Source: Verrucomicrobiota bacterium
GTDB taxonomy: Bacteria; Verrucomicrobiota; Verrucomicrobiia; Limisphaerales; UBA1096
Assembly (NCBI GenBank): GCA_030749225.1
Contig: JASMKO010000028.1
Coordinates: forward strand, 1 to 64,000
DNA: 64,000 nt
Direction of reading: 5' to 3'
The notes beneath the pieces were generated by a model. That model was not told the origin of the DNA and made no database searches. It saw only the letters and a list, made by a program, of their open reading frames with translations. The number at the start of each line of letters is the position of its first letter. Within the stretch, counting starts at the first letter, position 1. The translations under genes and the position numbers were made by a program. Positions 1 to 64,000 of this stretch are shown in pieces.

Positions 1-726
1 CGGCTCGACTGGCGCGTCTTCGCACGGACCGACCGCTACTACCTCAAGGAGTTCGAGGCCGAGACCAACCTGCGCTGTTACCTCGTGCTCGACTGCAGCG
101 GCTCGATGGGTTTCGCCGGAGAGCACGGCTCGCGGCTCGACTACGCCAAGCGCCTGGCCGCCACGCTCAGTTATCTAGTCATCAACCAGGGCGACGCCGC
201 CGGGCTAATGCATGTCACGGACAAAAGCACGCCCGAGATCCCGCCGCGCCGCAACGCCTCCCATCTGCAGGTCATCCTCGACGCGCTTGGCCAAGCGCGG
301 CCCACCGGCGGGACGCGTCTCGTCCCGATGCTGCATGAACTGGCCGAGAAGGCCCGCCGCCGCGCGCTTGTTGTGATTTTGTCCGACTGCTTTTGTGACG
401 GCGGCGAGCTGCGAGATGCGCTGCAGCATCTGCGCTATCAGAAACACGACCTCGCCCTGTTTCACCTGCTCGACCCGCTGGAACTGGCCTTCGAGTTCGA
501 CCGGCCGGTGCGGTTCGTCGACATGGAGGGGTCGCAGTCGATCGTCACCGAGCCGGCCACCGTCCGCGCCGAGTATCAGGCCCAGCTCCAGCGCTTCCTC
601 GGCAGGCTGCGGGACGACTGCCACGAGTTCAACGCCGACTACCGCCGCGTGACACTCGATCAACCGTACGACCAGGTGCTGGCCGATTTCCTCACCGAGC
701 GCGCCCGTCACGCCACGCGCAGCTGA
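1..726 (+). CDS. DUF58 / vWA-like domain protein, 5' truncated by window edge
   Basis: Frame open from base 1 (RLDWRVFARTDRYYLKEFEAETNLRCYLVLDCSGSMGF...), typical DUF58 motif; followed by BatA-like genes. Confidence 0.85.
   Translation, partial: RLDWRVFARTDRYYLKEFEAETNLRCYLVLDCSGSMGFAGEHGSRLDYAKRLAATLSYLVINQGDAAGLMHVTDKSTPEIPPRRNASHLQVILDALGQARPTGGTRLVPMLHELAEKARRRALVVILSDCFCDGGELRDALQHLRYQKHDLALFHLLDPLELAFEFDRPVRFVDMEGSQSIVTEPATVRAEYQAQLQRFLGRLRDDCHEFNADYRRVTLDQPYDQVLADFLTERARHATRS
282..299. repeat. 18-bp copy of the iterated palindrome inside DUF58 CDS
   Basis: CGCGCTTGGCCAAGCGCG, read as ALGQA. Confidence 0.95.
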
Positions 727-734
727 CCCACGGA

Positions 735-2729
735 ATGTTCCTCGAGCCGTTCATCTCCAGTTTCCTGGGCAATCTGCTGCTCGGCGGTTTTCTGCTTTCG
801 CTGCCGGTCATCATCCACCTCATCAACCGCATGCGGCACCGGCCGAGGCAGTGGGCGGCGATGCAGTTTCTCCTCGCCGCCACGCGAAGCTCCACCAGCC
901 ACGCCAAGCTGCGCAACCTGCTCATCCTGCTGATGCGCATGCTGGCCGTGCTGGCGTTGTTCCTGTTCCTGCAGCGGCCGCTCGTCGGCGGCTGGGTCGG
1001 CTGGGCACTCGGCGGCGCGCCGGATGTCATCCTGCTGCTCGTCGACCGCTCCGCCAGCATGGAGTCGCGCGTCGCCGGGACGGACGAGTCGCGCCGCGAG
1101 TACGCGCTCCGGATGCTGGCCGACGCCGCCGGGAAATTCGAGAATAGCAGCCACCTTGTCCTGCTCGACAGCGCCACGCGCCAGGCGCGCGAAATCCCGA
1201 GCGCCGCGTCGCTGGCCGAGCTGCCCGGCACGAAACCGACGGACACGGCGGCGGACCTCCCCGCCATGATGCAGGCCGCGCTCGACTGGCTGATCGAGAA
1301 CCAGGCCGGCACCGCTGAGATTTGGATCGCCTCCGACCTGCAGGCCAGCAACTGGCTGCCGGACGATTCGCGCTGGGAAACGCTTGTCACGGCGTTTGAC
1401 TCGCTGCCGCAGACCGTGCGCGTTCGCCTGCTCGGCACCACGCAGGCCTCGCCCGGCAACACCTCGATCTCCGTCGCCCAGCTTACCCGCCAGCCAGCGG
1501 CCGCCGGTGGTGAAGTCCGACTGACCACCGACCTGAAACGAACCGAGGCCACCCCTGGCACTGCGACGATCACCCGCACGCTCAACGGCGTCGACACCGA
1601 GCTGGAGGCCAGGGTCAACGGGCAATCGACCCGCTGGCGACATCGCTTTGCCGTCGGCGACCAGGCCGGCGGCTGGGGCAAGCTCGCGCTGCCGGCCGAC
1701 GGCAACCCGCGCGACAACGTCACCTACTACCGGTACAGCGACGACCACCCGTCGGTCGGCCTGGTCGTCACCGAAAGCGCGCTTGGCCCGTTATGGCAGG
1801 CGGCCGCGTCGACCACCGGACGGGACGGCCGCACCCCGGCCAGGCGCCTCCCGCCGGCAAACGCAACCCCGGCCGATCTCCGCGACGCCACGCTTGTCGT
1901 CTGGCAGGCGCCGCTGCCGGAGGGCGAAATGGCCAGCTCTCTGAGACAATTCGCCGAGGAGGGCGGCCGCGTCATTTTTTTCCCGCCAGACCAGGCCGGC
2001 ACGACCCGTTTCAGCGGCTTGGGCTGGGGTGAAAAACAAACCGGCGAGGACGACGGCTTTGCGGTTGGCCGCTGGGACGAAAACCAGGGGCCGCTGGCCA
2101 ACACTGACGAGGGATTGCTGCTGCCGTTGGCCCAGCTTGGCGTACGGCAGCGGCAACAGGTCGTTGGCCAGGCGGCGGTGTTGGCGGCGTTCGACGACGG
2201 CCAAGCGCTGCTCGTCCGCCAGGCGCTTGGCCAAGGTGAGGTTTACTTTTGCGCCACCCTGCCGCTGTTGGCCTGGTCGGAGATGGGCAACGGCCACGTG
2301 GTCGTCCCGATGCTGCAGCGCCTGCTGGCCGCCGGGAGCCGCCGACTGCAGCGCGACTCGGTCGCCGAGTGCGGACAGGTCGGCGCGGGTGACATGCAAC
2401 TCGAGTGGCTGTCTGCCGAGACAGGCCAACGCGGCGACGTGCAGACGCAGGCCGGCGTCTACCAGTCCGGCGACCGCTGGCTGGTCGTCAACCGGCCGGC
2501 CGCCGAGGATGCGTTCGAGCGCGTCGAGGACGCGGCCGTCGCCGGGCTGTTCGGCACGATGCCGTTTCAACTGTTCCAGGCGCAGCGCGACGACACGGCG
2601 TTGCAGGGCGAACTGTGGCGGCTGATCCTGTTCCTGATGCTGCTCGCGCTGTTGGCCGAGACGTGGCTCATCCGGCCCGGCCGTGCGACGGAGGACGCCC
2701 CGCCCAAACCCCAACCCGCCGCCGCATGA
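735..2729 (+). CDS. BatA N-terminal domain / vWA-containing membrane protein
   Basis: N-term FLLSLPVIIHLINRMRHRPRQWAAMQFLLAA and VILLLVDRSASM; C-terminal TM helix. Confidence 0.85.
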   Translation: MFLEPFISSFLGNLLLGGFLLSLPVIIHLINRMRHRPRQWAAMQFLLAATRSSTSHAKLRNLLILLMRMLAVLALFLFLQRPLVGGWVGWALGGAPDVILLLVDRSASMESRVAGTDESRREYALRMLADAAGKFENSSHLVLLDSATRQAREIPSAASLAELPGTKPTDTAADLPAMMQAALDWLIENQAGTAEIWIASDLQASNWLPDDSRWETLVTAFDSLPQTVRVRLLGTTQASPGNTSISVAQLTRQPAAAGGEVRLTTDLKRTEATPGTATITRTLNGVDTELEARVNGQSTRWRHRFAVGDQAGGWGKLALPADGNPRDNVTYYRYSDDHPSVGLVVTESALGPLWQAAASTTGRDGRTPARRLPPANATPADLRDATLVVWQAPLPEGEMASSLRQFAEEGGRVIFFPPDQAGTTRFSGLGWGEKQTGEDDGFAVGRWDENQGPLANTDEGLLLPLAQLGVRQRQQVVGQAAVLAAFDDGQALLVRQALGQGEVYFCATLPLLAWSEMGNGHVVVPMLQRLLAAGSRRLQRDSVAECGQVGAGDMQLEWLSAETGQRGDVQTQAGVYQSGDRWLVVNRPAAEDAFERVEDAAVAGLFGTMPFQLFQAQRDDTALQGELWRLILFLMLLALLAETWLIRPGRATEDAPPKPQPAAA

Positions 2730-4930
2730 CACACTGGTCTTTTGCTACTTCGTTTGCGCTTGGCCTCGCCGGGATCGGCGTGGTGGCGCTGGCCGCGTGG
2801 CTGGGCTGGGGCAATTGGCAGCGCAACGGCCGCCGCGGCAAAGTCGCCCTGCTCGAGGTGATGAGACTTGTGGCGGTGGCGATGCTGGCGTTCACGCTGC
2901 TACGCCCGGAGTTGATCCGGCAGATCGAGCGCACCGACCCACCTCAGGTCATCATTCTCAACGACGCCTCCGGGAGCATGCAGACGCGCGACGTGGTCAG
3001 CACCAACAACATCGTCACCCGCGCCGACTGGCTCGCTGCGCAAACCCAGCGCGCCTTCTGGACACCGCTCGAGGCCGGCTCGGAGGTGTTGAGCGGCGCG
3101 TTTGCCGCAGAGCCGGGCATGGCCGCCACGAACGCGCTTGGCCAAGCGCACGAGATCGGCACCGACCTGAGCGGCGCGCTTGGCTCCGTGCTGCGGCAGC
3201 AGAAAAATCTCAAGGCCGTGCTGTTGCTGAGCGACGGCGACTGGAACCTTGGCCCCTCTCCCATCGGCGTGGCCACGCGCTACCGCGACGAGGGCATCCC
3301 GGTGTTCAGCGTCGTCACCGGGCAGGACGAGCCAATCCCCGACCTCGCGATGGAGGAGATCGCGGCGCCGGCGTACGGGCTGTTTGGCGAACAGATCGCC
3401 ATCCCGTACACGGTGCAAAGCCACCTGCCGCGCGACGTCGCCACCGAGGTGCGGCTGATGAACGGCTCTGAGCGTTTGGCCGCGAAAAAAATCACCCTCC
3501 CGGCGAACAACCGGTTCCGCGACTCAATCATGTGGTACCCGCGCGAAGTCGGTGAGTTCGACCTGCGGCTGGAATTCCCGGTCGAGAAGGAGGAACAACT
3601 GAGGGACAACAACGCGGCGGAGTTTCACATCGCGGTACGCGTGGTCAAGCTGAGGGTGCTGGTCGTCGACTCGCAGCCGCGCTGGGAATACCGCTTCCTG
3701 CGCAACGCCCTCGCCCGCGATCCCGGCGTGGACCTGAGCTGCATGCTGTTCCACCCAAGCCTCGGCCCCGGCGGTGGGCGCGACTACCTCTCCGCCTTCC
3801 CCGGCTCGCGTGAGATGCTCACGCGCTACGACGTGGTGTTCCTCGGGGACGTCGGCGTCGGAAAGGGGCAGTTGAGCGAAAAGGACGCTGAGCTGATCAA
3901 GGGCCTCGTCGAGCAGCAGGGCAGCGGGCTGGTCTTCATGCCGGGCCGGCGCGGCAACCACCTCTCGCTGATGGACAGCCCGCTCAATGAGCTGATGCCG
4001 GTCGAGCTCGACGACGCCAAACCCAACGGCGTCGGTCTGCAGAACGAGTCGGTACTCACGCTCTCGAGCCGGGGCCGTGGTCACCTGCTCACGCGCTTCG
4101 ATGCCGACGAGATGGTGAACGACCAAATCTGGAAGATGCTCCCCGGTTTTTATTGGTCAGCCGGCGTGACTAGGAGCCGGCCCGGTAGCGAGGTGCTCGC
4201 CGTGCACCCGGAGCGGCGCAACCAGTTCGGCCGCATCCCGCTGCTGGCCATCCGGGACGCCGGGCGAGGCAAGGTGCTGTTCATGGGCACCGACAGCGCG
4301 TGGCGCTGGCGACGCGGTGTCGAGGACAAGTTTCACTACCGCTTCTGGAGCCAGATCGCCCGCTGGATGGCACACAAGCGGCACCTCGCCGAAAAGGAGG
4401 GTATCCGGTTGAGCTACTCGCCTGAAACCCCCAATGTTGGCGACCGCGTGTTCCTGCAGGCAACCGTGCTCGACGAAGCCGGCTTCCCGCTGGAGAACGG
4501 CAAGGTCAACGGCATGATCGTCTCACCCACCGGGCGTGATGAACAGCTGGAGCTGACGGAAACCGACGGCGGCTGGGGCGTATACAGTGCGGAGTTGTTG
4601 CCACAGGAAGGCGGCCCGTTCAAGATTACCATCGAAGCCTCCGAACACGATCGCAAGCTCGAGACCAAGCTGACCGTGTCCCTGCCCAAGCGTGAAAAAC
4701 TGGGCCGCCCGGTGAACCGCGCGGTACTCGCGGAGATCGCCTCAATTACTGGCGGAGAAAGCGTCAACACCGACGACCTTGACGAGGTGATCAAACGGAT
4801 TTCCGTCCTCCCCGAGCCCAGATCAGCCGAAATCCGTACCCGCCTCTGGAGCCACCCGGGATGGGGCGCCGCCATCCTCCTGCTGCTGCTCGTCTACTGG
4901 ACCGGGCGCAAACTTGTCGGCTTGGTTTAA
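2726..4930 (+). CDS. vWA / glutamine amidotransferase-like membrane protein
   Basis: Start at ATG 2726 overlapping the previous stop (ATGA); MTHWSFATSFALGLAGIGVVALAAW, NDASGSMQTRD; the ORF-track start at 2405 is an upstream extension. Confidence 0.8.
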   Translation: MTHWSFATSFALGLAGIGVVALAAWLGWGNWQRNGRRGKVALLEVMRLVAVAMLAFTLLRPELIRQIERTDPPQVIILNDASGSMQTRDVVSTNNIVTRADWLAAQTQRAFWTPLEAGSEVLSGAFAAEPGMAATNALGQAHEIGTDLSGALGSVLRQQKNLKAVLLLSDGDWNLGPSPIGVATRYRDEGIPVFSVVTGQDEPIPDLAMEEIAAPAYGLFGEQIAIPYTVQSHLPRDVATEVRLMNGSERLAAKKITLPANNRFRDSIMWYPREVGEFDLRLEFPVEKEEQLRDNNAAEFHIAVRVVKLRVLVVDSQPRWEYRFLRNALARDPGVDLSCMLFHPSLGPGGGRDYLSAFPGSREMLTRYDVVFLGDVGVGKGQLSEKDAELIKGLVEQQGSGLVFMPGRRGNHLSLMDSPLNELMPVELDDAKPNGVGLQNESVLTLSSRGRGHLLTRFDADEMVNDQIWKMLPGFYWSAGVTRSRPGSEVLAVHPERRNQFGRIPLLAIRDAGRGKVLFMGTDSAWRWRRGVEDKFHYRFWSQIARWMAHKRHLAEKEGIRLSYSPETPNVGDRVFLQATVLDEAGFPLENGKVNGMIVSPTGRDEQLELTETDGGWGVYSAELLPQEGGPFKITIEASEHDRKLETKLTVSLPKREKLGRPVNRAVLAEIASITGGESVNTDDLDEVIKRISVLPEPRSAEIRTRLWSHPGWGAAILLLLLVYWTGRKLVGLV

Positions 4931-4958
4931 ACCAAGCCCTTGGCCAAGCGGTTAAACC
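4924..4958. repeat. Palindrome copy nested in a longer inverted repeat between convergent genes
   Basis: GGTTTAA...CTTGGCCAAG...TTAAACC. Confidence 0.75.
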
Positions 4959-5009
4959 TCATCCGGCCTTCGGCCGCCTTCTCACATGAGTAGCAAGGAA
5001 GCGGACATC

Positions 5010-7631
5010 TCAGTCCTCCGCGTCAGTATCGGCGGCGTCTTCGCTAATAACCGGAGCGATGGCCTGAAGCTGGTCCTTGCCGTGGAGGTTGATGAGCTTG
5101 ACACCCTGCGCATTGCGGCCAGTCATCCGGATGTGCTCGACACCAGTACGCACCATCTGCCCACCGACGGTGATCAACATGATCTCGTCCGTGTCGCGCA
5201 CGGCCAGCGCGCCGCAGACCCCGCCGGTCTTGGCGGTGGTCTTCATGGTGATGATGCCCTTGCCGCCGCGTGACTGCACCCGGTACTCGTCAAACCCAGT
5301 GCGCTTGCCAATCCCATTCTCGCCGGCAACGAGCAGCGTGGCGTCCTTGGCCACGATGGCTGCGGCGACAAGCCGATCCTTCGTGCCGAGGCGGATGCCG
5401 CGCACGCCGGCCGCAGTGCGGCCCATCGATCGGACGTTCTCCTCATTGAAGCGGATGCTCTTGCCATCGCTGGTGATCAGCACGACCTCGTCGTGGCCGG
5501 TAGTCAGCTTGACGGTGATGAGCCTGTCGCCCTCGTTGATTCCGATGGCGTTGATGCCGGTGCGGCGGACGTTCGCGTAGGCACTGAGCGCGGTCTTCTT
5601 CACGGTACCGCTCTCGGTGGCAAAGAACAGGAACCGTTCCTGCTGCCATGTGAGGTCCTTCTTGTTATTGTCCTGCTGCGACTCGACGCGGATCAGCGCC
5701 GCGATCTTTTCGCCAGACTGAAGCTCAAGCAGGTTGGCAATGTTGCGTCCCTTGGCCGAGCGACCCATGTCGGGAATCTCATGCACGCGCCGGACGTACA
5801 CCCGTCCGCTGTTGGTGAAGAACATGAGGTAGTCGTGCGTGCTGGCGGTGAACAGGTGCTCGATGAAGTCCTCGCCCTCGCCCTGCACGACCGATTCCTT
5901 GCGGGTGCCCATGCCGATGACGCCCTTGCCGCCTCGGCGCTGGGCGCGGTAGGAACTGACGTTGGTGCGCTTGATGAGGCCGTTGTGCGTGAGCGTAATG
6001 ATGACACCCTCGTTGGCGATGAGATCCTCAATCGCCATGTCGCCCTCGTCCGGGACGATGTCGGTGCGGCGCGGCGTGGCGTACTTCTCCTTGATGTCAT
6101 TGAGGTCGGCCTTGATGATGCCCAGCACACGATCCTCCCGGGCCAGGATGTCCATCAAGTCCTCGATCTTGACGAGCAACTCGTCGTACTCGGCCTTGAT
6201 CTTGTCCTGCTCCAGTCCAGTCAACTGGTATAGGCGCAGGTCGAGGATGGAGTTCACCTGGGCCTCGCTGAGCAGGTAAAATCCTCCCTTGATGCGCTCC
6301 TTTTTGCGGGCCTTGATGCCCCATTTGTTGAGCACCTTCTCCGGGAACTCGAAGGCGAGCAGCTTGACGCGCGCCTCCTCGCGATTCTTCGAGTTGCGAA
6401 TGATGCGAATGAACTCGTCGAGGTTGGCCAGCGCGCAGAGGTATCCCTCGAGCGTCTCGGCGCGGGCCTCGGCCTTGTCCAGCTCAAAACGCGTGCGGCG
6501 CAGGATGACCTCGCGGCGGTGTTCAATGTAGGCATTGATCAACTCCTTGAGGTTCATCGTCTTGGGCCGGCCATGGTCGATCGCCAGTATGTTCACGCTG
6601 AACGACGTGGCCAGTTGCGTGAACTTGTACAGCTTGTTGATGACCACCTTCGGCACCGCATCGCGCTTGAGTTCGACGACCACACGCGTGTTTTCGTCCG
6701 ACTCGTCGCGCACAGCCGAGATGTCGGTGATCGTCTTGTCGTTGGCCAGCCCGGCGATCTTCTCGACCATCGTGGCGCGGTTGACCATGTAGGGGATCTG
6801 CGTGATGACAATCTGCTCGCGGTTGCCCTTCAACTGCTCAACGCCAACGCGGCCGCGCTGCTTAATGCTGCCCCGGCCGGTCTTGAAATAGTCGCGGATC
6901 GGGTCCAGCCCGACGGCGAGGCAGCCGGTTGGGAAGTCCGGCCCCTTGATGTGCTTCATCAGCCCCTCGATCGTGATATCCGGGTCATCGACCTGTGCGC
7001 AGATGCCGTCGACAATCTCGCCGAGGTTGTGTGGCGGGATGCTGGTCGCCATGCCGACCGCAATGCCGGTGCCCCCGTTGATGAGCAGGTTCGGGAACGC
7101 CGCAGGGAACACCGTCGGCTCCTGCCGGGTCTCATCGTAGTTGGGCACCCAGTCGACCGTGGCCTTGTCCATGTCGGTCATTAGCGCATGGCCGAGGTGC
7201 GTGAGGCGTGCCTCGGTGTAACGCATGGCGGCCGGTGGGTCACCCTCGACGGAGCCGAAGTTCCCCTGCCCGTCGACGAGCGTGCCGCGCATTGACCACG
7301 GCTGGGCCATGTTCACGAGGGTCGGGTAGATCGTCGCTTCGCCGTGCGGGTGATAGTTGCCGCTGGTGTCACCGCAGATCTTGGCACACTTGCGGTACTG
7401 CCGCCCGGGCGAAAGGTTCAGGTCGTGCATCGCGAGCAGGATACGGCGCTGCGACGGCTTGAGCCCATCCCGCGCATCCGGCAGCGCACGCGAAATGATC
7501 ACCGACATCGAGTAGTCGAGGAACGAGTTCTTGATCTCGTCGGCGACGTTGATCTTCTGAATTTTTTCGCTTGCGGCAAACAGCGGCGTGTTGGTTGCAG
7601 GTAAGGGGTCGTTATCCTTGGATTTGGCCAT
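5010..7631 (-). CDS. gyrA: DNA gyrase subunit A
   Basis: [26 protein letters not shown]-terminal GyrA beta-propeller repeats. Confidence 0.97.
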
Positions 7632-7667
7632 GTGTCTCTAAAAAGTTTCCTGCGGGTTGCGCCCGGA

Positions 7668-10211
<2,544 letters not shown>

Positions 10212-10432
10212 CTATCTAACAGGATTTAAAAAAGGGAAGGAAGCATGCTTGAATACAGGCTCAAAACGATCCTCCCCGTAAACGACGGTTTATACCCAAT
10301 AACACCCCCACTTTTCAACCCCTAAATCCGTTATTCTCAAACAATTAAAATGCAATATATTGTGGTTCCTTATACGCTGTACACACCAGATATTGTGCTT
10401 CCCTTGGTTTCGAGTCGCTCCACAATCCAGCA

Positions 10433-10442
10433 CTTGGCCAAG
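10433..10442. repeat. Intergenic copy of CTTGGCCAAG
   Basis: Exact match upstream of gyrB. Confidence 0.95.
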
Positions 10443-10534
10443 CGACACAAAAACGCCCGTTTTTTGGTGATTTTTCGTCAATCGGGAACCGGAAAAACTA
10501 CCGCTTCGCCACGGTCTGGATCGAAGCTGAATTA

Positions 10535-10607
10535 CCCGCAGATTTCGCAGATGGGCGCAAATCAACACTCGGCGCGATTATCAGCACCCATCCGCGTCAT
10601 CTGCGGA
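10535..10607. repeat. CGCAGAT-type inverted repeat in gyrB upstream gap
   Basis: CCCGCAGATTTCGCAGATGGGCG and CACCCATCCGCGTCATCTGCGGA are imperfect reverse complements. Confidence 0.7.
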
Positions 10608-10614
10608 TCAAGAA

Positions 10615-11046
10615 TTACTTGGACTTGGAAATGACGATGAACCAGGCGGAGTCGGACGCGGTGCTGCCGGCGAGCACCATATGGCTGCTGGGCTTCAGGT
10701 CCTGGGTTTTTTGAACCAGCATCTTGCCCTTGCTAAACAGGCTGACGGCCACCTTGCCGTTTTTCCTATTGGTTACCTTGATGGAGGCGGCCCGGCTCAG
10801 CTTGGCGGACTTGGTCGCCGCATCGGCAATGTTGATCCGCTTGGAGTTCAGCTCGTAGTAATGCTTCCATTTGAACACCCGGGCCAGTTTCCTCTTGATG
10901 GCGGCTGAGACCTCCATCTGGTCTTTCTGCTCCTTGATGGTGCCCAGCACGAGGCGGGCCTCGACAGTGATCGGGTCGGCTTGCGCTGCAAAGTGCGCGC
11001 TGGCGGCCAATAGCAGCGCGACGGCCATGGCTGTGAGACGTTTCAT
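10615..11046 (-). CDS. Small exported hypothetical protein
   Basis: Signal peptide MKRLTAMAVALLLAASAHFAAQA; downstream of sigma/anti-sigma pair. Confidence 0.65.
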   Translation of the reverse strand: MKRLTAMAVALLLAASAHFAAQADPITVEARLVLGTIKEQKDQMEVSAAIKRKLARVFKWKHYYELNSKRINIADAATKSAKLSRAASIKVTNRKNGKVAVSLFSKGKMLVQKTQDLKPSSHMVLAGSTASDSAWFIVISKSK

Positions 11047-11103
11047 TCGGTGGTTGACGATTCGGGGCATTGCAAAGGTGGGCTTAAAGAGCGACGGATG
11101 GGA

Positions 11104-11625
11104 CTAATCAAGCCAAATGTGAAGGGTGTCGGGACGGAGGTCGATGGAGAAATCGAGCCAGACAATGCTCATGTTATCGTCCCCGGTGTTGTAGGTCATC
11201 ACGTCGATTGTGTCGTCGGACAACTCCAGTTCGTGGTCGCTACCCAGCATGATGCCCAGGTCGGGCGGCCCGTCGTGCCGCGAAGGCGAGGTCAGCAGCA
11301 GAAGAATGCAGGCCGCCCCGGCCAGCGGGGGTAACCAACTCAGCAGCCAGCCGGCGCGTGTCGAGGGCTTGGCCAAGCGCCTGGCCTGCCGGTCTTCCCG
11401 TTCGATAGCCTCGGAAATCTGGCTCCAGTGAAAGTCCCCCGGCTCGGGCAGCGGGCGCGGCAACTCGGCGCCGTCCATCAGCCCGCGCGCGGCGGTGAGC
11501 CGCGCGTGCAGTTCCCGCAACGCGTCATCTCCCTGAATGCGCGCACGCAATTCGTCCGCCTCGGTGCCAGCGAGTTCACCGTCCACCAAAGCTTGTACCC
11601 TCAATTCTGTCTCGTTCTCGTTCAT
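11104..11625 (-). CDS. Putative anti-sigma factor / membrane-anchored regulator
   Basis: N-term ELRVQALVDGELAGTEADELRARI, one TM segment, start overlaps end of ECF sigma gene. Confidence 0.7.
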   Translation of the reverse strand: MNENETELRVQALVDGELAGTEADELRARIQGDDALRELHARLTAARGLMDGAELPRPLPEPGDFHWSQISEAIEREDRQARRLAKPSTRAGWLLSWLPPLAGAACILLLLTSPSRHDGPPDLGIMLGSDHELELSDDTIDVMTYNTGDDNMSIVWLDFSIDLRPDTLHIWLD

Positions 11626-12230
11626 TCAATTAATCCGTCCCGTTTCAGCGTTTCGTTCAGCAGGCTAGCCATACGTTTCCGGGCGTAAAACAGCCGTGAC
11701 ATGACAGTCCCAATGGAGGTGCCCATCCTATCGGCGATCTGCCGGTACTCGAGTTGCTCGAACTCGTACAGGACGATCACTGTGCGGTGCTTGTCCGAAA
11801 GCTTAGCCAAGGCAGCGTCGATTCGTTCCCTCAACTCCTCACGGTCCAGTCCCTCGACCGGATCGACCATCTCCATCTCGAGCCGGTTCTCGACCGGGCC
11901 GGTGGATTCCTCCATCGCCTCGATGGAGTCCATCCGCGCCCGCTTCTGCCGCCGCAACTCGTCGAGGCAGAGGTTGGTAACGATCCGGCTCAGCCAGGTC
12001 GGAAAACTGGCATCGCCATGGAACTGGTCGAGGCGCTGCCACGCCTTGACCCACGCATTCTGGGAAAGATCCACCGCGAGATCCTCGTTGCGCATGATGC
12101 TGTAGGCGCGGACGTAGATGCGGTCGCGATGCCGTGAAACCAGCTCCTCGAATGCCACCATGTCGCCCGCTTTGGCCCACTCGACTAATTGCGGATCTTC
12201 TGCCGAGGAATATACTGGTTCTGCCGGCAT
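11622..12230 (-). CDS. RNA polymerase sigma factor, ECF / sigma-70 family
   Basis: WAKAGDMVAFEELVSRHRDRIYVRAYSIMRNEDLAVDLSQNAWVKAWQ...EFEQLEYRQIADRMGTSIGTVMSRLFYARKRM. Confidence 0.93.
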   Translation of the reverse strand: MPAEPVYSSAEDPQLVEWAKAGDMVAFEELVSRHRDRIYVRAYSIMRNEDLAVDLSQNAWVKAWQRLDQFHGDASFPTWLSRIVTNLCLDELRRQKRARMDSIEAMEESTGPVENRLEMEMVDPVEGLDREELRERIDAALAKLSDKHRTVIVLYEFEQLEYRQIADRMGTSIGTVMSRLFYARKRMASLLNETLKRDGLIE

Positions 12231-12269
12231 TTCAGGTGACGAACTCCGTCTCGGGCTTATTCAATGCAC

Positions 12270-12932
12270 CTACAATTTTCCCTTCGTGCTGGGCAGTTGA
12301 CCGGCAATCCGGGGGTCGTGCTGGCAGGCCACGTCGGCCGCCCGGGCGAACGCCTTGAACAGCGCCTCGACAATGTGGTGCGGCTCGTCGCCGTACATCA
12401 GCTCGAGGTGCAGGTTGCACCGGGCATCGTTCGTGAACGCCTGGAAAAACTCCTTCGCCAGCCCAAATCGAAACACCGATGACGTGTCCTGCGACTTGTC
12501 GGCACTGGTGATGCCCTTCTGGTGGTGCTGGGCCAGGCCGCGCCAGACGAGGTGCGGCCGGTTGCTGAAATCGATTACGCACCGCGCGAGGCATTCGTCC
12601 ATCGGCACATACGCCTCACCGGTGAACGGGTTACGGGGGTCAAAGCCGGCGCCGTAACGCCGCACACCCTTCTTGTCGCCCAACGCCTCAACGAATGCCT
12701 GGCCAAGCGCGATGCCGCAATCCTCGACCGTGTGGTGATGGTCCACCTCGACGTCGCCATTGCAAGCAAGGTTCAGGTCCACCGTCGCGTGCTTCGCGAA
12801 CAACGTCAGCATGTGGTCGAAGAACGGGATGCCGGTGTCGATTTTCGATTTGCCTCTGCCGTCGATGTTGAGACTGAGCCGAATCTTTGTCTCCCCGGTG
12901 TCGCGTTTAATCTGTGCCTTTCGCGGCTGCAT
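12270..12932 (-). CDS. hisB: Imidazoleglycerol-phosphate dehydratase
   Basis: DTGIPFFDHMLTLFAKHATVDLNL, VDHHHTVEDCGIALGQA; start set at CAT 12930-12932. Confidence 0.95.
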   Translation of the reverse strand: MQPRKAQIKRDTGETKIRLSLNIDGRGKSKIDTGIPFFDHMLTLFAKHATVDLNLACNGDVEVDHHHTVEDCGIALGQAFVEALGDKKGVRRYGAGFDPRNPFTGEAYVPMDECLARCVIDFSNRPHLVWRGLAQHHQKGITSADKSQDTSSVFRFGLAKEFFQAFTNDARCNLHLELMYGDEPHHIVEALFKAFARAADVACQHDPRIAGQLPSTKGKL

Positions 12933-12946
12933 GGTTGAGTTGTTCG

Positions 12947-12956
12947 CTTGGCCAAG
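12947..12956. repeat. Intergenic copy of CTTGGCCAAG
   Basis: CGCTTGGCCAAGCG between hisB and trxB. Confidence 0.95.
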
Positions 12957-12964
12957 CGGCGTCA

Positions 12965-13894
12965 CTAGTTGAGCGACGCGAGGTAACGCTCGGCGTCGAT
13001 CGCTGCAGCGCACCCCTGCCCGGCCGCCGTGATCGCCTGCCGATAGACGCGGTCCGAGCAGTCGCCCGCCACAAACACGCCGGCAACATTGGTGGCCTGT
13101 CCGCACTGGGGCAAGATATAACCGGCATCGTCCATGTCGACCACGCCCCGGAACAGCTCCGTGTTCGGCACATGCCCGATCGCAATGAACAGCCCGGCGC
13201 AGTCGAGTGCACTCTCCTCACCCGACTGGTTATTGCGCAATTTCACGCCGGTCACCTTGTCCTGTTCGACATCCAGCACCTCGGTGACCTCTGAGTACCA
13301 CACCGGCTCAATCTTGTCGTTAGCCAAGGTCCGCTCAGCCATGATCTTGGACGCCCGCAGCTCATCACGCCTGTGCACCAGATAAACCTTTGATGCAAAA
13401 CGGGTTAGGTAGTTCGCCTCCTCGCAGGCGGAGTCGCCGCCGCCGACCACCACCAACGGCTGCTCACGGAACATCGGCAGCGCGCCGTCGCAGGTCGCGC
13501 AGTAGGTAACGCCTTTTTTTTCCAGCTTGGCCTCGCTCTCCAGTCCGAGGTGGCGGTGCCCCGCCCCGCTGGCGATGATCACCGTCTGCGTCTCCAACTC
13601 TTCGCCGTCCACGGTCAGCCTGAGCGGTTGCCGGCTAAAATCAATCGACTCGACCGTGCTGCCAAACCGGATCTTCGCCCCGAACCGCTCGGCCTGTTGT
13701 TGCATCTCCATCATCAACTCAGTGCCGTCGATGCCTTTGACAAACCCGGGGTAATTCTCAACGATGCTGGTGGTCGTAAGCAGCCCGCCCGGCATCACGC
13801 CGGTCAGCACAATTGGCTCGAGATTGGCCCGGGCGGTGTAAATTGCGGCAGTCAATCCGGCGCAACCGGATCCGATGATGATGACCTTCTCCAT
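12965..13894 (-). CDS. trxB: Thioredoxin-disulfide reductase
   Basis: IIGSGCAGLTAAIYTARANLEP, CATCDGALP, GGGDSACEEANYLT. Confidence 0.95.
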   Translation of the reverse strand: MEKVIIIGSGCAGLTAAIYTARANLEPIVLTGVMPGGLLTTTSIVENYPGFVKGIDGTELMMEMQQQAERFGAKIRFGSTVESIDFSRQPLRLTVDGEELETQTVIIASGAGHRHLGLESEAKLEKKGVTYCATCDGALPMFREQPLVVVGGGDSACEEANYLTRFASKVYLVHRRDELRASKIMAERTLANDKIEPVWYSEVTEVLDVEQDKVTGVKLRNNQSGEESALDCAGLFIAIGHVPNTELFRGVVDMDDAGYILPQCGQATNVAGVFVAGDCSDRVYRQAITAAGQGCAAAIDAERYLASLN

Positions 13895-13934
13895 TCAGGC
13901 CGGGGACGGTAGAGACGCGAACGCCCCTTGGCAA

Positions 13935-13948
13935 GCCAAGCGCTTGGC
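13935..13948. repeat. Inside-out version of the palindrome, GCCAAGCGCTTGGC
   Basis: Perfect 14-bp palindrome in trxB-thrC gap. Confidence 0.85.
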
Positions 13949-13960
13949 AAAGCTGCCAAC

Positions 13961-15052
13961 TTAAAGACCAATAACTCGCTTCACGGCGTCGGTCTCCGGC
14001 GCGACGACGGTCGGCTCGAAGCCAGCGACGCTGATGGCGTTGTCCGGGTCCTTTAGACCGTGGCCAGTGAGCGTGGCGACCACGCGGCTCCCGGCCGGGA
14101 TCAGATTGTCGCGAACGCTCTGGATGAGGCCGGCGAGCGACGCCGCGCTGGCTGGCTCGGCGAACACCCCCTCGGTTCGCGCCGCCAACTTATAGGCTGC
14201 GAGGATCGCCTCGTCAGTCACCTTCGCAATGTGGCCGTTGGATTCCTTGAGAGCATTCACCGCGCCATCCCAACTCGCCGGGTTACCGATGCGGATGGCG
14301 GTTGCCACGGTCCGCGGATTCTCAATGGGCCGTCCATCGACGAGCGGCGCGGCGTTGGCGGCCTGAAAGCCGAACATCCTCGGCACCGCCATGGCCAAAC
14401 CGGCGTCACGGTACTCTCTGTAGCCCCGCCAGTAGGCGGTGATGTTGCCGGCGTTGCCGACCGGCAACAAATGAAAGTCCGGCACCTGGCCAAGCTGGTC
14501 CACCACCTCAAACGCCGCCGTCTTTTGGCCCTCGATCCGCACCGGATTGATGCTGTTGACGACCTCCACCTGGCCGGTCTCGCCCAGTTTGCGGACAATT
14601 CGCAGCGCGTCGTCGAAGTTGCCCTCGATCGCCACCGTGGTCGCGCCGTGCATCAACGCCTGCGCCAATTTGCCCTGCGCGATCTTGCCGTGCGGGAGCA
14701 GCACCGCACACTTCAGCCCGGCGCGCGCGGCGTAGGCCGCCGCCGAGGCGGAGGTGTTGCCAGTACTGGCGCAAACGACCACCTCCGCGCCGCGTTCCAC
14801 AGCCTTCGACACGGCCAAGGTCATGCCGCGATCCTTGAACGAGGCGGTCGGGTTCAGCCCCTCGTACTTGAGATGGAGTTCAATGTCGCCGCCGATCTCG
14901 CGGGCCAAACGATCAGCCCGGATCAGAGGCGTGTTGCCCTCGAGCAGCGACACAATCGGCGTTGAGTCGCCGACCGGCAAGTGCGCCGCGTACCGCCGAA
15001 TCACCCCCTGCCAAGCGGCAGGTTCGTTGGTGGCATCCTCGCTCACAGTCAC
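13961..15052 (-). CDS. thrC: Threonine synthase
   Basis: LKYEGLNPTASFKDRGMTLAVSKA, CASTGNTSASAAAYAARAGL; overlaps stop of hom. Confidence 0.93.
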   Translation of the reverse strand: MTVSEDATNEPAAWQGVIRRYAAHLPVGDSTPIVSLLEGNTPLIRADRLAREIGGDIELHLKYEGLNPTASFKDRGMTLAVSKAVERGAEVVVCASTGNTSASAAAYAARAGLKCAVLLPHGKIAQGKLAQALMHGATTVAIEGNFDDALRIVRKLGETGQVEVVNSINPVRIEGQKTAAFEVVDQLGQVPDFHLLPVGNAGNITAYWRGYREYRDAGLAMAVPRMFGFQAANAAPLVDGRPIENPRTVATAIRIGNPASWDGAVNALKESNGHIAKVTDEAILAAYKLAARTEGVFAEPASAASLAGLIQSVRDNLIPAGSRVVATLTGHGLKDPDNAISVAGFEPTVVAPETDAVKRVIGL

Positions 15053-16347
15053 TCGAAAGTCTCCACGCGAATCATCGTCGGCTTGGCCTTGACGGCGGAG
15101 AGACGGGCGATTTTTTTGAGTGCCTGCCGCATAGCCAAGTCCGGCGCATCGTGCAGCATCATGATTAACGGCACACTCTCGCCAACGTGCCCCTCCGGCT
15201 GAATCACTGAACAGATACCGATCTTCGCTTCGCCGAGGACGGCTGCGATCTTGGCAAGTGTTCCCGGCCGGTCAATCACACTGAGCCTAAGGTAAAACGG
15301 GCTGACCGCCTTCTCGATCGGCAGCACGTTGCCTTTCTCCTCATGCGGCACGAACGGCGGCACGCGACCCATGCTGCCATTCTTCAAATCCAGCGCTGCG
15401 TCGGCAAGGTCACTCAGCACTGCACTCGCTGTGGCATCCGCACCAGCGCCCTGCCCATAATGCAGCGTGTCCCCGACGATGTCTCCGCGAACGAGGATTG
15501 CATTGTACACGCCGCTGACGTTGGCCAGCACATGTTTTTCTGGTACCAACGCCGGGTGTACGGCGATCTGCACGTTGTCGCCCAGTCTCTTGACGATACC
15601 GAGTAACTTGATGCAATAGCCCATGTGCCGGGCAAACTCGATGTCGAGTGTGGTGATTTGCCGGATGCCCTCGACAAAAATCTGGCCGGGCTTAATCCAG
15701 AACCCGTGCGCGAGCGAGGCTAGAATCCCGACCTTGTGCTGTGTATCGAACCCGTCCACGTCCAGCGACGGCTCAGCCTCGGCGTAGCCCATACGCTGTG
15801 CATCGGCCAGTATTTCCTCGAAGTCGCGACCCTCAGCCTCCATCTGCGTGAGGATGTAATTGCAGGTGCCGTTGAGGATGCCGTACAGCCGCTGTATGCG
15901 GTTGCCGCTCAAGCCCTCGCGAAGCGACTTGATGATCGGGATGCCGCCCGCAACCGCAGCCTCGTAGTAAAGGTTGCCGCCATTTTTCTCGACCAACTTG
16001 AAAATTGATTCGCCGTGCGCAGAGATGAGCGCCTTGTTGGCGGTAATCACCGGCTTCCCCAGTTTCAACGCCTCGGTGACGACCCTTCGCGCGGTCGTCG
16101 TGCCACCCATCAACTCCATCACCACGTCGATTTTCGGGTCGCGTACGAGCGATTCCCAGTCGGTGGTGACCAGGCGTTTGGCCAGGCGAGCCGGGCGTGC
16201 CTTGCGCACGTTGCGCACCGCCACACCGCCCAGCGCAAATTTCAACCCGAGGCGAGACGCCATCAGCGAGCCGTTGCGGGTCAGGGCCTGCACCACGCCG
16301 CTGCCGACCGTGCCGCACCCCACCAATCCTATGTTCACCTTTCGCAT
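15049..16347 (-). CDS. hom: Homoserine dehydrogenase with C-terminal ACT domain
   Basis: NIGLVGCGTVGSGVVQAL, ITANKALISAHG, GILNGTCNYILTQM, LRLSVIDRPGTLAKIAAVLGE. Confidence 0.95.
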   Translation of the reverse strand: MRKVNIGLVGCGTVGSGVVQALTRNGSLMASRLGLKFALGGVAVRNVRKARPARLAKRLVTTDWESLVRDPKIDVVMELMGGTTTARRVVTEALKLGKPVITANKALISAHGESIFKLVEKNGGNLYYEAAVAGGIPIIKSLREGLSGNRIQRLYGILNGTCNYILTQMEAEGRDFEEILADAQRMGYAEAEPSLDVDGFDTQHKVGILASLAHGFWIKPGQIFVEGIRQITTLDIEFARHMGYCIKLLGIVKRLGDNVQIAVHPALVPEKHVLANVSGVYNAILVRGDIVGDTLHYGQGAGADATASAVLSDLADAALDLKNGSMGRVPPFVPHEEKGNVLPIEKAVSPFYLRLSVIDRPGTLAKIAAVLGEAKIGICSVIQPEGHVGESVPLIMMLHDAPDLAMRQALKKIARLSAVKAKPTMIRVETFE

Positions 16348-16389
16348 TTCAGCGCGGGGAGAGTGACGGCAAAGCTTTGCTGGCTCAAA

Positions 16390-16881
16390 TTATTTTTTGT
16401 CACTCTGCGCTTGGCTAAGCGCGGTATCGAGCAACGCCGTGACGTGCCCGGCGAGGTCCGGTTCTGCCGAGGCCCGAGGCCCAGCAACATTGAGCACGAC
16501 GATGTCGTTTGCCGAGATGAATCCGCGCAGCGCACCGGCCTGCATCAACAGATCCCCATCCGTTTTTGACAAGACCAAGTGCGGCTTGCCCAAGCGCTTG
16601 GCCAAGTCATCCGTGAGCCGGGTGCCACCAACCAGGCGCTTGGCCAAACTCACGATCAGCGTACCGTCGCTGTCACGAATATTCCACTCCGTGCGCTGTG
16701 CCGGGTTCGGTTCCAGGGTCTCCCGCAATGGATACCGGGCATCAATAACGCCGTCCTCCGCCCAGCGGCCAAGCGGACACCAGCCCCCACACGCCACGCC
16801 GTTGGCCAACGCCCAGTCCAATGCCGCGCGGTCGGCCCCGGTCTGGCCGCCGGACACGATCTTTAGCAACCCACTCGGCAT
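16390..16881 (-). CDS. Putative molybdenum carrier-type protein
   Basis: KIVSGGQTGADRAALDWALANGVACGGWCPLGRWAEDGVIDARYPLRET. Confidence 0.75.
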   Translation of the reverse strand: MPSGLLKIVSGGQTGADRAALDWALANGVACGGWCPLGRWAEDGVIDARYPLRETLEPNPAQRTEWNIRDSDGTLIVSLAKRLVGGTRLTDDLAKRLGKPHLVLSKTDGDLLMQAGALRGFISANDIVVLNVAGPRASAEPDLAGHVTALLDTALSQAQSDKK

Positions 16882-16964
16882 GGCCGCAGTTTACCCGAGT
16901 CGGTCGCCCGGAAAAATGCTTTCCCCGCGCGGCGGCTGAATTACGATGCGCCGCCCGGGATTCG

Positions 16965-18254
16965 ATGAAGATTTTGGTAATCGGTGGAGGCGGCCGCGAA
17001 CACGCCCTGGTTTGGAAACTGGCGCAGTCGCCGCGCACCACTCAGATGTGGTGCGCCCCAGGCAACGCGGGGATCGCCCGCGAAACGGTCGCGGCCAACG
17101 GCTCGCCGGTCGAGTGCGTTGGCATCGGCGCGGAGGATCTTCCGACACTGCAAGAGTTTGCGCGCGATAACCAAGTCGACCTCACGGTCGTCGGCCCGGA
17201 CAACCCGCTGGCGATGGGCGTCGTCGACCAGTTTCAGGCCGCTGGACTCCGCGCATGGGGTCCAACACAACAGGCTGCGCAGTTTGAGTCGTCAAAAATA
17301 TTCTCGCAGGAATTCATGGATCGCAACGGTGTGCCGACAATGAAATCCGCATCGTTCACCGACGCCGACGAGGCCAAGGCGTTCGCTGAATCGCTCGGAG
17401 GCAAGTGCGCCGTCAAGGCCGACGGCCTCGCGCTTGGCAAGGGCGTGCTGATCTGCAACACGCCGAACGAGGCCAAGGCGGCCATCGACCAAATCATGAC
17501 CGACCGGGCGTTCGGCAACGCCGGCTCGAGTGTACTGATCCAGGAACTGATCACCGGCATGGAGGTGTCGCTACACGCATTGTGCGACGGCAAAACCGCC
17601 AAGCTGTTCCCCAGTTCGCAGGATCACAAGCGTGCGCTCGACGGCGACGAAGGGCTGAACACCGGTGGCATGGGCACCTACTCGCCGGTGCCGTTCCTGA
17701 GTGACGCCAAGCTCAACGAGATTGCCAACGCCGTGCTCGAGCCGTGGCTGGCCGGTTGCGCTACCGAGGGCATCGACTTTCGCGGGATGCTTTACCCAGG
17801 GATCATGCTCACCGACGACGGCCCGAAGGTACTCGAGTTCAACGCCCGCTTCGGCGATCCGGAGACGCAGGTGTACCTCACCCGCCTTGAGAACGACCTC
17901 GTCGATCTGCTCGAGGCAAGCATCGACGGCACGCTAGATCAGCACGAACTGCGCTGGAGCGACCAGTCGGCTGTCTGCGTCGTGATCGCCTCCGGCGGTT
18001 ATCCCGGCAGCTACGAGAAAGGCAAGATCATCACCGGTATCGCCGACGCCGACGCCCTGCCAAGCGTCAAGGTCTTCCACGCCGGAACCAAACTTAACGG
18101 TGAAAACGCCGTCAACGTCGGTGGCCGCGTGTTGGGTGTCACCGCGCTTGGCGAAGGGCTACAGGCTGCCCGCGACCTTGCCTACGAAGCGGCTGCGAAG
18201 ATTCATTTCGACGGAGCATTTACGCGCGGCGACATCGCCGCCAAGGGATTATAG
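16965..18254 (+). CDS. purD: Phosphoribosylamine--glycine ligase
   Basis: MKILVIGGGGREHALVWKLAQSP; ATP-grasp motifs; start at ATG 16965. Confidence 0.96.
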   Translation: MKILVIGGGGREHALVWKLAQSPRTTQMWCAPGNAGIARETVAANGSPVECVGIGAEDLPTLQEFARDNQVDLTVVGPDNPLAMGVVDQFQAAGLRAWGPTQQAAQFESSKIFSQEFMDRNGVPTMKSASFTDADEAKAFAESLGGKCAVKADGLALGKGVLICNTPNEAKAAIDQIMTDRAFGNAGSSVLIQELITGMEVSLHALCDGKTAKLFPSSQDHKRALDGDEGLNTGGMGTYSPVPFLSDAKLNEIANAVLEPWLAGCATEGIDFRGMLYPGIMLTDDGPKVLEFNARFGDPETQVYLTRLENDLVDLLEASIDGTLDQHELRWSDQSAVCVVIASGGYPGSYEKGKIITGIADADALPSVKVFHAGTKLNGENAVNVGGRVLGVTALGEGLQAARDLAYEAAAKIHFDGAFTRGDIAAKGL

Positions 18255-18259
18255 CAAGA

Positions 18260-21200
18260 TCACTCGGTGGAAAGTTCGTGCAGCCGACTAAGATCAGTGA
18301 TTTGTTCGTTCCGCGCTCTTCCGGTTGACCAGGTGACCTCAAGACTGCGGATGCGCTTAGCCGCGCCGAGAAGTTGAGTGCGGCTGTTGCGCGAGTAACG
18401 GCCGGTGCCGCCACTGACCAAGCGAGCCGGTCCTTTTGAACCATCGTCGTACACCGGCCGTAGCACTGTCCCCTGATCCGCACGCACGCGAAGACCGGCT
18501 TGGCCGAGCGCGTTGAAATACAATTTCGGCCGACCCTTGCTTTGAGTAATCAACAGATCCGGCCGACCGTCGTTGTTCAGGTCCCCCACGGCGCAGCCGC
18601 GCTGCTCGCCGTACACTTGGATGCCACTGCGGTGTCCGAAAACAGTCAAAAACCCCCCACGGCCGTCGCCGAGCATGAGCAGACCCTCGCCGGCGTCCAT
18701 CCGATAATCCTCCACCCGCAAGGCAAAGTAGTTTTGGCTTAGGAACACATCTTCGTTTCCGTCACCGTCAAAGTCGGCCACAGCTGCGCCGCTGACCGGC
18801 GTGAGTTGTGCCTCGACCGGCAACGGTTTGGTTTCGAATCTACCGCCCCGATTGAGCAGCACGACCGACGCTAGGTGCGATGCCTTGAGCAACTTGACCC
18901 CGGCCAGTTGACCCGCAAACAACTGCTGCACCGTCGCAGCAGCGTAACGACGGTGTGTCGGGAATTGTTCGCGTAAAAACGGAAACAGTTGCTCGAGAGT
19001 CACAAGCCTGTGACGCGGCAGCAGCCGTTGCGCCGCCACATCGAATCGCGCCTCAAGTGCGTCGTAAAAACCGTCGCCGCCGATGTCGCCGTGCACGAGG
19101 TATGGCACTCGTTTTTCGCCGTGCTTGTAAGGGCTATTGAGTCCCCAGTTGCCGGCAAGCAAATCGAACCGACCATCGTTGTCGAAGTCGCCGACAGCGA
19201 GCGTCCGCCAAAGGCCCGGCTGCGAATCGAGTCCCCATGCCTTTGTCACGTCGGTGAATTTACCCCCGCTGTTCTTGAAAATCCGGATCGGCCCCCACTC
19301 GGTTGCCAGCGCCAGTTCCGGTAAAGGATCATCATCTAGATTCGCGAATACGGCAGCGCTCACGACTCCGATATTTTCCAAGGAGGTGGAATGCCCGGCA
19401 TCCAGTTTTAGCCCGTCCGGGCCGCCGTGCAGCAGCCACGATGAAGCCGGCTGCGGAAACTTGCCGGGAATGCCGCATCCGGCGACAAACACGTCGAGAT
19501 CACCGTCGCCGTCCACATCCGCCACGGCGATCGAGCCGGCGTCGGAGTGGTTGTCGGACGGCAACGAGATGACGTCCGGCTTGGCCACACCGGACCGGAA
19601 TCGAAGCAACGACGGCGCAGTTGTCTCTGCAGAATCATGCGCGGACACCACAACAAGCAGTCCGCGTTCATCCCCGCCCAGGCCAAGCGCGTCACCGGCC
19701 AGCGGCTTGCCAAACGCCGGCTCCTTCAACTTGGCCAAGTGGCCATCGGCGGCAATGCGATAGCCGGCCAACTTTCCATCTGCGCCGTTGCCCAAAAACA
19801 ATTCGTCGCGGCCGTCGCGATCCCAATCGACAAACGCCACGCCGGGGCCGGACTCTGTGAGGCGGCGGGTCAGCAACGGCTGGCGCAGGAAATCATCCGA
19901 CGGCCGCTCTGTGTGCATGTGGGCCAGACGGTCGCTGGCGTCGATGAACAGCGGCTTCGGCTTGGCCAAGCGGGAAAGCCCGGGTTGTGTGTGTTTTTCG
20001 TGAATCTCGTAGGCATAGCCCGACTTGGCCCCGTTGACGATTGTTCGGCGGCCGCTTGGCCAATCGACCCCAATCGTGAGGCTTTCCGCCTGGCCGACGG
20101 CGAAGCTCCGCAACGGCTCGTCGCCAGCGAGGTAGCGGCCACCGGCGATCATTTCCTGCGACTGCGGATGCGGTCCGCCACGCACGGTGATGCGAGCGCC
20201 GATGCCGCGGGTGTTGCCGCCCACGCCGCGCAGCGCCACCGACACGCGGGGCGCGGTGGCGTTGTTTCGGTAAAGCAGCGGCGGCGCATTGAGGCAGTTG
20301 ACCACAACGTCCTGGTCGCCGTCATTGTCGAGGTCGCAGAGAGAAATGCCATGCGACACGTTTTTCGATTCAAACCCCCAACTCCGCCCGACCTCGGTGA
20401 AGCGCAGACCGCCATCGTTCCGAAAAACCATGTTCGGGACGTTCAGCGGCGGGTAAAGAAAGACTTTTTTTCGTGCCTGCGAAAAAGGCAGATTACCAAG
20501 TCTAGCGGTCTTCTCCATGACGTCAAGATTCTGCGTATCAAATGCGTGACCGTTGGCAATCAGCATATCCTCAAGGCCGTCAAGATCGACATCAAGAAAT
20601 GTGACTCCCCATGTCCATTCGGAGGCAGCAACGCCGCTGTAGTTGGCAGTTTCCATGTAGCTATTGTCTCCGCGGTTCACGAACAGTGTGTTGCGGTGAA
20701 TGATCGGACGGTCGATAAACTCGTCGATTGGCCTAGCAAACGGATTAGTGACACCCATCTGTATCATTTCCAAGAGGTGCGTCGGGCTTATCATGTCAGC
20801 AACGAAAAAGTCGTCATGCCCGTCACGATTGATGTCAGCAAAATCGACGGCCATTGAAAAATAACTGCGATGCCGTATCGCCATTTCCTCCACGAGTTGG
20901 AACTTTCCATTACCCCGGTTGATCCACAGTCGGTCTGGAGTCTGGAAATCGTTGCAGATATAGATATCCGGCCGACCATCCTGATTTATATCGCGGATCA
21001 TCGCCGACAGGCCAAGATCCCAAAACTCCTTTCGGATCGGTTGGCCGTTTTCGTCGAGCCAGTTGCCATCCATCCAGTCGACCTTGGTGAAGCTGCCTCT
21101 GCCATCATTGAGATAAAGGAAGTCCGGCTCCCCGATCTCTACCATTTCACCGTCCATGATCCGAATACGGTTGGCGTACCGGCCCGTGACGACCGACTTG

Positions 21201-21889
21201 CCGTTGATGGTACGCACCGACACCGAACCGCCCGAGCGCAGGATCGATGTCTCACCGTAGTTGGCCACGTAAATGTCGAGGTCGCCGTCGCCGTCCAAGT
21301 CACCCATCGCAACCGATGTTGAACCGATCTTCAGCGCCTCTACCCCTGCTGCCTGGGTTCGGTTCGTAAATCGGCCGGTGCCGTCGTTGACAAAAAGCGC
21401 ATTCGGCCCACCGCAGGAAGTAACGAACAGGTCAAGATCGCCGTCACCGTCCAGGTCGCCGAACGCCGCACCGGTGCTCGACATCCCTGGCGCGCCGACC
21501 CCAGCCGCAGTAGTGATGTTTTTGAACCTCCAATCACCGAGATTTTTAAACAGCCCGTTCTCACCGTCGAGATTGCACAGGTAGAGGTCGCACAGACCGT
21601 CACCGTCCACATCCCCGGCGGCGACACCCGCGCCGTTGAGTAGGTTAGCGTTGACCATCCGTGCACGAGCCAGACGGTTGGTAAAGGCAACGCCGGCCAC
21701 CTCCGCCGAGAGCAGCGAAAAACCGGGCGCCTGACCGAGCGGCCGGTTCACGCTGGCCTCGCGGTAATGGCCACGATCGTGCCACTGCAGCGGCTTGGCC
21801 AAGGCGGCACGTTTGGCCAAACCTAGGAGGCAAGCGCACAACAGAAGGTCAAAAGCAATGCCGGAAACAGTGCGCTTAATCATCATCAA
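18260..21889 (-). CDS. FG-GAP/VCBS repeat protein with ASPIC/UnbV-type domain
   Basis: Repeated GDLDGDGDLDLFV units, GVDWPSGRRTIVNGA-type UnbV segment, N-terminal signal sequence. Confidence 0.9.
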   Translation of the reverse strand: MMMIKRTVSGIAFDLLLCACLLGLAKRAALAKPLQWHDRGHYREASVNRPLGQAPGFSLLSAEVAGVAFTNRLARARMVNANLLNGAGVAAGDVDGDGLCDLYLCNLDGENGLFKNLGDWRFKNITTAAGVGAPGMSSTGAAFGDLDGDGDLDLFVTSCGGPNALFVNDGTGRFTNRTQAAGVEALKIGSTSVAMGDLDGDGDLDIYVANYGETSILRSGGSVSVRTINGKSVVTGRYANRIRIMDGEMVEIGEPDFLYLNDGRGSFTKVDWMDGNWLDENGQPIRKEFWDLGLSAMIRDINQDGRPDIYICNDFQTPDRLWINRGNGKFQLVEEMAIRHRSYFSMAVDFADINRDGHDDFFVADMISPTHLLEMIQMGVTNPFARPIDEFIDRPIIHRNTLFVNRGDNSYMETANYSGVAASEWTWGVTFLDVDLDGLEDMLIANGHAFDTQNLDVMEKTARLGNLPFSQARKKVFLYPPLNVPNMVFRNDGGLRFTEVGRSWGFESKNVSHGISLCDLDNDGDQDVVVNCLNAPPLLYRNNATAPRVSVALRGVGGNTRGIGARITVRGGPHPQSQEMIAGGRYLAGDEPLRSFAVGQAESLTIGVDWPSGRRTIVNGAKSGYAYEIHEKHTQPGLSRLAKPKPLFIDASDRLAHMHTERPSDDFLRQPLLTRRLTESGPGVAFVDWDRDGRDELFLGNGADGKLAGYRIAADGHLAKLKEPAFGKPLAGDALGLGGDERGLLVVVSAHDSAETTAPSLLRFRSGVAKPDVISLPSDNHSDAGSIAVADVDGDGDLDVFVAGCGIPGKFPQPASSWLLHGGPDGLKLDAGHSTSLENIGVVSAAVFANLDDDPLPELALATEWGPIRIFKNSGGKFTDVTKAWGLDSQPGLWRTLAVGDFDNDGRFDLLAGNWGLNSPYKHGEKRVPYLVHGDIGGDGFYDALEARFDVAAQRLLPRHRLVTLEQLFPFLREQFPTHRRYAAATVQQLFAGQLAGVKLLKASHLASVVLLNRGGRFETKPLPVEAQLTPVSGAAVADFDGDGNEDVFLSQNYFALRVEDYRMDAGEGLLMLGDGRGGFLTVFGHRSGIQVYGEQRGCAVGDLNNDGRPDLLITQSKGRPKLYFNALGQAGLRVRADQGTVLRPVYDDGSKGPARLVSGGTGRYSRNSRTQLLGAAKRIRSLEVTWSTGRARNEQITDLSRLHELSTE

Positions 21890-21929
21890 GCATCGAGAGG
21901 GTTACAAAAACGAACAGCTCGCACAAGTG

Positions 21930-23255
21930 TCACGGGCGCTGCGGCGGCTCGTTCGCGACCGCCGGCTTGTGCTTGCTCATAAAGTACAGACAACTTGCCA
22001 CGAAGCACACCAACCCCAACCCGCACAGCAGCCAGGTGAAGCCGCGCAGGAATTCAAAGTAATTCAGTTCACCCTGCCCGAGGTCCTTGTAAAGCTGAAC
22101 GGTGATTGAGCCGGTGTATCCGATCGCGTCGTGCAGATAGATCGCAAACACCGCCGTGCCGGCAACCTTAGTTGACGCCATCACTCGCTCGAACAACACC
22201 GCACCGTAAGGTACATAGGCGAGGTAGGCGCCAGTGCCAATCAGGATCATCCACCAAAGGCCAGAGATCTTCGCCAAATCGTGCAGCAATGTCGCAGTGG
22301 CCATAAGCACGATCCCGATTAGCATCACCCCGAACACGGCAACCAGCCCGTAACGATGATCCCGGAACAGGTTGAGGCAGGCGAGCGCTGTCATTACCCC
22401 AAAGGCCACAGGCCAGTCGGCCTGCAGGAACAGTTCCGGGCTGGTCTCATAACCCAGCGCCTTGAAAATTTCCGGCGTGTAGTTGTCGCGGAAATCCCGG
22501 TAGGCGGTGAGGAAAAAATAGACCAGCAACAGCATCAGCATCGCCGGGAGGAAGGTGCGGAAAAACGCCCAGCGCTGACTCGAGTCCATCACGCTGCGCC
22601 GGCTTCGATCGGCGACGTCCGCCGCGCTGGGCTGCGGCAATTGGTTCAAAAAATAAACCGCCACGATGAAGAGTGGCAGGAAACACAACCCCGCAGCCAC
22701 CGGCATCCAGAACTGGTCGATGCCCCGCTCCATCAACCAAGTGCCGAACGCCTTCACCGAACTGCTTGAGACGATGTACGAACAACTCAGGCCGGCGAAC
22801 ATCACCTCCGATGCCCGGCGCCCCTCAAGATAGCGCGACACCGATCCCCACACCATCCCCAGCGGAATCCCATTCATAAAAATGGCCACGACCTTGAACT
22901 GCTCAGGTACTAACCCAAAAAGGAAAAGTGCAAACTCTGCAAACAGAATCAGTCCCACGAGAAACTTGGCAAGGTGTGCCCGTCGTATCTCAGTGCAGAC
23001 CTTGATGCCAGCGTATTTCGAGAGCGCGTAGCCTATGATCTGGCTGATCAGCAGGACGGTCTTGAGGTTCACATCCGTCCCGAGGAACATCAGCCCATCG
23101 TACTTCGCCGCTGCGAATGGCTTGCGAAAGGCGTACATGCAGAAGTAGGTCGCGAAGGCGGCCAACGCCGCGTAGGCGACAAACCAGCGCGTCGGCGCTG
23201 TCTTTAGCCAGCGGTGAATGCGACTCTCACGCGTTGTCTGCGCATCATCAGGCAT
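21930..23255 (-). CDS. MFS-like transporter (DUF5690-like)
   Basis: RWFVAYAALAAFATYFCMYAFRKPFAAAKYDG, about 12 hydrophobic segments. Confidence 0.75.
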   Translation of the reverse strand: MPDDAQTTRESRIHRWLKTAPTRWFVAYAALAAFATYFCMYAFRKPFAAAKYDGLMFLGTDVNLKTVLLISQIIGYALSKYAGIKVCTEIRRAHLAKFLVGLILFAEFALFLFGLVPEQFKVVAIFMNGIPLGMVWGSVSRYLEGRRASEVMFAGLSCSYIVSSSSVKAFGTWLMERGIDQFWMPVAAGLCFLPLFIVAVYFLNQLPQPSAADVADRSRRSVMDSSQRWAFFRTFLPAMLMLLLVYFFLTAYRDFRDNYTPEIFKALGYETSPELFLQADWPVAFGVMTALACLNLFRDHRYGLVAVFGVMLIGIVLMATATLLHDLAKISGLWWMILIGTGAYLAYVPYGAVLFERVMASTKVAGTAVFAIYLHDAIGYTGSITVQLYKDLGQGELNYFEFLRGFTWLLCGLGLVCFVASCLYFMSKHKPAVANEPPQRP

Positions 23256-23364
23256 TGGGGCACGGGAGGTTGCCGACTGGCTTGCTCAAGCGCAAGCCCG
23301 GGGGGCACGCCACCAGAAATAGCTATTGTCGTCCACATGGCTCTTGGACAAGCTCCCCGTGCCA

Positions 23365-25803
23365 ATGAAAGAACAGGCAAAAGTCGTCATCATCGGCGGT
23401 GGCATCACCGGGTGCAGCATCGCGTGGCATCTGGCCAGACGCGGCTGGACCGATGTGCTGCTCCTCGAGAAAGGAGAGTTGACCAGCGGCACCACATTTC
23501 ACTCAGTCGGCCTGGTCAGCCAATTCCGCACCTCGCCCGCTCTGATGCGGCTGATGAATTACAGCATTGGACTTTACGACCAATTCAGGGATGAGGGCGC
23601 CAACAATATCGGCTGGCACAAGGTCGGCAGCCTGCGACTGGCCTCCAGCCCCAACCGACTTAAGGCGCTGCAGCGGCAGGTCAGCCGGGCGCGCGGGCTC
23701 GGGCTCGATGTCGGCACCATCACTGCCGCTGAGGCGCTTGATATCGCACCGTTTCTTTCGCCCGAAGGCATCGAAGGTGCGGTGCACATTCCCGACGACG
23801 GCTGGCTGGATCCCAACGGCATCACGGTCGAGTTCGCCAAGCGTGCTCGTGAACTCGGAGTGGCTATCCAGACCAACTGCCGCGTTATCGACATCGGTCG
23901 CAACGGCTCGGGCGCAGTCACCCACGTCGAGACAGACCAAGGCACTGTGCAGACCGAGATTATCATCAATGCAGCGGGGCAATGGGCACCCCGTCTCTCG
24001 GCAATGGTGGGCGCAATCACCCCGATGGTGCCGCTCATGCACCAGTACCTAACCACGCGTCATATCCCCGGCCAGGAGTTGCCGGAGCAAACACCAGTCG
24101 TGCGCGATCCCGACAACCTTTTTTACCTGCGCGAGGAGGTCGGAGGATTCCTCGTCGGCGGATTCGAACTGGAGCCCAAGGCATGGGCCGCGGATGGTGT
24201 CCCGTGGGAGTTTACCCAGCAACTCCTACCCGAGGACTGGGAACTGTTCGAGCCGGTGATGGAGGGCGCGCTGCGGCGCATCCCGCTGATCGAGCGCGCC
24301 GAGGTCATCAAGCTGATCAACGGCCCCGACGCCATGACGCCAGACGGCCATTACTGCCTCGGTCCGGTGCCTCGCGTGCCCGGGTTCTATGTCGCCGCCG
24401 GAATGTCGCTCAACGGCATCGCCGGGGCCGGTGGGGTGGGCAAGGTGATGGCCGAGTGGATCATCGACGGCGAGCCATCGCTCGACCTGCACGAGATGAA
24501 TGTTCGCCGCTTTGGCGCGCATTTTGGCGACACGGACTTTGTCACCGAAAAGGCGCGCGAGGTGTACCACTACTACTACCATCAACACTACCCGACCGAC
24601 GAAACCCTGTGGGCCCGCAATCGCCGCAAAAGCCCTCTATACGACCGGCTTGCCGGCCTTGGCGCAGAGTTTGGTGAGAAAAACGGCTGGGAACGTGTTA
24701 ACTTTTTTCGGCCTGGCGAGCCTGCCCGCCAGGCGGCGGATGACCAGCACAACTGGGGCTGGAGCCGCGCGCCGTACCTCGACCTGATCCGCGAGGAGTG
24801 CCTAGCCGCCCGCGAACGCGTCGCGATGTTCGACATGACCTCATTCGGCAAATTCGAGGTCAGCGGCCCCGACGCGCTCGGCCTGCTGCAGCGAGTTGCC
24901 TGCAACAACATCGATCGACCCGTCGGCTCGCTCGTCTACACGCAGTTCCTCAATGCGCATGGCGGCATCGAGAGCGACCTCACCGTCTGCCGACTGGCCG
25001 ACGACCGGTTCCGTGTCATCACCGGCACATCATTCCTGCCCAACGACCTAGAGTGGGTTCGTGCGCACACACCAGCGGATGGGTCGGTCGAGTTACGAGA
25101 TGTCAGCGACGAATTGACCTGCATTGGCCTGTGGGGACCAATCGCGCGTCATGTGCTTGCCCAAGCGACCGGAGACGATATCAGCAACGACGCCTTCCCC
25201 TACCTGACGGCACGACAGATCACCGTGACCGGCAAACCAGCCTGGGCACAGCGCGTCAGCTACATCGGCGAACTGGGCTGGGAATTGTACCTCGCCAACG
25301 ACGACGCCGGCGCTGTTTGGGATACGCTGCTCGAGCTTGGCCAATCGCACGGCATCCGCACCGCCGGCTACAGGGCACTGGACTCGCTGCGACTCGAGAA
25401 AGGCTACGTATACTGGAGCACTGACGTAACGCCGGAGGATAACCTGCTCGAAGCAGGGCTGGGCTTCTGCGCCGACATGGCCAAGGACGACTTCATTGGC
25501 CGCGATGCCTTGGTCAAGCGCAAAGAGGAAGGGCTGCGGACACGTCTGCGAACCGTCGTACTCGAGGGAAATGTATTCCCCGCCTACGGTGCGGAGTCGG
25601 TTTGGTACAACGGCGAAATCATCTCACGCCTGCGAAGCGCAGGCCACGCTCATACCATTGACCGGTCGATTGCCTACTGTTATCTACCGTTGGACTTGGC
25701 CAAGCCGGGAACGGAAGTGGAGATCGAACTATTCGGCGAACGCGTCCCGGCCAAGGTCTCCCTCCCCATCCACGACCACAAGGGCGAACGCCTCAAGACC
25801 TGA
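23365..25803 (+). CDS. FAD-dependent oxidoreductase fused to GcvT/aminomethyltransferase domain (dimethylglycine/sarcosine dehydrogenase-like)
   Basis: VVIIGGGITGCSIAWHLARRGWTDVLLLEKGELTSGTTFHSVGLV; C-terminal GcvT-like SYIGELGWELY. Confidence 0.9.
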   Translation: MKEQAKVVIIGGGITGCSIAWHLARRGWTDVLLLEKGELTSGTTFHSVGLVSQFRTSPALMRLMNYSIGLYDQFRDEGANNIGWHKVGSLRLASSPNRLKALQRQVSRARGLGLDVGTITAAEALDIAPFLSPEGIEGAVHIPDDGWLDPNGITVEFAKRARELGVAIQTNCRVIDIGRNGSGAVTHVETDQGTVQTEIIINAAGQWAPRLSAMVGAITPMVPLMHQYLTTRHIPGQELPEQTPVVRDPDNLFYLREEVGGFLVGGFELEPKAWAADGVPWEFTQQLLPEDWELFEPVMEGALRRIPLIERAEVIKLINGPDAMTPDGHYCLGPVPRVPGFYVAAGMSLNGIAGAGGVGKVMAEWIIDGEPSLDLHEMNVRRFGAHFGDTDFVTEKAREVYHYYYHQHYPTDETLWARNRRKSPLYDRLAGLGAEFGEKNGWERVNFFRPGEPARQAADDQHNWGWSRAPYLDLIREECLAARERVAMFDMTSFGKFEVSGPDALGLLQRVACNNIDRPVGSLVYTQFLNAHGGIESDLTVCRLADDRFRVITGTSFLPNDLEWVRAHTPADGSVELRDVSDELTCIGLWGPIARHVLAQATGDDISNDAFPYLTARQITVTGKPAWAQRVSYIGELGWELYLANDDAGAVWDTLLELGQSHGIRTAGYRALDSLRLEKGYVYWSTDVTPEDNLLEAGLGFCADMAKDDFIGRDALVKRKEEGLRTRLRTVVLEGNVFPAYGAESVWYNGEIISRLRSAGHAHTIDRSIAYCYLPLDLAKPGTEVEIELFGERVPAKVSLPIHDHKGERLKT

Positions 25804-25820
25804 GTCAAACCAAGAGCGGA

Positions 25821-26609
25821 TCAGTTTTGATGCCCTTTCTGTTTCAGCAGCAGTTTTTTCTTATAGCGGCTCTGCACCACCTCGGTCAGTACCAGCACCG
25901 TGATTACGAAGTAAAACGTCGTCTTGCTCATGGCGTGAATCTCACTTCCGAACAGCTTCATTTTCGAAAGGTGCCCCCCCTCCGTCAACAACATGATGCC
26001 TACGACAAAAAGGATGAATAATCCGAGCACCTCATACATGCGATTCTTTTGAAGGAAGTTTGAAACTCCATCCGCAAGCCAGATCATCAATGCGCCTCCG
26101 GATAAAATTGCCGCCCCCATGATCCAGTAGTCCTTGTTGGGATCATTTACCAGCGCGACAGCGCTCAGGATGGAGTCAAAAGAGAATACCGCGTTCATGA
26201 ACACAATCTTTGCCACAACGGACTTGGCCGAGGAACTGTCTCGCTTTGTTTCTGATTGAAAATCCTCCACAGCAATCATATGGAAGATCTCCTTCATCGC
26301 CGTGTATAGAATGAACACACCCCCCACCAGCACTATAATGCTGTGCAGGTTGAACGACCCCTCAATGACGCCCTTCCACGAAATCGGAAACCATTCCGCC
26401 TGAAACGCGCTGATCATTTTGATCAGCAAAAACAGCAGTACGATTCGCAGGCCGACCGCGATGCCAATGCCCCATTTGCGAACGGACGACTGCTGCGCCT
26501 CAGGGGCGCGCTTCGACTCAAGCGAAATATAGAGCAGATTGTCGAACCCCAGCACCGCCTGCAGCAGCACCAGCATTCCCAACGTCATAACAATCTCAAC
26601 CAGTTCCAT
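25821..26609 (-). CDS. TerC-family integral membrane protein
   Basis: LQAVLGFDNLLYISLESKR, VFMNAVFSFDSILSAVALV. Confidence 0.85.
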   Translation of the reverse strand: MELVEIVMTLGMLVLLQAVLGFDNLLYISLESKRAPEAQQSSVRKWGIGIAVGLRIVLLFLLIKMISAFQAEWFPISWKGVIEGSFNLHSIIVLVGGVFILYTAMKEIFHMIAVEDFQSETKRDSSSAKSVVAKIVFMNAVFSFDSILSAVALVNDPNKDYWIMGAAILSGGALMIWLADGVSNFLQKNRMYEVLGLFILFVVGIMLLTEGGHLSKMKLFGSEIHAMSKTTFYFVITVLVLTEVVQSRYKKKLLLKQKGHQN

Positions 26610-26670
26610 CGCTCCAGGGGATTATTACAAAACCAGCCTGCAACCATCCAGAAAAATTAGATTGCGAACA

Positions 26671-26757
26671 TGGTACCGGTGGCCGGACTTGAACCGGCAC
26701 TCCCTCGCAGGAAAGGGATTTTAAATCCCTCGTGTCTACCAATTCCACCACACCGGC
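26671..26757 (-). tRNA. tRNA-Leu (anticodon UAA), CCA encoded
   Basis: Reverse complement GCCGGTGTGGTGGAATTGGTAGACACGAGGGATTTAAAATCCCT...GCCGGTTCAAGTCCGGCCACCGGTACCA; class II long variable arm. Confidence 0.93.
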
Positions 26758-26833
26758 ATCATCAAAAAACTTTGGCTGGCGGTTGCCGACTCGCGGCGCG
26801 GCGATTGTACCCCGCGGCCGACCGTTCGCAAGC

Positions 26834-26851
26834 CGCGCTTGGCCAAGCGCG
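26834..26851. repeat. Intergenic 18-bp copy of the iterated palindrome, CGCGCTTGGCCAAGCGCG
   Basis: Perfect palindrome between tRNA-Leu and the SDR gene. Confidence 0.95.
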
Positions 26852-26893
26852 ATACGGAAGGCACTATCTGCGGCTACGAATCTTTGTTAAATC

Positions 26894-27667
26894 ATGCTTC
26901 CAGGAATTAAACTATTCGATTTGAGCGGAAAGACCGCGGTGATTACCGGCGGGTCGAAAGGGCTGGGCGAGGCCATGGCAGCCGGTTTGGGCAGCGCAGG
27001 CGCCAACCTGATGCTGATCAGCCGCAACGAAGCCGAGGCCAAGGCGACTGCAGCCAGACTGGCCGAGGAGTACGGGTGCAAGGCACTTGGTTTTGCGGCG
27101 GACGTCTCGAGCCAGGTAGAGACGGAGACCATGATAGCGGCGGCAATTGACGCCCTTGGCCAAGTGGACATCCTCATCAACAGTGCTGGCATCAACACGC
27201 GTGGACCGATCGACGAGTTGAGCTACGAGCAGTTCTCCGAGGTGCAACGGATCAACGTCGACGGTATCTGGCTCGCCTGCCGGGCGGTGCTGCCGCACAT
27301 GAAGGAGCGCGGCTACGGCCGCATCGTCAACATGGCCAGTGCGCTTGGCCTTGTGGCGATCCCGAATCGAACTCCATACGCGACCAGCAAGGGCGGCGCA
27401 GTGCAGTTGACCCGGGCGCTGGCGATGGAACTGGCTGGTAGCGGCATCACGGTCAACGCGATTTGTCCCGGGCCATTTTTAACACCGATGAACGTGCCGA
27501 TCGCCGATACCGACGAGGGGAAGAAATTTATTGTTGGCGCGACAGCTCTGAAGCGCTGGGGTGAACTTAAGGAAATTCAGGGAGCCGCCATCTATCTTGC
27601 CAGCGATGCCGCAAGCTACACCACCGGCGCCATGCTCAGCGTCGATGGCGGTTGGACCGCGCAATAG
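26894..27667 (+). CDS. SDR-family oxidoreductase (gluconate 5-dehydrogenase-like)
   Basis: [19 protein letters not shown]-x3-K (YATSKGG), PGPFLTPMN. Confidence 0.93.
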
Positions 27668-27670
27668 GGC

Positions 27671-28423
27671 TTAGAAAAAAAACAGGCGGATGCCAGCAAT
27701 GGCAGAGAAGATGTACAGCAGTATCTCGAAGCCCTGTTGTGGGATGATCTGAATGGCCTTCCGACCGATGAAGATACCGGCGAAAATCGCAGGGAAGACG
27801 AGTAGGTTCACGCGCAGCGACTGCTCGTTGACCAATTCCAGGTTGGCCACCATTGGCAGCTTGATGATGTTCACCAGCAGGAAGCATCGCGCGCCCACGC
27901 CGAGGAAGGTTTCCTTGGCCATCTTCTCGACCAGCGCGTAGATGGAGAAGACCGGCCCGGCAGCATTAGCCATGATGGTGGAGGAGCCGATCAGAAATCC
28001 ACTGATCCATCTGAAGCCGGCTGAGTGCGTGAGGCGGCCAAGCGCTTCGCCAAGCCGTAGTCTACCCAGTTGCAGCCCGAGCATCAGCATGATGATCGCG
28101 CCTATTCCCTTGCGCGCGGTAGACTCGGTGATGTAATCCAACAAAAAATAGCCTGCGATAAGACCGACAAAAGTAGGCGGCAGGAGTGGCCACACCTCTT
28201 TCCACGAAGAATATCGGCGAAAAAGCGGATAGACGGTAAGATCGCAGACGATTAGCATCGGCACGATCATCCCAACGGATGCCTTGGCCCCGAACAACTC
28301 GGCAAGGATCAGGACATTGACCATGGCGAGGCCGGGAAACCCGGTCTTGGAGAAACCAAGGCTGAACGCCCCAAACAACGCGAGTAACCAGGTTGTGATG
28401 GAAATGTTGCCGAAAAAATCCAA
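27671..28423 (-). CDS. Sulfite exporter TauE/SafE-family membrane protein
   Basis: FSLGFSKTGFPGLAMVNVLILAELFGAKASVGMIVPMLIVCDLTVYPLFRR. Confidence 0.85.
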   Translation of the reverse strand: MDFFGNISITTWLLALFGAFSLGFSKTGFPGLAMVNVLILAELFGAKASVGMIVPMLIVCDLTVYPLFRRYSSWKEVWPLLPPTFVGLIAGYFLLDYITESTARKGIGAIIMLMLGLQLGRLRLGEALGRLTHSAGFRWISGFLIGSSTIMANAAGPVFSIYALVEKMAKETFLGVGARCFLLVNIIKLPMVANLELVNEQSLRVNLLVFPAIFAGIFIGRKAIQIIPQQGFEILLYIFSAIAGIRLFFF

Positions 28424-28438
28424 GGTGCTGCCCGACGG

Positions 28439-30784
28439 TCAGAGTTTGAGCGTCACACTGGCGGTGGCAACCGAAGCCGGGTCGGCGCGTTGGTCGAGCG
28501 ACTTGACAATCTCGCGGGCGGACCGGTTCACTTTTTCAGCGAACAGTTCCTTGCCGTTGACTGAGATTGCCACCGGCTTGTCGAGGTCGACCAGTTTGTC
28601 GGACAACCGAACAACTAGGCGCTTGGTATTCTCTGCTGTGATCGCGATCGACTGAGCGTCGACCACTGCGGTAATTCGCTGGCCCTTGGCCAGGTGTTTC
28701 TCCGGGATCTGCAGCCAGTAAAACCGCGAGGTGATACCCTTGGCTTGGCGCCAGATGATTTTCCTAGGCCAAGCATTACGTGAAAACTTGGCCATCCACG
28801 GCAGCGACTCGGCATCCTTCAACTTCATCCAGTGCCCCATCTCCGGATAAATGCGCACCATGTGGTCGTAGCCCTTCGGATCACCCTTGCGCAGGTCTGC
28901 CAGTAGATCCTTCCATTTTTCAGCAACCTTGTTCCGATTGTAGGCGCCGTCCTTCCCGCCCATGAAGAGGCCGAACGGTAAGTTGCGGAGGTTGTTCGGT
29001 TTGGCATCGTTCGGGTGGCCGGCCATCATTGACGCGGCAGCCCATCGATCAGCCATGCGCGGCGCGAGTTGATATACGCCGTCGCCCCCGGCCGAGTACC
29101 CCATGAGGTAAACGCGGTTCGGGTTGACCCCGCGGGTGGCGACGAAATTCTCGATCAGCCGATCAAACAACCCGTCAATATGCGACTGGTGCCAGAGATT
29201 CCATGTATCGGTCGGTGCACGCGGCGCGATGTAGATGCCCTCCTTGGGCTGGTAGAGCTTGATCTGATTTTTCCACTGACCATCGTTCACGTTTGTAGGC
29301 GCACCGCCGCCACCGTGCATTGAGATCCAAAGCGACCGGCCGCCCTCGGGTGCATCCCCAAAAACTTTCTCTAGATAACGCAGTTTCTTGTCGCCAAGCT
29401 GAATCGACTTGGCCTCGATTTCAGCTCTACGCTCCTTGGCCAAGCGCTTACGGTAATCCGTCCAGATCAGGTCCACCGCCTTTTTTGCGTCCGCTTTAGA
29501 GAGGACGCCCTTGGCCCAGTCACCCGGTAAAGTCTCGGGGCGCACCTTGGCCGGGGCCGCCAGCCAAGCGGTTACTGCAGCCAATTGTGAGTTGGCGATC
29601 GCGGTTTCGTCCGGCAGATCGTCCCACTGCAAGTCCAGGGTCACCTCGCCGGCCTTGGCACGGCGTAGCGGTATCTCTTTCACCTTGTCGCCCTGAATCA
29701 GTCTAAGCCAAAACGGTGTGTTGGGGTTGCAGGTAAAGCCGGCAATGTCGTTCAAGTCAGCCCGGCCCGCCTTGGTTTTACTGGAGGCGAGTACCTGTTT
29801 TTTGGCATCAAGCAACTCGGCTTTAACCTCAATGCGATTGCCACCGTCGCGCACACGCACGAACACATCATCCTCGACGTTGTCGCTGCTGCCCTTGCCG
29901 GTGTAGCGATCGGTGACGTTGAATGCGTTGACCTGTTTCGACTCAATATCCCACACCATTGGAAAGCGCGTGCCAGTGTTCTTCCACGACGTGGCGTAGA
30001 TCGAGTGCCGCCAGTCGGACTTGTCGGCCTTAGATGCGGCGCCAACAAACCAGCCGCGGTTCAGCCCGGAGGCGCTGTATTCATCCGAACCGGTGAAGTG
30101 CCAACCATCGTCCCAAACCTCGGTCCAGGTATGGTTGCCACGCTTGTTCGTCCAGAGCGGAGTGCCGGCCACGCGCGCCGCCACGCCGACTGATCGGCAG
30201 GCATCGACGAGAATAATCGACAGGCCGGTACAAGTCGCGCGGCTTTGGGCGACCGACTCAGCCGGGCTCTGGTTAGGCTTCTTGCGGCCGGTGTTGTAGT
30301 GGACGTTGATCAGGTTAAAGAGTTTGCTGTTGAGCGCCTGCACCGCCTCGGTCGAGGTCGAGGCCTTCGCGACCAGCTTGCGGCATTTCACGTAAAAGTC
30401 GGGGCGCCAACGTTCGCGGGTTTCGTCAAGGCTCGCATACGGAAGTACGTCGTTGAAAAACAACTCTTCGGAAAGCTTCGCGCACCACGGGAATTCAGCG
30501 CGGGCCTTCATCGCTAGGTCGAGGTTTTCAGTGAGAAACTCACGGTCGAGTTGCTTGAGATCCGCCTCTGGCATGCCCTCGACGAGAAACTCAGCGCCAC
30601 GATGGCCAAAATCACCGTGTGTTTTCTTCGCGGTGGCGATAAAAGCATCAAGCTCGGCGCGGTTGTCGCCGGCCTTGGCCAGAGCCGCCTGGAGCGCCTC
30701 CGCCGCTTGGCCAAACGCAGCCGGGGTGGCGAAGGTGAGCAGCACCAAAAAGTATTTCAATTGGGACAAATTCAGTATCCGCAT
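28439..30784 (-). CDS. Exported transglutaminase-like domain fused to esterase/alpha-beta hydrolase domain
   Basis: SRATCTGLSIILVDACRSVGVAARVAGTPLWTN...NHTWTEVW; then MGYSAGGDGVYQLAPRMADRWAAASMMAGH; signal peptide from MRILNLSQ. Confidence 0.8.
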   Translation of the reverse strand: MRILNLSQLKYFLVLLTFATPAAFGQAAEALQAALAKAGDNRAELDAFIATAKKTHGDFGHRGAEFLVEGMPEADLKQLDREFLTENLDLAMKARAEFPWCAKLSEELFFNDVLPYASLDETRERWRPDFYVKCRKLVAKASTSTEAVQALNSKLFNLINVHYNTGRKKPNQSPAESVAQSRATCTGLSIILVDACRSVGVAARVAGTPLWTNKRGNHTWTEVWDDGWHFTGSDEYSASGLNRGWFVGAASKADKSDWRHSIYATSWKNTGTRFPMVWDIESKQVNAFNVTDRYTGKGSSDNVEDDVFVRVRDGGNRIEVKAELLDAKKQVLASSKTKAGRADLNDIAGFTCNPNTPFWLRLIQGDKVKEIPLRRAKAGEVTLDLQWDDLPDETAIANSQLAAVTAWLAAPAKVRPETLPGDWAKGVLSKADAKKAVDLIWTDYRKRLAKERRAEIEAKSIQLGDKKLRYLEKVFGDAPEGGRSLWISMHGGGGAPTNVNDGQWKNQIKLYQPKEGIYIAPRAPTDTWNLWHQSHIDGLFDRLIENFVATRGVNPNRVYLMGYSAGGDGVYQLAPRMADRWAAASMMAGHPNDAKPNNLRNLPFGLFMGGKDGAYNRNKVAEKWKDLLADLRKGDPKGYDHMVRIYPEMGHWMKLKDAESLPWMAKFSRNAWPRKIIWRQAKGITSRFYWLQIPEKHLAKGQRITAVVDAQSIAITAENTKRLVVRLSDKLVDLDKPVAISVNGKELFAEKVNRSAREIVKSLDQRADPASVATASVTLKL

Positions 30785-30816
30785 GGCCGGGACGTTACCC
30801 GTGCTCTTGGACAAGA

Positions 30817-32829
30817 TCAACGGTTGGGAGATTCGATGACCGGTGGCGTCGGCGCGGTTGCTGGAGAGGGAATCAGCCGGGTGTAACGGATACCGTACTC
30901 GCCAGAGACAACGCGGCGGAAGTTGCCCTGCAAACTGGTGAGCGGCCAGACGATGAAGATGATGTCAGTGATCAGCCAAACGAACTGTCCCAGCCAGCAG
31001 AGAAACACAGATCCAATGGTCGGCAGCAGGTACACGAATCCGAACGTCCTCCAAAACGCCGCCGAATAGCTATTACCGCGCAACGCGAACCAGCAGCCGG
31101 AATAGTACAACGCGAACAGGTCGCCGAAAAACACCACGGCAAACAGGCTACTCATCAGGGCCATCATGGAGACGCCGAACAGGGTTTCATCAGCGATCCC
31201 GCCTGTCATGAAAATACTCAACAGAGCCGCCACGATGGGCAGCGATGCCAGCATGATCACAGGCCACATCCAAAACCGCACCATCGCGGCGAAGTGCCCG
31301 CGCCGAAACTGCCGCTCATCCACCGGCGTCACGAGAATCTGCTCGAGCGCGCCGCTGGCCTTGGCCTCATAGATGGTCATCACCGCGTGGCGCGCCACCT
31401 CCAGCCGAATCCAAAACGAGGCTACCCAGATCAACGAGGCCATAAATATCCACAAGTCATCAATTCCGAAAAGTGCACCAGCAGATAACAGTCCTATAAA
31501 GAATAATAGGACAACCACGGCAAGCGCTGTTAGAAGACCCACAATAAGAGCCATCAGGCAAGCGCTACCAAATTTAATTTTAAGCCTTGACGAGTATATC
31601 AAACTGGTAGTTAAAAATAATACAACAGCGTTTATAAAATTAGCTGGATTAGAAGAAGAGAACGGGTCCGGCGCAAGCGTTATAAGCCCTACCATGACCG
31701 AAATTGCAATACCCACCAAACAGGATGCTGCCGTTATTCCTAATGCCTTGCCAAAAGAAATATCCAATTTAGTTATCCAATTAGCCGCCAACTTCAAAAA
31801 GAATGACGCGATAAGACAAAAAACAACATACATGCCTACTATCATAGCAAGCCCAGCTTCTACGCCTTCCAGGGCTACGAAGCCTAGGGGCGCCAATCCA
31901 ACTGTGATCATCAAGGCCACCAGCAACCGCCGGGAGGTCCGAAATGAACGCATGCGCCACACCAGCCAACCAGCCGGGTTGGCATCCAGTAGCGCGGACT
32001 GCCGATCTGCGCTTGGCTGCAACGCGTCGCCGTCCGTTCGCTTCGCCAAGCTGGGAACCTGTGGCCTTAGCTTGGCCTCGCGCCAGCGGTGCGGGATGAT
32101 CCAGGAGGCCAGGGCCAGCAGCGCTGCCGAGAGGACCAGGCCCCCGCCCAACCAGGGCCAATATTCGCCGGAACCGGCCACCGGCACCCCGATCACCGGG
32201 GCAGAGGCGTGGGCCATGGCAAATCCGGGGCTGATGAATTGTAGAGCGCTCGCAGTGCCAAACAGCCAAAAGTGAATCAATGGCAGCATGGTCACACTGA
32301 ACAGCGAGAGGAACGTCCAGAAGATTGCCCGGCCGCTGCTCCAGCTAAGCGCTGAGAAAAACATCCCCAGCGAGAGCGAAAAAATGAGGATGTTGAGCAA
32401 AGCACCTGCCGTCCGCCAGAACTGGTCATTCGTCACGCCGCCCATCAATAACGGCAGCGCCAACACAGGGAGTACTGCCAACACGCCGTAAAACGACTTA
32501 AGCGATGCGGTGATCATCTTGCCCAGCACCACATCGTACCCGCGCAGGTCGGTGAGGAAAAGCAGACCAAGCGTGCCGTCGTTTTTTTCGCGTGTTAGCG
32601 TGTCGGAGGTCGTCCACAGACCGGCCAGCAGGCAGTAGACGAAACAGGCCCAGGCGAGGATGGCGAAGAAAATGTCGCCTTTCATCATGCCGCCCTCCAA
32701 ATATGCGATTCCCAGCCAGAGGCCACCGAAGCAGACCGCCACGATGGCGATGATCCAGCGCCACAGCCACGAGCCGAGTTTGCGGGAGGCCAGCCTCAGT
32801 TCGCGCTCAACGATGGGCAGGCTGGTCAT
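30817..32829 (-). CDS. ABC-2 type transporter permease
   Basis: LPIVERELRLASRK, SDTLTREKNDGTLGLLFLTDLRGYDVVLGKM. Confidence 0.85.
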   Translation of the reverse strand: MTSLPIVERELRLASRKLGSWLWRWIIAIVAVCFGGLWLGIAYLEGGMMKGDIFFAILAWACFVYCLLAGLWTTSDTLTREKNDGTLGLLFLTDLRGYDVVLGKMITASLKSFYGVLAVLPVLALPLLMGGVTNDQFWRTAGALLNILIFSLSLGMFFSALSWSSGRAIFWTFLSLFSVTMLPLIHFWLFGTASALQFISPGFAMAHASAPVIGVPVAGSGEYWPWLGGGLVLSAALLALASWIIPHRWREAKLRPQVPSLAKRTDGDALQPSADRQSALLDANPAGWLVWRMRSFRTSRRLLVALMITVGLAPLGFVALEGVEAGLAMIVGMYVVFCLIASFFLKLAANWITKLDISFGKALGITAASCLVGIAISVMVGLITLAPDPFSSSNPANFINAVVLFLTTSLIYSSRLKIKFGSACLMALIVGLLTALAVVVLLFFIGLLSAGALFGIDDLWIFMASLIWVASFWIRLEVARHAVMTIYEAKASGALEQILVTPVDERQFRRGHFAAMVRFWMWPVIMLASLPIVAALLSIFMTGGIADETLFGVSMMALMSSLFAVVFFGDLFALYYSGCWFALRGNSYSAAFWRTFGFVYLLPTIGSVFLCWLGQFVWLITDIIFIVWPLTSLQGNFRRVVSGEYGIRYTRLIPSPATAPTPPVIESPNR

Positions 32830-32844
32830 GTCACGGATTCATTG

Positions 32845-34410
32845 TCAGGCACCTGCCGCCCGGGCGGCCACTTGACGAAAGTTGGCTTTCAAGTCGTTCA
32901 TCGCGCGGATCCCCCAAAAAAAATTGTTACCAAGGCAAACAAAAAACCAAAGTCCCAAAACGAATTCTTGATTGAACCAGTCAGGCGCTCTAGGACTCAA
33001 CAACTGACCAATTGCAACGATCAAAAAAACAACACCCAAAAAAATGATCCATGGCAGGAACAGGATGCGCAAAGCCACGCCACTCCCACTGAAGGATGGT
33101 TTGCGGGAAGTCAAACTGAGCCGCATACCAACAAAGTGCATTGCCCAGATATCTGCCACCAGTATAGCCAAACCGACAAAGTAGTAGGGCCAAGTGTCCA
33201 CAGCCGAGTCAAACATCATGAATGGAACGGTGACCAGCACGAGACCAAGCGGTAAGCCGAACTGCCACAAAAGGCGCCGCGCCTGGCCAAATGAGAAATC
33301 GCTAAAATTCAACGGGGTTGCCAGCAGCAACTCCAGTGCTCCCTCCTGACGATCCTCACGAAACCGGTCACACACCGCTGAGACGATCCATATTTTGAAG
33401 CCGGTGAAAGTAAACCATAGAGTCCACAAGTATTCCTCCTCACCCAGCCACCATCTGCCATTTTCCAGTAATCCCCACAGCCAAAGCATAAACCCGGCAA
33501 ACAAAGCGGCCCAAACCAGTAAGGGCCGCCAACGCCGCCGAACTCCCAGCCAAAAAGCCGGGTTATCATTGAGTAGCTTGGTTCGGTGTGAGATCGCATT
33601 AGCAGGGCGCAGCTTGACAATAGCATTTGGTTTCGCCTCCCGGTCCTGCCAGGCACGCGGCGCCCGCCATACCGCGAAGCCAAGCGCAGTCACTCCAACA
33701 CCTAGGGTCATAGCCAGCGACTGGTAAAAGACTGCGGCAGCGAATCCTCCGCTGAACGCCAGTGGAAACATCGCACCCGTGCTGAAACCTGCGATCAACT
33801 CTGAATGGGAGCGGCTTATTACACTGTATTCCGCAAGTACAATACCGAAGATCGGTGCTCCGAAGATGAGCAGGAGAATGAGGAGCGCCGTAACGCCGAT
33901 CGCTGCCTTGGATGATTTAAATAAAGCCGAGCAGGCCATGCCGACCGAGAGTGACATGAACAGCGCGGCAAACAGCACTCCGACCATCCGGCCCACCTCC
34001 GCCGGATCCACACCGCCCATCAGCAGCGGCACCATCATCACCGGCGCAATCGCCATCAGACCAAACACCGCCTGCACCGAGCAGGCGCTCATCTTACCCA
34101 GCACCACGTCGAGTCCGCGCAGGTTCGTCAGGAATAACAGGCCGAGCGTCCCGTTGCGCTTCTCCTCGCTGAGTGTGTCAGCCGTCAGCCGCACGCCGGC
34201 CAGGTTGCAGAAGAAAAAAGCAAAGCCGGCAATCACGCCGAAAATGATCTGGCTGAACTCATGCGGCGGCGCGTTGTCCATCGACATGACAATGAACATC
34301 CACGCAAGGACTACAATGGCAGTGAGAGCCGTGACAAAACGGATGACCTGGGTCTCCCGACGGCGGGAGGCCACCAACAATTCACGGCCAACAATGGGAA
34401 AAGGGTTCAC
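32845..34410 (-). CDS. ABC-2 type transporter permease, paralogous to the neighbouring gene
   Basis: FPIVGRELLVASRRRETQ, ADTLSEEKRNGTLGLLFLTNLRGLDVVLGKM. Confidence 0.85.
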   Translation of the reverse strand: MNPFPIVGRELLVASRRRETQVIRFVTALTAIVVLAWMFIVMSMDNAPPHEFSQIIFGVIAGFAFFFCNLAGVRLTADTLSEEKRNGTLGLLFLTNLRGLDVVLGKMSACSVQAVFGLMAIAPVMMVPLLMGGVDPAEVGRMVGVLFAALFMSLSVGMACSALFKSSKAAIGVTALLILLLIFGAPIFGIVLAEYSVISRSHSELIAGFSTGAMFPLAFSGGFAAAVFYQSLAMTLGVGVTALGFAVWRAPRAWQDREAKPNAIVKLRPANAISHRTKLLNDNPAFWLGVRRRWRPLLVWAALFAGFMLWLWGLLENGRWWLGEEEYLWTLWFTFTGFKIWIVSAVCDRFREDRQEGALELLLATPLNFSDFSFGQARRLLWQFGLPLGLVLVTVPFMMFDSAVDTWPYYFVGLAILVADIWAMHFVGMRLSLTSRKPSFSGSGVALRILFLPWIIFLGVVFLIVAIGQLLSPRAPDWFNQEFVLGLWFFVCLGNNFFWGIRAMNDLKANFRQVAARAAGA

Positions 34411-34483
34411 CTCCTGAGTTCCAAGTTTTCAGTTTCAAGTTTGAAACCCATGAATCCACCACCCGGCGGCGCTTGGCAAAGCA

Positions 34484-36085
34484 CTACTGAGAGTGTTCAA
34501 ACTCGCCCTTTTTCAACTTCGTCATGTAGGCGTCCAGATCCTTTTTCACGCCGCCCGCGAGGAAGTACAGACCAAGCACATTCGGGAATGCCATGCCGAG
34601 AATCATCAGGTCACCGAAATCAAGAATGTTCGTGGAGGTGATGATGGAGCCAAGGAAAACCATCACCAAAAACAAGATGCGGTACACCATCGAGGAACCG
34701 TCACCGAACAGCCATGCCCAGCAACGTTCGCCGTAGTATGACCAGGCTATCATAGTACTGAAGGCGAACAAAACCACCGCCACTGAAAGGATGTAAGGAA
34801 ACCAGGCAATCTCTGCAGCAAACGCAGTTGAGGTTAGCCCGGCACCATTGTTATCCGCCGCGAATGGCTTGGCGATCTCCGCCGCTGCGCCTCCCTCGTA
34901 ATGACCGGTGATGACAATCACCAACCCTGTCATGGTGCAAACGATGATCGTATCGATGAACGGCTCGAGCAACGCCACGATGCCCTCCCGGACCGGATAC
35001 TTCGTCCTGGCCGCGGAATGGGCGATTGCGGCTGAGCCCACACCGGCCTCGTTGGAAAAAGCAGCCCGCTTGAACCCTGTAACCAACACACCGATGAAGC
35101 CTCCCCAAGCCGCATTTGGATTGAAGGCACTGTCAATGATCGTGCCAAACGCAGCGGGAATTTCAGAGGTGTGTTTGAACAACACCACCAGGCAGGCCAA
35201 AAGATAAATGCCGCACATGGCCGGCACAATCTTCGCAGCGGTCTGCGCGATGCGCTTGATGCCACCGATAATGACCAGGCCGGTCAGCATCGCCATAACC
35301 ACCCCAAACACCCAGCGGTGGTCCGCCAGCCAAGGAATCGTTTCCTGCACCGCATTCAGCGACTGGTTAACCTGAAACGTGTTGCCACCACCAAACGAAC
35401 CGCCGATGCAAAGGATGGCAAACAGGACAGCGAGGCCCTTTCCAAACCCACCAAACCCCTTTTCGGTCAAGCCTTTGGTAAGATAAAACATCGCACCGCC
35501 CATAACTCGACCATCTGGCCTTGTCTCGCGGTACTTTTGACCCAGAGTACACTCGGTAAATTTCGATGACATGCCAAGGAACCCGGCAATGATCATCCAG
35601 AAAACCGCACCCGGCCCACCGAGGCTGACAGCGATGGCTACACCAGCGATGTTGCCCAAGCCAACCGTCGCCGAGAGCGCAGAGGAGAGCGCTTGAAAAT
35701 GACTGACCTCGCCCTCAGCATCGGTGTTGTCGTATTTGCCACGGACGACATCGACCGCATGCTTGAAACCGCGGAAGTTGATGAAACCCATCCGGATAGT
35801 GAAGAAGATGGCACCAACAACCAGCCAAGCGACGACCAGCGGAATTCCCGTGCCTGAGGACGAAGTGTAAATGGGAAAGAAAAATGCTGAGGCGATCCAA
35901 CCCACCAGTGTTCCGGCAATGGCATCCACTTGCTCGAATATGCCACTCTCCTTTCCCTCCTCCTGAGCAAATGCCGGGGCAACGGAAAGAGTGAATGCCA
36001 TGCAGGTGGCGAAGAAACGACGCGCGATGCCTACCGGCGTCATGCAGCTTTTTTGCCCTGAAAAAACTTCAGTTGTTTGTTTCAT
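34484..36085 (-). CDS. Alanine/sodium symporter family protein (AGCS)
   Basis: ATVGLGNIAGVAIAVSLGGPGAVFWMIIAGFLGMSSKFTECTLGQKYR; start at MKQTTEVF because the longer ORF start would read through a terminator. Confidence 0.93.
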   Translation of the reverse strand: MKQTTEVFSGQKSCMTPVGIARRFFATCMAFTLSVAPAFAQEEGKESGIFEQVDAIAGTLVGWIASAFFFPIYTSSSGTGIPLVVAWLVVGAIFFTIRMGFINFRGFKHAVDVVRGKYDNTDAEGEVSHFQALSSALSATVGLGNIAGVAIAVSLGGPGAVFWMIIAGFLGMSSKFTECTLGQKYRETRPDGRVMGGAMFYLTKGLTEKGFGGFGKGLAVLFAILCIGGSFGGGNTFQVNQSLNAVQETIPWLADHRWVFGVVMAMLTGLVIIGGIKRIAQTAAKIVPAMCGIYLLACLVVLFKHTSEIPAAFGTIIDSAFNPNAAWGGFIGVLVTGFKRAAFSNEAGVGSAAIAHSAARTKYPVREGIVALLEPFIDTIIVCTMTGLVIVITGHYEGGAAAEIAKPFAADNNGAGLTSTAFAAEIAWFPYILSVAVVLFAFSTMIAWSYYGERCWAWLFGDGSSMVYRILFLVMVFLGSIITSTNILDFGDLMILGMAFPNVLGLYFLAGGVKKDLDAYMTKLKKGEFEHSQ

Positions 36086-36106
36086 TTGGGTTGTTCGGGT
36101 TTGTCC

Positions 36107-36141
36107 AAAAAAAAGAGCCGGGGTTGAGCCCGGCCCTTTTT
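36107..36141 (-). terminator. Rho-independent terminator for the prepilin-like gene
   Basis: Minus strand GGGCCGGGCTCAACCCCGGCTCTTTTTTTT. Confidence 0.85.
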
Positions 36142-36168
36142 GCCAAAGATCGTTCCTTAAAGCGATCC

Positions 36169-36981
36169 TCACTTTAACGGGTTAAAGTATTTGTCAATCA
36201 ATGCCGGATTCCTTTGAATTTCCATGATCCGCTGATGCTTGATGCTCTCCGCGTGGCCGTCGAAATAGCCGGCGTTGATGCCAGTCTTGTGCATGGTGTG
36301 AATCTTATCACCCATCGCGTTAACGCCCACCCCCTGACCGGCCCGGTTCCCGAATGCCGTCCCGTGCGGGTGGAAGCTGGCGTTACGCATCGAGTGCGGA
36401 TCCTCGTTGAGCAGCAGAAACTTGTCAGACGGATTCCGGACCATCGAATACTTGATCCCGGGATGCACGCCCCCAGTCTGGCCATTCATGTAACTGGTCA
36501 TGCTAAAGTTGACCCGCAGTGCCAAACCGATCGGCCCCGTGCTCGGGCAGCGGTACACGCCGTACACCGTCTTGTTCCGGGTGTCGGGCATCCTGTTTTT
36601 GCGGATGATCTCCTGACCAGTCACGTGGGTGAAAATCGAGCCAGCCTCGGCATGAAACGGGATGTTCCGGTCATAGCGGTTCCAGTCCCTGCCGCGTTGC
36701 AGCACCGCATCACCCGGGCCACCCCAGACCCAGTCCTCATGCCAGTTCCGGTCGGTCGAGCCGGCAAACGGCAGATGATCATCATAATCATCCTTGTACA
36801 TATAGATACCCAAACCGACTTGGCGCATGTTACTGAGGCACTTGGCGGAGCGGCCGCTCTCCTTGGCGCTAGCCAGGGCTGGCAGCAGCAAGGCGGCCAA
36901 AATTGCGATGATGGCGATCACGACAAGCAGTTCAATCAGCGTAAAGCCCCGGTTCCCTTGAGACGTTTTTAGCGGTTTCAT
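36169..36981 (-). CDS. Prepilin-type N-terminal cleavage/methylation domain protein
   Basis: [30 protein letters not shown]. Confidence 0.93.
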
Positions 36982-37049
36982 TTCTTCTCGCAGGCAAAAC
37001 TAATGCTGTATCCCTCAAAATGCCAACGCATTTTTGACTTATAAACGGG

Positions 37050-37808
37050 CTATTTTGCGCAAACATGGCAATCCGCCCTTGGCCGCAACCGGACGGTGTG
37101 GAACATCATCGCCCGCAAATCACAGGTCAGCAGCCGGTTAAAGAGCGGCTCGCCCAGCCCAGCGATGATCTTGATCGCCTCCATCGCGCCGAGACAACCG
37201 ACCATACCCGACACCGCACCGATCACCGGGAAACGCCTCCGCCAGTTGTCCGGCACCTCCGGATAGAGGCACCGCAGACAGCCGGTTTGGCCCGGCGCAA
37301 AGCTGGTGATGTGCGCCTCGGTCTCGTACATCGCGCACTCGACCATCGGCTTTGCCAAGCGCACGGAAGCATCGTTCATCGCGAAGCGCTCCTCGAACAT
37401 CGGCGCACAATCGACCACCACATCGGCCTGTTCAACAAGTTCTGCGGCATTGGCTTCGCTGACGTTTTCCGACACGCCCACGATCTCAATCCGCGGGTTG
37501 AGCCCGGTGAGCGTCGCGACGGCGGTGTCGATCCGCGGCTGACCAAGCGCGTCGTGCTGCATCAGCAACTGCCGGTTCAGGTCGCTGGGCTTGAGCGTAC
37601 CACCGTGGGCCAGCACCAGTCGCCCCACCCCGGCCGCCGCCAGTTCGTACGCCACCAAGCCGCCCAGACCACCGATGCGACTGACCATCACCGTTGCCGC
37701 CTTGAGCTTGCGCTGCCCCTCCTCGCCAAAACCGGCTACTGTCGTCTGCCATGAGTACACCCCGCGCTCAATATCAGTCAACGCCGGTAGGTCGCTTGGG
37801 TCACTCAT
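37050..37808 (-). CDS. ThiF/MoeB/HesA-family E1-like adenylyltransferase
   Basis: VMVSRIGGLGGLVAYELAAAGVGRLVLAHGGTLKPSDLNRQLLM; CxxC pairs CLRC and CHVC. Confidence 0.88.
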   Translation of the reverse strand: MSDPSDLPALTDIERGVYSWQTTVAGFGEEGQRKLKAATVMVSRIGGLGGLVAYELAAAGVGRLVLAHGGTLKPSDLNRQLLMQHDALGQPRIDTAVATLTGLNPRIEIVGVSENVSEANAAELVEQADVVVDCAPMFEERFAMNDASVRLAKPMVECAMYETEAHITSFAPGQTGCLRCLYPEVPDNWRRRFPVIGAVSGMVGCLGAMEAIKIIAGLGEPLFNRLLTCDLRAMMFHTVRLRPRADCHVCAK

Positions 37809-38442
37809 TGCGGGTCACCTTGCCATCGGCGAGGCAGAAGTGGCAGCCGGCGAGGCGCCTCGCCTCGCTGGGGCTGTGGGTGATATGCAGGATCGTCACG
37901 CCTGTTTCCTGGTGCACACGCTCAAGCAGCCGGCACATCTCCCCGTACAGTTCCTCGTCGAGCGCGGCTAGTGGCTCGTCAAGACAGAGCACCGACGGCC
38001 GGTGTGCCAAGGCACGGCCCAGCGCAACCCGCTGCGCTTCACCGCCACTGAGCCTGTCCGGCATGCGGTCGAGCAAATCGGCCAGGCCAAGCAACTCTGC
38101 CAATTCTCCCACGCGATCAGCAATAGCCGCTTGGCCAAGCGATCGCAGCACAAGCGCGAAGGCCAACTGCTCGCGAACCGGTAGGGTCGGGAACAACGCC
38201 CGATCCTGCGGCACGTAGCCGACCCCGCGCTCGGCCGGCGGTAATGTCGTTACATCTCGATCGCCCAAAATAATTTTTCCACTCTCGATGTTTCTTAACC
38301 CACAAACAGCCTCAAGCAGTGTCGTTTTGCCGCAGCCACTGCGCCCCATTAGCACACCATACTCGCTGGCGGACAACTCAAGGCCGACGTCGCACAACTC
38401 AAAGTCGCCCTGTCGCAGAGTGATTTTGTCGAGGGCGATCAT
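37801..38442 (-). CDS. ABC transporter ATP-binding protein, molybdate/tungstate type
   Basis: GRSGCGKTTLLEAVCGL, LSGGEAQRVALGRALAHRPSVLCLDEPLAALD; start set at CAT 38440-38442. Confidence 0.9.
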   Translation of the reverse strand: MIALDKITLRQGDFELCDVGLELSASEYGVLMGRSGCGKTTLLEAVCGLRNIESGKIILGDRDVTTLPPAERGVGYVPQDRALFPTLPVREQLAFALVLRSLGQAAIADRVGELAELLGLADLLDRMPDRLSGGEAQRVALGRALAHRPSVLCLDEPLAALDEELYGEMCRLLERVHQETGVTILHITHSPSEARRLAGCHFCLADGKVTRNE

Positions 38443-39725
38443 GCGAAGATCCGTTTCATGCCCAGCGTTCGGGCAATGAGGAACACCACGACCGCAGCGG
38501 CAATCATGATGAGCGAAACCGCCAGCATCCCCTCGGTGCGCCCAGCTTGCAGCTCGAGAAAGGCGCTCGTCGGGAGCACTTCGGTTTTCTGCCGCGTAGC
38601 CCCTGCGAAAACGAGAATCGGGCCGAACTCGCCCAGCGCCCGCGCCCACGCCAGCGTCCCGGCGGCCAGCAGCCCGCCCTTGGCCTGCGGCATGATGATC
38701 CTCCAAAACGCCTGCCGCCGGTTGCAGCCCAGCGTGAGCGCCACCTGCTCGAAGCGTTGCGGGATCTGGTCAAATGTCACGCGCATCGTCCGCACCGCAA
38801 ACGCGCAAGCGACCATGAACTGCGCAAGCACTACAGCTGGCCACTTGTACACGACCGCGTCGCTGAGCCACTCCGGCATATAGCGGAAAAGGATCAGCAG
38901 GCTCAGGCCAACGACCAACGGCGGCAGAACGATCGGGATGTCGAGCAGCGTGTCGATGACCGGCTTGCCACGGAACTCGAACCGGCTCATCACGTAGCCG
39001 ATCGGCACCGCCACCCAAAGTGACAACAGCGTCGTTAGTGTGCAACTGACGAGACTCAGCTTGATGGAAAAACGTATGTCGCGGCTCCGCAGCGCCTGCA
39101 CGAGTGGGTTGGGCCGGGAGAGTGACAGCGAGCCGACCGCCGCCGTGCCGGCCGCTACCGCAAAGGACAACTGGTTCGTCGTCGTGTGGGTGATTTCGTG
39201 AACGCCGTTCCAACCCGGCGCATCCGCCCCGCTGACGCGGAGGAACTCGCCCCATAACTGGCCGTGCACCACGTCGGTCGTCACGGTTGCAACGTCGTTG
39301 CTCAAGACAATGCCGCGCACGCGCGCCTCCGGCCGCAACGAAGCCGTGATCGGAGCGGCCTGTTCCTGAGCCCGCGGAAGTAGAGTGACCGTGCCACCAT
39401 CCGCCCGAAACGAACCGTCACGCGTAAGGGTCTGATTACCCGCCCTCAACCCAGCCTCGTTTTCACCCCTGCGAAAAAAATAGCGCCGGCCGGGCTCGAC
39501 CGCCACGGTGGTCTCCCCACCGGTGTACCGGCCCTGTTGCAACCGTTCCGGGCCGAGCACTGGTCGGTCGCCGTAATTGAGGTATACCAGATCGGCCAAG
39601 ACCATCGCCGCAATGATCAGTAGGTAGCTCCCGCCCAGCACGGCGAGGCCGAGGAGGAACGGCTTGTCGGAGGCGATGCGGTGGCTGTTTGGCGACGTGC
39701 CGCTCATTGGGCGCCGGCCTCCCAA
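38439..39725 (-). CDS. ABC transporter permease, ModB-like, with large insertion after the first TM helix
   Basis: LWVAVPIGYVMSRFEFRGKPVIDTLLDIPIVLPPLVVGLSLL; ALGEFGPILVFAGATRQKTEVLPTSAFLEL. Confidence 0.88.
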   Translation of the reverse strand: MGGRRPMSGTSPNSHRIASDKPFLLGLAVLGGSYLLIIAAMVLADLVYLNYGDRPVLGPERLQQGRYTGGETTVAVEPGRRYFFRRGENEAGLRAGNQTLTRDGSFRADGGTVTLLPRAQEQAAPITASLRPEARVRGIVLSNDVATVTTDVVHGQLWGEFLRVSGADAPGWNGVHEITHTTTNQLSFAVAAGTAAVGSLSLSRPNPLVQALRSRDIRFSIKLSLVSCTLTTLLSLWVAVPIGYVMSRFEFRGKPVIDTLLDIPIVLPPLVVGLSLLILFRYMPEWLSDAVVYKWPAVVLAQFMVACAFAVRTMRVTFDQIPQRFEQVALTLGCNRRQAFWRIIMPQAKGGLLAAGTLAWARALGEFGPILVFAGATRQKTEVLPTSAFLELQAGRTEGMLAVSLIMIAAAVVVFLIARTLGMKRIFA

Positions 39726-41245
39726 CTGAAGCCGAGCTGCTCGAACCGCTGACGCGATGCGGCCGACGTGAGTCGCGCCATAAGCCGCTCGGCCAAGCGC
39801 GGATACGGCGTGGTCTTGCGTACTGCAACATTCTGCAGGGCCAAGGCGCGCGCTGGCTGCAAAGGCACGGCACCGAAACGGTCCTTCAGGTGCTGGATGT
39901 TTGCCTCGTACACCAGCACCACGTCGAGCTTGCCTCCGGCCTCCATGGTCTGGATGAGCGTATGCGCGGTGTCCGCCATCATCACGATGTTCGGCTCGAT
40001 AGCGTCAAACCGCCCGGTCTCCCGGCACAGCTCGTGACTGAGAGCGCCCAGCGCACTCGCCCTCGGGTCGGTGGTGCCAACCCGCAGGCCGCGCTTGGCC
40101 AAGCCGGCAAGCGAGCGGATGCCGTGCGGGTTGCCCTTGGCCACGAGCATCACGATGCGCGTGCTCGACACCTTGAGGTCGGGGCCGAACGGGTGGTTCA
40201 TCTTCGCCTGCGCCATGTCGAGGTACGTCGCATCGCATGTCATAAAAATGTCCGGCACACCCTGCTGACTGGCCTGCATCTTGCCAACCAGCGTGCCGCA
40301 GCCGGCGTAGACGACGTCGATCTCCACCCCCTCACGCTGCTGAAACTCGTGGAAGGTCTGCTCCACCGCCTCGCGGTTCACTCCCCCACAGTCGATACGC
40401 AGTCGAGGCGTGTCTGCCCACGTGTCACCGGGAATCGGCACGTAGTGGTGCCGGGCAAACACCGCCCCACCCCGGGTCGGCGCGGCAAGATAGCGGGCAA
40501 ACTTCAGCGCCAACGCCGGCCGCGCAGTTGTCGCCGTGACCGCCACGGAAATGTCCGCCTGGCTCGCCGCCAGCTCCGGCAGTTCGACCACCTGCAGCCC
40601 GAACTGCCGCGCGACCGAGTCCCACACGAATGCCGCCTGCGTGCCAACGTTTTCCTTCACCGCCAGCGCGGCCTCAGTCACGGTCGGAAACGAGGCCGCC
40701 TTGGCCTCGTCCACCGCCGCCCAGTGGCCGGAGCGCTCCAGCATTTTCTTTGTCTTCTTGCCGACACCAGCCAACGGATCGCAGATCACCAATGAAAGTT
40801 TTTGCGCCAGCACCTCGTCGCAGTTGGCCGGAGTCAGGCCGCTGCCCGGCTTAACGCCGAGCACCACCTTCCACTTGGCCACGCGCAACGACTCGGCGGT
40901 GAGTCCGTCGGCGCGCGCACGCTCGGCGTAGACATAGTCCGCCGGAACGTAGACATCCGCCCGTGGCACTCCGCCCTCCTTGTCAATCTTGAGCTTGTTC
41001 GCCAACACACCGCTGCTGGCGTACTCGAGCGACACCGTGACGCCGGTTTCCTTCTCAAACTTCCCGGCTGCCTCCTCGACCGCCTTCTTGACGCCGGTCG
41101 CGCAGTAGACAACCAGCGCCTGCCCGCCGCCGCCGGGATCGCGGTTAAGGAAAAACACCAACCCAACCACGACACCCAGGGTCAGCACCAGCAACCCTGC
41201 GCCGGCCCGGCCGCCCCGGCCATATTGATACTCCGAATTGCCCAT
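39704..41245 (-). CDS. ModA-like substrate-binding protein with two binding domains
   Basis: ALVVYCATGVKKAVEEAAGKFEKETGVTVSLEYASSGVLANKL and later RLRIDCGGVNREAVEQTFHEFQQREGVEIDVVYAGCGTLVGKM. Confidence 0.87.
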   Translation of the reverse strand: MGNSEYQYGRGGRAGAGLLVLTLGVVVGLVFFLNRDPGGGGQALVVYCATGVKKAVEEAAGKFEKETGVTVSLEYASSGVLANKLKIDKEGGVPRADVYVPADYVYAERARADGLTAESLRVAKWKVVLGVKPGSGLTPANCDEVLAQKLSLVICDPLAGVGKKTKKMLERSGHWAAVDEAKAASFPTVTEAALAVKENVGTQAAFVWDSVARQFGLQVVELPELAASQADISVAVTATTARPALALKFARYLAAPTRGGAVFARHHYVPIPGDTWADTPRLRIDCGGVNREAVEQTFHEFQQREGVEIDVVYAGCGTLVGKMQASQQGVPDIFMTCDATYLDMAQAKMNHPFGPDLKVSSTRIVMLVAKGNPHGIRSLAGLAKRGLRVGTTDPRASALGALSHELCRETGRFDAIEPNIVMMADTAHTLIQTMEAGGKLDVVLVYEANIQHLKDRFGAVPLQPARALALQNVAVRKTTPYPRLAERLMARLTSAASRQRFEQLGFSWEAGAQ

Positions 41246-41346
41246 CGTTTCGTGTTCGCGGCGGCAGACCATGCCGACAGCCGCAGCTTGAAACAAGTTT
41301 GCATAAAGACTTGCTCGCCACCGACACCTGACGATCATTCGCCCCC

Positions 41347-42162
41347 ATGCCAAGCCGGGCAGACATTTCCATCCTTCAGATCGACGCTTTTGCCGCCGAG
41401 CCATTCACCGGCAACCCAGCCGCCGTCTGTCTGCCCGCCACCGAGCCGCCGACCGGATGGATGCAGCAGGTCGCCTCCGAGATGAACCTGTCCGAGACGG
41501 CGTTCGCCTGGCCCAGCGGCGACGGGCACAGGCTGCGTTGGTTTACGCCGGTCGCCGAGGTCGACCTGTGCGGCCACGCCACCCTCGCCACCGCCCACGC
41601 TCTCTGGGAAAGCGGCCGCTTGGCCAAGGGCGAACAGGCGGTGTTCGAAACCCAAAGTGGCAAACTCACTGCCAGCCAAGCGGGCGACGCCATCCAGCTG
41701 GATTTCCCGGCCGAACCGGCCGAGGCCTGCGTTGACGATGTCTTGGAGCAGGCGATCGGCACCGAAGTCATATGGTGCGGTAAAAACCGGATGGACTTCA
41801 TGGTGCAACTCCCAAGCGCTAATGCAGTGCGCCGTTGCAGACCGGATCTTCCGCGCTTGGCCAAGCTGGAGACGCGCGGGATTATCATCACGGCCGAGGC
41901 CGATGACGACCGGACCGATTTCATCTCGCGCTTCTTCTGCCCCACGCTGGGCATCAACGAGGATCCGGTGACCGGCTCGGCGCACTGCTGCCTCACGCCA
42001 TTCTGGGCGGAACGGCTTGGTCGTAACACGCTTGTCGGCTTTCAGGCCTCCAAGCGCGGCGGCTTCGTGCGGTGCACGCTGACCGGGGATCGCGTTCTGC
42101 TCGGTGGCCAGGCTGTGACCATTTTCTCCGGCACGATGAACACGCCACCACCGGGAGCTTGA
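41347..42162 (+). CDS. PhzF-family isomerase/epimerase-like protein
   Basis: LQIDAFAAEPFTGNPAAVCL, DLCGHATLATAHAL, DPVTGSAHCCLTPFWAERLG. Confidence 0.92.
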   Translation: MPSRADISILQIDAFAAEPFTGNPAAVCLPATEPPTGWMQQVASEMNLSETAFAWPSGDGHRLRWFTPVAEVDLCGHATLATAHALWESGRLAKGEQAVFETQSGKLTASQAGDAIQLDFPAEPAEACVDDVLEQAIGTEVIWCGKNRMDFMVQLPSANAVRRCRPDLPRLAKLETRGIIITAEADDDRTDFISRFFCPTLGINEDPVTGSAHCCLTPFWAERLGRNTLVGFQASKRGGFVRCTLTGDRVLLGGQAVTIFSGTMNTPPPGA

Positions 42163-42199
42163 CCCGCCACCGGCCAAGGCTTCACGTTGGCCGCCGCTG

Positions 42200-43540
42200 A
42201 TGGGAATCGACACCCAGCTTTCCCCCGAGCAAACCGCGCAGCACGTCCGGCAAAGCCTGCCCGACGGCGGGCTCTTCGCTGGGCACCAGTGGCGCATCGC
42301 CACCCGGCCATTCCCGCTCGACAAAAAAACCGTTCGCCAACTCGAGCAACTGGGCCGCCTGCTGCTCAAGTTTTACCAAGCCGCCAACACGATTTACCAC
42401 TGGAGCGCCGAGGGGCGGCTCCCCACTTGGCCAAGCGCCTGGCTTGATCGCGGCAAGCCCCAGTCGATCATCGACCTCCAGCGCAGCAAAGCGTTTCGTG
42501 CCGAGCTTCCGCGTGTCATCCGGCCCGACATTTTGCTGACCGAAGACGGCCTCCAAATCACCGAGTTGGACAGCGTCCCCGGCGGCATTGGCCTCACCGC
42601 CTGGCTCAACCGCACCTACGCCGGTGCCTGTGCCGAAGTGGTCGGCGGCGCGACCGGCATGCTTGAAGGTTTCACCGGCATCTTCGGCGATGCGGCTAAC
42701 GTGCGCCTCATCGTCTCCGACGAGTCGACCACGTATCGGCCGGAAATGGAGTGGCTCGTGGCGCAGCTCGGCCACGGCTTCAGCGTCCACGGGCAGAATG
42801 AGGCCAGCTTCGCCGACGGCGACGCGGTGTACCGATTTTTTGAACTGTTCGACCTGCTGAACATTCCCGCCGCCAAGCCGCTGTTCGACGCAGCTGCCAC
42901 CAAGCGCATCCGCGTGACGCCCCCACCCAAGGCGTTCCTCGAGGAGAAAATGCTTTTCGCGCTGTTCCACAATCGCAACCTCGCCGACGCATGGCGGCAA
43001 CTGCTCGGCGAACGATTCCAGCGCACGCTCAAGGCACTCCTTCCGCAAACGTGGGTGATCGATCCCGCGCCGCTACCGCCGCACGCCGCCCTGCCCGGCC
43101 TGGATCTCACCGACTGGAAACAACTCAAGGAACTCTCGCAAAAAGAACGCAGCTTAATCCTGAAAATCTCCGGCTTCTCCGAACAAGCCTGGGGGGCGCG
43201 GGGTGTCTGGCTCGGCAGCGACCTGCGAAGCGACGAATGGGCGGCAGCGGTCGACCAGGCCATTACCAGCTTTGAAAAGTCACCACGAATACTCCAGCGG
43301 TACCACCACCCTGCCCGCGTCGAGGCCGAATGGTTCGACTTCGAACTTGGTCAAGCGAAGCCGATGCAGGGCCGCGTTCGCCTCTGCCCCTACTACTTCG
43401 TCCACGGTGAATTTGACACCGCCAAGGCGACTCTCGGCGGTGTGCTAGCCACAATCTGTCCCGCCGACAAAAAAATCATCCACGGCATGAGCGATGCCAT
43501 CCTCTCCCCATGCGCGCTTGACCAAACGCATTCTCAATGA
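42200..43540 (+). CDS. Hypothetical protein, possibly ATP-grasp-like
   Basis: Long clean ORF; IRPDILLTEDGLQITELDSVPGGIGLTAWLN; family assignment uncertain. Confidence 0.7.
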   Translation: MGIDTQLSPEQTAQHVRQSLPDGGLFAGHQWRIATRPFPLDKKTVRQLEQLGRLLLKFYQAANTIYHWSAEGRLPTWPSAWLDRGKPQSIIDLQRSKAFRAELPRVIRPDILLTEDGLQITELDSVPGGIGLTAWLNRTYAGACAEVVGGATGMLEGFTGIFGDAANVRLIVSDESTTYRPEMEWLVAQLGHGFSVHGQNEASFADGDAVYRFFELFDLLNIPAAKPLFDAAATKRIRVTPPPKAFLEEKMLFALFHNRNLADAWRQLLGERFQRTLKALLPQTWVIDPAPLPPHAALPGLDLTDWKQLKELSQKERSLILKISGFSEQAWGARGVWLGSDLRSDEWAAAVDQAITSFEKSPRILQRYHHPARVEAEWFDFELGQAKPMQGRVRLCPYYFVHGEFDTAKATLGGVLATICPADKKIIHGMSDAILSPCALDQTHSQ

Positions 43541-43609
43541 AGCTTAAAAAGATTGATTCCGAGTTGGCCGCTTGACAAGCGGCACGACCAAGCGAACCTT
43601 TTGCACGTA

Positions 43610-43906
43610 ATGAAATCGGTTTTCAACTTTGTCGTTTTGCTATTCACCTGCCTGCTCATCGCCGGGTGCGCCACCTCTGACCGTCAACTGCGCAAGCTCG
43701 AGTCCGCCTACCAGGCGCACCTTGGAGAATATGCCGCCGAACTCAAGAGCGGCGAGATCACCAAAGCCGAACACGACAAAAAAGTCACTCAGCTCAATGC
43801 CCGCTACGGCCGTCGGCGTGCCATGATGGAGCGGGACATTTACGGCAGCGGCATCAAGTCACCGAGTCGCCGCTCCACAATCGGCCGGGGCGGCCGCCGC
43901 TACTGA
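43610..43906 (+). CDS. Small lipoprotein
   Basis: MKSVFNFVVLLFTCLLIAGCATSDRQ lipobox. Confidence 0.75.
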   Translation: MKSVFNFVVLLFTCLLIAGCATSDRQLRKLESAYQAHLGEYAAELKSGEITKAEHDKKVTQLNARYGRRRAMMERDIYGSGIKSPSRRSTIGRGGRRY

Positions 43907-43930
43907 GTTGCTTCCGCGCTTTACCGATCT

Positions 43931-45355
43931 ATGCTGCTGGGTATGAATCGCTTTCGGCATCTCCTTGCTTCCCTGGCGCTTGGCTTGATTTCCAGCACAA
44001 CCCAAGCGGCAGACAAACCCAACATCATCCTCATCATGTGCGATGATCTCGGATGGGGGGATGTTGCCTTCAATGGCAACAAGATCATCCGAACGCCGCA
44101 CCTGGATGCGATGGCCAAGGCAGGGATGAAGTTCAACCGGTTTTATGCGGCAGCACCGGTTTGCAGCCCCACACGCGGCAGCTGCATCACCGGCCGGCAC
44201 CCGTACCGCTACGGCATTCCGTTCGCGAATAGCGGCCACATGAAACCGGAGGAGTTGGCGCTGGCCGAGCTGCTGAAAAAACAGGGCTACACCACCGGCC
44301 ACTTCGGCAAGTGGCATCTTGGCACACTGACGAAAACGGTAAAGGACGCCAACCGGGGCGGCCCACGCGGCGCGAAGCACTTTTCGCCACCGCAGATGAA
44401 TGGATTCGACGTCTGCTTTTCGACCGAGTCTAAGGTGCCTACGTGGGATCCGCTGTTCAGGCCAAAGGGTAACAACTCCCGCAAGTGGTGGGACGCCGTC
44501 TCCGACGCCGGCGAAGCCAAGCCGTACGGCACAGCCTACTGGAACGAGCGCGGCGAGAGTGTCACCGAGAACACCCGCGGCGATAATTCGCGTGTCATCA
44601 TGGACCGCGCGATTCCGTTCATCCGCGGCGCGGCCAGGCGTGAGCAGCCGTTCTTCGGCGTCGTATGGTTTCACACGCCGCACCTGCCGGTAGTCGCCGG
44701 GCCAAGGCACGCGACGATGTACGCCGCACACCCGAAATACGCGCAGCATTACTACGGCTGCATCACCGCGATGGACGAGCAGGTGGGGCGGTTGCGGGCG
44801 GAGCTGCGAGTGCTTGGGGTTGCTGATGACACGCTGTTGTTTTTCTGCAGTGACAACGGCCCAGAGGGCCAAGCCGGCAAAGCTCCTGGGAGCGCCGGGC
44901 ACCTCAGCGGTCGCAAGCGATCTCTGCTCGAGGGTGGCATCCGTGTGCCAGGCATCGTCGAGTGGCCGGGGCGCGTGCAGGCCGGGCGCTCGACAGACAT
45001 CCCGTGCGTCACCAGCGACTATCTGCCAACCGTCCTCGACCTTGTCGGTGCCAAGCCGGTCAGCGACCGGCCAATCGACGGCATCAGCCTCGTACCGCTG
45101 CTTGACGGCAACTTGGCCAAGCGGGGCCAAGCGATCGGCTTCGAGTCGAAGGGACAACTCGCCTGGATGGAGGACCGTTATAAACTTTACCGCAAAGACA
45201 ACGCGACTGAATTCAAGCTGTTCGATCTCGTTGCTGATCCATCCGAGAAAACCGACTTGGCCAAACGCAAGCCCGACTTGGCCAAACGCTTGGCCACGGA
45301 ACTGGCCACTTGGCGCGCCTCCTGCCGGGCCAGCGCCACCGGGGAGGATTATTGA
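43931..45355 (+). CDS. Sulfatase (arylsulfatase family)
   Basis: PNIILIMCDDLGWGDVAFNGN, VCSPTRGSCITGRHPYR. Confidence 0.95.
   Translation: MLLGMNRFRHLLASLALGLISSTTQAADKPNIILIMCDDLGWGDVAFNGNKIIRTPHLDAMAKAGMKFNRFYAAAPVCSPTRGSCITGRHPYRYGIPFANSGHMKPEELALAELLKKQGYTTGHFGKWHLGTLTKTVKDANRGGPRGAKHFSPPQMNGFDVCFSTESKVPTWDPLFRPKGNNSRKWWDAVSDAGEAKPYGTAYWNERGESVTENTRGDNSRVIMDRAIPFIRGAARREQPFFGVVWFHTPHLPVVAGPRHATMYAAHPKYAQHYYGCITAMDEQVGRLRAELRVLGVADDTLLFFCSDNGPEGQAGKAPGSAGHLSGRKRSLLEGGIRVPGIVEWPGRVQAGRSTDIPCVTSDYLPTVLDLVGAKPVSDRPIDGISLVPLLDGNLAKRGQAIGFESKGQLAWMEDRYKLYRKDNATEFKLFDLVADPSEKTDLAKRKPDLAKRLATELATWRASCRASATGEDY
45256..45298. repeat. Cluster of three near-copies of the palindrome in a sulfatase C-terminus
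   Basis: CTTGGCCAAA at 45256 and 45277, CTTGGCCACG at 45289. Confidence 0.9.
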
Positions 45356-45357
45356 CA

Positions 45358-45912
45358 GTGCGCCGGCGACGCCCCAAACGCTGCTGGCTGCGCTGGCTGC
45401 TGCTGTTGGCGGTGCTCGATGCCGTGGCGTTTTATTGGTGGTGGAGCAACCAGGCGGAACGGCGCTACAACGGCATCATTCGCGACGCGGCGACGGCGTT
45501 CGGTGTGGAGTACGCACTGATCAAGGCCGTCATCTGGCAGGAAAGCCGTTTCGATGAAAAGGCAGTTGGCAAGGCCGGCGAGATTGGGCTGATGCAGTTG
45601 ATGGAACTGGCGGCGTTCGAATGGGCCGACGACCACGGCGTGCGCGGCTTCGAACACATCCACGTTTACGACCCACGCACAAACATCCTCGCCGGCACCT
45701 ACTATCTCAAGACGCGGCTCTCCCGTTACCGGCGCACCGACGATCCCCTCCCGTACGTGCTGGCCGACTACAATGCCGGCCGCGCCCGGGTGGTCCGCTG
45801 GTCGAGCGAGGCCGCGCAAACCAACAGCACGGCCTTCCTTCAAAACATCGACTTCCCCTTGACCCGCCGTTACATCGACCAAGTGACCCAACGCCGCAAT
45901 CACTACCGATGA
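45358..45912 (+). CDS. Lytic transglycosylase (SLT domain)
   Basis: ALIKAVIWQESRFDEKAVGKAGEIGLMQLM; GTG start inferred. Confidence 0.88.
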   Translation: MRRRRPKRCWLRWLLLLAVLDAVAFYWWWSNQAERRYNGIIRDAATAFGVEYALIKAVIWQESRFDEKAVGKAGEIGLMQLMELAAFEWADDHGVRGFEHIHVYDPRTNILAGTYYLKTRLSRYRRTDDPLPYVLADYNAGRARVVRWSSEAAQTNSTAFLQNIDFPLTRRYIDQVTQRRNHYR

Positions 45913-45952
45913 ACCCGGTCAGCTTGCCGGCTTAACCAAACTTGGGTAAGCT

Positions 45953-46762
45953 GTGCGCGTGCTGGTTGACTTCACCAAGATGAATGGGGCCGGAAACGAT
46001 TTCGTGTTGATAGATAACCGCGAGATTGGCCTCCAGTTGACGACGGAGCAGATTCAAAAAATCTGCCACCGCCAGCGCGGCGTCGGGGCTGACGGCATCC
46101 TGCTCCTGCGCTTGGCCAAGGGCAACGCCGATTTCGGCTGGGACTTTTTCAACCAGGACGGCAGCGAGGGGGAGATGTGTGGCAACGGCGCACGCTGTTT
46201 CGCCCGGTTTGCCCAGCGCCACCTCGACGAGCGAAAGGCGCTTTCGTTCGAGACTCTTGCCGGCGTGATCGAGGCGAGGCTAGACAGCGAGAGCGTCACG
46301 GTAGGCCTTACGCCGCCGCAAAATTTTCGCATCGGCGACCGCATAGGCACCTCATCCGGGGAGCTTGAAATCCACTCGGTGAATACCGGCGTGCCGCACG
46401 CAGTACTATTCGTCGACGACGCTGACACGGCGATGGTCTCCGAACTGGGCCGTGAGATCCGGCATCATGACCATTACGCGCCATCTGGCACGAACGTGAA
46501 CTTTGTGCAGCGCAACGGCGACGGCTCGATCCGTGTACGCACCTACGAGCGTGGTGTCGGCGAGACGCTCGCGTGCGGCACCGCAGCCGCAGCGGCGGCG
46601 CTCATCACGGCCAAGCTGGACGAGTGCGGCTCTCCGTTGAGCGTGCGCGTGCTCGGCGGTGACGACCTAGCCGTGGCATTCGAGCGGGACGGCGACGCAT
46701 TCGCCAATGTGCAGCTCACCGGCCCGGCGGAGTTCGTTTATAGCGGCCAGATCGAGATCTGA
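45953..46762 (+). CDS. dapF: Diaminopimelate epimerase
   Basis: FTKMNGAGNDFVLIDNR, GNGARCFARFA, RGVGETLACGTAAAAAA. Confidence 0.96.
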   Translation: MRVLVDFTKMNGAGNDFVLIDNREIGLQLTTEQIQKICHRQRGVGADGILLLRLAKGNADFGWDFFNQDGSEGEMCGNGARCFARFAQRHLDERKALSFETLAGVIEARLDSESVTVGLTPPQNFRIGDRIGTSSGELEIHSVNTGVPHAVLFVDDADTAMVSELGREIRHHDHYAPSGTNVNFVQRNGDGSIRVRTYERGVGETLACGTAAAAAALITAKLDECGSPLSVRVLGGDDLAVAFERDGDAFANVQLTGPAEFVYSGQIEI

Positions 46763-47103
46763 ACGGCCAACTAGCCGCCAAGCATGGACACGCCTCGACT
46801 GATCTGCATGGTGCGGGACGCACGAGGGATTCGTCCGCTCATGCAGGATGAGCGCGAATGCGTCACCGGATTTTCCTGTTCGGCGAAGGCTTTGGCGACA
46901 TGATCTGCCTATTGCCAACCGTGCGGAAAACGGCCGAGCAAATGAACAAGCGGCTTGATGCCTGGACACGCCGGCCGGAAGTGTTTGGGAATCATCCAAT
47001 GCTCAATCCCGAGCGCATATGCTGCCTGCCGACGGTCGACCAAGTGCTGGAGGCAGCCACGAGCTTTCTTCGCGACAGACCGTAGAAGTGGCTTCGCTTG
47101 GCC

Positions 47104-47140
47104 ACAAAAAACAGGCCTCCACAAGAGGGAGCCTGTCATG
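47104..47140 (-). terminator. Rho-independent terminator
   Basis: Minus strand ACAGGCTCCC-TCTTGT-GGAGGCCTGTTTTTTG just downstream of the 47165-47668 gene. Confidence 0.8.
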
Positions 47141-47164
47141 CCGCAAAAGGTTTTAGTGCGTTGT

Positions 47165-47668
47165 TTACTTCTTCGCTTGCTTGCGCTTGAACTCGAGGCT
47201 CAAATCGGAGAAGTCGCCCACGTTGCCAGAGGCGTCGACCTGAAAGATTTGTGCCTCGATATTGTTCTGGTCGATCTTGCGGAATGCCACGGCGTAGCCG
47301 CGGATCTCGCCAGAGTCGGACTTGCTCTCCAGTTTCACCATCGGCATCTCGTCTTTCGGCCCCCAAGTTCCCTTGCTTTTCCTACCCCGGGAATCGTAGC
47401 CAACCTGCTCGATCTCATCCGTGTCCGGGTTCACGGCGATCAGGCTGTACGACTCATTGTCACTGGACTTAAATCGGGCAGCCACTACGCGATCCTTGAT
47501 CACCCAACTGTAGGCGAGAGTGAGCGCGGTGCCATCGTCCGTTTCTGCCTGCCAACTGCCGATCAACCAATCGGTGCCGGCCTCGGCGATTCTGTCCGCA
47601 AGCGACACCTGTGCCTGGGCGCTGAATATCATTCCAACTATGGCGAATAGGATCAGTAACTTTTTCAT
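47165..47668 (-). CDS. Exported hypothetical protein
   Basis: MKKLLILFAIVGMIFSAQAQVSLADRIAEAGTDWLIGSWQAETDDG. Confidence 0.75.
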   Translation of the reverse strand: MKKLLILFAIVGMIFSAQAQVSLADRIAEAGTDWLIGSWQAETDDGTALTLAYSWVIKDRVVAARFKSSDNESYSLIAVNPDTDEIEQVGYDSRGRKSKGTWGPKDEMPMVKLESKSDSGEIRGYAVAFRKIDQNNIEAQIFQVDASGNVGDFSDLSLEFKRKQAKK

Positions 47669-47743
47669 GATAATCTGGTTCATTTAATGCGTTTAACCGA
47701 CGGAAGTTCTTTGGCACTTCGGTCGAGCCGTCCAGATTGAACG

Positions 47744-47753
47744 CTTGGCCAAG
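47744..47753. repeat. Probably intergenic copy of CTTGGCCAAG
   Basis: Exact match in gap upstream of 47165-47668 gene. Confidence 0.9.
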
Positions 47754-47888
47754 CCAGCGCAAGCCAAAACAACAAGACCCGACTCCGCTCGACGGCACCA
47801 GGCGACCTTGACTTTTGCGGAGCGAGCGCGAAGGTTCAGCCCCGGCGTGAGAGCCTTATTCAGGATTTTCAAACGACCCGGCGAGCGG

Positions 47889-48140
47889 ATGCACGAGATG
47901 CACGAATTTGCCCCGACCGACGATGTCGTCGAAAAGATCGCAAGGCTGGCGTCGGAAACCACCGGCCAGCCGGCCGATGCCGCGTCCATCACGCGAGCCC
48001 AGGATCGTCGCACCCGCAACCGAACCGGCGTATTCGATGCCGTGGCGTATCAGCGTGCCAAGGCGGCCAAGCACTTGGCCAAGCGGCCGCTACCCGACGA
48101 CAGCCCGGCGTGGTTCGATCCCCAACTCCCCGTGAGTTGA
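47889..48140 (+). CDS. Small hypothetical protein, start uncertain
   Basis: MHEMHEFAPTDDVVEKIARLASETTG...; the ORF-track start at 47745 is a TTG inside a palindrome copy. Confidence 0.4.
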   Translation: MHEMHEFAPTDDVVEKIARLASETTGQPADAASITRAQDRRTRNRTGVFDAVAYQRAKAAKHLAKRPLPDDSPAWFDPQLPVS

Positions 48141-49643
48141 TCAGCGGCTGCGGCCGTTGTCCCGGATTTCCTCGAGCCGCGCCGTCAGCCTCCCGACCAA
48201 ATTCGGCTTGGCCTTGGCCAAGTCGTTACGCTCACCCAGGTCACTCGATAGGTCAAACAGCCGGTACGGCTTGGCAAACGGCTTTCCCTTCGGTGCCTCG
48301 CGTCCACCGGAGCCGTTGCCGGCGATCAGTTTCCATTTACCACTGCGCAGCGCAAACATGCCACTGGCACTGTGATGAATCACCGGCGCGCGCAGGTTGC
48401 CCCAGTCGCCGCCTTGGAACAGCGGCAGCCAACTGAAGCTGTCCTCGGCCGAGTCGTCCGGCAGCTTGGCCCCGGTGAGCTCGGCGCAGGTGGCAAACAG
48501 ATCCACGTGAGCCGTGGGTTTGTCACAAGTTGACCCAGCCGCGATCACTCCCGGCCAACGCGCGAAGAACGGCACGCGATGGCCGGCTTCCCACACGTCC
48601 GCCTTGGTGCCGCGCAGATCACCATTGGCAGTGTGATGTTTTTCATTGTACGCCTGCACCGTTGGGTCGCTGACATGATCATCCTTTTCATCAGCGCCAC
48701 GCCGGTACATGAAGGATCCGTTGTCGCTGGTGTAAATAAGCAGCGTGTTTTTTCCAATGCCCGCCTCGCGAATCGCCTGCATCACCTGTCCCACCGTCCA
48801 GTCAACCTGCATCACAAAGTCGCCGTACAAGCCAATCCCCGACTTGCCGATGAACCGCGAGTGCGGCTGCACTGGCTTGTGCGGCGCAGTCAGCGGAAAG
48901 TAGAGAAAAAACGGCTGATCTTTTTTGGCGCGCTCACGAATGACGTGGGTCGCCCGACGCGTAAGGTCATCGAGGCAGTCATCCATCACCAAGCCGGGCT
49001 GGCGTGGCCCGCGACGCAGAAAACCGGGGAACTTGACCGCCGGCTGGTCGATCGTCGGCGGCTCAATGACACGGCCGTTCTCGATGTAGACATATGGCGG
49101 GAAGTCAAGCGATGCCGGGATGATGAACGAGTCATTAAAGCCGTGCTCATTCGGCCCGTCGGTGACCGGCTTGGCATAGTCAATCTTCCCATCGGCGCCC
49201 TTCTGGAAACCCAACCCCAGGTGCCACTTGCCAACCACGCTGGTGTGATAGCCCTCGGCGCGCAACATCCCGGCAACCGTCAACCGTCCCGGCTCCAGCA
49301 GCGGCGTACTGTAGCCGTTGAGCACCCCGCGCTTCAGCCGCGAGCGCCAGCAATACCGGCCGGTCAACACCCCGTATCGCGTCGGCGTGCAGACCGCAGA
49401 CGGCGAGTGGGCGTCGGTGAAGGTCATACCCTGCTTGGCCAAGCGGTTGAGATTTGGCGTTGGCACCCTGGATCGGGAGTTCAGTGCCTGCACATCGCCG
49501 TAGCCCATGTCATCGGCGAGCACAAATACGATATTCGGCTTGGCCGCGAACGCCGCTTGGCCAAGCGCCACCGCCATCGTTACCATGGCAGCCCCCATGC
49601 CCAATCGATGCCAAACGGGTTGAAAGAGATCTCTTGATTTCAT
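48141..49643 (-). CDS. Sulfatase (arylsulfatase family)
   Basis: KPNIVFVLADDMGYGDVQALN, AVCTPTRYGVLTGRYCWRS; signal peptide from MKSRDLFQ. Confidence 0.94.
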   Translation of the reverse strand: MKSRDLFQPVWHRLGMGAAMVTMAVALGQAAFAAKPNIVFVLADDMGYGDVQALNSRSRVPTPNLNRLAKQGMTFTDAHSPSAVCTPTRYGVLTGRYCWRSRLKRGVLNGYSTPLLEPGRLTVAGMLRAEGYHTSVVGKWHLGLGFQKGADGKIDYAKPVTDGPNEHGFNDSFIIPASLDFPPYVYIENGRVIEPPTIDQPAVKFPGFLRRGPRQPGLVMDDCLDDLTRRATHVIRERAKKDQPFFLYFPLTAPHKPVQPHSRFIGKSGIGLYGDFVMQVDWTVGQVMQAIREAGIGKNTLLIYTSDNGSFMYRRGADEKDDHVSDPTVQAYNEKHHTANGDLRGTKADVWEAGHRVPFFARWPGVIAAGSTCDKPTAHVDLFATCAELTGAKLPDDSAEDSFSWLPLFQGGDWGNLRAPVIHHSASGMFALRSGKWKLIAGNGSGGREAPKGKPFAKPYRLFDLSSDLGERNDLAKAKPNLVGRLTARLEEIRDNGRSR

Positions 49644-49674
49644 GAAAGCCCAGCAGTCTACGGCTAGTGAGCCG

Positions 49675-49684
49675 CTTGGCCAAG
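49675..49684. repeat. Intergenic copy of CTTGGCCAAG
   Basis: Exact match upstream of the sulfatase. Confidence 0.95.
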
Positions 49685-49696
49685 CCACCTGTAGTC

Positions 49697-49745
49697 TGGG
49701 GAATATTCCCCACATACGATTGTGCAAAATGGGAAATAATTCCCA
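49697..49745. promoter_or_regulatory. Two related inverted repeats, candidate activator-binding sites
   Basis: TGGGGAATATTCCCCA (49697-49712, perfect) and TGGGAA-ATAA-TTCCCA (49730-49745), centres 33 bp apart. Confidence 0.65.
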
Positions 49746-49830
49746 ATAACACGGCTTTTTCACCAAAAGTTCAACTAATTTATTATGAGCTAAACAGCTA
49801 ATTTAAAGTTACTTAAAGATTATAACAAAA

Positions 49831-49847
49831 TTGGCACACAGACTGCG
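49831..49847 (+). promoter_or_regulatory. Candidate sigma-54 (-24/-12) promoter
   Basis: TTGGCACACAGACTGCG; GG and GC separated by exactly 10 nt; close to YTGGCACGN4TTGCW. Confidence 0.55.
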
Positions 49848-49914
49848 TATCAATCTGACGGATGGCGAGGGGGTCTCGCCTTTTAATTGGTAAAAAACTG
49901 AAAGAAAACAGATC

Positions 49915-50487
49915 ATGAAAATTAAAACATTAGTGATTGTGAGTGCCATCGGCATCGCGTTGGTAACGCCAGAGTCATTGCAGGCACAGGCGAAACCAAA
50001 GCCGGTCAAGCCGGATGCTGGAGATATCAAGGAGGACGGCAAGGAACGCCCGAAAATCGATGTTGCAAAAATCAAGGAACGCCTCAAGGCCGCCTTCGAC
50101 AAGCGCAAAAAGAAACGTGGCGACGCCAAGAAGGAAGGTCACAAAGTAGGTGGCAAGAAGGGTCACAAGGGTGGCGGCGCGTTCGGCAAGCTGGTTCGTG
50201 ACGACGAGAAAATCAAGGAACTGCGCGACGCGTTCCACACGGCCGCCAAGGAACAGCACGCCAAAGTCAAGGACCTCCACAAACAGCTCAAGGATGCCTC
50301 CGATGAGGACAAGGATGGCCTTCGCGAGCAGCTAAAGGGCATGCGAACCGAATGGGTCGAGAACATGAAGGGCAACCGCGAGGAGGTGCGCGCCCGGATC
50401 AAGGAGATCCGCGAGGAGTTCAAGAACAAGCGTGACGAAGTCATCGACGCCAACGACGATGATGGCAACGACGATCCGGGCGAATAA
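49915..50487 (+). CDS. Exported, highly charged Lys/Glu/Asp-rich protein
   Basis: Signal peptide MKIKTLVIVSAIGIALVTPESLQAQA then K/E/D-rich, probably helical. Confidence 0.8.
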   Translation: MKIKTLVIVSAIGIALVTPESLQAQAKPKPVKPDAGDIKEDGKERPKIDVAKIKERLKAAFDKRKKKRGDAKKEGHKVGGKKGHKGGGAFGKLVRDDEKIKELRDAFHTAAKEQHAKVKDLHKQLKDASDEDKDGLREQLKGMRTEWVENMKGNREEVRARIKEIREEFKNKRDEVIDANDDDGNDDPGE

Positions 50488-50513
50488 GCCTAGGCACAGT
50501 TGACACTTAACGG

Positions 50514-50543
50514 CAGGCAGCGGAAACGCTGCCTGTTTTTTTT
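50514..50543 (+). terminator. Rho-independent terminator with GAAA tetraloop
   Basis: CAGGCAGCG-GAAA-CGCTGCCTG-TTTTTTTT. Confidence 0.95.
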
Positions 50544-50593
50544 ACCCACTTGGCCCACCGCACCGCCAGGCGTACACTCACGGCACAACGGCC

Positions 50594-51436
50594 ATGGCCG
50601 ACGACTTTACAGACAGCACACTTGTCCTTGTGGCGCACGGCTCAACGCAGAACGCTGATTCAGCCAAGCCGGCTAATCAGCACGCCGACGAACTGCGCGC
50701 TCGTCGATTATTCGCCAAGGTGCGGACTGGCTTCCTAAAGCAGCAACCGGAAATTGGCGGCGTGCTGCAAGGGATCAAGGCCGGGCGCATATTCGTCGTA
50801 CCGCTTTTCATCAGCGAGGGGTACTATACCGGGGAGGTACTGCCCCGAGAACTTGACTTGCTCACGGACGATGACGGGGCGTTTGCGCACATCCGGAAAA
50901 AAGGCGAACAGACCCTCCTCTACTGCAGGCCGATCGGCACGCACACAAGCATGACCGATGCGCTGCTCGCCCGGGCCACGGGCGTCGTGGATCGGCATCC
51001 CTTCCCCCACTGTCCGCCCAAGCGGGATACGACGCTGTTTATTGCCGGGCACGGCACGCCCGAGAATGAAAACTCGCGAACCGCCGTCGAGCAGCAGGCG
51101 GCGTTGATCCGGGCCACGCGCGTGTACGCCAATGTTCACGCGATATTTCTCGAGGAGGAACCTCGCATCGAGTCGTGCATCGAACAGGCCGCCACGCGCA
51201 ACATTGTCATCGTGCCGTTTTTTATCAGCGACGGCCTGCACTCGCGCGAGGATATCCCGATAAAGCTGGGCGAGCCGGAAAAAAGGGTGCAACAGCGCTT
51301 GTCCAACGGCCAGCCCACCTGGGTGAATCCCACCGAGCGACTGGGCAAACGCATCTGGTATTCGGCCAGCATCGGCACCGAGCCGTTCATCGCGGAAGTG
51401 ATCCTCGCACGCGTCCGCGAGGCGGCGGCAGGGTGA
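50594..51436 (+). CDS. CbiX/sirohydrochlorin chelatase-like protein, two-domain
   Basis: STLVLVAHGSTQNADSAKP...FVVPLFISEGYYTGEVLP; second half DTTLFIAGHGTPENENSR...IVIVPFFISDGLHSREDIP. Confidence 0.88.
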   Translation: MADDFTDSTLVLVAHGSTQNADSAKPANQHADELRARRLFAKVRTGFLKQQPEIGGVLQGIKAGRIFVVPLFISEGYYTGEVLPRELDLLTDDDGAFAHIRKKGEQTLLYCRPIGTHTSMTDALLARATGVVDRHPFPHCPPKRDTTLFIAGHGTPENENSRTAVEQQAALIRATRVYANVHAIFLEEEPRIESCIEQAATRNIVIVPFFISDGLHSREDIPIKLGEPEKRVQQRLSNGQPTWVNPTERLGKRIWYSASIGTEPFIAEVILARVREAAAG

Positions 51437-52654
51437 TCAGCCGATCGGGTGGCAAAACATTCCGTCCCGAAGCTTGGGCTCAAACCAGGTGCTCTTGGGC
51501 GGCATGATGCCGCCGCCATCAGCAATCTTCATCAGGTCCCCGATGCTCGTCGGGGACAGTGAAAACGCGCAGGCGAACTCCCCGCACTCCACAAGCTTTT
51601 CCAACTCGGCTGCACCTCGGATACCGCCGACGAAAGCGATGCGTTTGCTGGTGCGCGGGTCGTCAATGCCGAGCAACGACGCCAACACCTGATCCTGCAG
51701 GATGCTGACGTCGAGCTGCTTGATGGGGTCATCGGGATCGATCGAGCCGACCTTGGGCCGCAATGTGTGCCACCGGCCCTCGAGGTAAAGGCAGATTTCA
51801 TGTTTGCCGACTGGCTTGGCTTGGCCGCTCTCCCCGATATCGAACGCTTGGCCAAGCGCAGCTAGGAACTCGTCCGCAGAGTGGCCGTTCAAATCGCGCA
51901 CGGCTCGGTTGTAGGCCAAGATCTGCACCTGGTCGTGCGGGAAAAGCACGGACAAAAACAGGCTGCTGCTCCCGCCGCCTTCGCGGCTCTTGGCCACCCT
52001 TGACGCGGCGGCGCTGCGATGATGCCCATCGGCAATGTAAAGGTTTGGGATGGAATCGAACCGACTCTCGATCAAGCTTGTGTCCTCTCCTGATGCCACC
52101 GTCCACGACGAGTGCCGGACGCCGTCGGGCGCAGTGAAATCGATGTCCGGCTGGCCGCCGGTGACGCGGTTGAGCACCCCGTCCAGCACAGCGTCAGCCG
52201 GATAGGTCAGGAACACCGGTCCGGTCTGGGCATCGAGCACCTCAAGGTGAGCGACGCGGTCGTCCTCTTTCTCGGGCCGCGTGAATTCATGTTTGCGAAT
52301 GGTATTCGAGTCGTACTCGGTGCAACTCGCCACCGCCACGAGGCCAAGCTGTCGATGCCCGCCCATGATCTGCCGATAAAGGTAATAGTGCGCCTGGGCG
52401 TCCCGACGCAGCGAGCCCCCGGCGATGAGGCGGTCTAGGTTTTCGCGGGCTTTCGCGTACACGCCCGGGTCGGTGGGATCCGTGCCATCTGGCAGATCGA
52501 TTTCCGGCCGGCTGACATGCAGAAAGCTGTCCGGCCGGCCCTCGGCCATCTGTCGGGCCTCGGCGGCGGACATGACGTCGTAGGGAAGTTCGCAAATGTC
52601 GGCGGCCCGGGCGGGGTCGGGCAAGAGAGCTGGAAAAGGCTTGATGGTCGCCAT
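51437..52654 (-). CDS. DUF1015-family protein
   Basis: IKPFPALLPDPARAADICELPYDVMSAAEARQMAEG; YIADGHHRSAAASRVA. Confidence 0.9.
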   Translation of the reverse strand: MATIKPFPALLPDPARAADICELPYDVMSAAEARQMAEGRPDSFLHVSRPEIDLPDGTDPTDPGVYAKARENLDRLIAGGSLRRDAQAHYYLYRQIMGGHRQLGLVAVASCTEYDSNTIRKHEFTRPEKEDDRVAHLEVLDAQTGPVFLTYPADAVLDGVLNRVTGGQPDIDFTAPDGVRHSSWTVASGEDTSLIESRFDSIPNLYIADGHHRSAAASRVAKSREGGGSSSLFLSVLFPHDQVQILAYNRAVRDLNGHSADEFLAALGQAFDIGESGQAKPVGKHEICLYLEGRWHTLRPKVGSIDPDDPIKQLDVSILQDQVLASLLGIDDPRTSKRIAFVGGIRGAAELEKLVECGEFACAFSLSPTSIGDLMKIADGGGIMPPKSTWFEPKLRDGMFCHPIG

Positions 52655-52836
52655 CGGCGCGGCACGGTACGGGAGCACTGGAGCAAGCGCGACGAAAAAA
52701 CAAAAACACGCCCCAACTCACTGCATGCGAACAACTTCGATCACTGACTCTCACTCGCCCAGCTGTAGTGAATATCTCTTGCTTGCAAATGCCAATGTTG
52801 CGGAGCCTAATTCCCGCCCTTTTTTATTTGCAATCA

Positions 52837-54912
52837 ATGAACAACTACACCCATTCCAACTTGAGGAACGTTGCCTTGGTGGGTCATGCCTCGTCCGGCA
52901 AGACCATGCTTGGCGAATGCATGCTAGCCTGCTCCGGTGCAATCAACCGGCTCGGCAGCGTGATTGATGGCACCACCGCCTCCGACTACCACAAGGCGGA
53001 GCAGGAGAGGCAGTTTTCCATCCACACGTCGTTGCTGCACGCCGAATGGCTCGAAACCCGGTTCAATATCATCGATACACCGGGTTACCTGGATTTCCTC
53101 GCCGAGAGTCGCGCGGCGCTGAAGGTGGCCGACCTGGCGCTCGTCGTCGTCCACGCCACACACGGCATTGAGATCGGTACATCGAAGGTATGGGAGTATG
53201 CCGAGGAGTTCGGCTTGGCCAAGGTGGTGGTTGTCAACGGCATCGACGCCGAGAATGCGCAATACGAACCGATCCTTGAGGAACTCGGGACGACGTTCGG
53301 CAAGCGGTTCTTCCCAGTCAACATTCCCACTAACCCCGGCCCGGGCTTCAACGAGACGCTGGACGTGATCCGCAAGTCGAAGCTCACCTACAAAACCGAC
53401 GGTAGCGGTAAATACGACGAGGCCAACGCCTCCGACGACGAGGCGGAACAGGTCGATCAACTGCACGCGCAGTTGATCGAACTGGTGGCCGAGTCGGACG
53501 ACACGCTGCTGGAAAAATTTTTCGATGCAGGCATCACCGAGGAGGAGCTTCGGGGCGGACTGCACCAGGCGTTTCAATCCCAGATTTTTGTCCCAGTGTT
53601 CTTCACCTCCAGCGAGACCAACACCGGCGTGTCGCGGCTGATGGATTTCATCTCCAAGTACGCCTCCTCGCCGGACGACCACAAGGATACTGCCGCCAAA
53701 AACGCCGACGAAGAAGAGGTGACCATCAGCCTCGATGACAACGAGGCCGCCGCGTTCGTCTTCAAGACCATCAACGAGCCGCACATTGGCGAGTTGTCCT
53801 TTGTCAAGGTGATGGCCGGCACGCTCAAGGCTGGCGAAGACATTGTCAACGCCAACACCGACGAGGCCCAGCGGCTGGGCCAGATGTTCATCCTCAACGG
53901 CAAAAACCGAGACAAGGTCGAGCATCTCAACGCCGGCGAAATCGGCGCACTGGTCAAGCTGAAGAACACCCACACCGGCAACACCCTCACCTCTTCCAAG
54001 CGGAAGGTCACCGTACCGTCCATTGACTATCCCAACCCCAACATCCACGAGGCGCTCAAGCCCAAGAACAAGGGCGACGAGGACAAGATTGCCGTCGGTC
54101 TCTCCGCGCTGCACGAGGAGGACCCCTCCTTCCAATACCATGTCGACTCCGAACTGCACCAGACCGTCATCTCCGGCCAGGGCGAACTACATCTGCAGGT
54201 CGCCATGGAGCGCATCAAGGAACGGTTCAACATCGAGATGGAACTGTCCGCCCCGAAGATTCCGTTCCGCGAAACCATCCGCAGCAACGGTGAGGCCAAG
54301 TACCGCCACAAGAAACAGAGCGGCGGCGCTGGCCAGTTCGCCGAGGTATGGATGCGCATCGAGCCCGCGCCACGCGACCACGGCGTCGAGTTCACCCAGT
54401 CCCTTGTCGGCCAGAATGTCGACCGCGTATTCGTGCCCTCCGTGGAAAAGGGCGTCAACAGCGCCTGCACAGACGGCATCCTCGCCGGCTACCGCGTGGT
54501 GGACGTAAAGATCGACTTTTACGACGGCAAAATGCACCCGGTCGATTCCAAGGATGTCGCCTTCCAGATTGCCGGCAAACAGGCCTTCCGCGAAGCCTTC
54601 CAGTCGGCCAAGCCGTGCCTACTCGAGCCGATCACCAAGATCGAGGTCAGCGTGCCGGAGGAATTCATGGGGGCCGTCATGGGTGACCTCTCCAGCCGCC
54701 GAGGCAAAATCCTGGGCATGGACGCCGAGGGCACGTTCCAGGTCGTACGGGCCGAGGTGCCGCAGATGGAGCTGTACCACTACTCCACCAACCTGCGCTC
54801 CCTGACCGGCGGCCGAGGCCTGCACACCGAGGAATTCAGCCACTACGAGTTCATGCCCCACGAACTCGAGAAAAAAGTCATCGCCCAAAGCCAAGCCAAG
54901 GAGGAGGAATAA
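52837..54912 (+). CDS. Elongation factor G-like GTPase, divergent paralogue
   Basis: VALVGHASSGKTMLGECML, IIDTPGYLDFLAESR; EF-G domains II-V; G4 motif is NGID. Confidence 0.92.
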   Translation: MNNYTHSNLRNVALVGHASSGKTMLGECMLACSGAINRLGSVIDGTTASDYHKAEQERQFSIHTSLLHAEWLETRFNIIDTPGYLDFLAESRAALKVADLALVVVHATHGIEIGTSKVWEYAEEFGLAKVVVVNGIDAENAQYEPILEELGTTFGKRFFPVNIPTNPGPGFNETLDVIRKSKLTYKTDGSGKYDEANASDDEAEQVDQLHAQLIELVAESDDTLLEKFFDAGITEEELRGGLHQAFQSQIFVPVFFTSSETNTGVSRLMDFISKYASSPDDHKDTAAKNADEEEVTISLDDNEAAAFVFKTINEPHIGELSFVKVMAGTLKAGEDIVNANTDEAQRLGQMFILNGKNRDKVEHLNAGEIGALVKLKNTHTGNTLTSSKRKVTVPSIDYPNPNIHEALKPKNKGDEDKIAVGLSALHEEDPSFQYHVDSELHQTVISGQGELHLQVAMERIKERFNIEMELSAPKIPFRETIRSNGEAKYRHKKQSGGAGQFAEVWMRIEPAPRDHGVEFTQSLVGQNVDRVFVPSVEKGVNSACTDGILAGYRVVDVKIDFYDGKMHPVDSKDVAFQIAGKQAFREAFQSAKPCLLEPITKIEVSVPEEFMGAVMGDLSSRRGKILGMDAEGTFQVVRAEVPQMELYHYSTNLRSLTGGRGLHTEEFSHYEFMPHELEKKVIAQSQAKEEE

Positions 54913-54915
54913 TCC

Positions 54916-54925
54916 CTTGGCCAAG
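54916..54925. repeat. Intergenic copy of CTTGGCCAAG between convergent EF-G and MalG-like genes
   Basis: Exact match followed by GCGCCTAGCC. Confidence 0.95.
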
Positions 54926-54933
54926 CGCCTAGC

Positions 54934-55770
54934 CTAATGCACAAGCATGTCCGAAAGGGAGGATTTAAATTTGCGGTGGCAGAGGGCGAAGAGGACGGCA
55001 GTCGGGATCACCGCAAAGGTTGAGGCCGCCATCTGAACACCCTGCGGCGTGCGCTGGCTGATATCGTAGAGCTTGGCCAAGGCCAGCGGCAGGGTCTGCT
55101 TGGTTTCGCTCGTGAGCACCAGCATCGGGATGAGGTGCTCGTGCCAAGCGAGGATGAAATGGATCATCCCGTAGCTGAGCAGCGCTGGCCAGACAAGCGG
55201 CAGCACGGTCAAGAACACCCGCAACTCCGCTGCGCCGCAAACGCGCGCCACCTGAAAATATTCCCTCGGAACCTGGCGGAACACCTGCGTGAAATAGACC
55301 ACGCCCAAGCCGGTCACCACGCCCGGCAGCATCACGCCCAGCAATGAGTCGCTCAGGCCAAGCTCATTCACCCATGAGAATAGCGGCACGGCGAAAAGCT
55401 GACGCGGCACGAGAATCAATGCCACCGTCAGGACGAACAATAGCCGCTTGCCATAAAAAGCAAACCGCGCGAAGGCGTACCCCGCCGCCGCCGACAAGGC
55501 CACCGCGCCGAGCGCCTGGCCAAGCGAGACGAACAACGAGTTGGCGAAAACGGCCCAAAACGGAACCCACCTTCCGTCGAGCAACTCAACGACGTTTTGC
55601 CAGTCGTAGTTTGCCGGGAAAAACGCCTTGGCCATCGGCTGGAAAAACTCGGTGTTTGTCTTGAACATCCCCAACACCATCCACAAAAACGGCACCAGCA
55701 CAGCCAGCAAAAAAGGGCCAAGCAGCAACAGCGACAAGACACCGCGCCAATTTTTTCCGCAGTTGCTCAT
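54934..55770 (-). CDS. Carbohydrate ABC transporter permease (MalG-like)
   Basis: LFVLTVALILVPRQLFAVPLF; EAA-like loop RVCGAAELRVFLTVLPLVWPAL. Confidence 0.9.
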   Translation of the reverse strand: MSNCGKNWRGVLSLLLLGPFLLAVLVPFLWMVLGMFKTNTEFFQPMAKAFFPANYDWQNVVELLDGRWVPFWAVFANSLFVSLGQALGAVALSAAAGYAFARFAFYGKRLLFVLTVALILVPRQLFAVPLFSWVNELGLSDSLLGVMLPGVVTGLGVVYFTQVFRQVPREYFQVARVCGAAELRVFLTVLPLVWPALLSYGMIHFILAWHEHLIPMLVLTSETKQTLPLALAKLYDISQRTPQGVQMAASTFAVIPTAVLFALCHRKFKSSLSDMLVH

Positions 55771-56651
55771 GCCGTTCGCCTCCTTAAAAACAGGCAACCC
55801 CAGACCAACAGCAGCATCAACGGCAACAGGCTGACGCTGATCGCCGATGCAGTGCCGTACTCAAAGAACCGCGATTTCTGGAACACGTACGTGATCGTCA
55901 GCAATCCCGCGTCAGCCGTGCCACCGGAGCCCCCGAGCAGCATGAACGCGCCGGAGAAAAGCGAGAAGCCGTCGACCACCAGATACACCGCCACGAATAA
56001 CAGCACCGGCCGGAGCTGCGGCACAGTCACGTGCCAGAATTGCCGCCATCGGCTGGCGGTGGCCAGACGCGCCGCCTCGTAAAAGACGCGCGGGATGCCC
56101 TCCATCCCAGCGAGGATGAAAAACGTCATGAAGCCGGTCCAGCGCCATGCGGTTTGCAGGACAAGCCCGATGAGGATGAAGTCCGGATCCTTCAGCCAAT
56201 CGATCCGCTCGAGGCCAAGCGGCATCACGAACAGCTGGTTAAGCAGGCCGTTTTTGCCATGAAACACCATCAGGAACAGCACCGCCAGCACGGACGGCGG
56301 CGTGAGCGCCGGCAGCAGCAGCGCGAAAGTCAGCATCGGGCGGAGCCGCCGGAAGGTCGCGCGCAGCAGATGCGCCAGCCAGAGTGCGAGCGGCACGATC
56401 ACGACGATGGAAGCGAGCGTGTAAGTGAAGCTGTTGCGAAGCGCGGTGATGTAACGCTCGTCATTGGCCAAGGCCATATAATGCGACAGGCCAACGTACT
56501 CCGCTTGGCCAAGACCGTTGGCCTGAAGGCTCATTTTCACCCCGCCAACCAACGGGATGAGCCAGAAGAGCATCAGGAACAGAATGAACGGTAGCAGGAG
56601 CAGAAACGGCGTCCAGCGCGCCCGCGAAGTTCGCTGGTTGGCTGCGGGCAT
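55767..56651 (-). CDS. Sugar ABC transporter permease (MalF-like)
   Basis: TPFLLLLPFILFLMLFWLIPLVGGVKMSL; EAARLATASRWRQFWHVTVPQLRPVLL. Confidence 0.9.
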   Translation of the reverse strand: MPAANQRTSRARWTPFLLLLPFILFLMLFWLIPLVGGVKMSLQANGLGQAEYVGLSHYMALANDERYITALRNSFTYTLASIVVIVPLALWLAHLLRATFRRLRPMLTFALLLPALTPPSVLAVLFLMVFHGKNGLLNQLFVMPLGLERIDWLKDPDFILIGLVLQTAWRWTGFMTFFILAGMEGIPRVFYEAARLATASRWRQFWHVTVPQLRPVLLFVAVYLVVDGFSLFSGAFMLLGGSGGTADAGLLTITYVFQKSRFFEYGTASAISVSLLPLMLLLVWGCLFLRRRTA

Positions 56652-56665
56652 GGGTGTGCTTGGCC

Positions 56666-57943
56666 CTACTGGCCCTTGCCGGCCGCCTCAAGCATGGTCT
56701 TCATTTTGTCGAGCACCTCGGCCGGCTTGAGTTCGCCATAGATGAGAGACGTAAAGAACGTTTCCTGAAACAGAAACACCGCCTTGGCTCGATTCGGGTG
56801 GCTGACGACTTCCGGCACCTCTGGCGCGAGACGCACCAACAGCTCGCCGAATTTCTGGTTGCTAAAGAACTCATTGGGCTGCAGCAGCCGCTCGTCCTTC
56901 CATGCCGGCCGGTACGCCGGGAAGCTGTTGCCGTCGAGGAACCGGCGGGCGTTCGACTCCTTGTTGGTGATCACGAACTCGATGAACTTCCACGCTGCAT
57001 CCTGCTGCTTGCTGGCCTTATTGATCAGCAGGCCCTGCCCGGCGAAGGTCGAGGTGCGGCGGCTCAACCGCCCATCCGGCATTTTCCATGCCGGCAACGG
57101 CATCGCACCCCACTTGCCCTTCAGGTCAGGGGTGAACTGCTGCAGCATGTCGAGCCCATACCAGTCGGCACCGACCACAGTCAGCACCTCGCCATACTGG
57201 ACGGCGCTGTTGAAAAACAGCGGGTCAAAGATGGACGCGCGCTCCGGCACCATGCCGACGCGGGTTTCCATCTGTTTCTGCATCCAGCCAAGCACCTCGA
57301 TCGCCGCCTCGCGGTCGGGATACACCGAGCCGTCCCGGCCAAACAAGTCACTATCACGCTGCCGCAGCAGGATGCCGAAGTACGTTGGGTCGAGCGCGAT
57401 CATCGCCTTGCCATGGTCGTTCACCACTTGCTTGCCAGTATCGACCAGCTTCTCCCAGGTCGTCAGCGTCGCCGGGTCAATGCTCATTGCCTTGAACAAA
57501 TCGGTGCGGTAGTAGAGCACCATCGCGCTGAGCGACTGTGGGATGCCGTACGTCTTGCCCTTGTAGGCAAACAGGCTTTGGCGACTCTTTGCTATATCCT
57601 TGTCGAGCTTGGCCTTTTTGATGCGCTCGCCCAGGTCAACAAACGGCACGTCACCGCCGAGGAACGCGCCGAATAGCACTTCGTCTAGCTGCACCACATC
57701 CGGCGGGTTGATGCCGGTCTTGATCGACACAGCCAGTTTCTCCGGCATCTCGCGGAACCCGAATGACTGCACCTTGGCCTCGAACTCATTGTCCACCTCC
57801 GCCTTGTACAGCTTGACCATGCCCTCATAGTAGAGCTGGTCCTGAAAGGAACTGATCCAGATGTCCAGCGGCTTGACCTCCGCCGCAGTCGTCATCGCTT
57901 GGCCAAGCACCACCAAACCCACCAAAATGTGTCGATATTTCAT
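56666..57943 (-). CDS. Extracellular solute-binding protein (sugar type)
   Basis: MKYRHILVGLVVLGQAMTTAAEVKPLDIWISSFQDQLYYEGMVKLYKAEV; start at CAT 57941-57943. Confidence 0.9.
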   Translation of the reverse strand: MKYRHILVGLVVLGQAMTTAAEVKPLDIWISSFQDQLYYEGMVKLYKAEVDNEFEAKVQSFGFREMPEKLAVSIKTGINPPDVVQLDEVLFGAFLGGDVPFVDLGERIKKAKLDKDIAKSRQSLFAYKGKTYGIPQSLSAMVLYYRTDLFKAMSIDPATLTTWEKLVDTGKQVVNDHGKAMIALDPTYFGILLRQRDSDLFGRDGSVYPDREAAIEVLGWMQKQMETRVGMVPERASIFDPLFFNSAVQYGEVLTVVGADWYGLDMLQQFTPDLKGKWGAMPLPAWKMPDGRLSRRTSTFAGQGLLINKASKQQDAAWKFIEFVITNKESNARRFLDGNSFPAYRPAWKDERLLQPNEFFSNQKFGELLVRLAPEVPEVVSHPNRAKAVFLFQETFFTSLIYGELKPAEVLDKMKTMLEAAGKGQ

Positions 57944-58160
57944 CTTTAAAATCGCGGCGCAAAAAATCCACCGTACCCCCGCCGGAGTCAATGCCGTAGA
58001 CGCCCTGAACGCGACGGCATTCAAACCAAGCGCCTGGCCAAGCCCGCATCAGCCGATTTTTTACTGTGCTTTTTGGCTCATACGCGCAACATTCCCCCGC
58101 CTTTCCGGTGAAATCGCATGTGCCCCGGCGCATCGATGGCCGCTCAATTGTGTCCGAATC

Positions 58161-59921
58161 ATGGTGAACCCATTCCGATTCATCCCTGTTTGCCTTGGCT
58201 GCGCCACCGCTGTATGCGGCACAGCCGCGAAGGAACTGAAGCTCGATGAACTGTTCCCGCACGACCGCCTGCTCGAGGTCAACATCACCGTCGCTGAAGC
58301 GGACTGGGATAAGATCCGCTACCAGCGCCGCACGCGGGAGAATGCCCTGCCACCGAGCCGCAAGTTCGAGCCACCGCCCCCGCCCTACTCGTACGTCGAG
58401 GCCAGCGTAGCGATCGATGGCGTAACCTTTCCCAAGATTGGCCTGCGGAAAAAAGGATTTCTCGGCTCGCAGGACACTGTCCGCCCGTCGCTCAAGGTGA
58501 AGCTCGATTACACCGACAAAGAGGGAAACATCGACGGCCTGCGGAATTTGACATTCAACAACAACCGGCAAGATGCCAGCCTGATGAGCCAATTCATGGG
58601 GTACGCGATCTGGGATGCCGCCGGGGCACCCGGCTCGCGCTGCGCCTTTGCCAAGATCACCGTCAACGGCCGCGACCTCGGCGTGTATTGCCACGTCGAG
58701 ACCGTTCGCGAACCGCTGCTCCGACGCGAGTTCGGTAGTGACAAGGGCACGCTATTCGAGGGCACAGTGGTGGATTTTTACCCGGAATGGGAGGGCAGCT
58801 TCGAACGAAAAACCGGTGATGACAAAAAAGGCCGGACGCACATTGTCAAGGTCATCAACGCGATGCAGGGTGGAGTCGGTGAACCGTTTTTTGGTAGCGA
58901 CGCGCCGGGACGCGCCTGGGTGCCGGACAACGGCACGCACGATGACGACTGGTTCAAGCCGGGCTTCGACGACTCAAACTGGGTCGCCGGCACAAACGGC
59001 GCAGGTTATGAGGCGGGGCAGGGATTCGAAAAACTGATCACGCCAAATTTCAACTTCATCAGGCAGATGCAGTACAAGACCGCGTCGCTTTATCTACGTT
59101 TCCCGTTCGAGATCGACAACCTCGACGCTATCAATGCTTCCAAAAATGTGCTGCTCCGAATGAAGTGCGACGACGGCTTTGTCGCCTACCTTAACGGCCA
59201 TGAGGTCGCCCGCATGAATGCGCCGGAAAACGCCAGATGGGATGCACGCGCCACGAGCAGCGGAGACGACGGCGCCAACTCGACGTTTGCGGCGTTCAAC
59301 CTCAACAAGCACCGGGACAGGCTGCGCCAGGGCCGCAACCTTCTCGCGATCCACGGCCTAAATATAAGCCCGGAAAGCACCGACTTCCTCATGGTCGCCG
59401 AGTTGCAGACCAACGCACACGACTACGAAGACGCGATTTGGGAGGTGATCGACGAGGATGCGTTCTACAAATTCTGGGCGCTCGAGGGCCTGCTCAGCTT
59501 TTGGGATGGTTACTCAGGAAACCGCAACAACTACTTCATCTACCTCAACCCCGGCACCGGTAAGCTGCACTTCATGCCGTGGGGCGCGGACTGTCTGTTC
59601 GAGAAATACAGCCGCCTGCGCGTCGACCGCCGCTCCCCGCGATCCGTTCGCCTCAAGGGTCTCGTCGCCCAAAAGCTATACCAGATTCCGTCCGTCCGAA
59701 AAAAATACGCCGCAACGATGAAGAAATTGATGGCTGAGCATTGGCACGAGGACAAGCTGCTCGCCGAAACCAAACGCATCGAGGCAATGGTCCGGCCACA
59801 CATCAGTGACTACCAGTGGCGTGGCGTCCGCTTCGAGGCCGTCCGCGATTTCATCCGCAACCGCCGCCCGGACATCGAGCGAGAGATCAACGGCAACGAC
59901 ATGCCCCTCTGGCCAAGGTAA
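58161..59921 (+). CDS. CotH kinase-family protein with inserted beta-rich domain
   Basis: LFPHDRLLEVNITVAEADWDKI, LKVKLDYTDKEGNIDGLRNLTFNNNRQDASLMSQFMGYAIWDAAGAPGSR. Confidence 0.88.
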   Translation: MVNPFRFIPVCLGCATAVCGTAAKELKLDELFPHDRLLEVNITVAEADWDKIRYQRRTRENALPPSRKFEPPPPPYSYVEASVAIDGVTFPKIGLRKKGFLGSQDTVRPSLKVKLDYTDKEGNIDGLRNLTFNNNRQDASLMSQFMGYAIWDAAGAPGSRCAFAKITVNGRDLGVYCHVETVREPLLRREFGSDKGTLFEGTVVDFYPEWEGSFERKTGDDKKGRTHIVKVINAMQGGVGEPFFGSDAPGRAWVPDNGTHDDDWFKPGFDDSNWVAGTNGAGYEAGQGFEKLITPNFNFIRQMQYKTASLYLRFPFEIDNLDAINASKNVLLRMKCDDGFVAYLNGHEVARMNAPENARWDARATSSGDDGANSTFAAFNLNKHRDRLRQGRNLLAIHGLNISPESTDFLMVAELQTNAHDYEDAIWEVIDEDAFYKFWALEGLLSFWDGYSGNRNNYFIYLNPGTGKLHFMPWGADCLFEKYSRLRVDRRSPRSVRLKGLVAQKLYQIPSVRKKYAATMKKLMAEHWHEDKLLAETKRIEAMVRPHISDYQWRGVRFEAVRDFIRNRRPDIEREINGNDMPLWPR

Positions 59922-59939
59922 TACACGGGCGAACGGCCT

Positions 59940-61013
59940 CTAATCCAGCGCTTGGCCGTTTGCGGCGTCAAACCAGGTGGCGGCGGTGAGATCGAAACAC
60001 AACCCAACCTTAGCCAAGCCGGCCGCGTTCGCGCCGGGCATCCGCACCACCAGTTCCTGACCACCACAAATCACGCGCAGCAGCGACTCATGGCCGAGCG
60101 TCTCACAGCCCTGCACCGTTCCCGTCGCGTCTCCCGCGCCGTCGGCGAGTGAAATATTTTCCGGGCGAATGCCCAGTTCCACCTCGCGCCCGGCATGCTT
60201 GGCCAAGCCGTTAGCCAAGCGCAGCGAAAAGCCTTCGCCATCCGCCGTGAATGCCAGGCTGGTGCCACTCTCGACGAGCCGGCCGCGGACAAAGTTCATC
60301 CCCGGCGTGCCAATGAAGTCGCCGACGAATCGGTGCGCCGGCCGGCGGTACAGGTCCATCGGCAAGCCGGTCTGCATCACTTGGCCAAGGTCGAGCACGC
60401 AGAGCCGTTGGCCAAGCGTCATCGCCTCAGTCTGGTCGTGTGTAACAAAAATCATCGTCGTACCCAGCCGCAGGTGCAGCTGCGCGATCTCGGCGCGCAT
60501 CTCGGCACGCATCCGCGCGTCGAGGTTCGAGAGCGGCTCGTCGAGCAGGAACACCTTCGGTTGGCAGACCATCGCCCGGCCCAGCGCCACGCGCTGCCGC
60601 TGCCCGCCGGACAGCTCCGCCGGCTTGCGGCGCAACAGGTTGCCAAGCCCAAGTACCTCCGCCGCCTCGGCAACACGCGAGCGGATCTCAGGCTTGGACA
60701 CTTTGCGAAACTTCAGGCTGAACGCCATGTTTTGCTCAACGTTGAGGTGCGGGAACAGGGCATAATTCTGGAACACCATCGCCACATCGCGATCCTGCGG
60801 CTTCACGCGACTGACGTCGCGCTCGTCGAGAAAAATGCCGCCACTCGTGGCCTCCTCCAACCCGGCAACGAGCCGGAGCAGCGTCGACTTGCCGCAGCCG
60901 GATGGCCCGACGAGCACCATCAGTTCGCCGTCGGAAATCTTAAGGCTTACCCCATCCACCGCGCGCACGGAGCCGAACGATTTGCAGAGGTTGTCGAGTC
61001 GAACACTGGCCAT
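59940..61013 (-). CDS. Sugar ABC transporter ATP-binding protein (UgpC/MsmK type)
   Basis: VGPSGCGKSTLLRLVAGLEE, LSGGQRQRVALGRAMVCQPKVFLLDEPLSNLD, C-terminal regulatory domain. Confidence 0.93.
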   Translation of the reverse strand: MASVRLDNLCKSFGSVRAVDGVSLKISDGELMVLVGPSGCGKSTLLRLVAGLEEATSGGIFLDERDVSRVKPQDRDVAMVFQNYALFPHLNVEQNMAFSLKFRKVSKPEIRSRVAEAAEVLGLGNLLRRKPAELSGGQRQRVALGRAMVCQPKVFLLDEPLSNLDARMRAEMRAEIAQLHLRLGTTMIFVTHDQTEAMTLGQRLCVLDLGQVMQTGLPMDLYRRPAHRFVGDFIGTPGMNFVRGRLVESGTSLAFTADGEGFSLRLANGLAKHAGREVELGIRPENISLADGAGDATGTVQGCETLGHESLLRVICGGQELVVRMPGANAAGLAKVGLCFDLTAATWFDAANGQALD

Positions 61014-61017
61014 TGGT

Positions 61018-61722
61018 TTACTGTTTCGGCGGGGCGACCTTTTGCAACGGCGGCGTCACCGTCAAGTCCTTCGCGATGTAGGCGACCACGTGGCGCAGGT
61101 CGTCCTGCGACAGGGCTGCGGCGGCTGCCTTCATCATCAACCCGCCCGCGTCGCTTGGGTGGACACCACGTTGGTCATTGGCGTACTTGCGGAGTTGGTC
61201 GAGCAAAAACCAATCCTCCTGCACATTCACCGGCGGCGACTCGATCTCCGGCTTGCCCTCGCCACTTGCACCGTGACACGACGCGCAGCGGGTCGCGTAA
61301 TGCGCCCGGCCGATGGCGATGTCGCCCCGGATCACCCGGATGAACGGCTTCGGCTTGAGCGAGGCAAAATACCGCGCCAAAGCGGCGAGCTGTGCCTCCG
61401 TTTCCACCTTCGCCATCGCCGCGCCCATCAATGTCCCGGCTCTGTTGGCCAGGTTTTTGCCTCGACGGCCTGACTTGAAATTTCGCAACTGCTCCGCCAG
61501 ATACCACTCAGGCTGCCCGTCCAGTACCGGCCCGCGCTGCATCTCGCGCGTACTGTGGCAAACCATGCAGGCGTCGAGGGTCGACTGGCCCACTTGGCCA
61601 AGCGCGGTGACGGCCGGTGTCGACACTACTTGGCTCGGCCCCAGGGCACACCCCACCCCAAGCCAAAGCCCCAGGGCCAAGCCGGCGCATTGCCGCAAAA
61701 AAAATCGACGAAGACGCATCAC
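61018..61722 (-). CDS. Di-haem c-type cytochrome, putative lipoprotein
   Basis: CMVCH and CASCH haem-binding motifs; N-terminal hydrophobic segment with Cys. Confidence 0.88.
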   Translation of the reverse strand: MMRLRRFFLRQCAGLALGLWLGVGCALGPSQVVSTPAVTALGQVGQSTLDACMVCHSTREMQRGPVLDGQPEWYLAEQLRNFKSGRRGKNLANRAGTLMGAAMAKVETEAQLAALARYFASLKPKPFIRVIRGDIAIGRAHYATRCASCHGASGEGKPEIESPPVNVQEDWFLLDQLRKYANDQRGVHPSDAGGLMMKAAAAALSQDDLRHVVAYIAKDLTVTPPLQKVAPPKQ

Positions 61723-61742
61723 GCTCGCACAAAGCTAACCTG

Positions 61743-61752
61743 CTTGGCCAAG
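61743..61752. repeat. Intergenic copy of CTTGGCCAAG between cytochrome c and EamA genes
   Basis: Exact match. Confidence 0.95.
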
Positions 61753-61798
61753 CGTCGCGAGTCGGCAAATCTCGCGTGACGCCCCACGGTTCCCTACG

Positions 61799-62701
61799 GT
61801 GGCGGCGGTGGGTCACCGTACAACCCCAACGATTGCGCTGGTCGGCGGCGCGCTAGCGATCGGCTTTGCGCCGGTGTTCGCTGCGTTTGCGCTGAAGCAG
61901 GAGTACGGCGGATTCGGCCCGGCGGCGATCGGGTTTTACCGGGTTTTTTTTGCGCTGCCGTTCCTGTGGCTGGTGCTTCTCGCCGCGCCAGGAAACGTAG
62001 AAAAAACGAAACGCACCCGACGCCCGACCGGCCTGCTGGCGCTAGCCGGCTTTTTCTTTGCCGTCGATCTGGTGTCGTGGCATTGGTCGATCAAGTACAC
62101 GACGGTGGCCAACGCCACGTTGCTGGCGAACTTCGCCCCGCTGTGGGTGATCCTGTGGGCCGGCCGGCTGTTCGGCGAGCGGATTGCCCCTAGCTTTTTC
62201 GTCGCGCTTGGCTTGGCATTTGTCGGCGGTGCAATTCTGATGGGCGCCAGTTTTCGATTGAATCCCGAGCGACTGTTCGGCGACGGCCTCTCGCTGCTCA
62301 CCGCCATTTCATACGGCTCTTACATGCTCACGGTAAAAAAACTGCGCGAGACCTGCTCGCCGCAGAAGATCATGGCCTGGTCAGGGCTGTTCGCCGTGCC
62401 GCTAATGCTCACCGCCGCGCTGGCCAGCGGCGAGACGATGGCAACAACACAGCTCAACGGCTGGCTCGTGCTGCTCGCGCTGGCGCTGGTCAGTCACTTC
62501 GCCGGGCAGGGACTGATCGCCTACGCCTTTGGCCATTTGCCGGCGGCGCTCACGTCGCTAAACCTACTACTCCAGCCGGTGTTCGCGGCGGCGCTGGGCT
62601 GGGGGCTGCTTGACCAGACCCTTGGCAGACAGCAACTGCTCGGGGCAGCGATCGTGCTCGGGGCGTTGTTTGCCGCGAATCGCCCAACCGAGACCAAATA
62701 A
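61799..62701 (+). CDS. EamA/DMT-family transporter
   Basis: Two repeats of about five TM helices; RVFFALPFLWLVLLAAP, SHFAGQGLIAYAFGHLPAALTSLNLLLQPVFAAALGW. Confidence 0.88.
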   Translation: MAAVGHRTTPTIALVGGALAIGFAPVFAAFALKQEYGGFGPAAIGFYRVFFALPFLWLVLLAAPGNVEKTKRTRRPTGLLALAGFFFAVDLVSWHWSIKYTTVANATLLANFAPLWVILWAGRLFGERIAPSFFVALGLAFVGGAILMGASFRLNPERLFGDGLSLLTAISYGSYMLTVKKLRETCSPQKIMAWSGLFAVPLMLTAALASGETMATTQLNGWLVLLALALVSHFAGQGLIAYAFGHLPAALTSLNLLLQPVFAAALGWGLLDQTLGRQQLLGAAIVLGALFAANRPTETK

Positions 62702-62711
62702 TTTTGTGCCA

Positions 62712-62721
62712 CTTGGCCAAG
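62712..62721. repeat. Intergenic copy of CTTGGCCAAG between EamA and MarR genes
   Basis: Exact match. Confidence 0.95.
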
Positions 62722-62741
62722 CATGGCAGCATCCCAACCGA

Positions 62742-63230
62742 ATGGATGAGTTTGCCCAAGCCGATGCTGACATGCCGCTCGACGCGCCCGGCCGCCGCCG
62801 CCTGCCAGTGCTGCTGCGCCGCGCCTGGTACGGCCTGAACCAGGCGTTCCGCCGGCGCATCGCCGGGATGGGGCTGACGCCGGACCAGTTCACCGTCATC
62901 CGCACACTGCTCGAGGCCGGGCCGGACAGCCTGACACAAAAGGCGTTGGCCAACGCGATGAGCAGCGACCCCAACACCATCGCCTCGCTGCTCGAGCGCA
63001 TGGAGGCCAACGGCCTGGTGCAACGGCAACCCCACGAAAAAGACCGTCGTGCCAACCGCGTGGAGTTGCTGCCGTTGGCCCGGGAGAAATACGAGGCCAT
63101 GCGCAACGAAGCAATCGCCCTGCAGAGCCACGTGCTCGAGCAATTGCCCGAGGCAGAGCGGGAAATATTCCTCGTGCAACTCGAGACCATCGCAGGAGCT
63201 TGCCGCGACCTCTCAAACCCGCAGCGATAA
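62742..63230 (+). CDS. MarR-family transcriptional regulator
   Basis: LTPDQFTVIRTLLEAGPDSLTQKALANAMSSDPNTIASLLERMEANGLVQRQPHEKDRRANRVELL. Confidence 0.9.
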   Translation: MDEFAQADADMPLDAPGRRRLPVLLRRAWYGLNQAFRRRIAGMGLTPDQFTVIRTLLEAGPDSLTQKALANAMSSDPNTIASLLERMEANGLVQRQPHEKDRRANRVELLPLAREKYEAMRNEAIALQSHVLEQLPEAEREIFLVQLETIAGACRDLSNPQR

Positions 63231-63284
63231 GCGTGATTGTATTTGGGCTTGGCCTCAGAATGGGTGTTGCCTAGTTTTCCCCCC

Positions 63285-64000
63285 GTGATTCACCTGATTC
63301 GAATTCCATCGTGCGTGGCTCTTGTGGCCGTCGTTTCCCTTTCCGCGCTCGGCCAAGCGGACGATATCAAGTTAACCGGCAAACCGTACATCGACATGAA
63401 CTACGGGCCGTACATGAGCGCCTCGATCGAGGTCGGCCCGGGCAACATCGCCTACAAGGGCATTGCAATCCGGCTCGATGACGGGCCGGGCGGCGTGTCG
63501 AAGGGTAAACGCTTCGTGGTGTTCGAGACGGACACCCTGCGCATGGCCGCCGCCTGGAGTGGGGACAAATTCATCGACTGGCGCAGCATTGTTTACGACG
63601 GCAGCCACGGCACGCATCCGAAGATCGTCGGCGAGCGGCTCTTCACCAACCCGGTCGCCCCCGGCTGGTCCAAGCCGGGCACGGACAGTTTTAGCGATCC
63701 CCGCCTGCGTGGGCTCGATAAGAAACCTTACGGCCCGCTGCCCCGCGACTGGGGCCAATGGCAAGGGCTTGGCCTCCACGGCAATCGGGTGATCCTGCAC
63801 TACAAGGTTGCCGGTCGCCACGTGCTGGAGTCGCCCTCGTACAGGGAGAGTGACGGAGTCGGGGCCGTGGTCCGCACGATGAATTTTGAGGAACGCGACG
63901 AAGACATCGTGCTGCAGGTCGTCAAGGGCGAGGGCAAGGCCAAAGTCAAGACCATCGACGGAAAGTCAGTGGCCGAATTTGAAAACGGCCTCGCCGTGGT
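63285..64000 (+). CDS. Exported hypothetical protein, 3' truncated by window edge
   Basis: GTG-initiated open frame VIHLIRIPSCVALVAVVSLSALGQADDIKLTGKPYIDMNYGPYMSASIEVG...; no stop before 64000; not in ORF track. Confidence 0.65.
   Translation, partial: MIHLIRIPSCVALVAVVSLSALGQADDIKLTGKPYIDMNYGPYMSASIEVGPGNIAYKGIAIRLDDGPGGVSKGKRFVVFETDTLRMAAAWSGDKFIDWRSIVYDGSHGTHPKIVGERLFTNPVAPGWSKPGTDSFSDPRLRGLDKKPYGPLPRDWGQWQGLGLHGNRVILHYKVAGRHVLESPSYRESDGVGAVVRTMNFEERDEDIVLQVVKGEGKAKVKTIDGKSVAEFENGLAV

Follow-up and report, generated by a model that had tools for sequence, protein, structure and literature searches.

Upstream of a gene for an exported, highly charged protein in a Verrucomicrobiota genome lie two inverted repeats and an element resembling a sigma-54 promoter, in an intergenic region from which a sulfatase gene diverges as well. 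The locus raises the question of which gene these elements serve and which regulator acts through them. The window analyzed here, i.e., a stretch of 64,000 nucleotides, had been given a preliminary description that read the repeats as enhancer sites, had the promoter drive the charged protein, and was silent on the sulfatase. Upon re-reading the sequence, we found both palindromes exactly where they had been placed, 33 bp apart, which amounts to three helical turns and puts them on the same DNA face. The -24/-12 element had been located correctly to the base, with 10 bases between GG and GC (the GG-N10-GC core), and the palindrome centers lie ~120 and 153 bp upstream of the implied start, in agreement with the ~120 and ~150 bp first given. 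The features of the locus are listed in Table 1.

Table 1. Features of the sulfatase-target intergenic region and its flanks (window coordinates).
Feature	Position	Strand	Remarks
Sulfatase-family gene	48141..49643	-	Divergent from target; PF00884, E 3.4e-51
Outer operator	49697..49712	.	Palindrome TGGGGAATATTCCCCA; presumed activator-binding site 1; operator-matrix score 24.8
Inner operator	49730..49745	.	Palindrome TGGGAAATAATTCCCA; presumed activator-binding site 2; operator-matrix score 24.9
A+T-rich IHF-like block	49791..49803	.	TAAACAGCTAATT; resembles IHF consensus YAANNNNTTGATW
Sigma-54 -24/-12 promoter	49831..49847	+	TTGGCACACAGACTGCG; GG 49833-34, GC 49845-46
Implied transcription start	49858 (about 49857-49858)	+	Inferred, ~12 bp past the -12 GC
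5' UTR hairpin	49864..49880	+	GGCGAG-GGGGT-CTCGCC, near mRNA 5' end
Target gene	49915..50487	+	Exported, highly charged protein, 190 aa; predicted helical hairpin
Intrinsic-terminator-like hairpin and T run	50514..50543	+	3' of target gene; from sequence

With up to two mismatches allowed, the palindrome pattern TGGGRAWWWWTYCCCA matched the 64-kb window at just these two sites, while shuffled windows gave a mean of 0.32 matches and reached at least two in 5 of 100 shuffles. The draft genome (3.08 Mb, 80% complete) was searched by patterns, not by matrix. The strict pattern had no exact match there besides this pair, no second pair occurred within three mismatches of TTGGGRAATAWTYCCCAA, and no lone weak site was accompanied by a good sigma-54 element at the distance conserved in the genus. 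Further pairs elsewhere in the genome, which the preliminary description had proposed to look for, were thus not found, and since the pair is unique in the draft genome, it fits a dedicated operator. Other palindromes inspected in genomes of the same genus also lacked a sigma-54 element of good quality at that distance, and we rejected them as regulon members and took them as chance occurrences. The operator consensus of the two palindromes is TTGGGGAATAWTCCCCAA, and covariation between their arms was not clearly above control. As for the promoter, the pattern TTGGCACN5YTGC had one exact match in the window and was not enriched there with one mismatch allowed; the -12 element in the window is CTGC, departing from TTGC. 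Operators were scored over 18 bp with a matrix trained on sites from the genus, and sigma-54 elements with a hand-made table. Operator or promoter singly is modest evidence; their combination is more than modest, since none of 20 shuffled windows contained an operator (score of at least 15) and a sigma-54 element (score of at least 20) 60-160 bp apart.

A separate repeat also occurs in this region. GCTTGGCCAAGC is a highly iterated palindrome, with 738 copies in the 3.08-Mb draft genome vs. 0 for the reversed control, and it behaves like cyanobacterial HIP1. Most same-genus genomes carry about 140-1840 copies and three (G001, G005, and G019) carry 6-13. TTGGCCAA is present in 51 copies in the window (e.g., 49674-49685), and one copy of the iterated palindrome, just 5' of the outer operator, is largely kept there across the genus.

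We then compared the DNA upstream of 16 orthologous target genes from the same genus (protein identity 68-98%). TGGCAY-N5-YTGC was present in all 16 genomes, with GG and GC invariant. The inner palindrome fitted the matrix in nearly all of them (weakly in G007), and the outer palindrome was clear in most, having diverged in G001, G005, G014, and G019. Spacing between the palindromes was 31-34 bp. Measured from the first base of the 18-bp inner operator, the -24 GG lies 101-104 bp away in all but one of the 16 genomes, the exception being at 94 bp.

An IHF site between enhancer and promoter is common at sigma-54 promoters, but it is not obligatory. The A+T-rich block between operator and promoter agrees with the IHF consensus at 7 of 9 specified positions in the window, and it is the best IHF-like block in the genus alignment, where it is conserved (121 of 144 positions). 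Such a block was not enriched at loci outside the genus, and two HU/IHF-family genes in the genome both score below the IHF cut-offs. IHF as an established part of the switch was not supported at loci outside the genus. The 5' UTR hairpin has a calculated folding energy of -10.7 kcal/mol (z -1.95), and 90% of its pair cells are retained across the genus with no two-sided compensation. Downstream, the gene order is target, terminator-like hairpin, and a CbiX gene, and the position of the hairpin suggests that the target is transcribed as a single-gene message.

A sigma-54 switch needs its sigma factor and an activator, and the genome encodes both. The rpoN gene is present in the draft genome (G000:C46; Sigma54_DBD, E 1.8e-57), as are several NtrC-type activators, so that both genes sought after the preliminary description were found. 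Three of the activators (C31, C117, and C4) are NtrC-like proteins of the GAFTGA type, two of which read GSFTGA. Two further activators are of a distinct kind, here called EBP-X: full-length C60, and C74, which is cut by a contig end and is 72% identical to C60 over its C-terminal part. These paralogs (G000:C60 and G000:C74) adjoin different genes, and both are candidates for acting at the window operator. EBP-X has a receiver (PF00072), a Sigma54_activat domain (PF00158), and a Fis-type HTH (PF02954), all above cut-off, and its receiver aspartate, Walker A, and HTH regions are intact, the last reading around NVSAAARLLGVSRDYxRYR. The GAFTGA loop is absent from the clade; GAFTDA takes its place throughout, with GSFTDA in two class-level members. 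GAFTDA has been listed among the EBP loop variants expected to maintain activity, in DVU2106 (PMC4641369). The membrane histidine kinase found at related loci (below) has a homolog at G000:C95 (37% identity, E 2.4e-66), which is the candidate kinase. The rpoN gene, the EBP-X copies, and this kinase gene all lie at loci apart from the window switch.

Since the sulfatase is a constant neighbor of the target in the genus, genus data cannot tell whose operator this is, and loci outside the genus are decisive. Distant homologs of the target were found in seven other families of the order, each with an operator-like site 5' of the gene and with the sulfatase replaced by other neighbors. Five of the seven families have an EBP gene ending just 5' of the target; the operator there either sits in the gap or overlaps the end of that gene. 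Genomes in which an EBP-X gene immediately precedes the target are G021, G022, G025, G033, G046, G031, and G032; operator and activator gene are linked in several families. In G031 and G032, the EBP-X gene is accompanied by an operator, a canonical sigma-54 promoter (TGGCATGGGCTTTGC, TGGCATCGAGGTTGC), and an exported helical protein that had escaped the protein search. Genes for a barrel-like protein and for a membrane histidine kinase follow at several of the loci outside the genus. Some individual loci have features of their own. G046 (L089, G046:C344) carries two tandem target copies (5166-5747 and 6001-6570) behind its EBP-X gene; at L037/L094 (G034:C222), the gene 5' of the target encodes a protein whose C-terminus, by reading, is PEP-CTERM-like; and contig JAPOIJ010000189.1 (L054), labelled Planctomycetota, carries a 69%-identical target, a full operator pair (33 bp), and a promoter. 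The last contig may have been misbinned or misnamed, or may owe the locus to transfer.

At the level of the order, all seven genomes with a detectable target fall among the 11 of 37 that have EBP-X (hypergeometric 330/10,295,472, ~3e-5, a value that ignores relatedness). A search of 384 genomes of the class with a profile of the EBP-X C-terminus gave 40 positives. Complete class-level genomes such as G136 are among those that have the locus. An operator paired with a sigma-54 element at 60-160 bp occurred at 13 of 21 EBP-X loci outside the genus vs. 1.2% of shuffled loci, and control loci (173 kb, both strands counted) contained no such pair. At most of the 13 paired loci, a gene for a small exported helical protein comes next. 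The other eight class-level loci had no operator-promoter pair beside the activator; two of these (G023 and G034) have the pair at a target gene elsewhere. Operator-to-promoter distances outside the genus were 93-96, 102-106, 126-135, and 145-149 bp. The inner site lies near 94 or 104 bp from the -24, and the longer distances mostly belong to the outer operator, which adds about 30, 33, or 43 bp, the pair spacings outside the genus being 30, 33, or 43 bp; in L186, from another family, the pair is exactly 33 bp apart, as in the window. Operator-promoter distances are quantized by about one helical turn. With spacing conserved in 16 genomes of the genus and phased distances recurring outside it, the enhancer-style phasing proposed in the preliminary description holds up, and recurrence of operator and promoter upstream of distant homologs across the class also supports its assignment of the promoter to the charged exported protein.

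Considering these results, we judge, with a probability of roughly 0.85, that the locus is a two-component, sigma-54-dependent switch controlling an exported helical-hairpin protein, with an activator from the EBP-X clade. Linkage points to EBP-X as the protein that would bind the palindromes and drive the promoter. The promoter could be sigma-54-dependent while the palindromes are bound by C31, C117, C4, or a non-EBP factor, since within the genus the EBP-X gene is neither beside the target nor near an operator, three GAFTGA-type EBPs are also encoded in the genome, and EBP-X was not found in G007 (73% complete) or G017 (93% complete), both of which have target and operator. However, EBP-X adjoins operator and target in several families and co-occurs with the target. 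C31, C117, and C4 differ from it in HTH sequence and do not belong to its clade, which unites full-length C60 with the EBPs from the other families; we consider a different binding protein improbable. Autoregulation of EBP-X or of the kinase was rejected for the genus, neither gene having an operator nearby.

It is even less probable that the palindromes are operators for a repressor or activator of the divergent sulfatase and that the sigma-54-like element is coincidental. The palindromes, at 55 and 87 bp from the sulfatase start on its upstream side, are indeed closer to it than to the target start, and in the genus the sulfatase adjoins the target at nearly all loci with long enough flanks (as CbiX does in most). 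But outside the genus, where the sulfatase is not the neighbor, the operator travels with the exported-protein gene, so the operator probably does not serve the sulfatase; the conserved -24/-12 element keeps a fixed spacing from the operator, and on the sulfatase side the sole sigma-54-like match falls within the sulfatase coding sequence. Since relatives without the sulfatase keep the operator beside the target, we rejected the palindromes as sulfatase operators. Two sulfatase-family genes (PF00884) lie within 6 kb in the window, at 43931-45355 and 48141-49643. Chance resemblance of the palindromes and the -24/-12 match would be in keeping with the modest palindrome count and the lack of enrichment of the one-mismatch promoter pattern, but we give it practically no credence when 16 genomes of the genus conserve the elements at fixed spacing and other families repeat the phased distances.

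The N-terminus of the protein encoded by the target gene is signal-like, and the protein has a charged region of low complexity and, in the predicted structure, a long helical hairpin (residues 98-127 and 130-182); mean pLDDT of the model was 65.6, rising to about 80-89 within the hairpin. Searches of Pfam, NCBIfam, and the PDB gave no relative of the family past generic coiled-coil matches, and a Foldseek search gave no significant match to the fold, the best being Skp (E 1.4, probability 0.54). Assignment of the target to a known family was therefore rejected. Matches to Metal_resist were weak and confined to 2 of 20 members of the target family (best E 0.0029), with none listed for the window protein. 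By analogy with ZraP, Spy, or Skp, a role in envelope stress or as a chaperone is weakly supported.

In the mechanism that we propose for the EBP-X switch, the membrane histidine kinase (G000:C95 being the candidate homolog) would respond to a signal and phosphorylate EBP-X (G000:C60 and/or its paralog C74), which would then bind both palindromes. Its AAA+ ring would assemble, reach the RNA polymerase-sigma-54 complex at the promoter by DNA looping, possibly aided by a bend in the A+T-rich block, and open the complex. Transcription would start near 49858 and yield a short mRNA with a 5' hairpin, coding for the exported helical-hairpin protein.

In ZraSR-zraP of enterobacteria, a two-component system acting through sigma-54 controls a small, helical protein of the periplasm. 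The proposed switch resembles it in having a receiver-AAA+-HTH activator, paired upstream sites, a sigma-54 promoter, and a small, exported, helical, charged target, and, at related loci, in the clustering of a membrane kinase gene with the others. In contrast, EBP-X scores 250.7 bits against the 760-bit cut-off of the ZraR model, the genes are scattered in this genus, and the operator sequence and the signal may differ. Since the switch would work like ZraSR-zraP but falls outside the ZraR and ZraP families, we place it in the general class of two-component sigma-54 systems. The target shares with Skp/OmpH chaperones an exported long helical hairpin, and in related loci a barrel-like gene follows; however, the structural match was not significant and neither a sequence match nor a Pfam OmpH match was found. 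EBP-X has the domain order and sigma-54 interaction domain of the PEP-CTERM response regulator (TIGR02915) and of NtrC-family EBPs, yet it scores below every curated cut-off of the named NCBIfam EBP families listed, carries GAFTDA, and forms its own HTH clade. Desulfovibrio vulgaris DVU2106 also reads GAFTDA. It is an EBP whose target operons have been assigned, but it is listed as a single-component regulator of cell-division-related operons (PMC4641369), whereas EBP-X bears a receiver domain.

The mechanism of such a switch is itself textbook. We lean slightly towards the view that the locus belongs to an undescribed, class-wide verrucomicrobial envelope-sensing circuit. It would comprise a GAFTDA response-regulator activator, a membrane kinase, a barrel-like protein of the outer membrane, and an exported helical-hairpin protein of a new family, joined by TTGGGGAATAWTCCCCAA at quantized helical distances, one genus having scattered the genes and kept the wiring. 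Among the papers searched, none combined the terms Verrucomicrobia, sigma-54, and enhancer binding protein, so an assignment of activator, operator, promoter, and target with comparative support is useful for this group. It provides a precise operator to search for and a defined clade of regulators, and the enhancer distances found in nature, stepped by whole helical turns, bear on how strict looping geometry is at sigma-54 promoters. Finally, the scattered genes of this genus suggest that regulatory links can survive when a gene cluster is dispersed.
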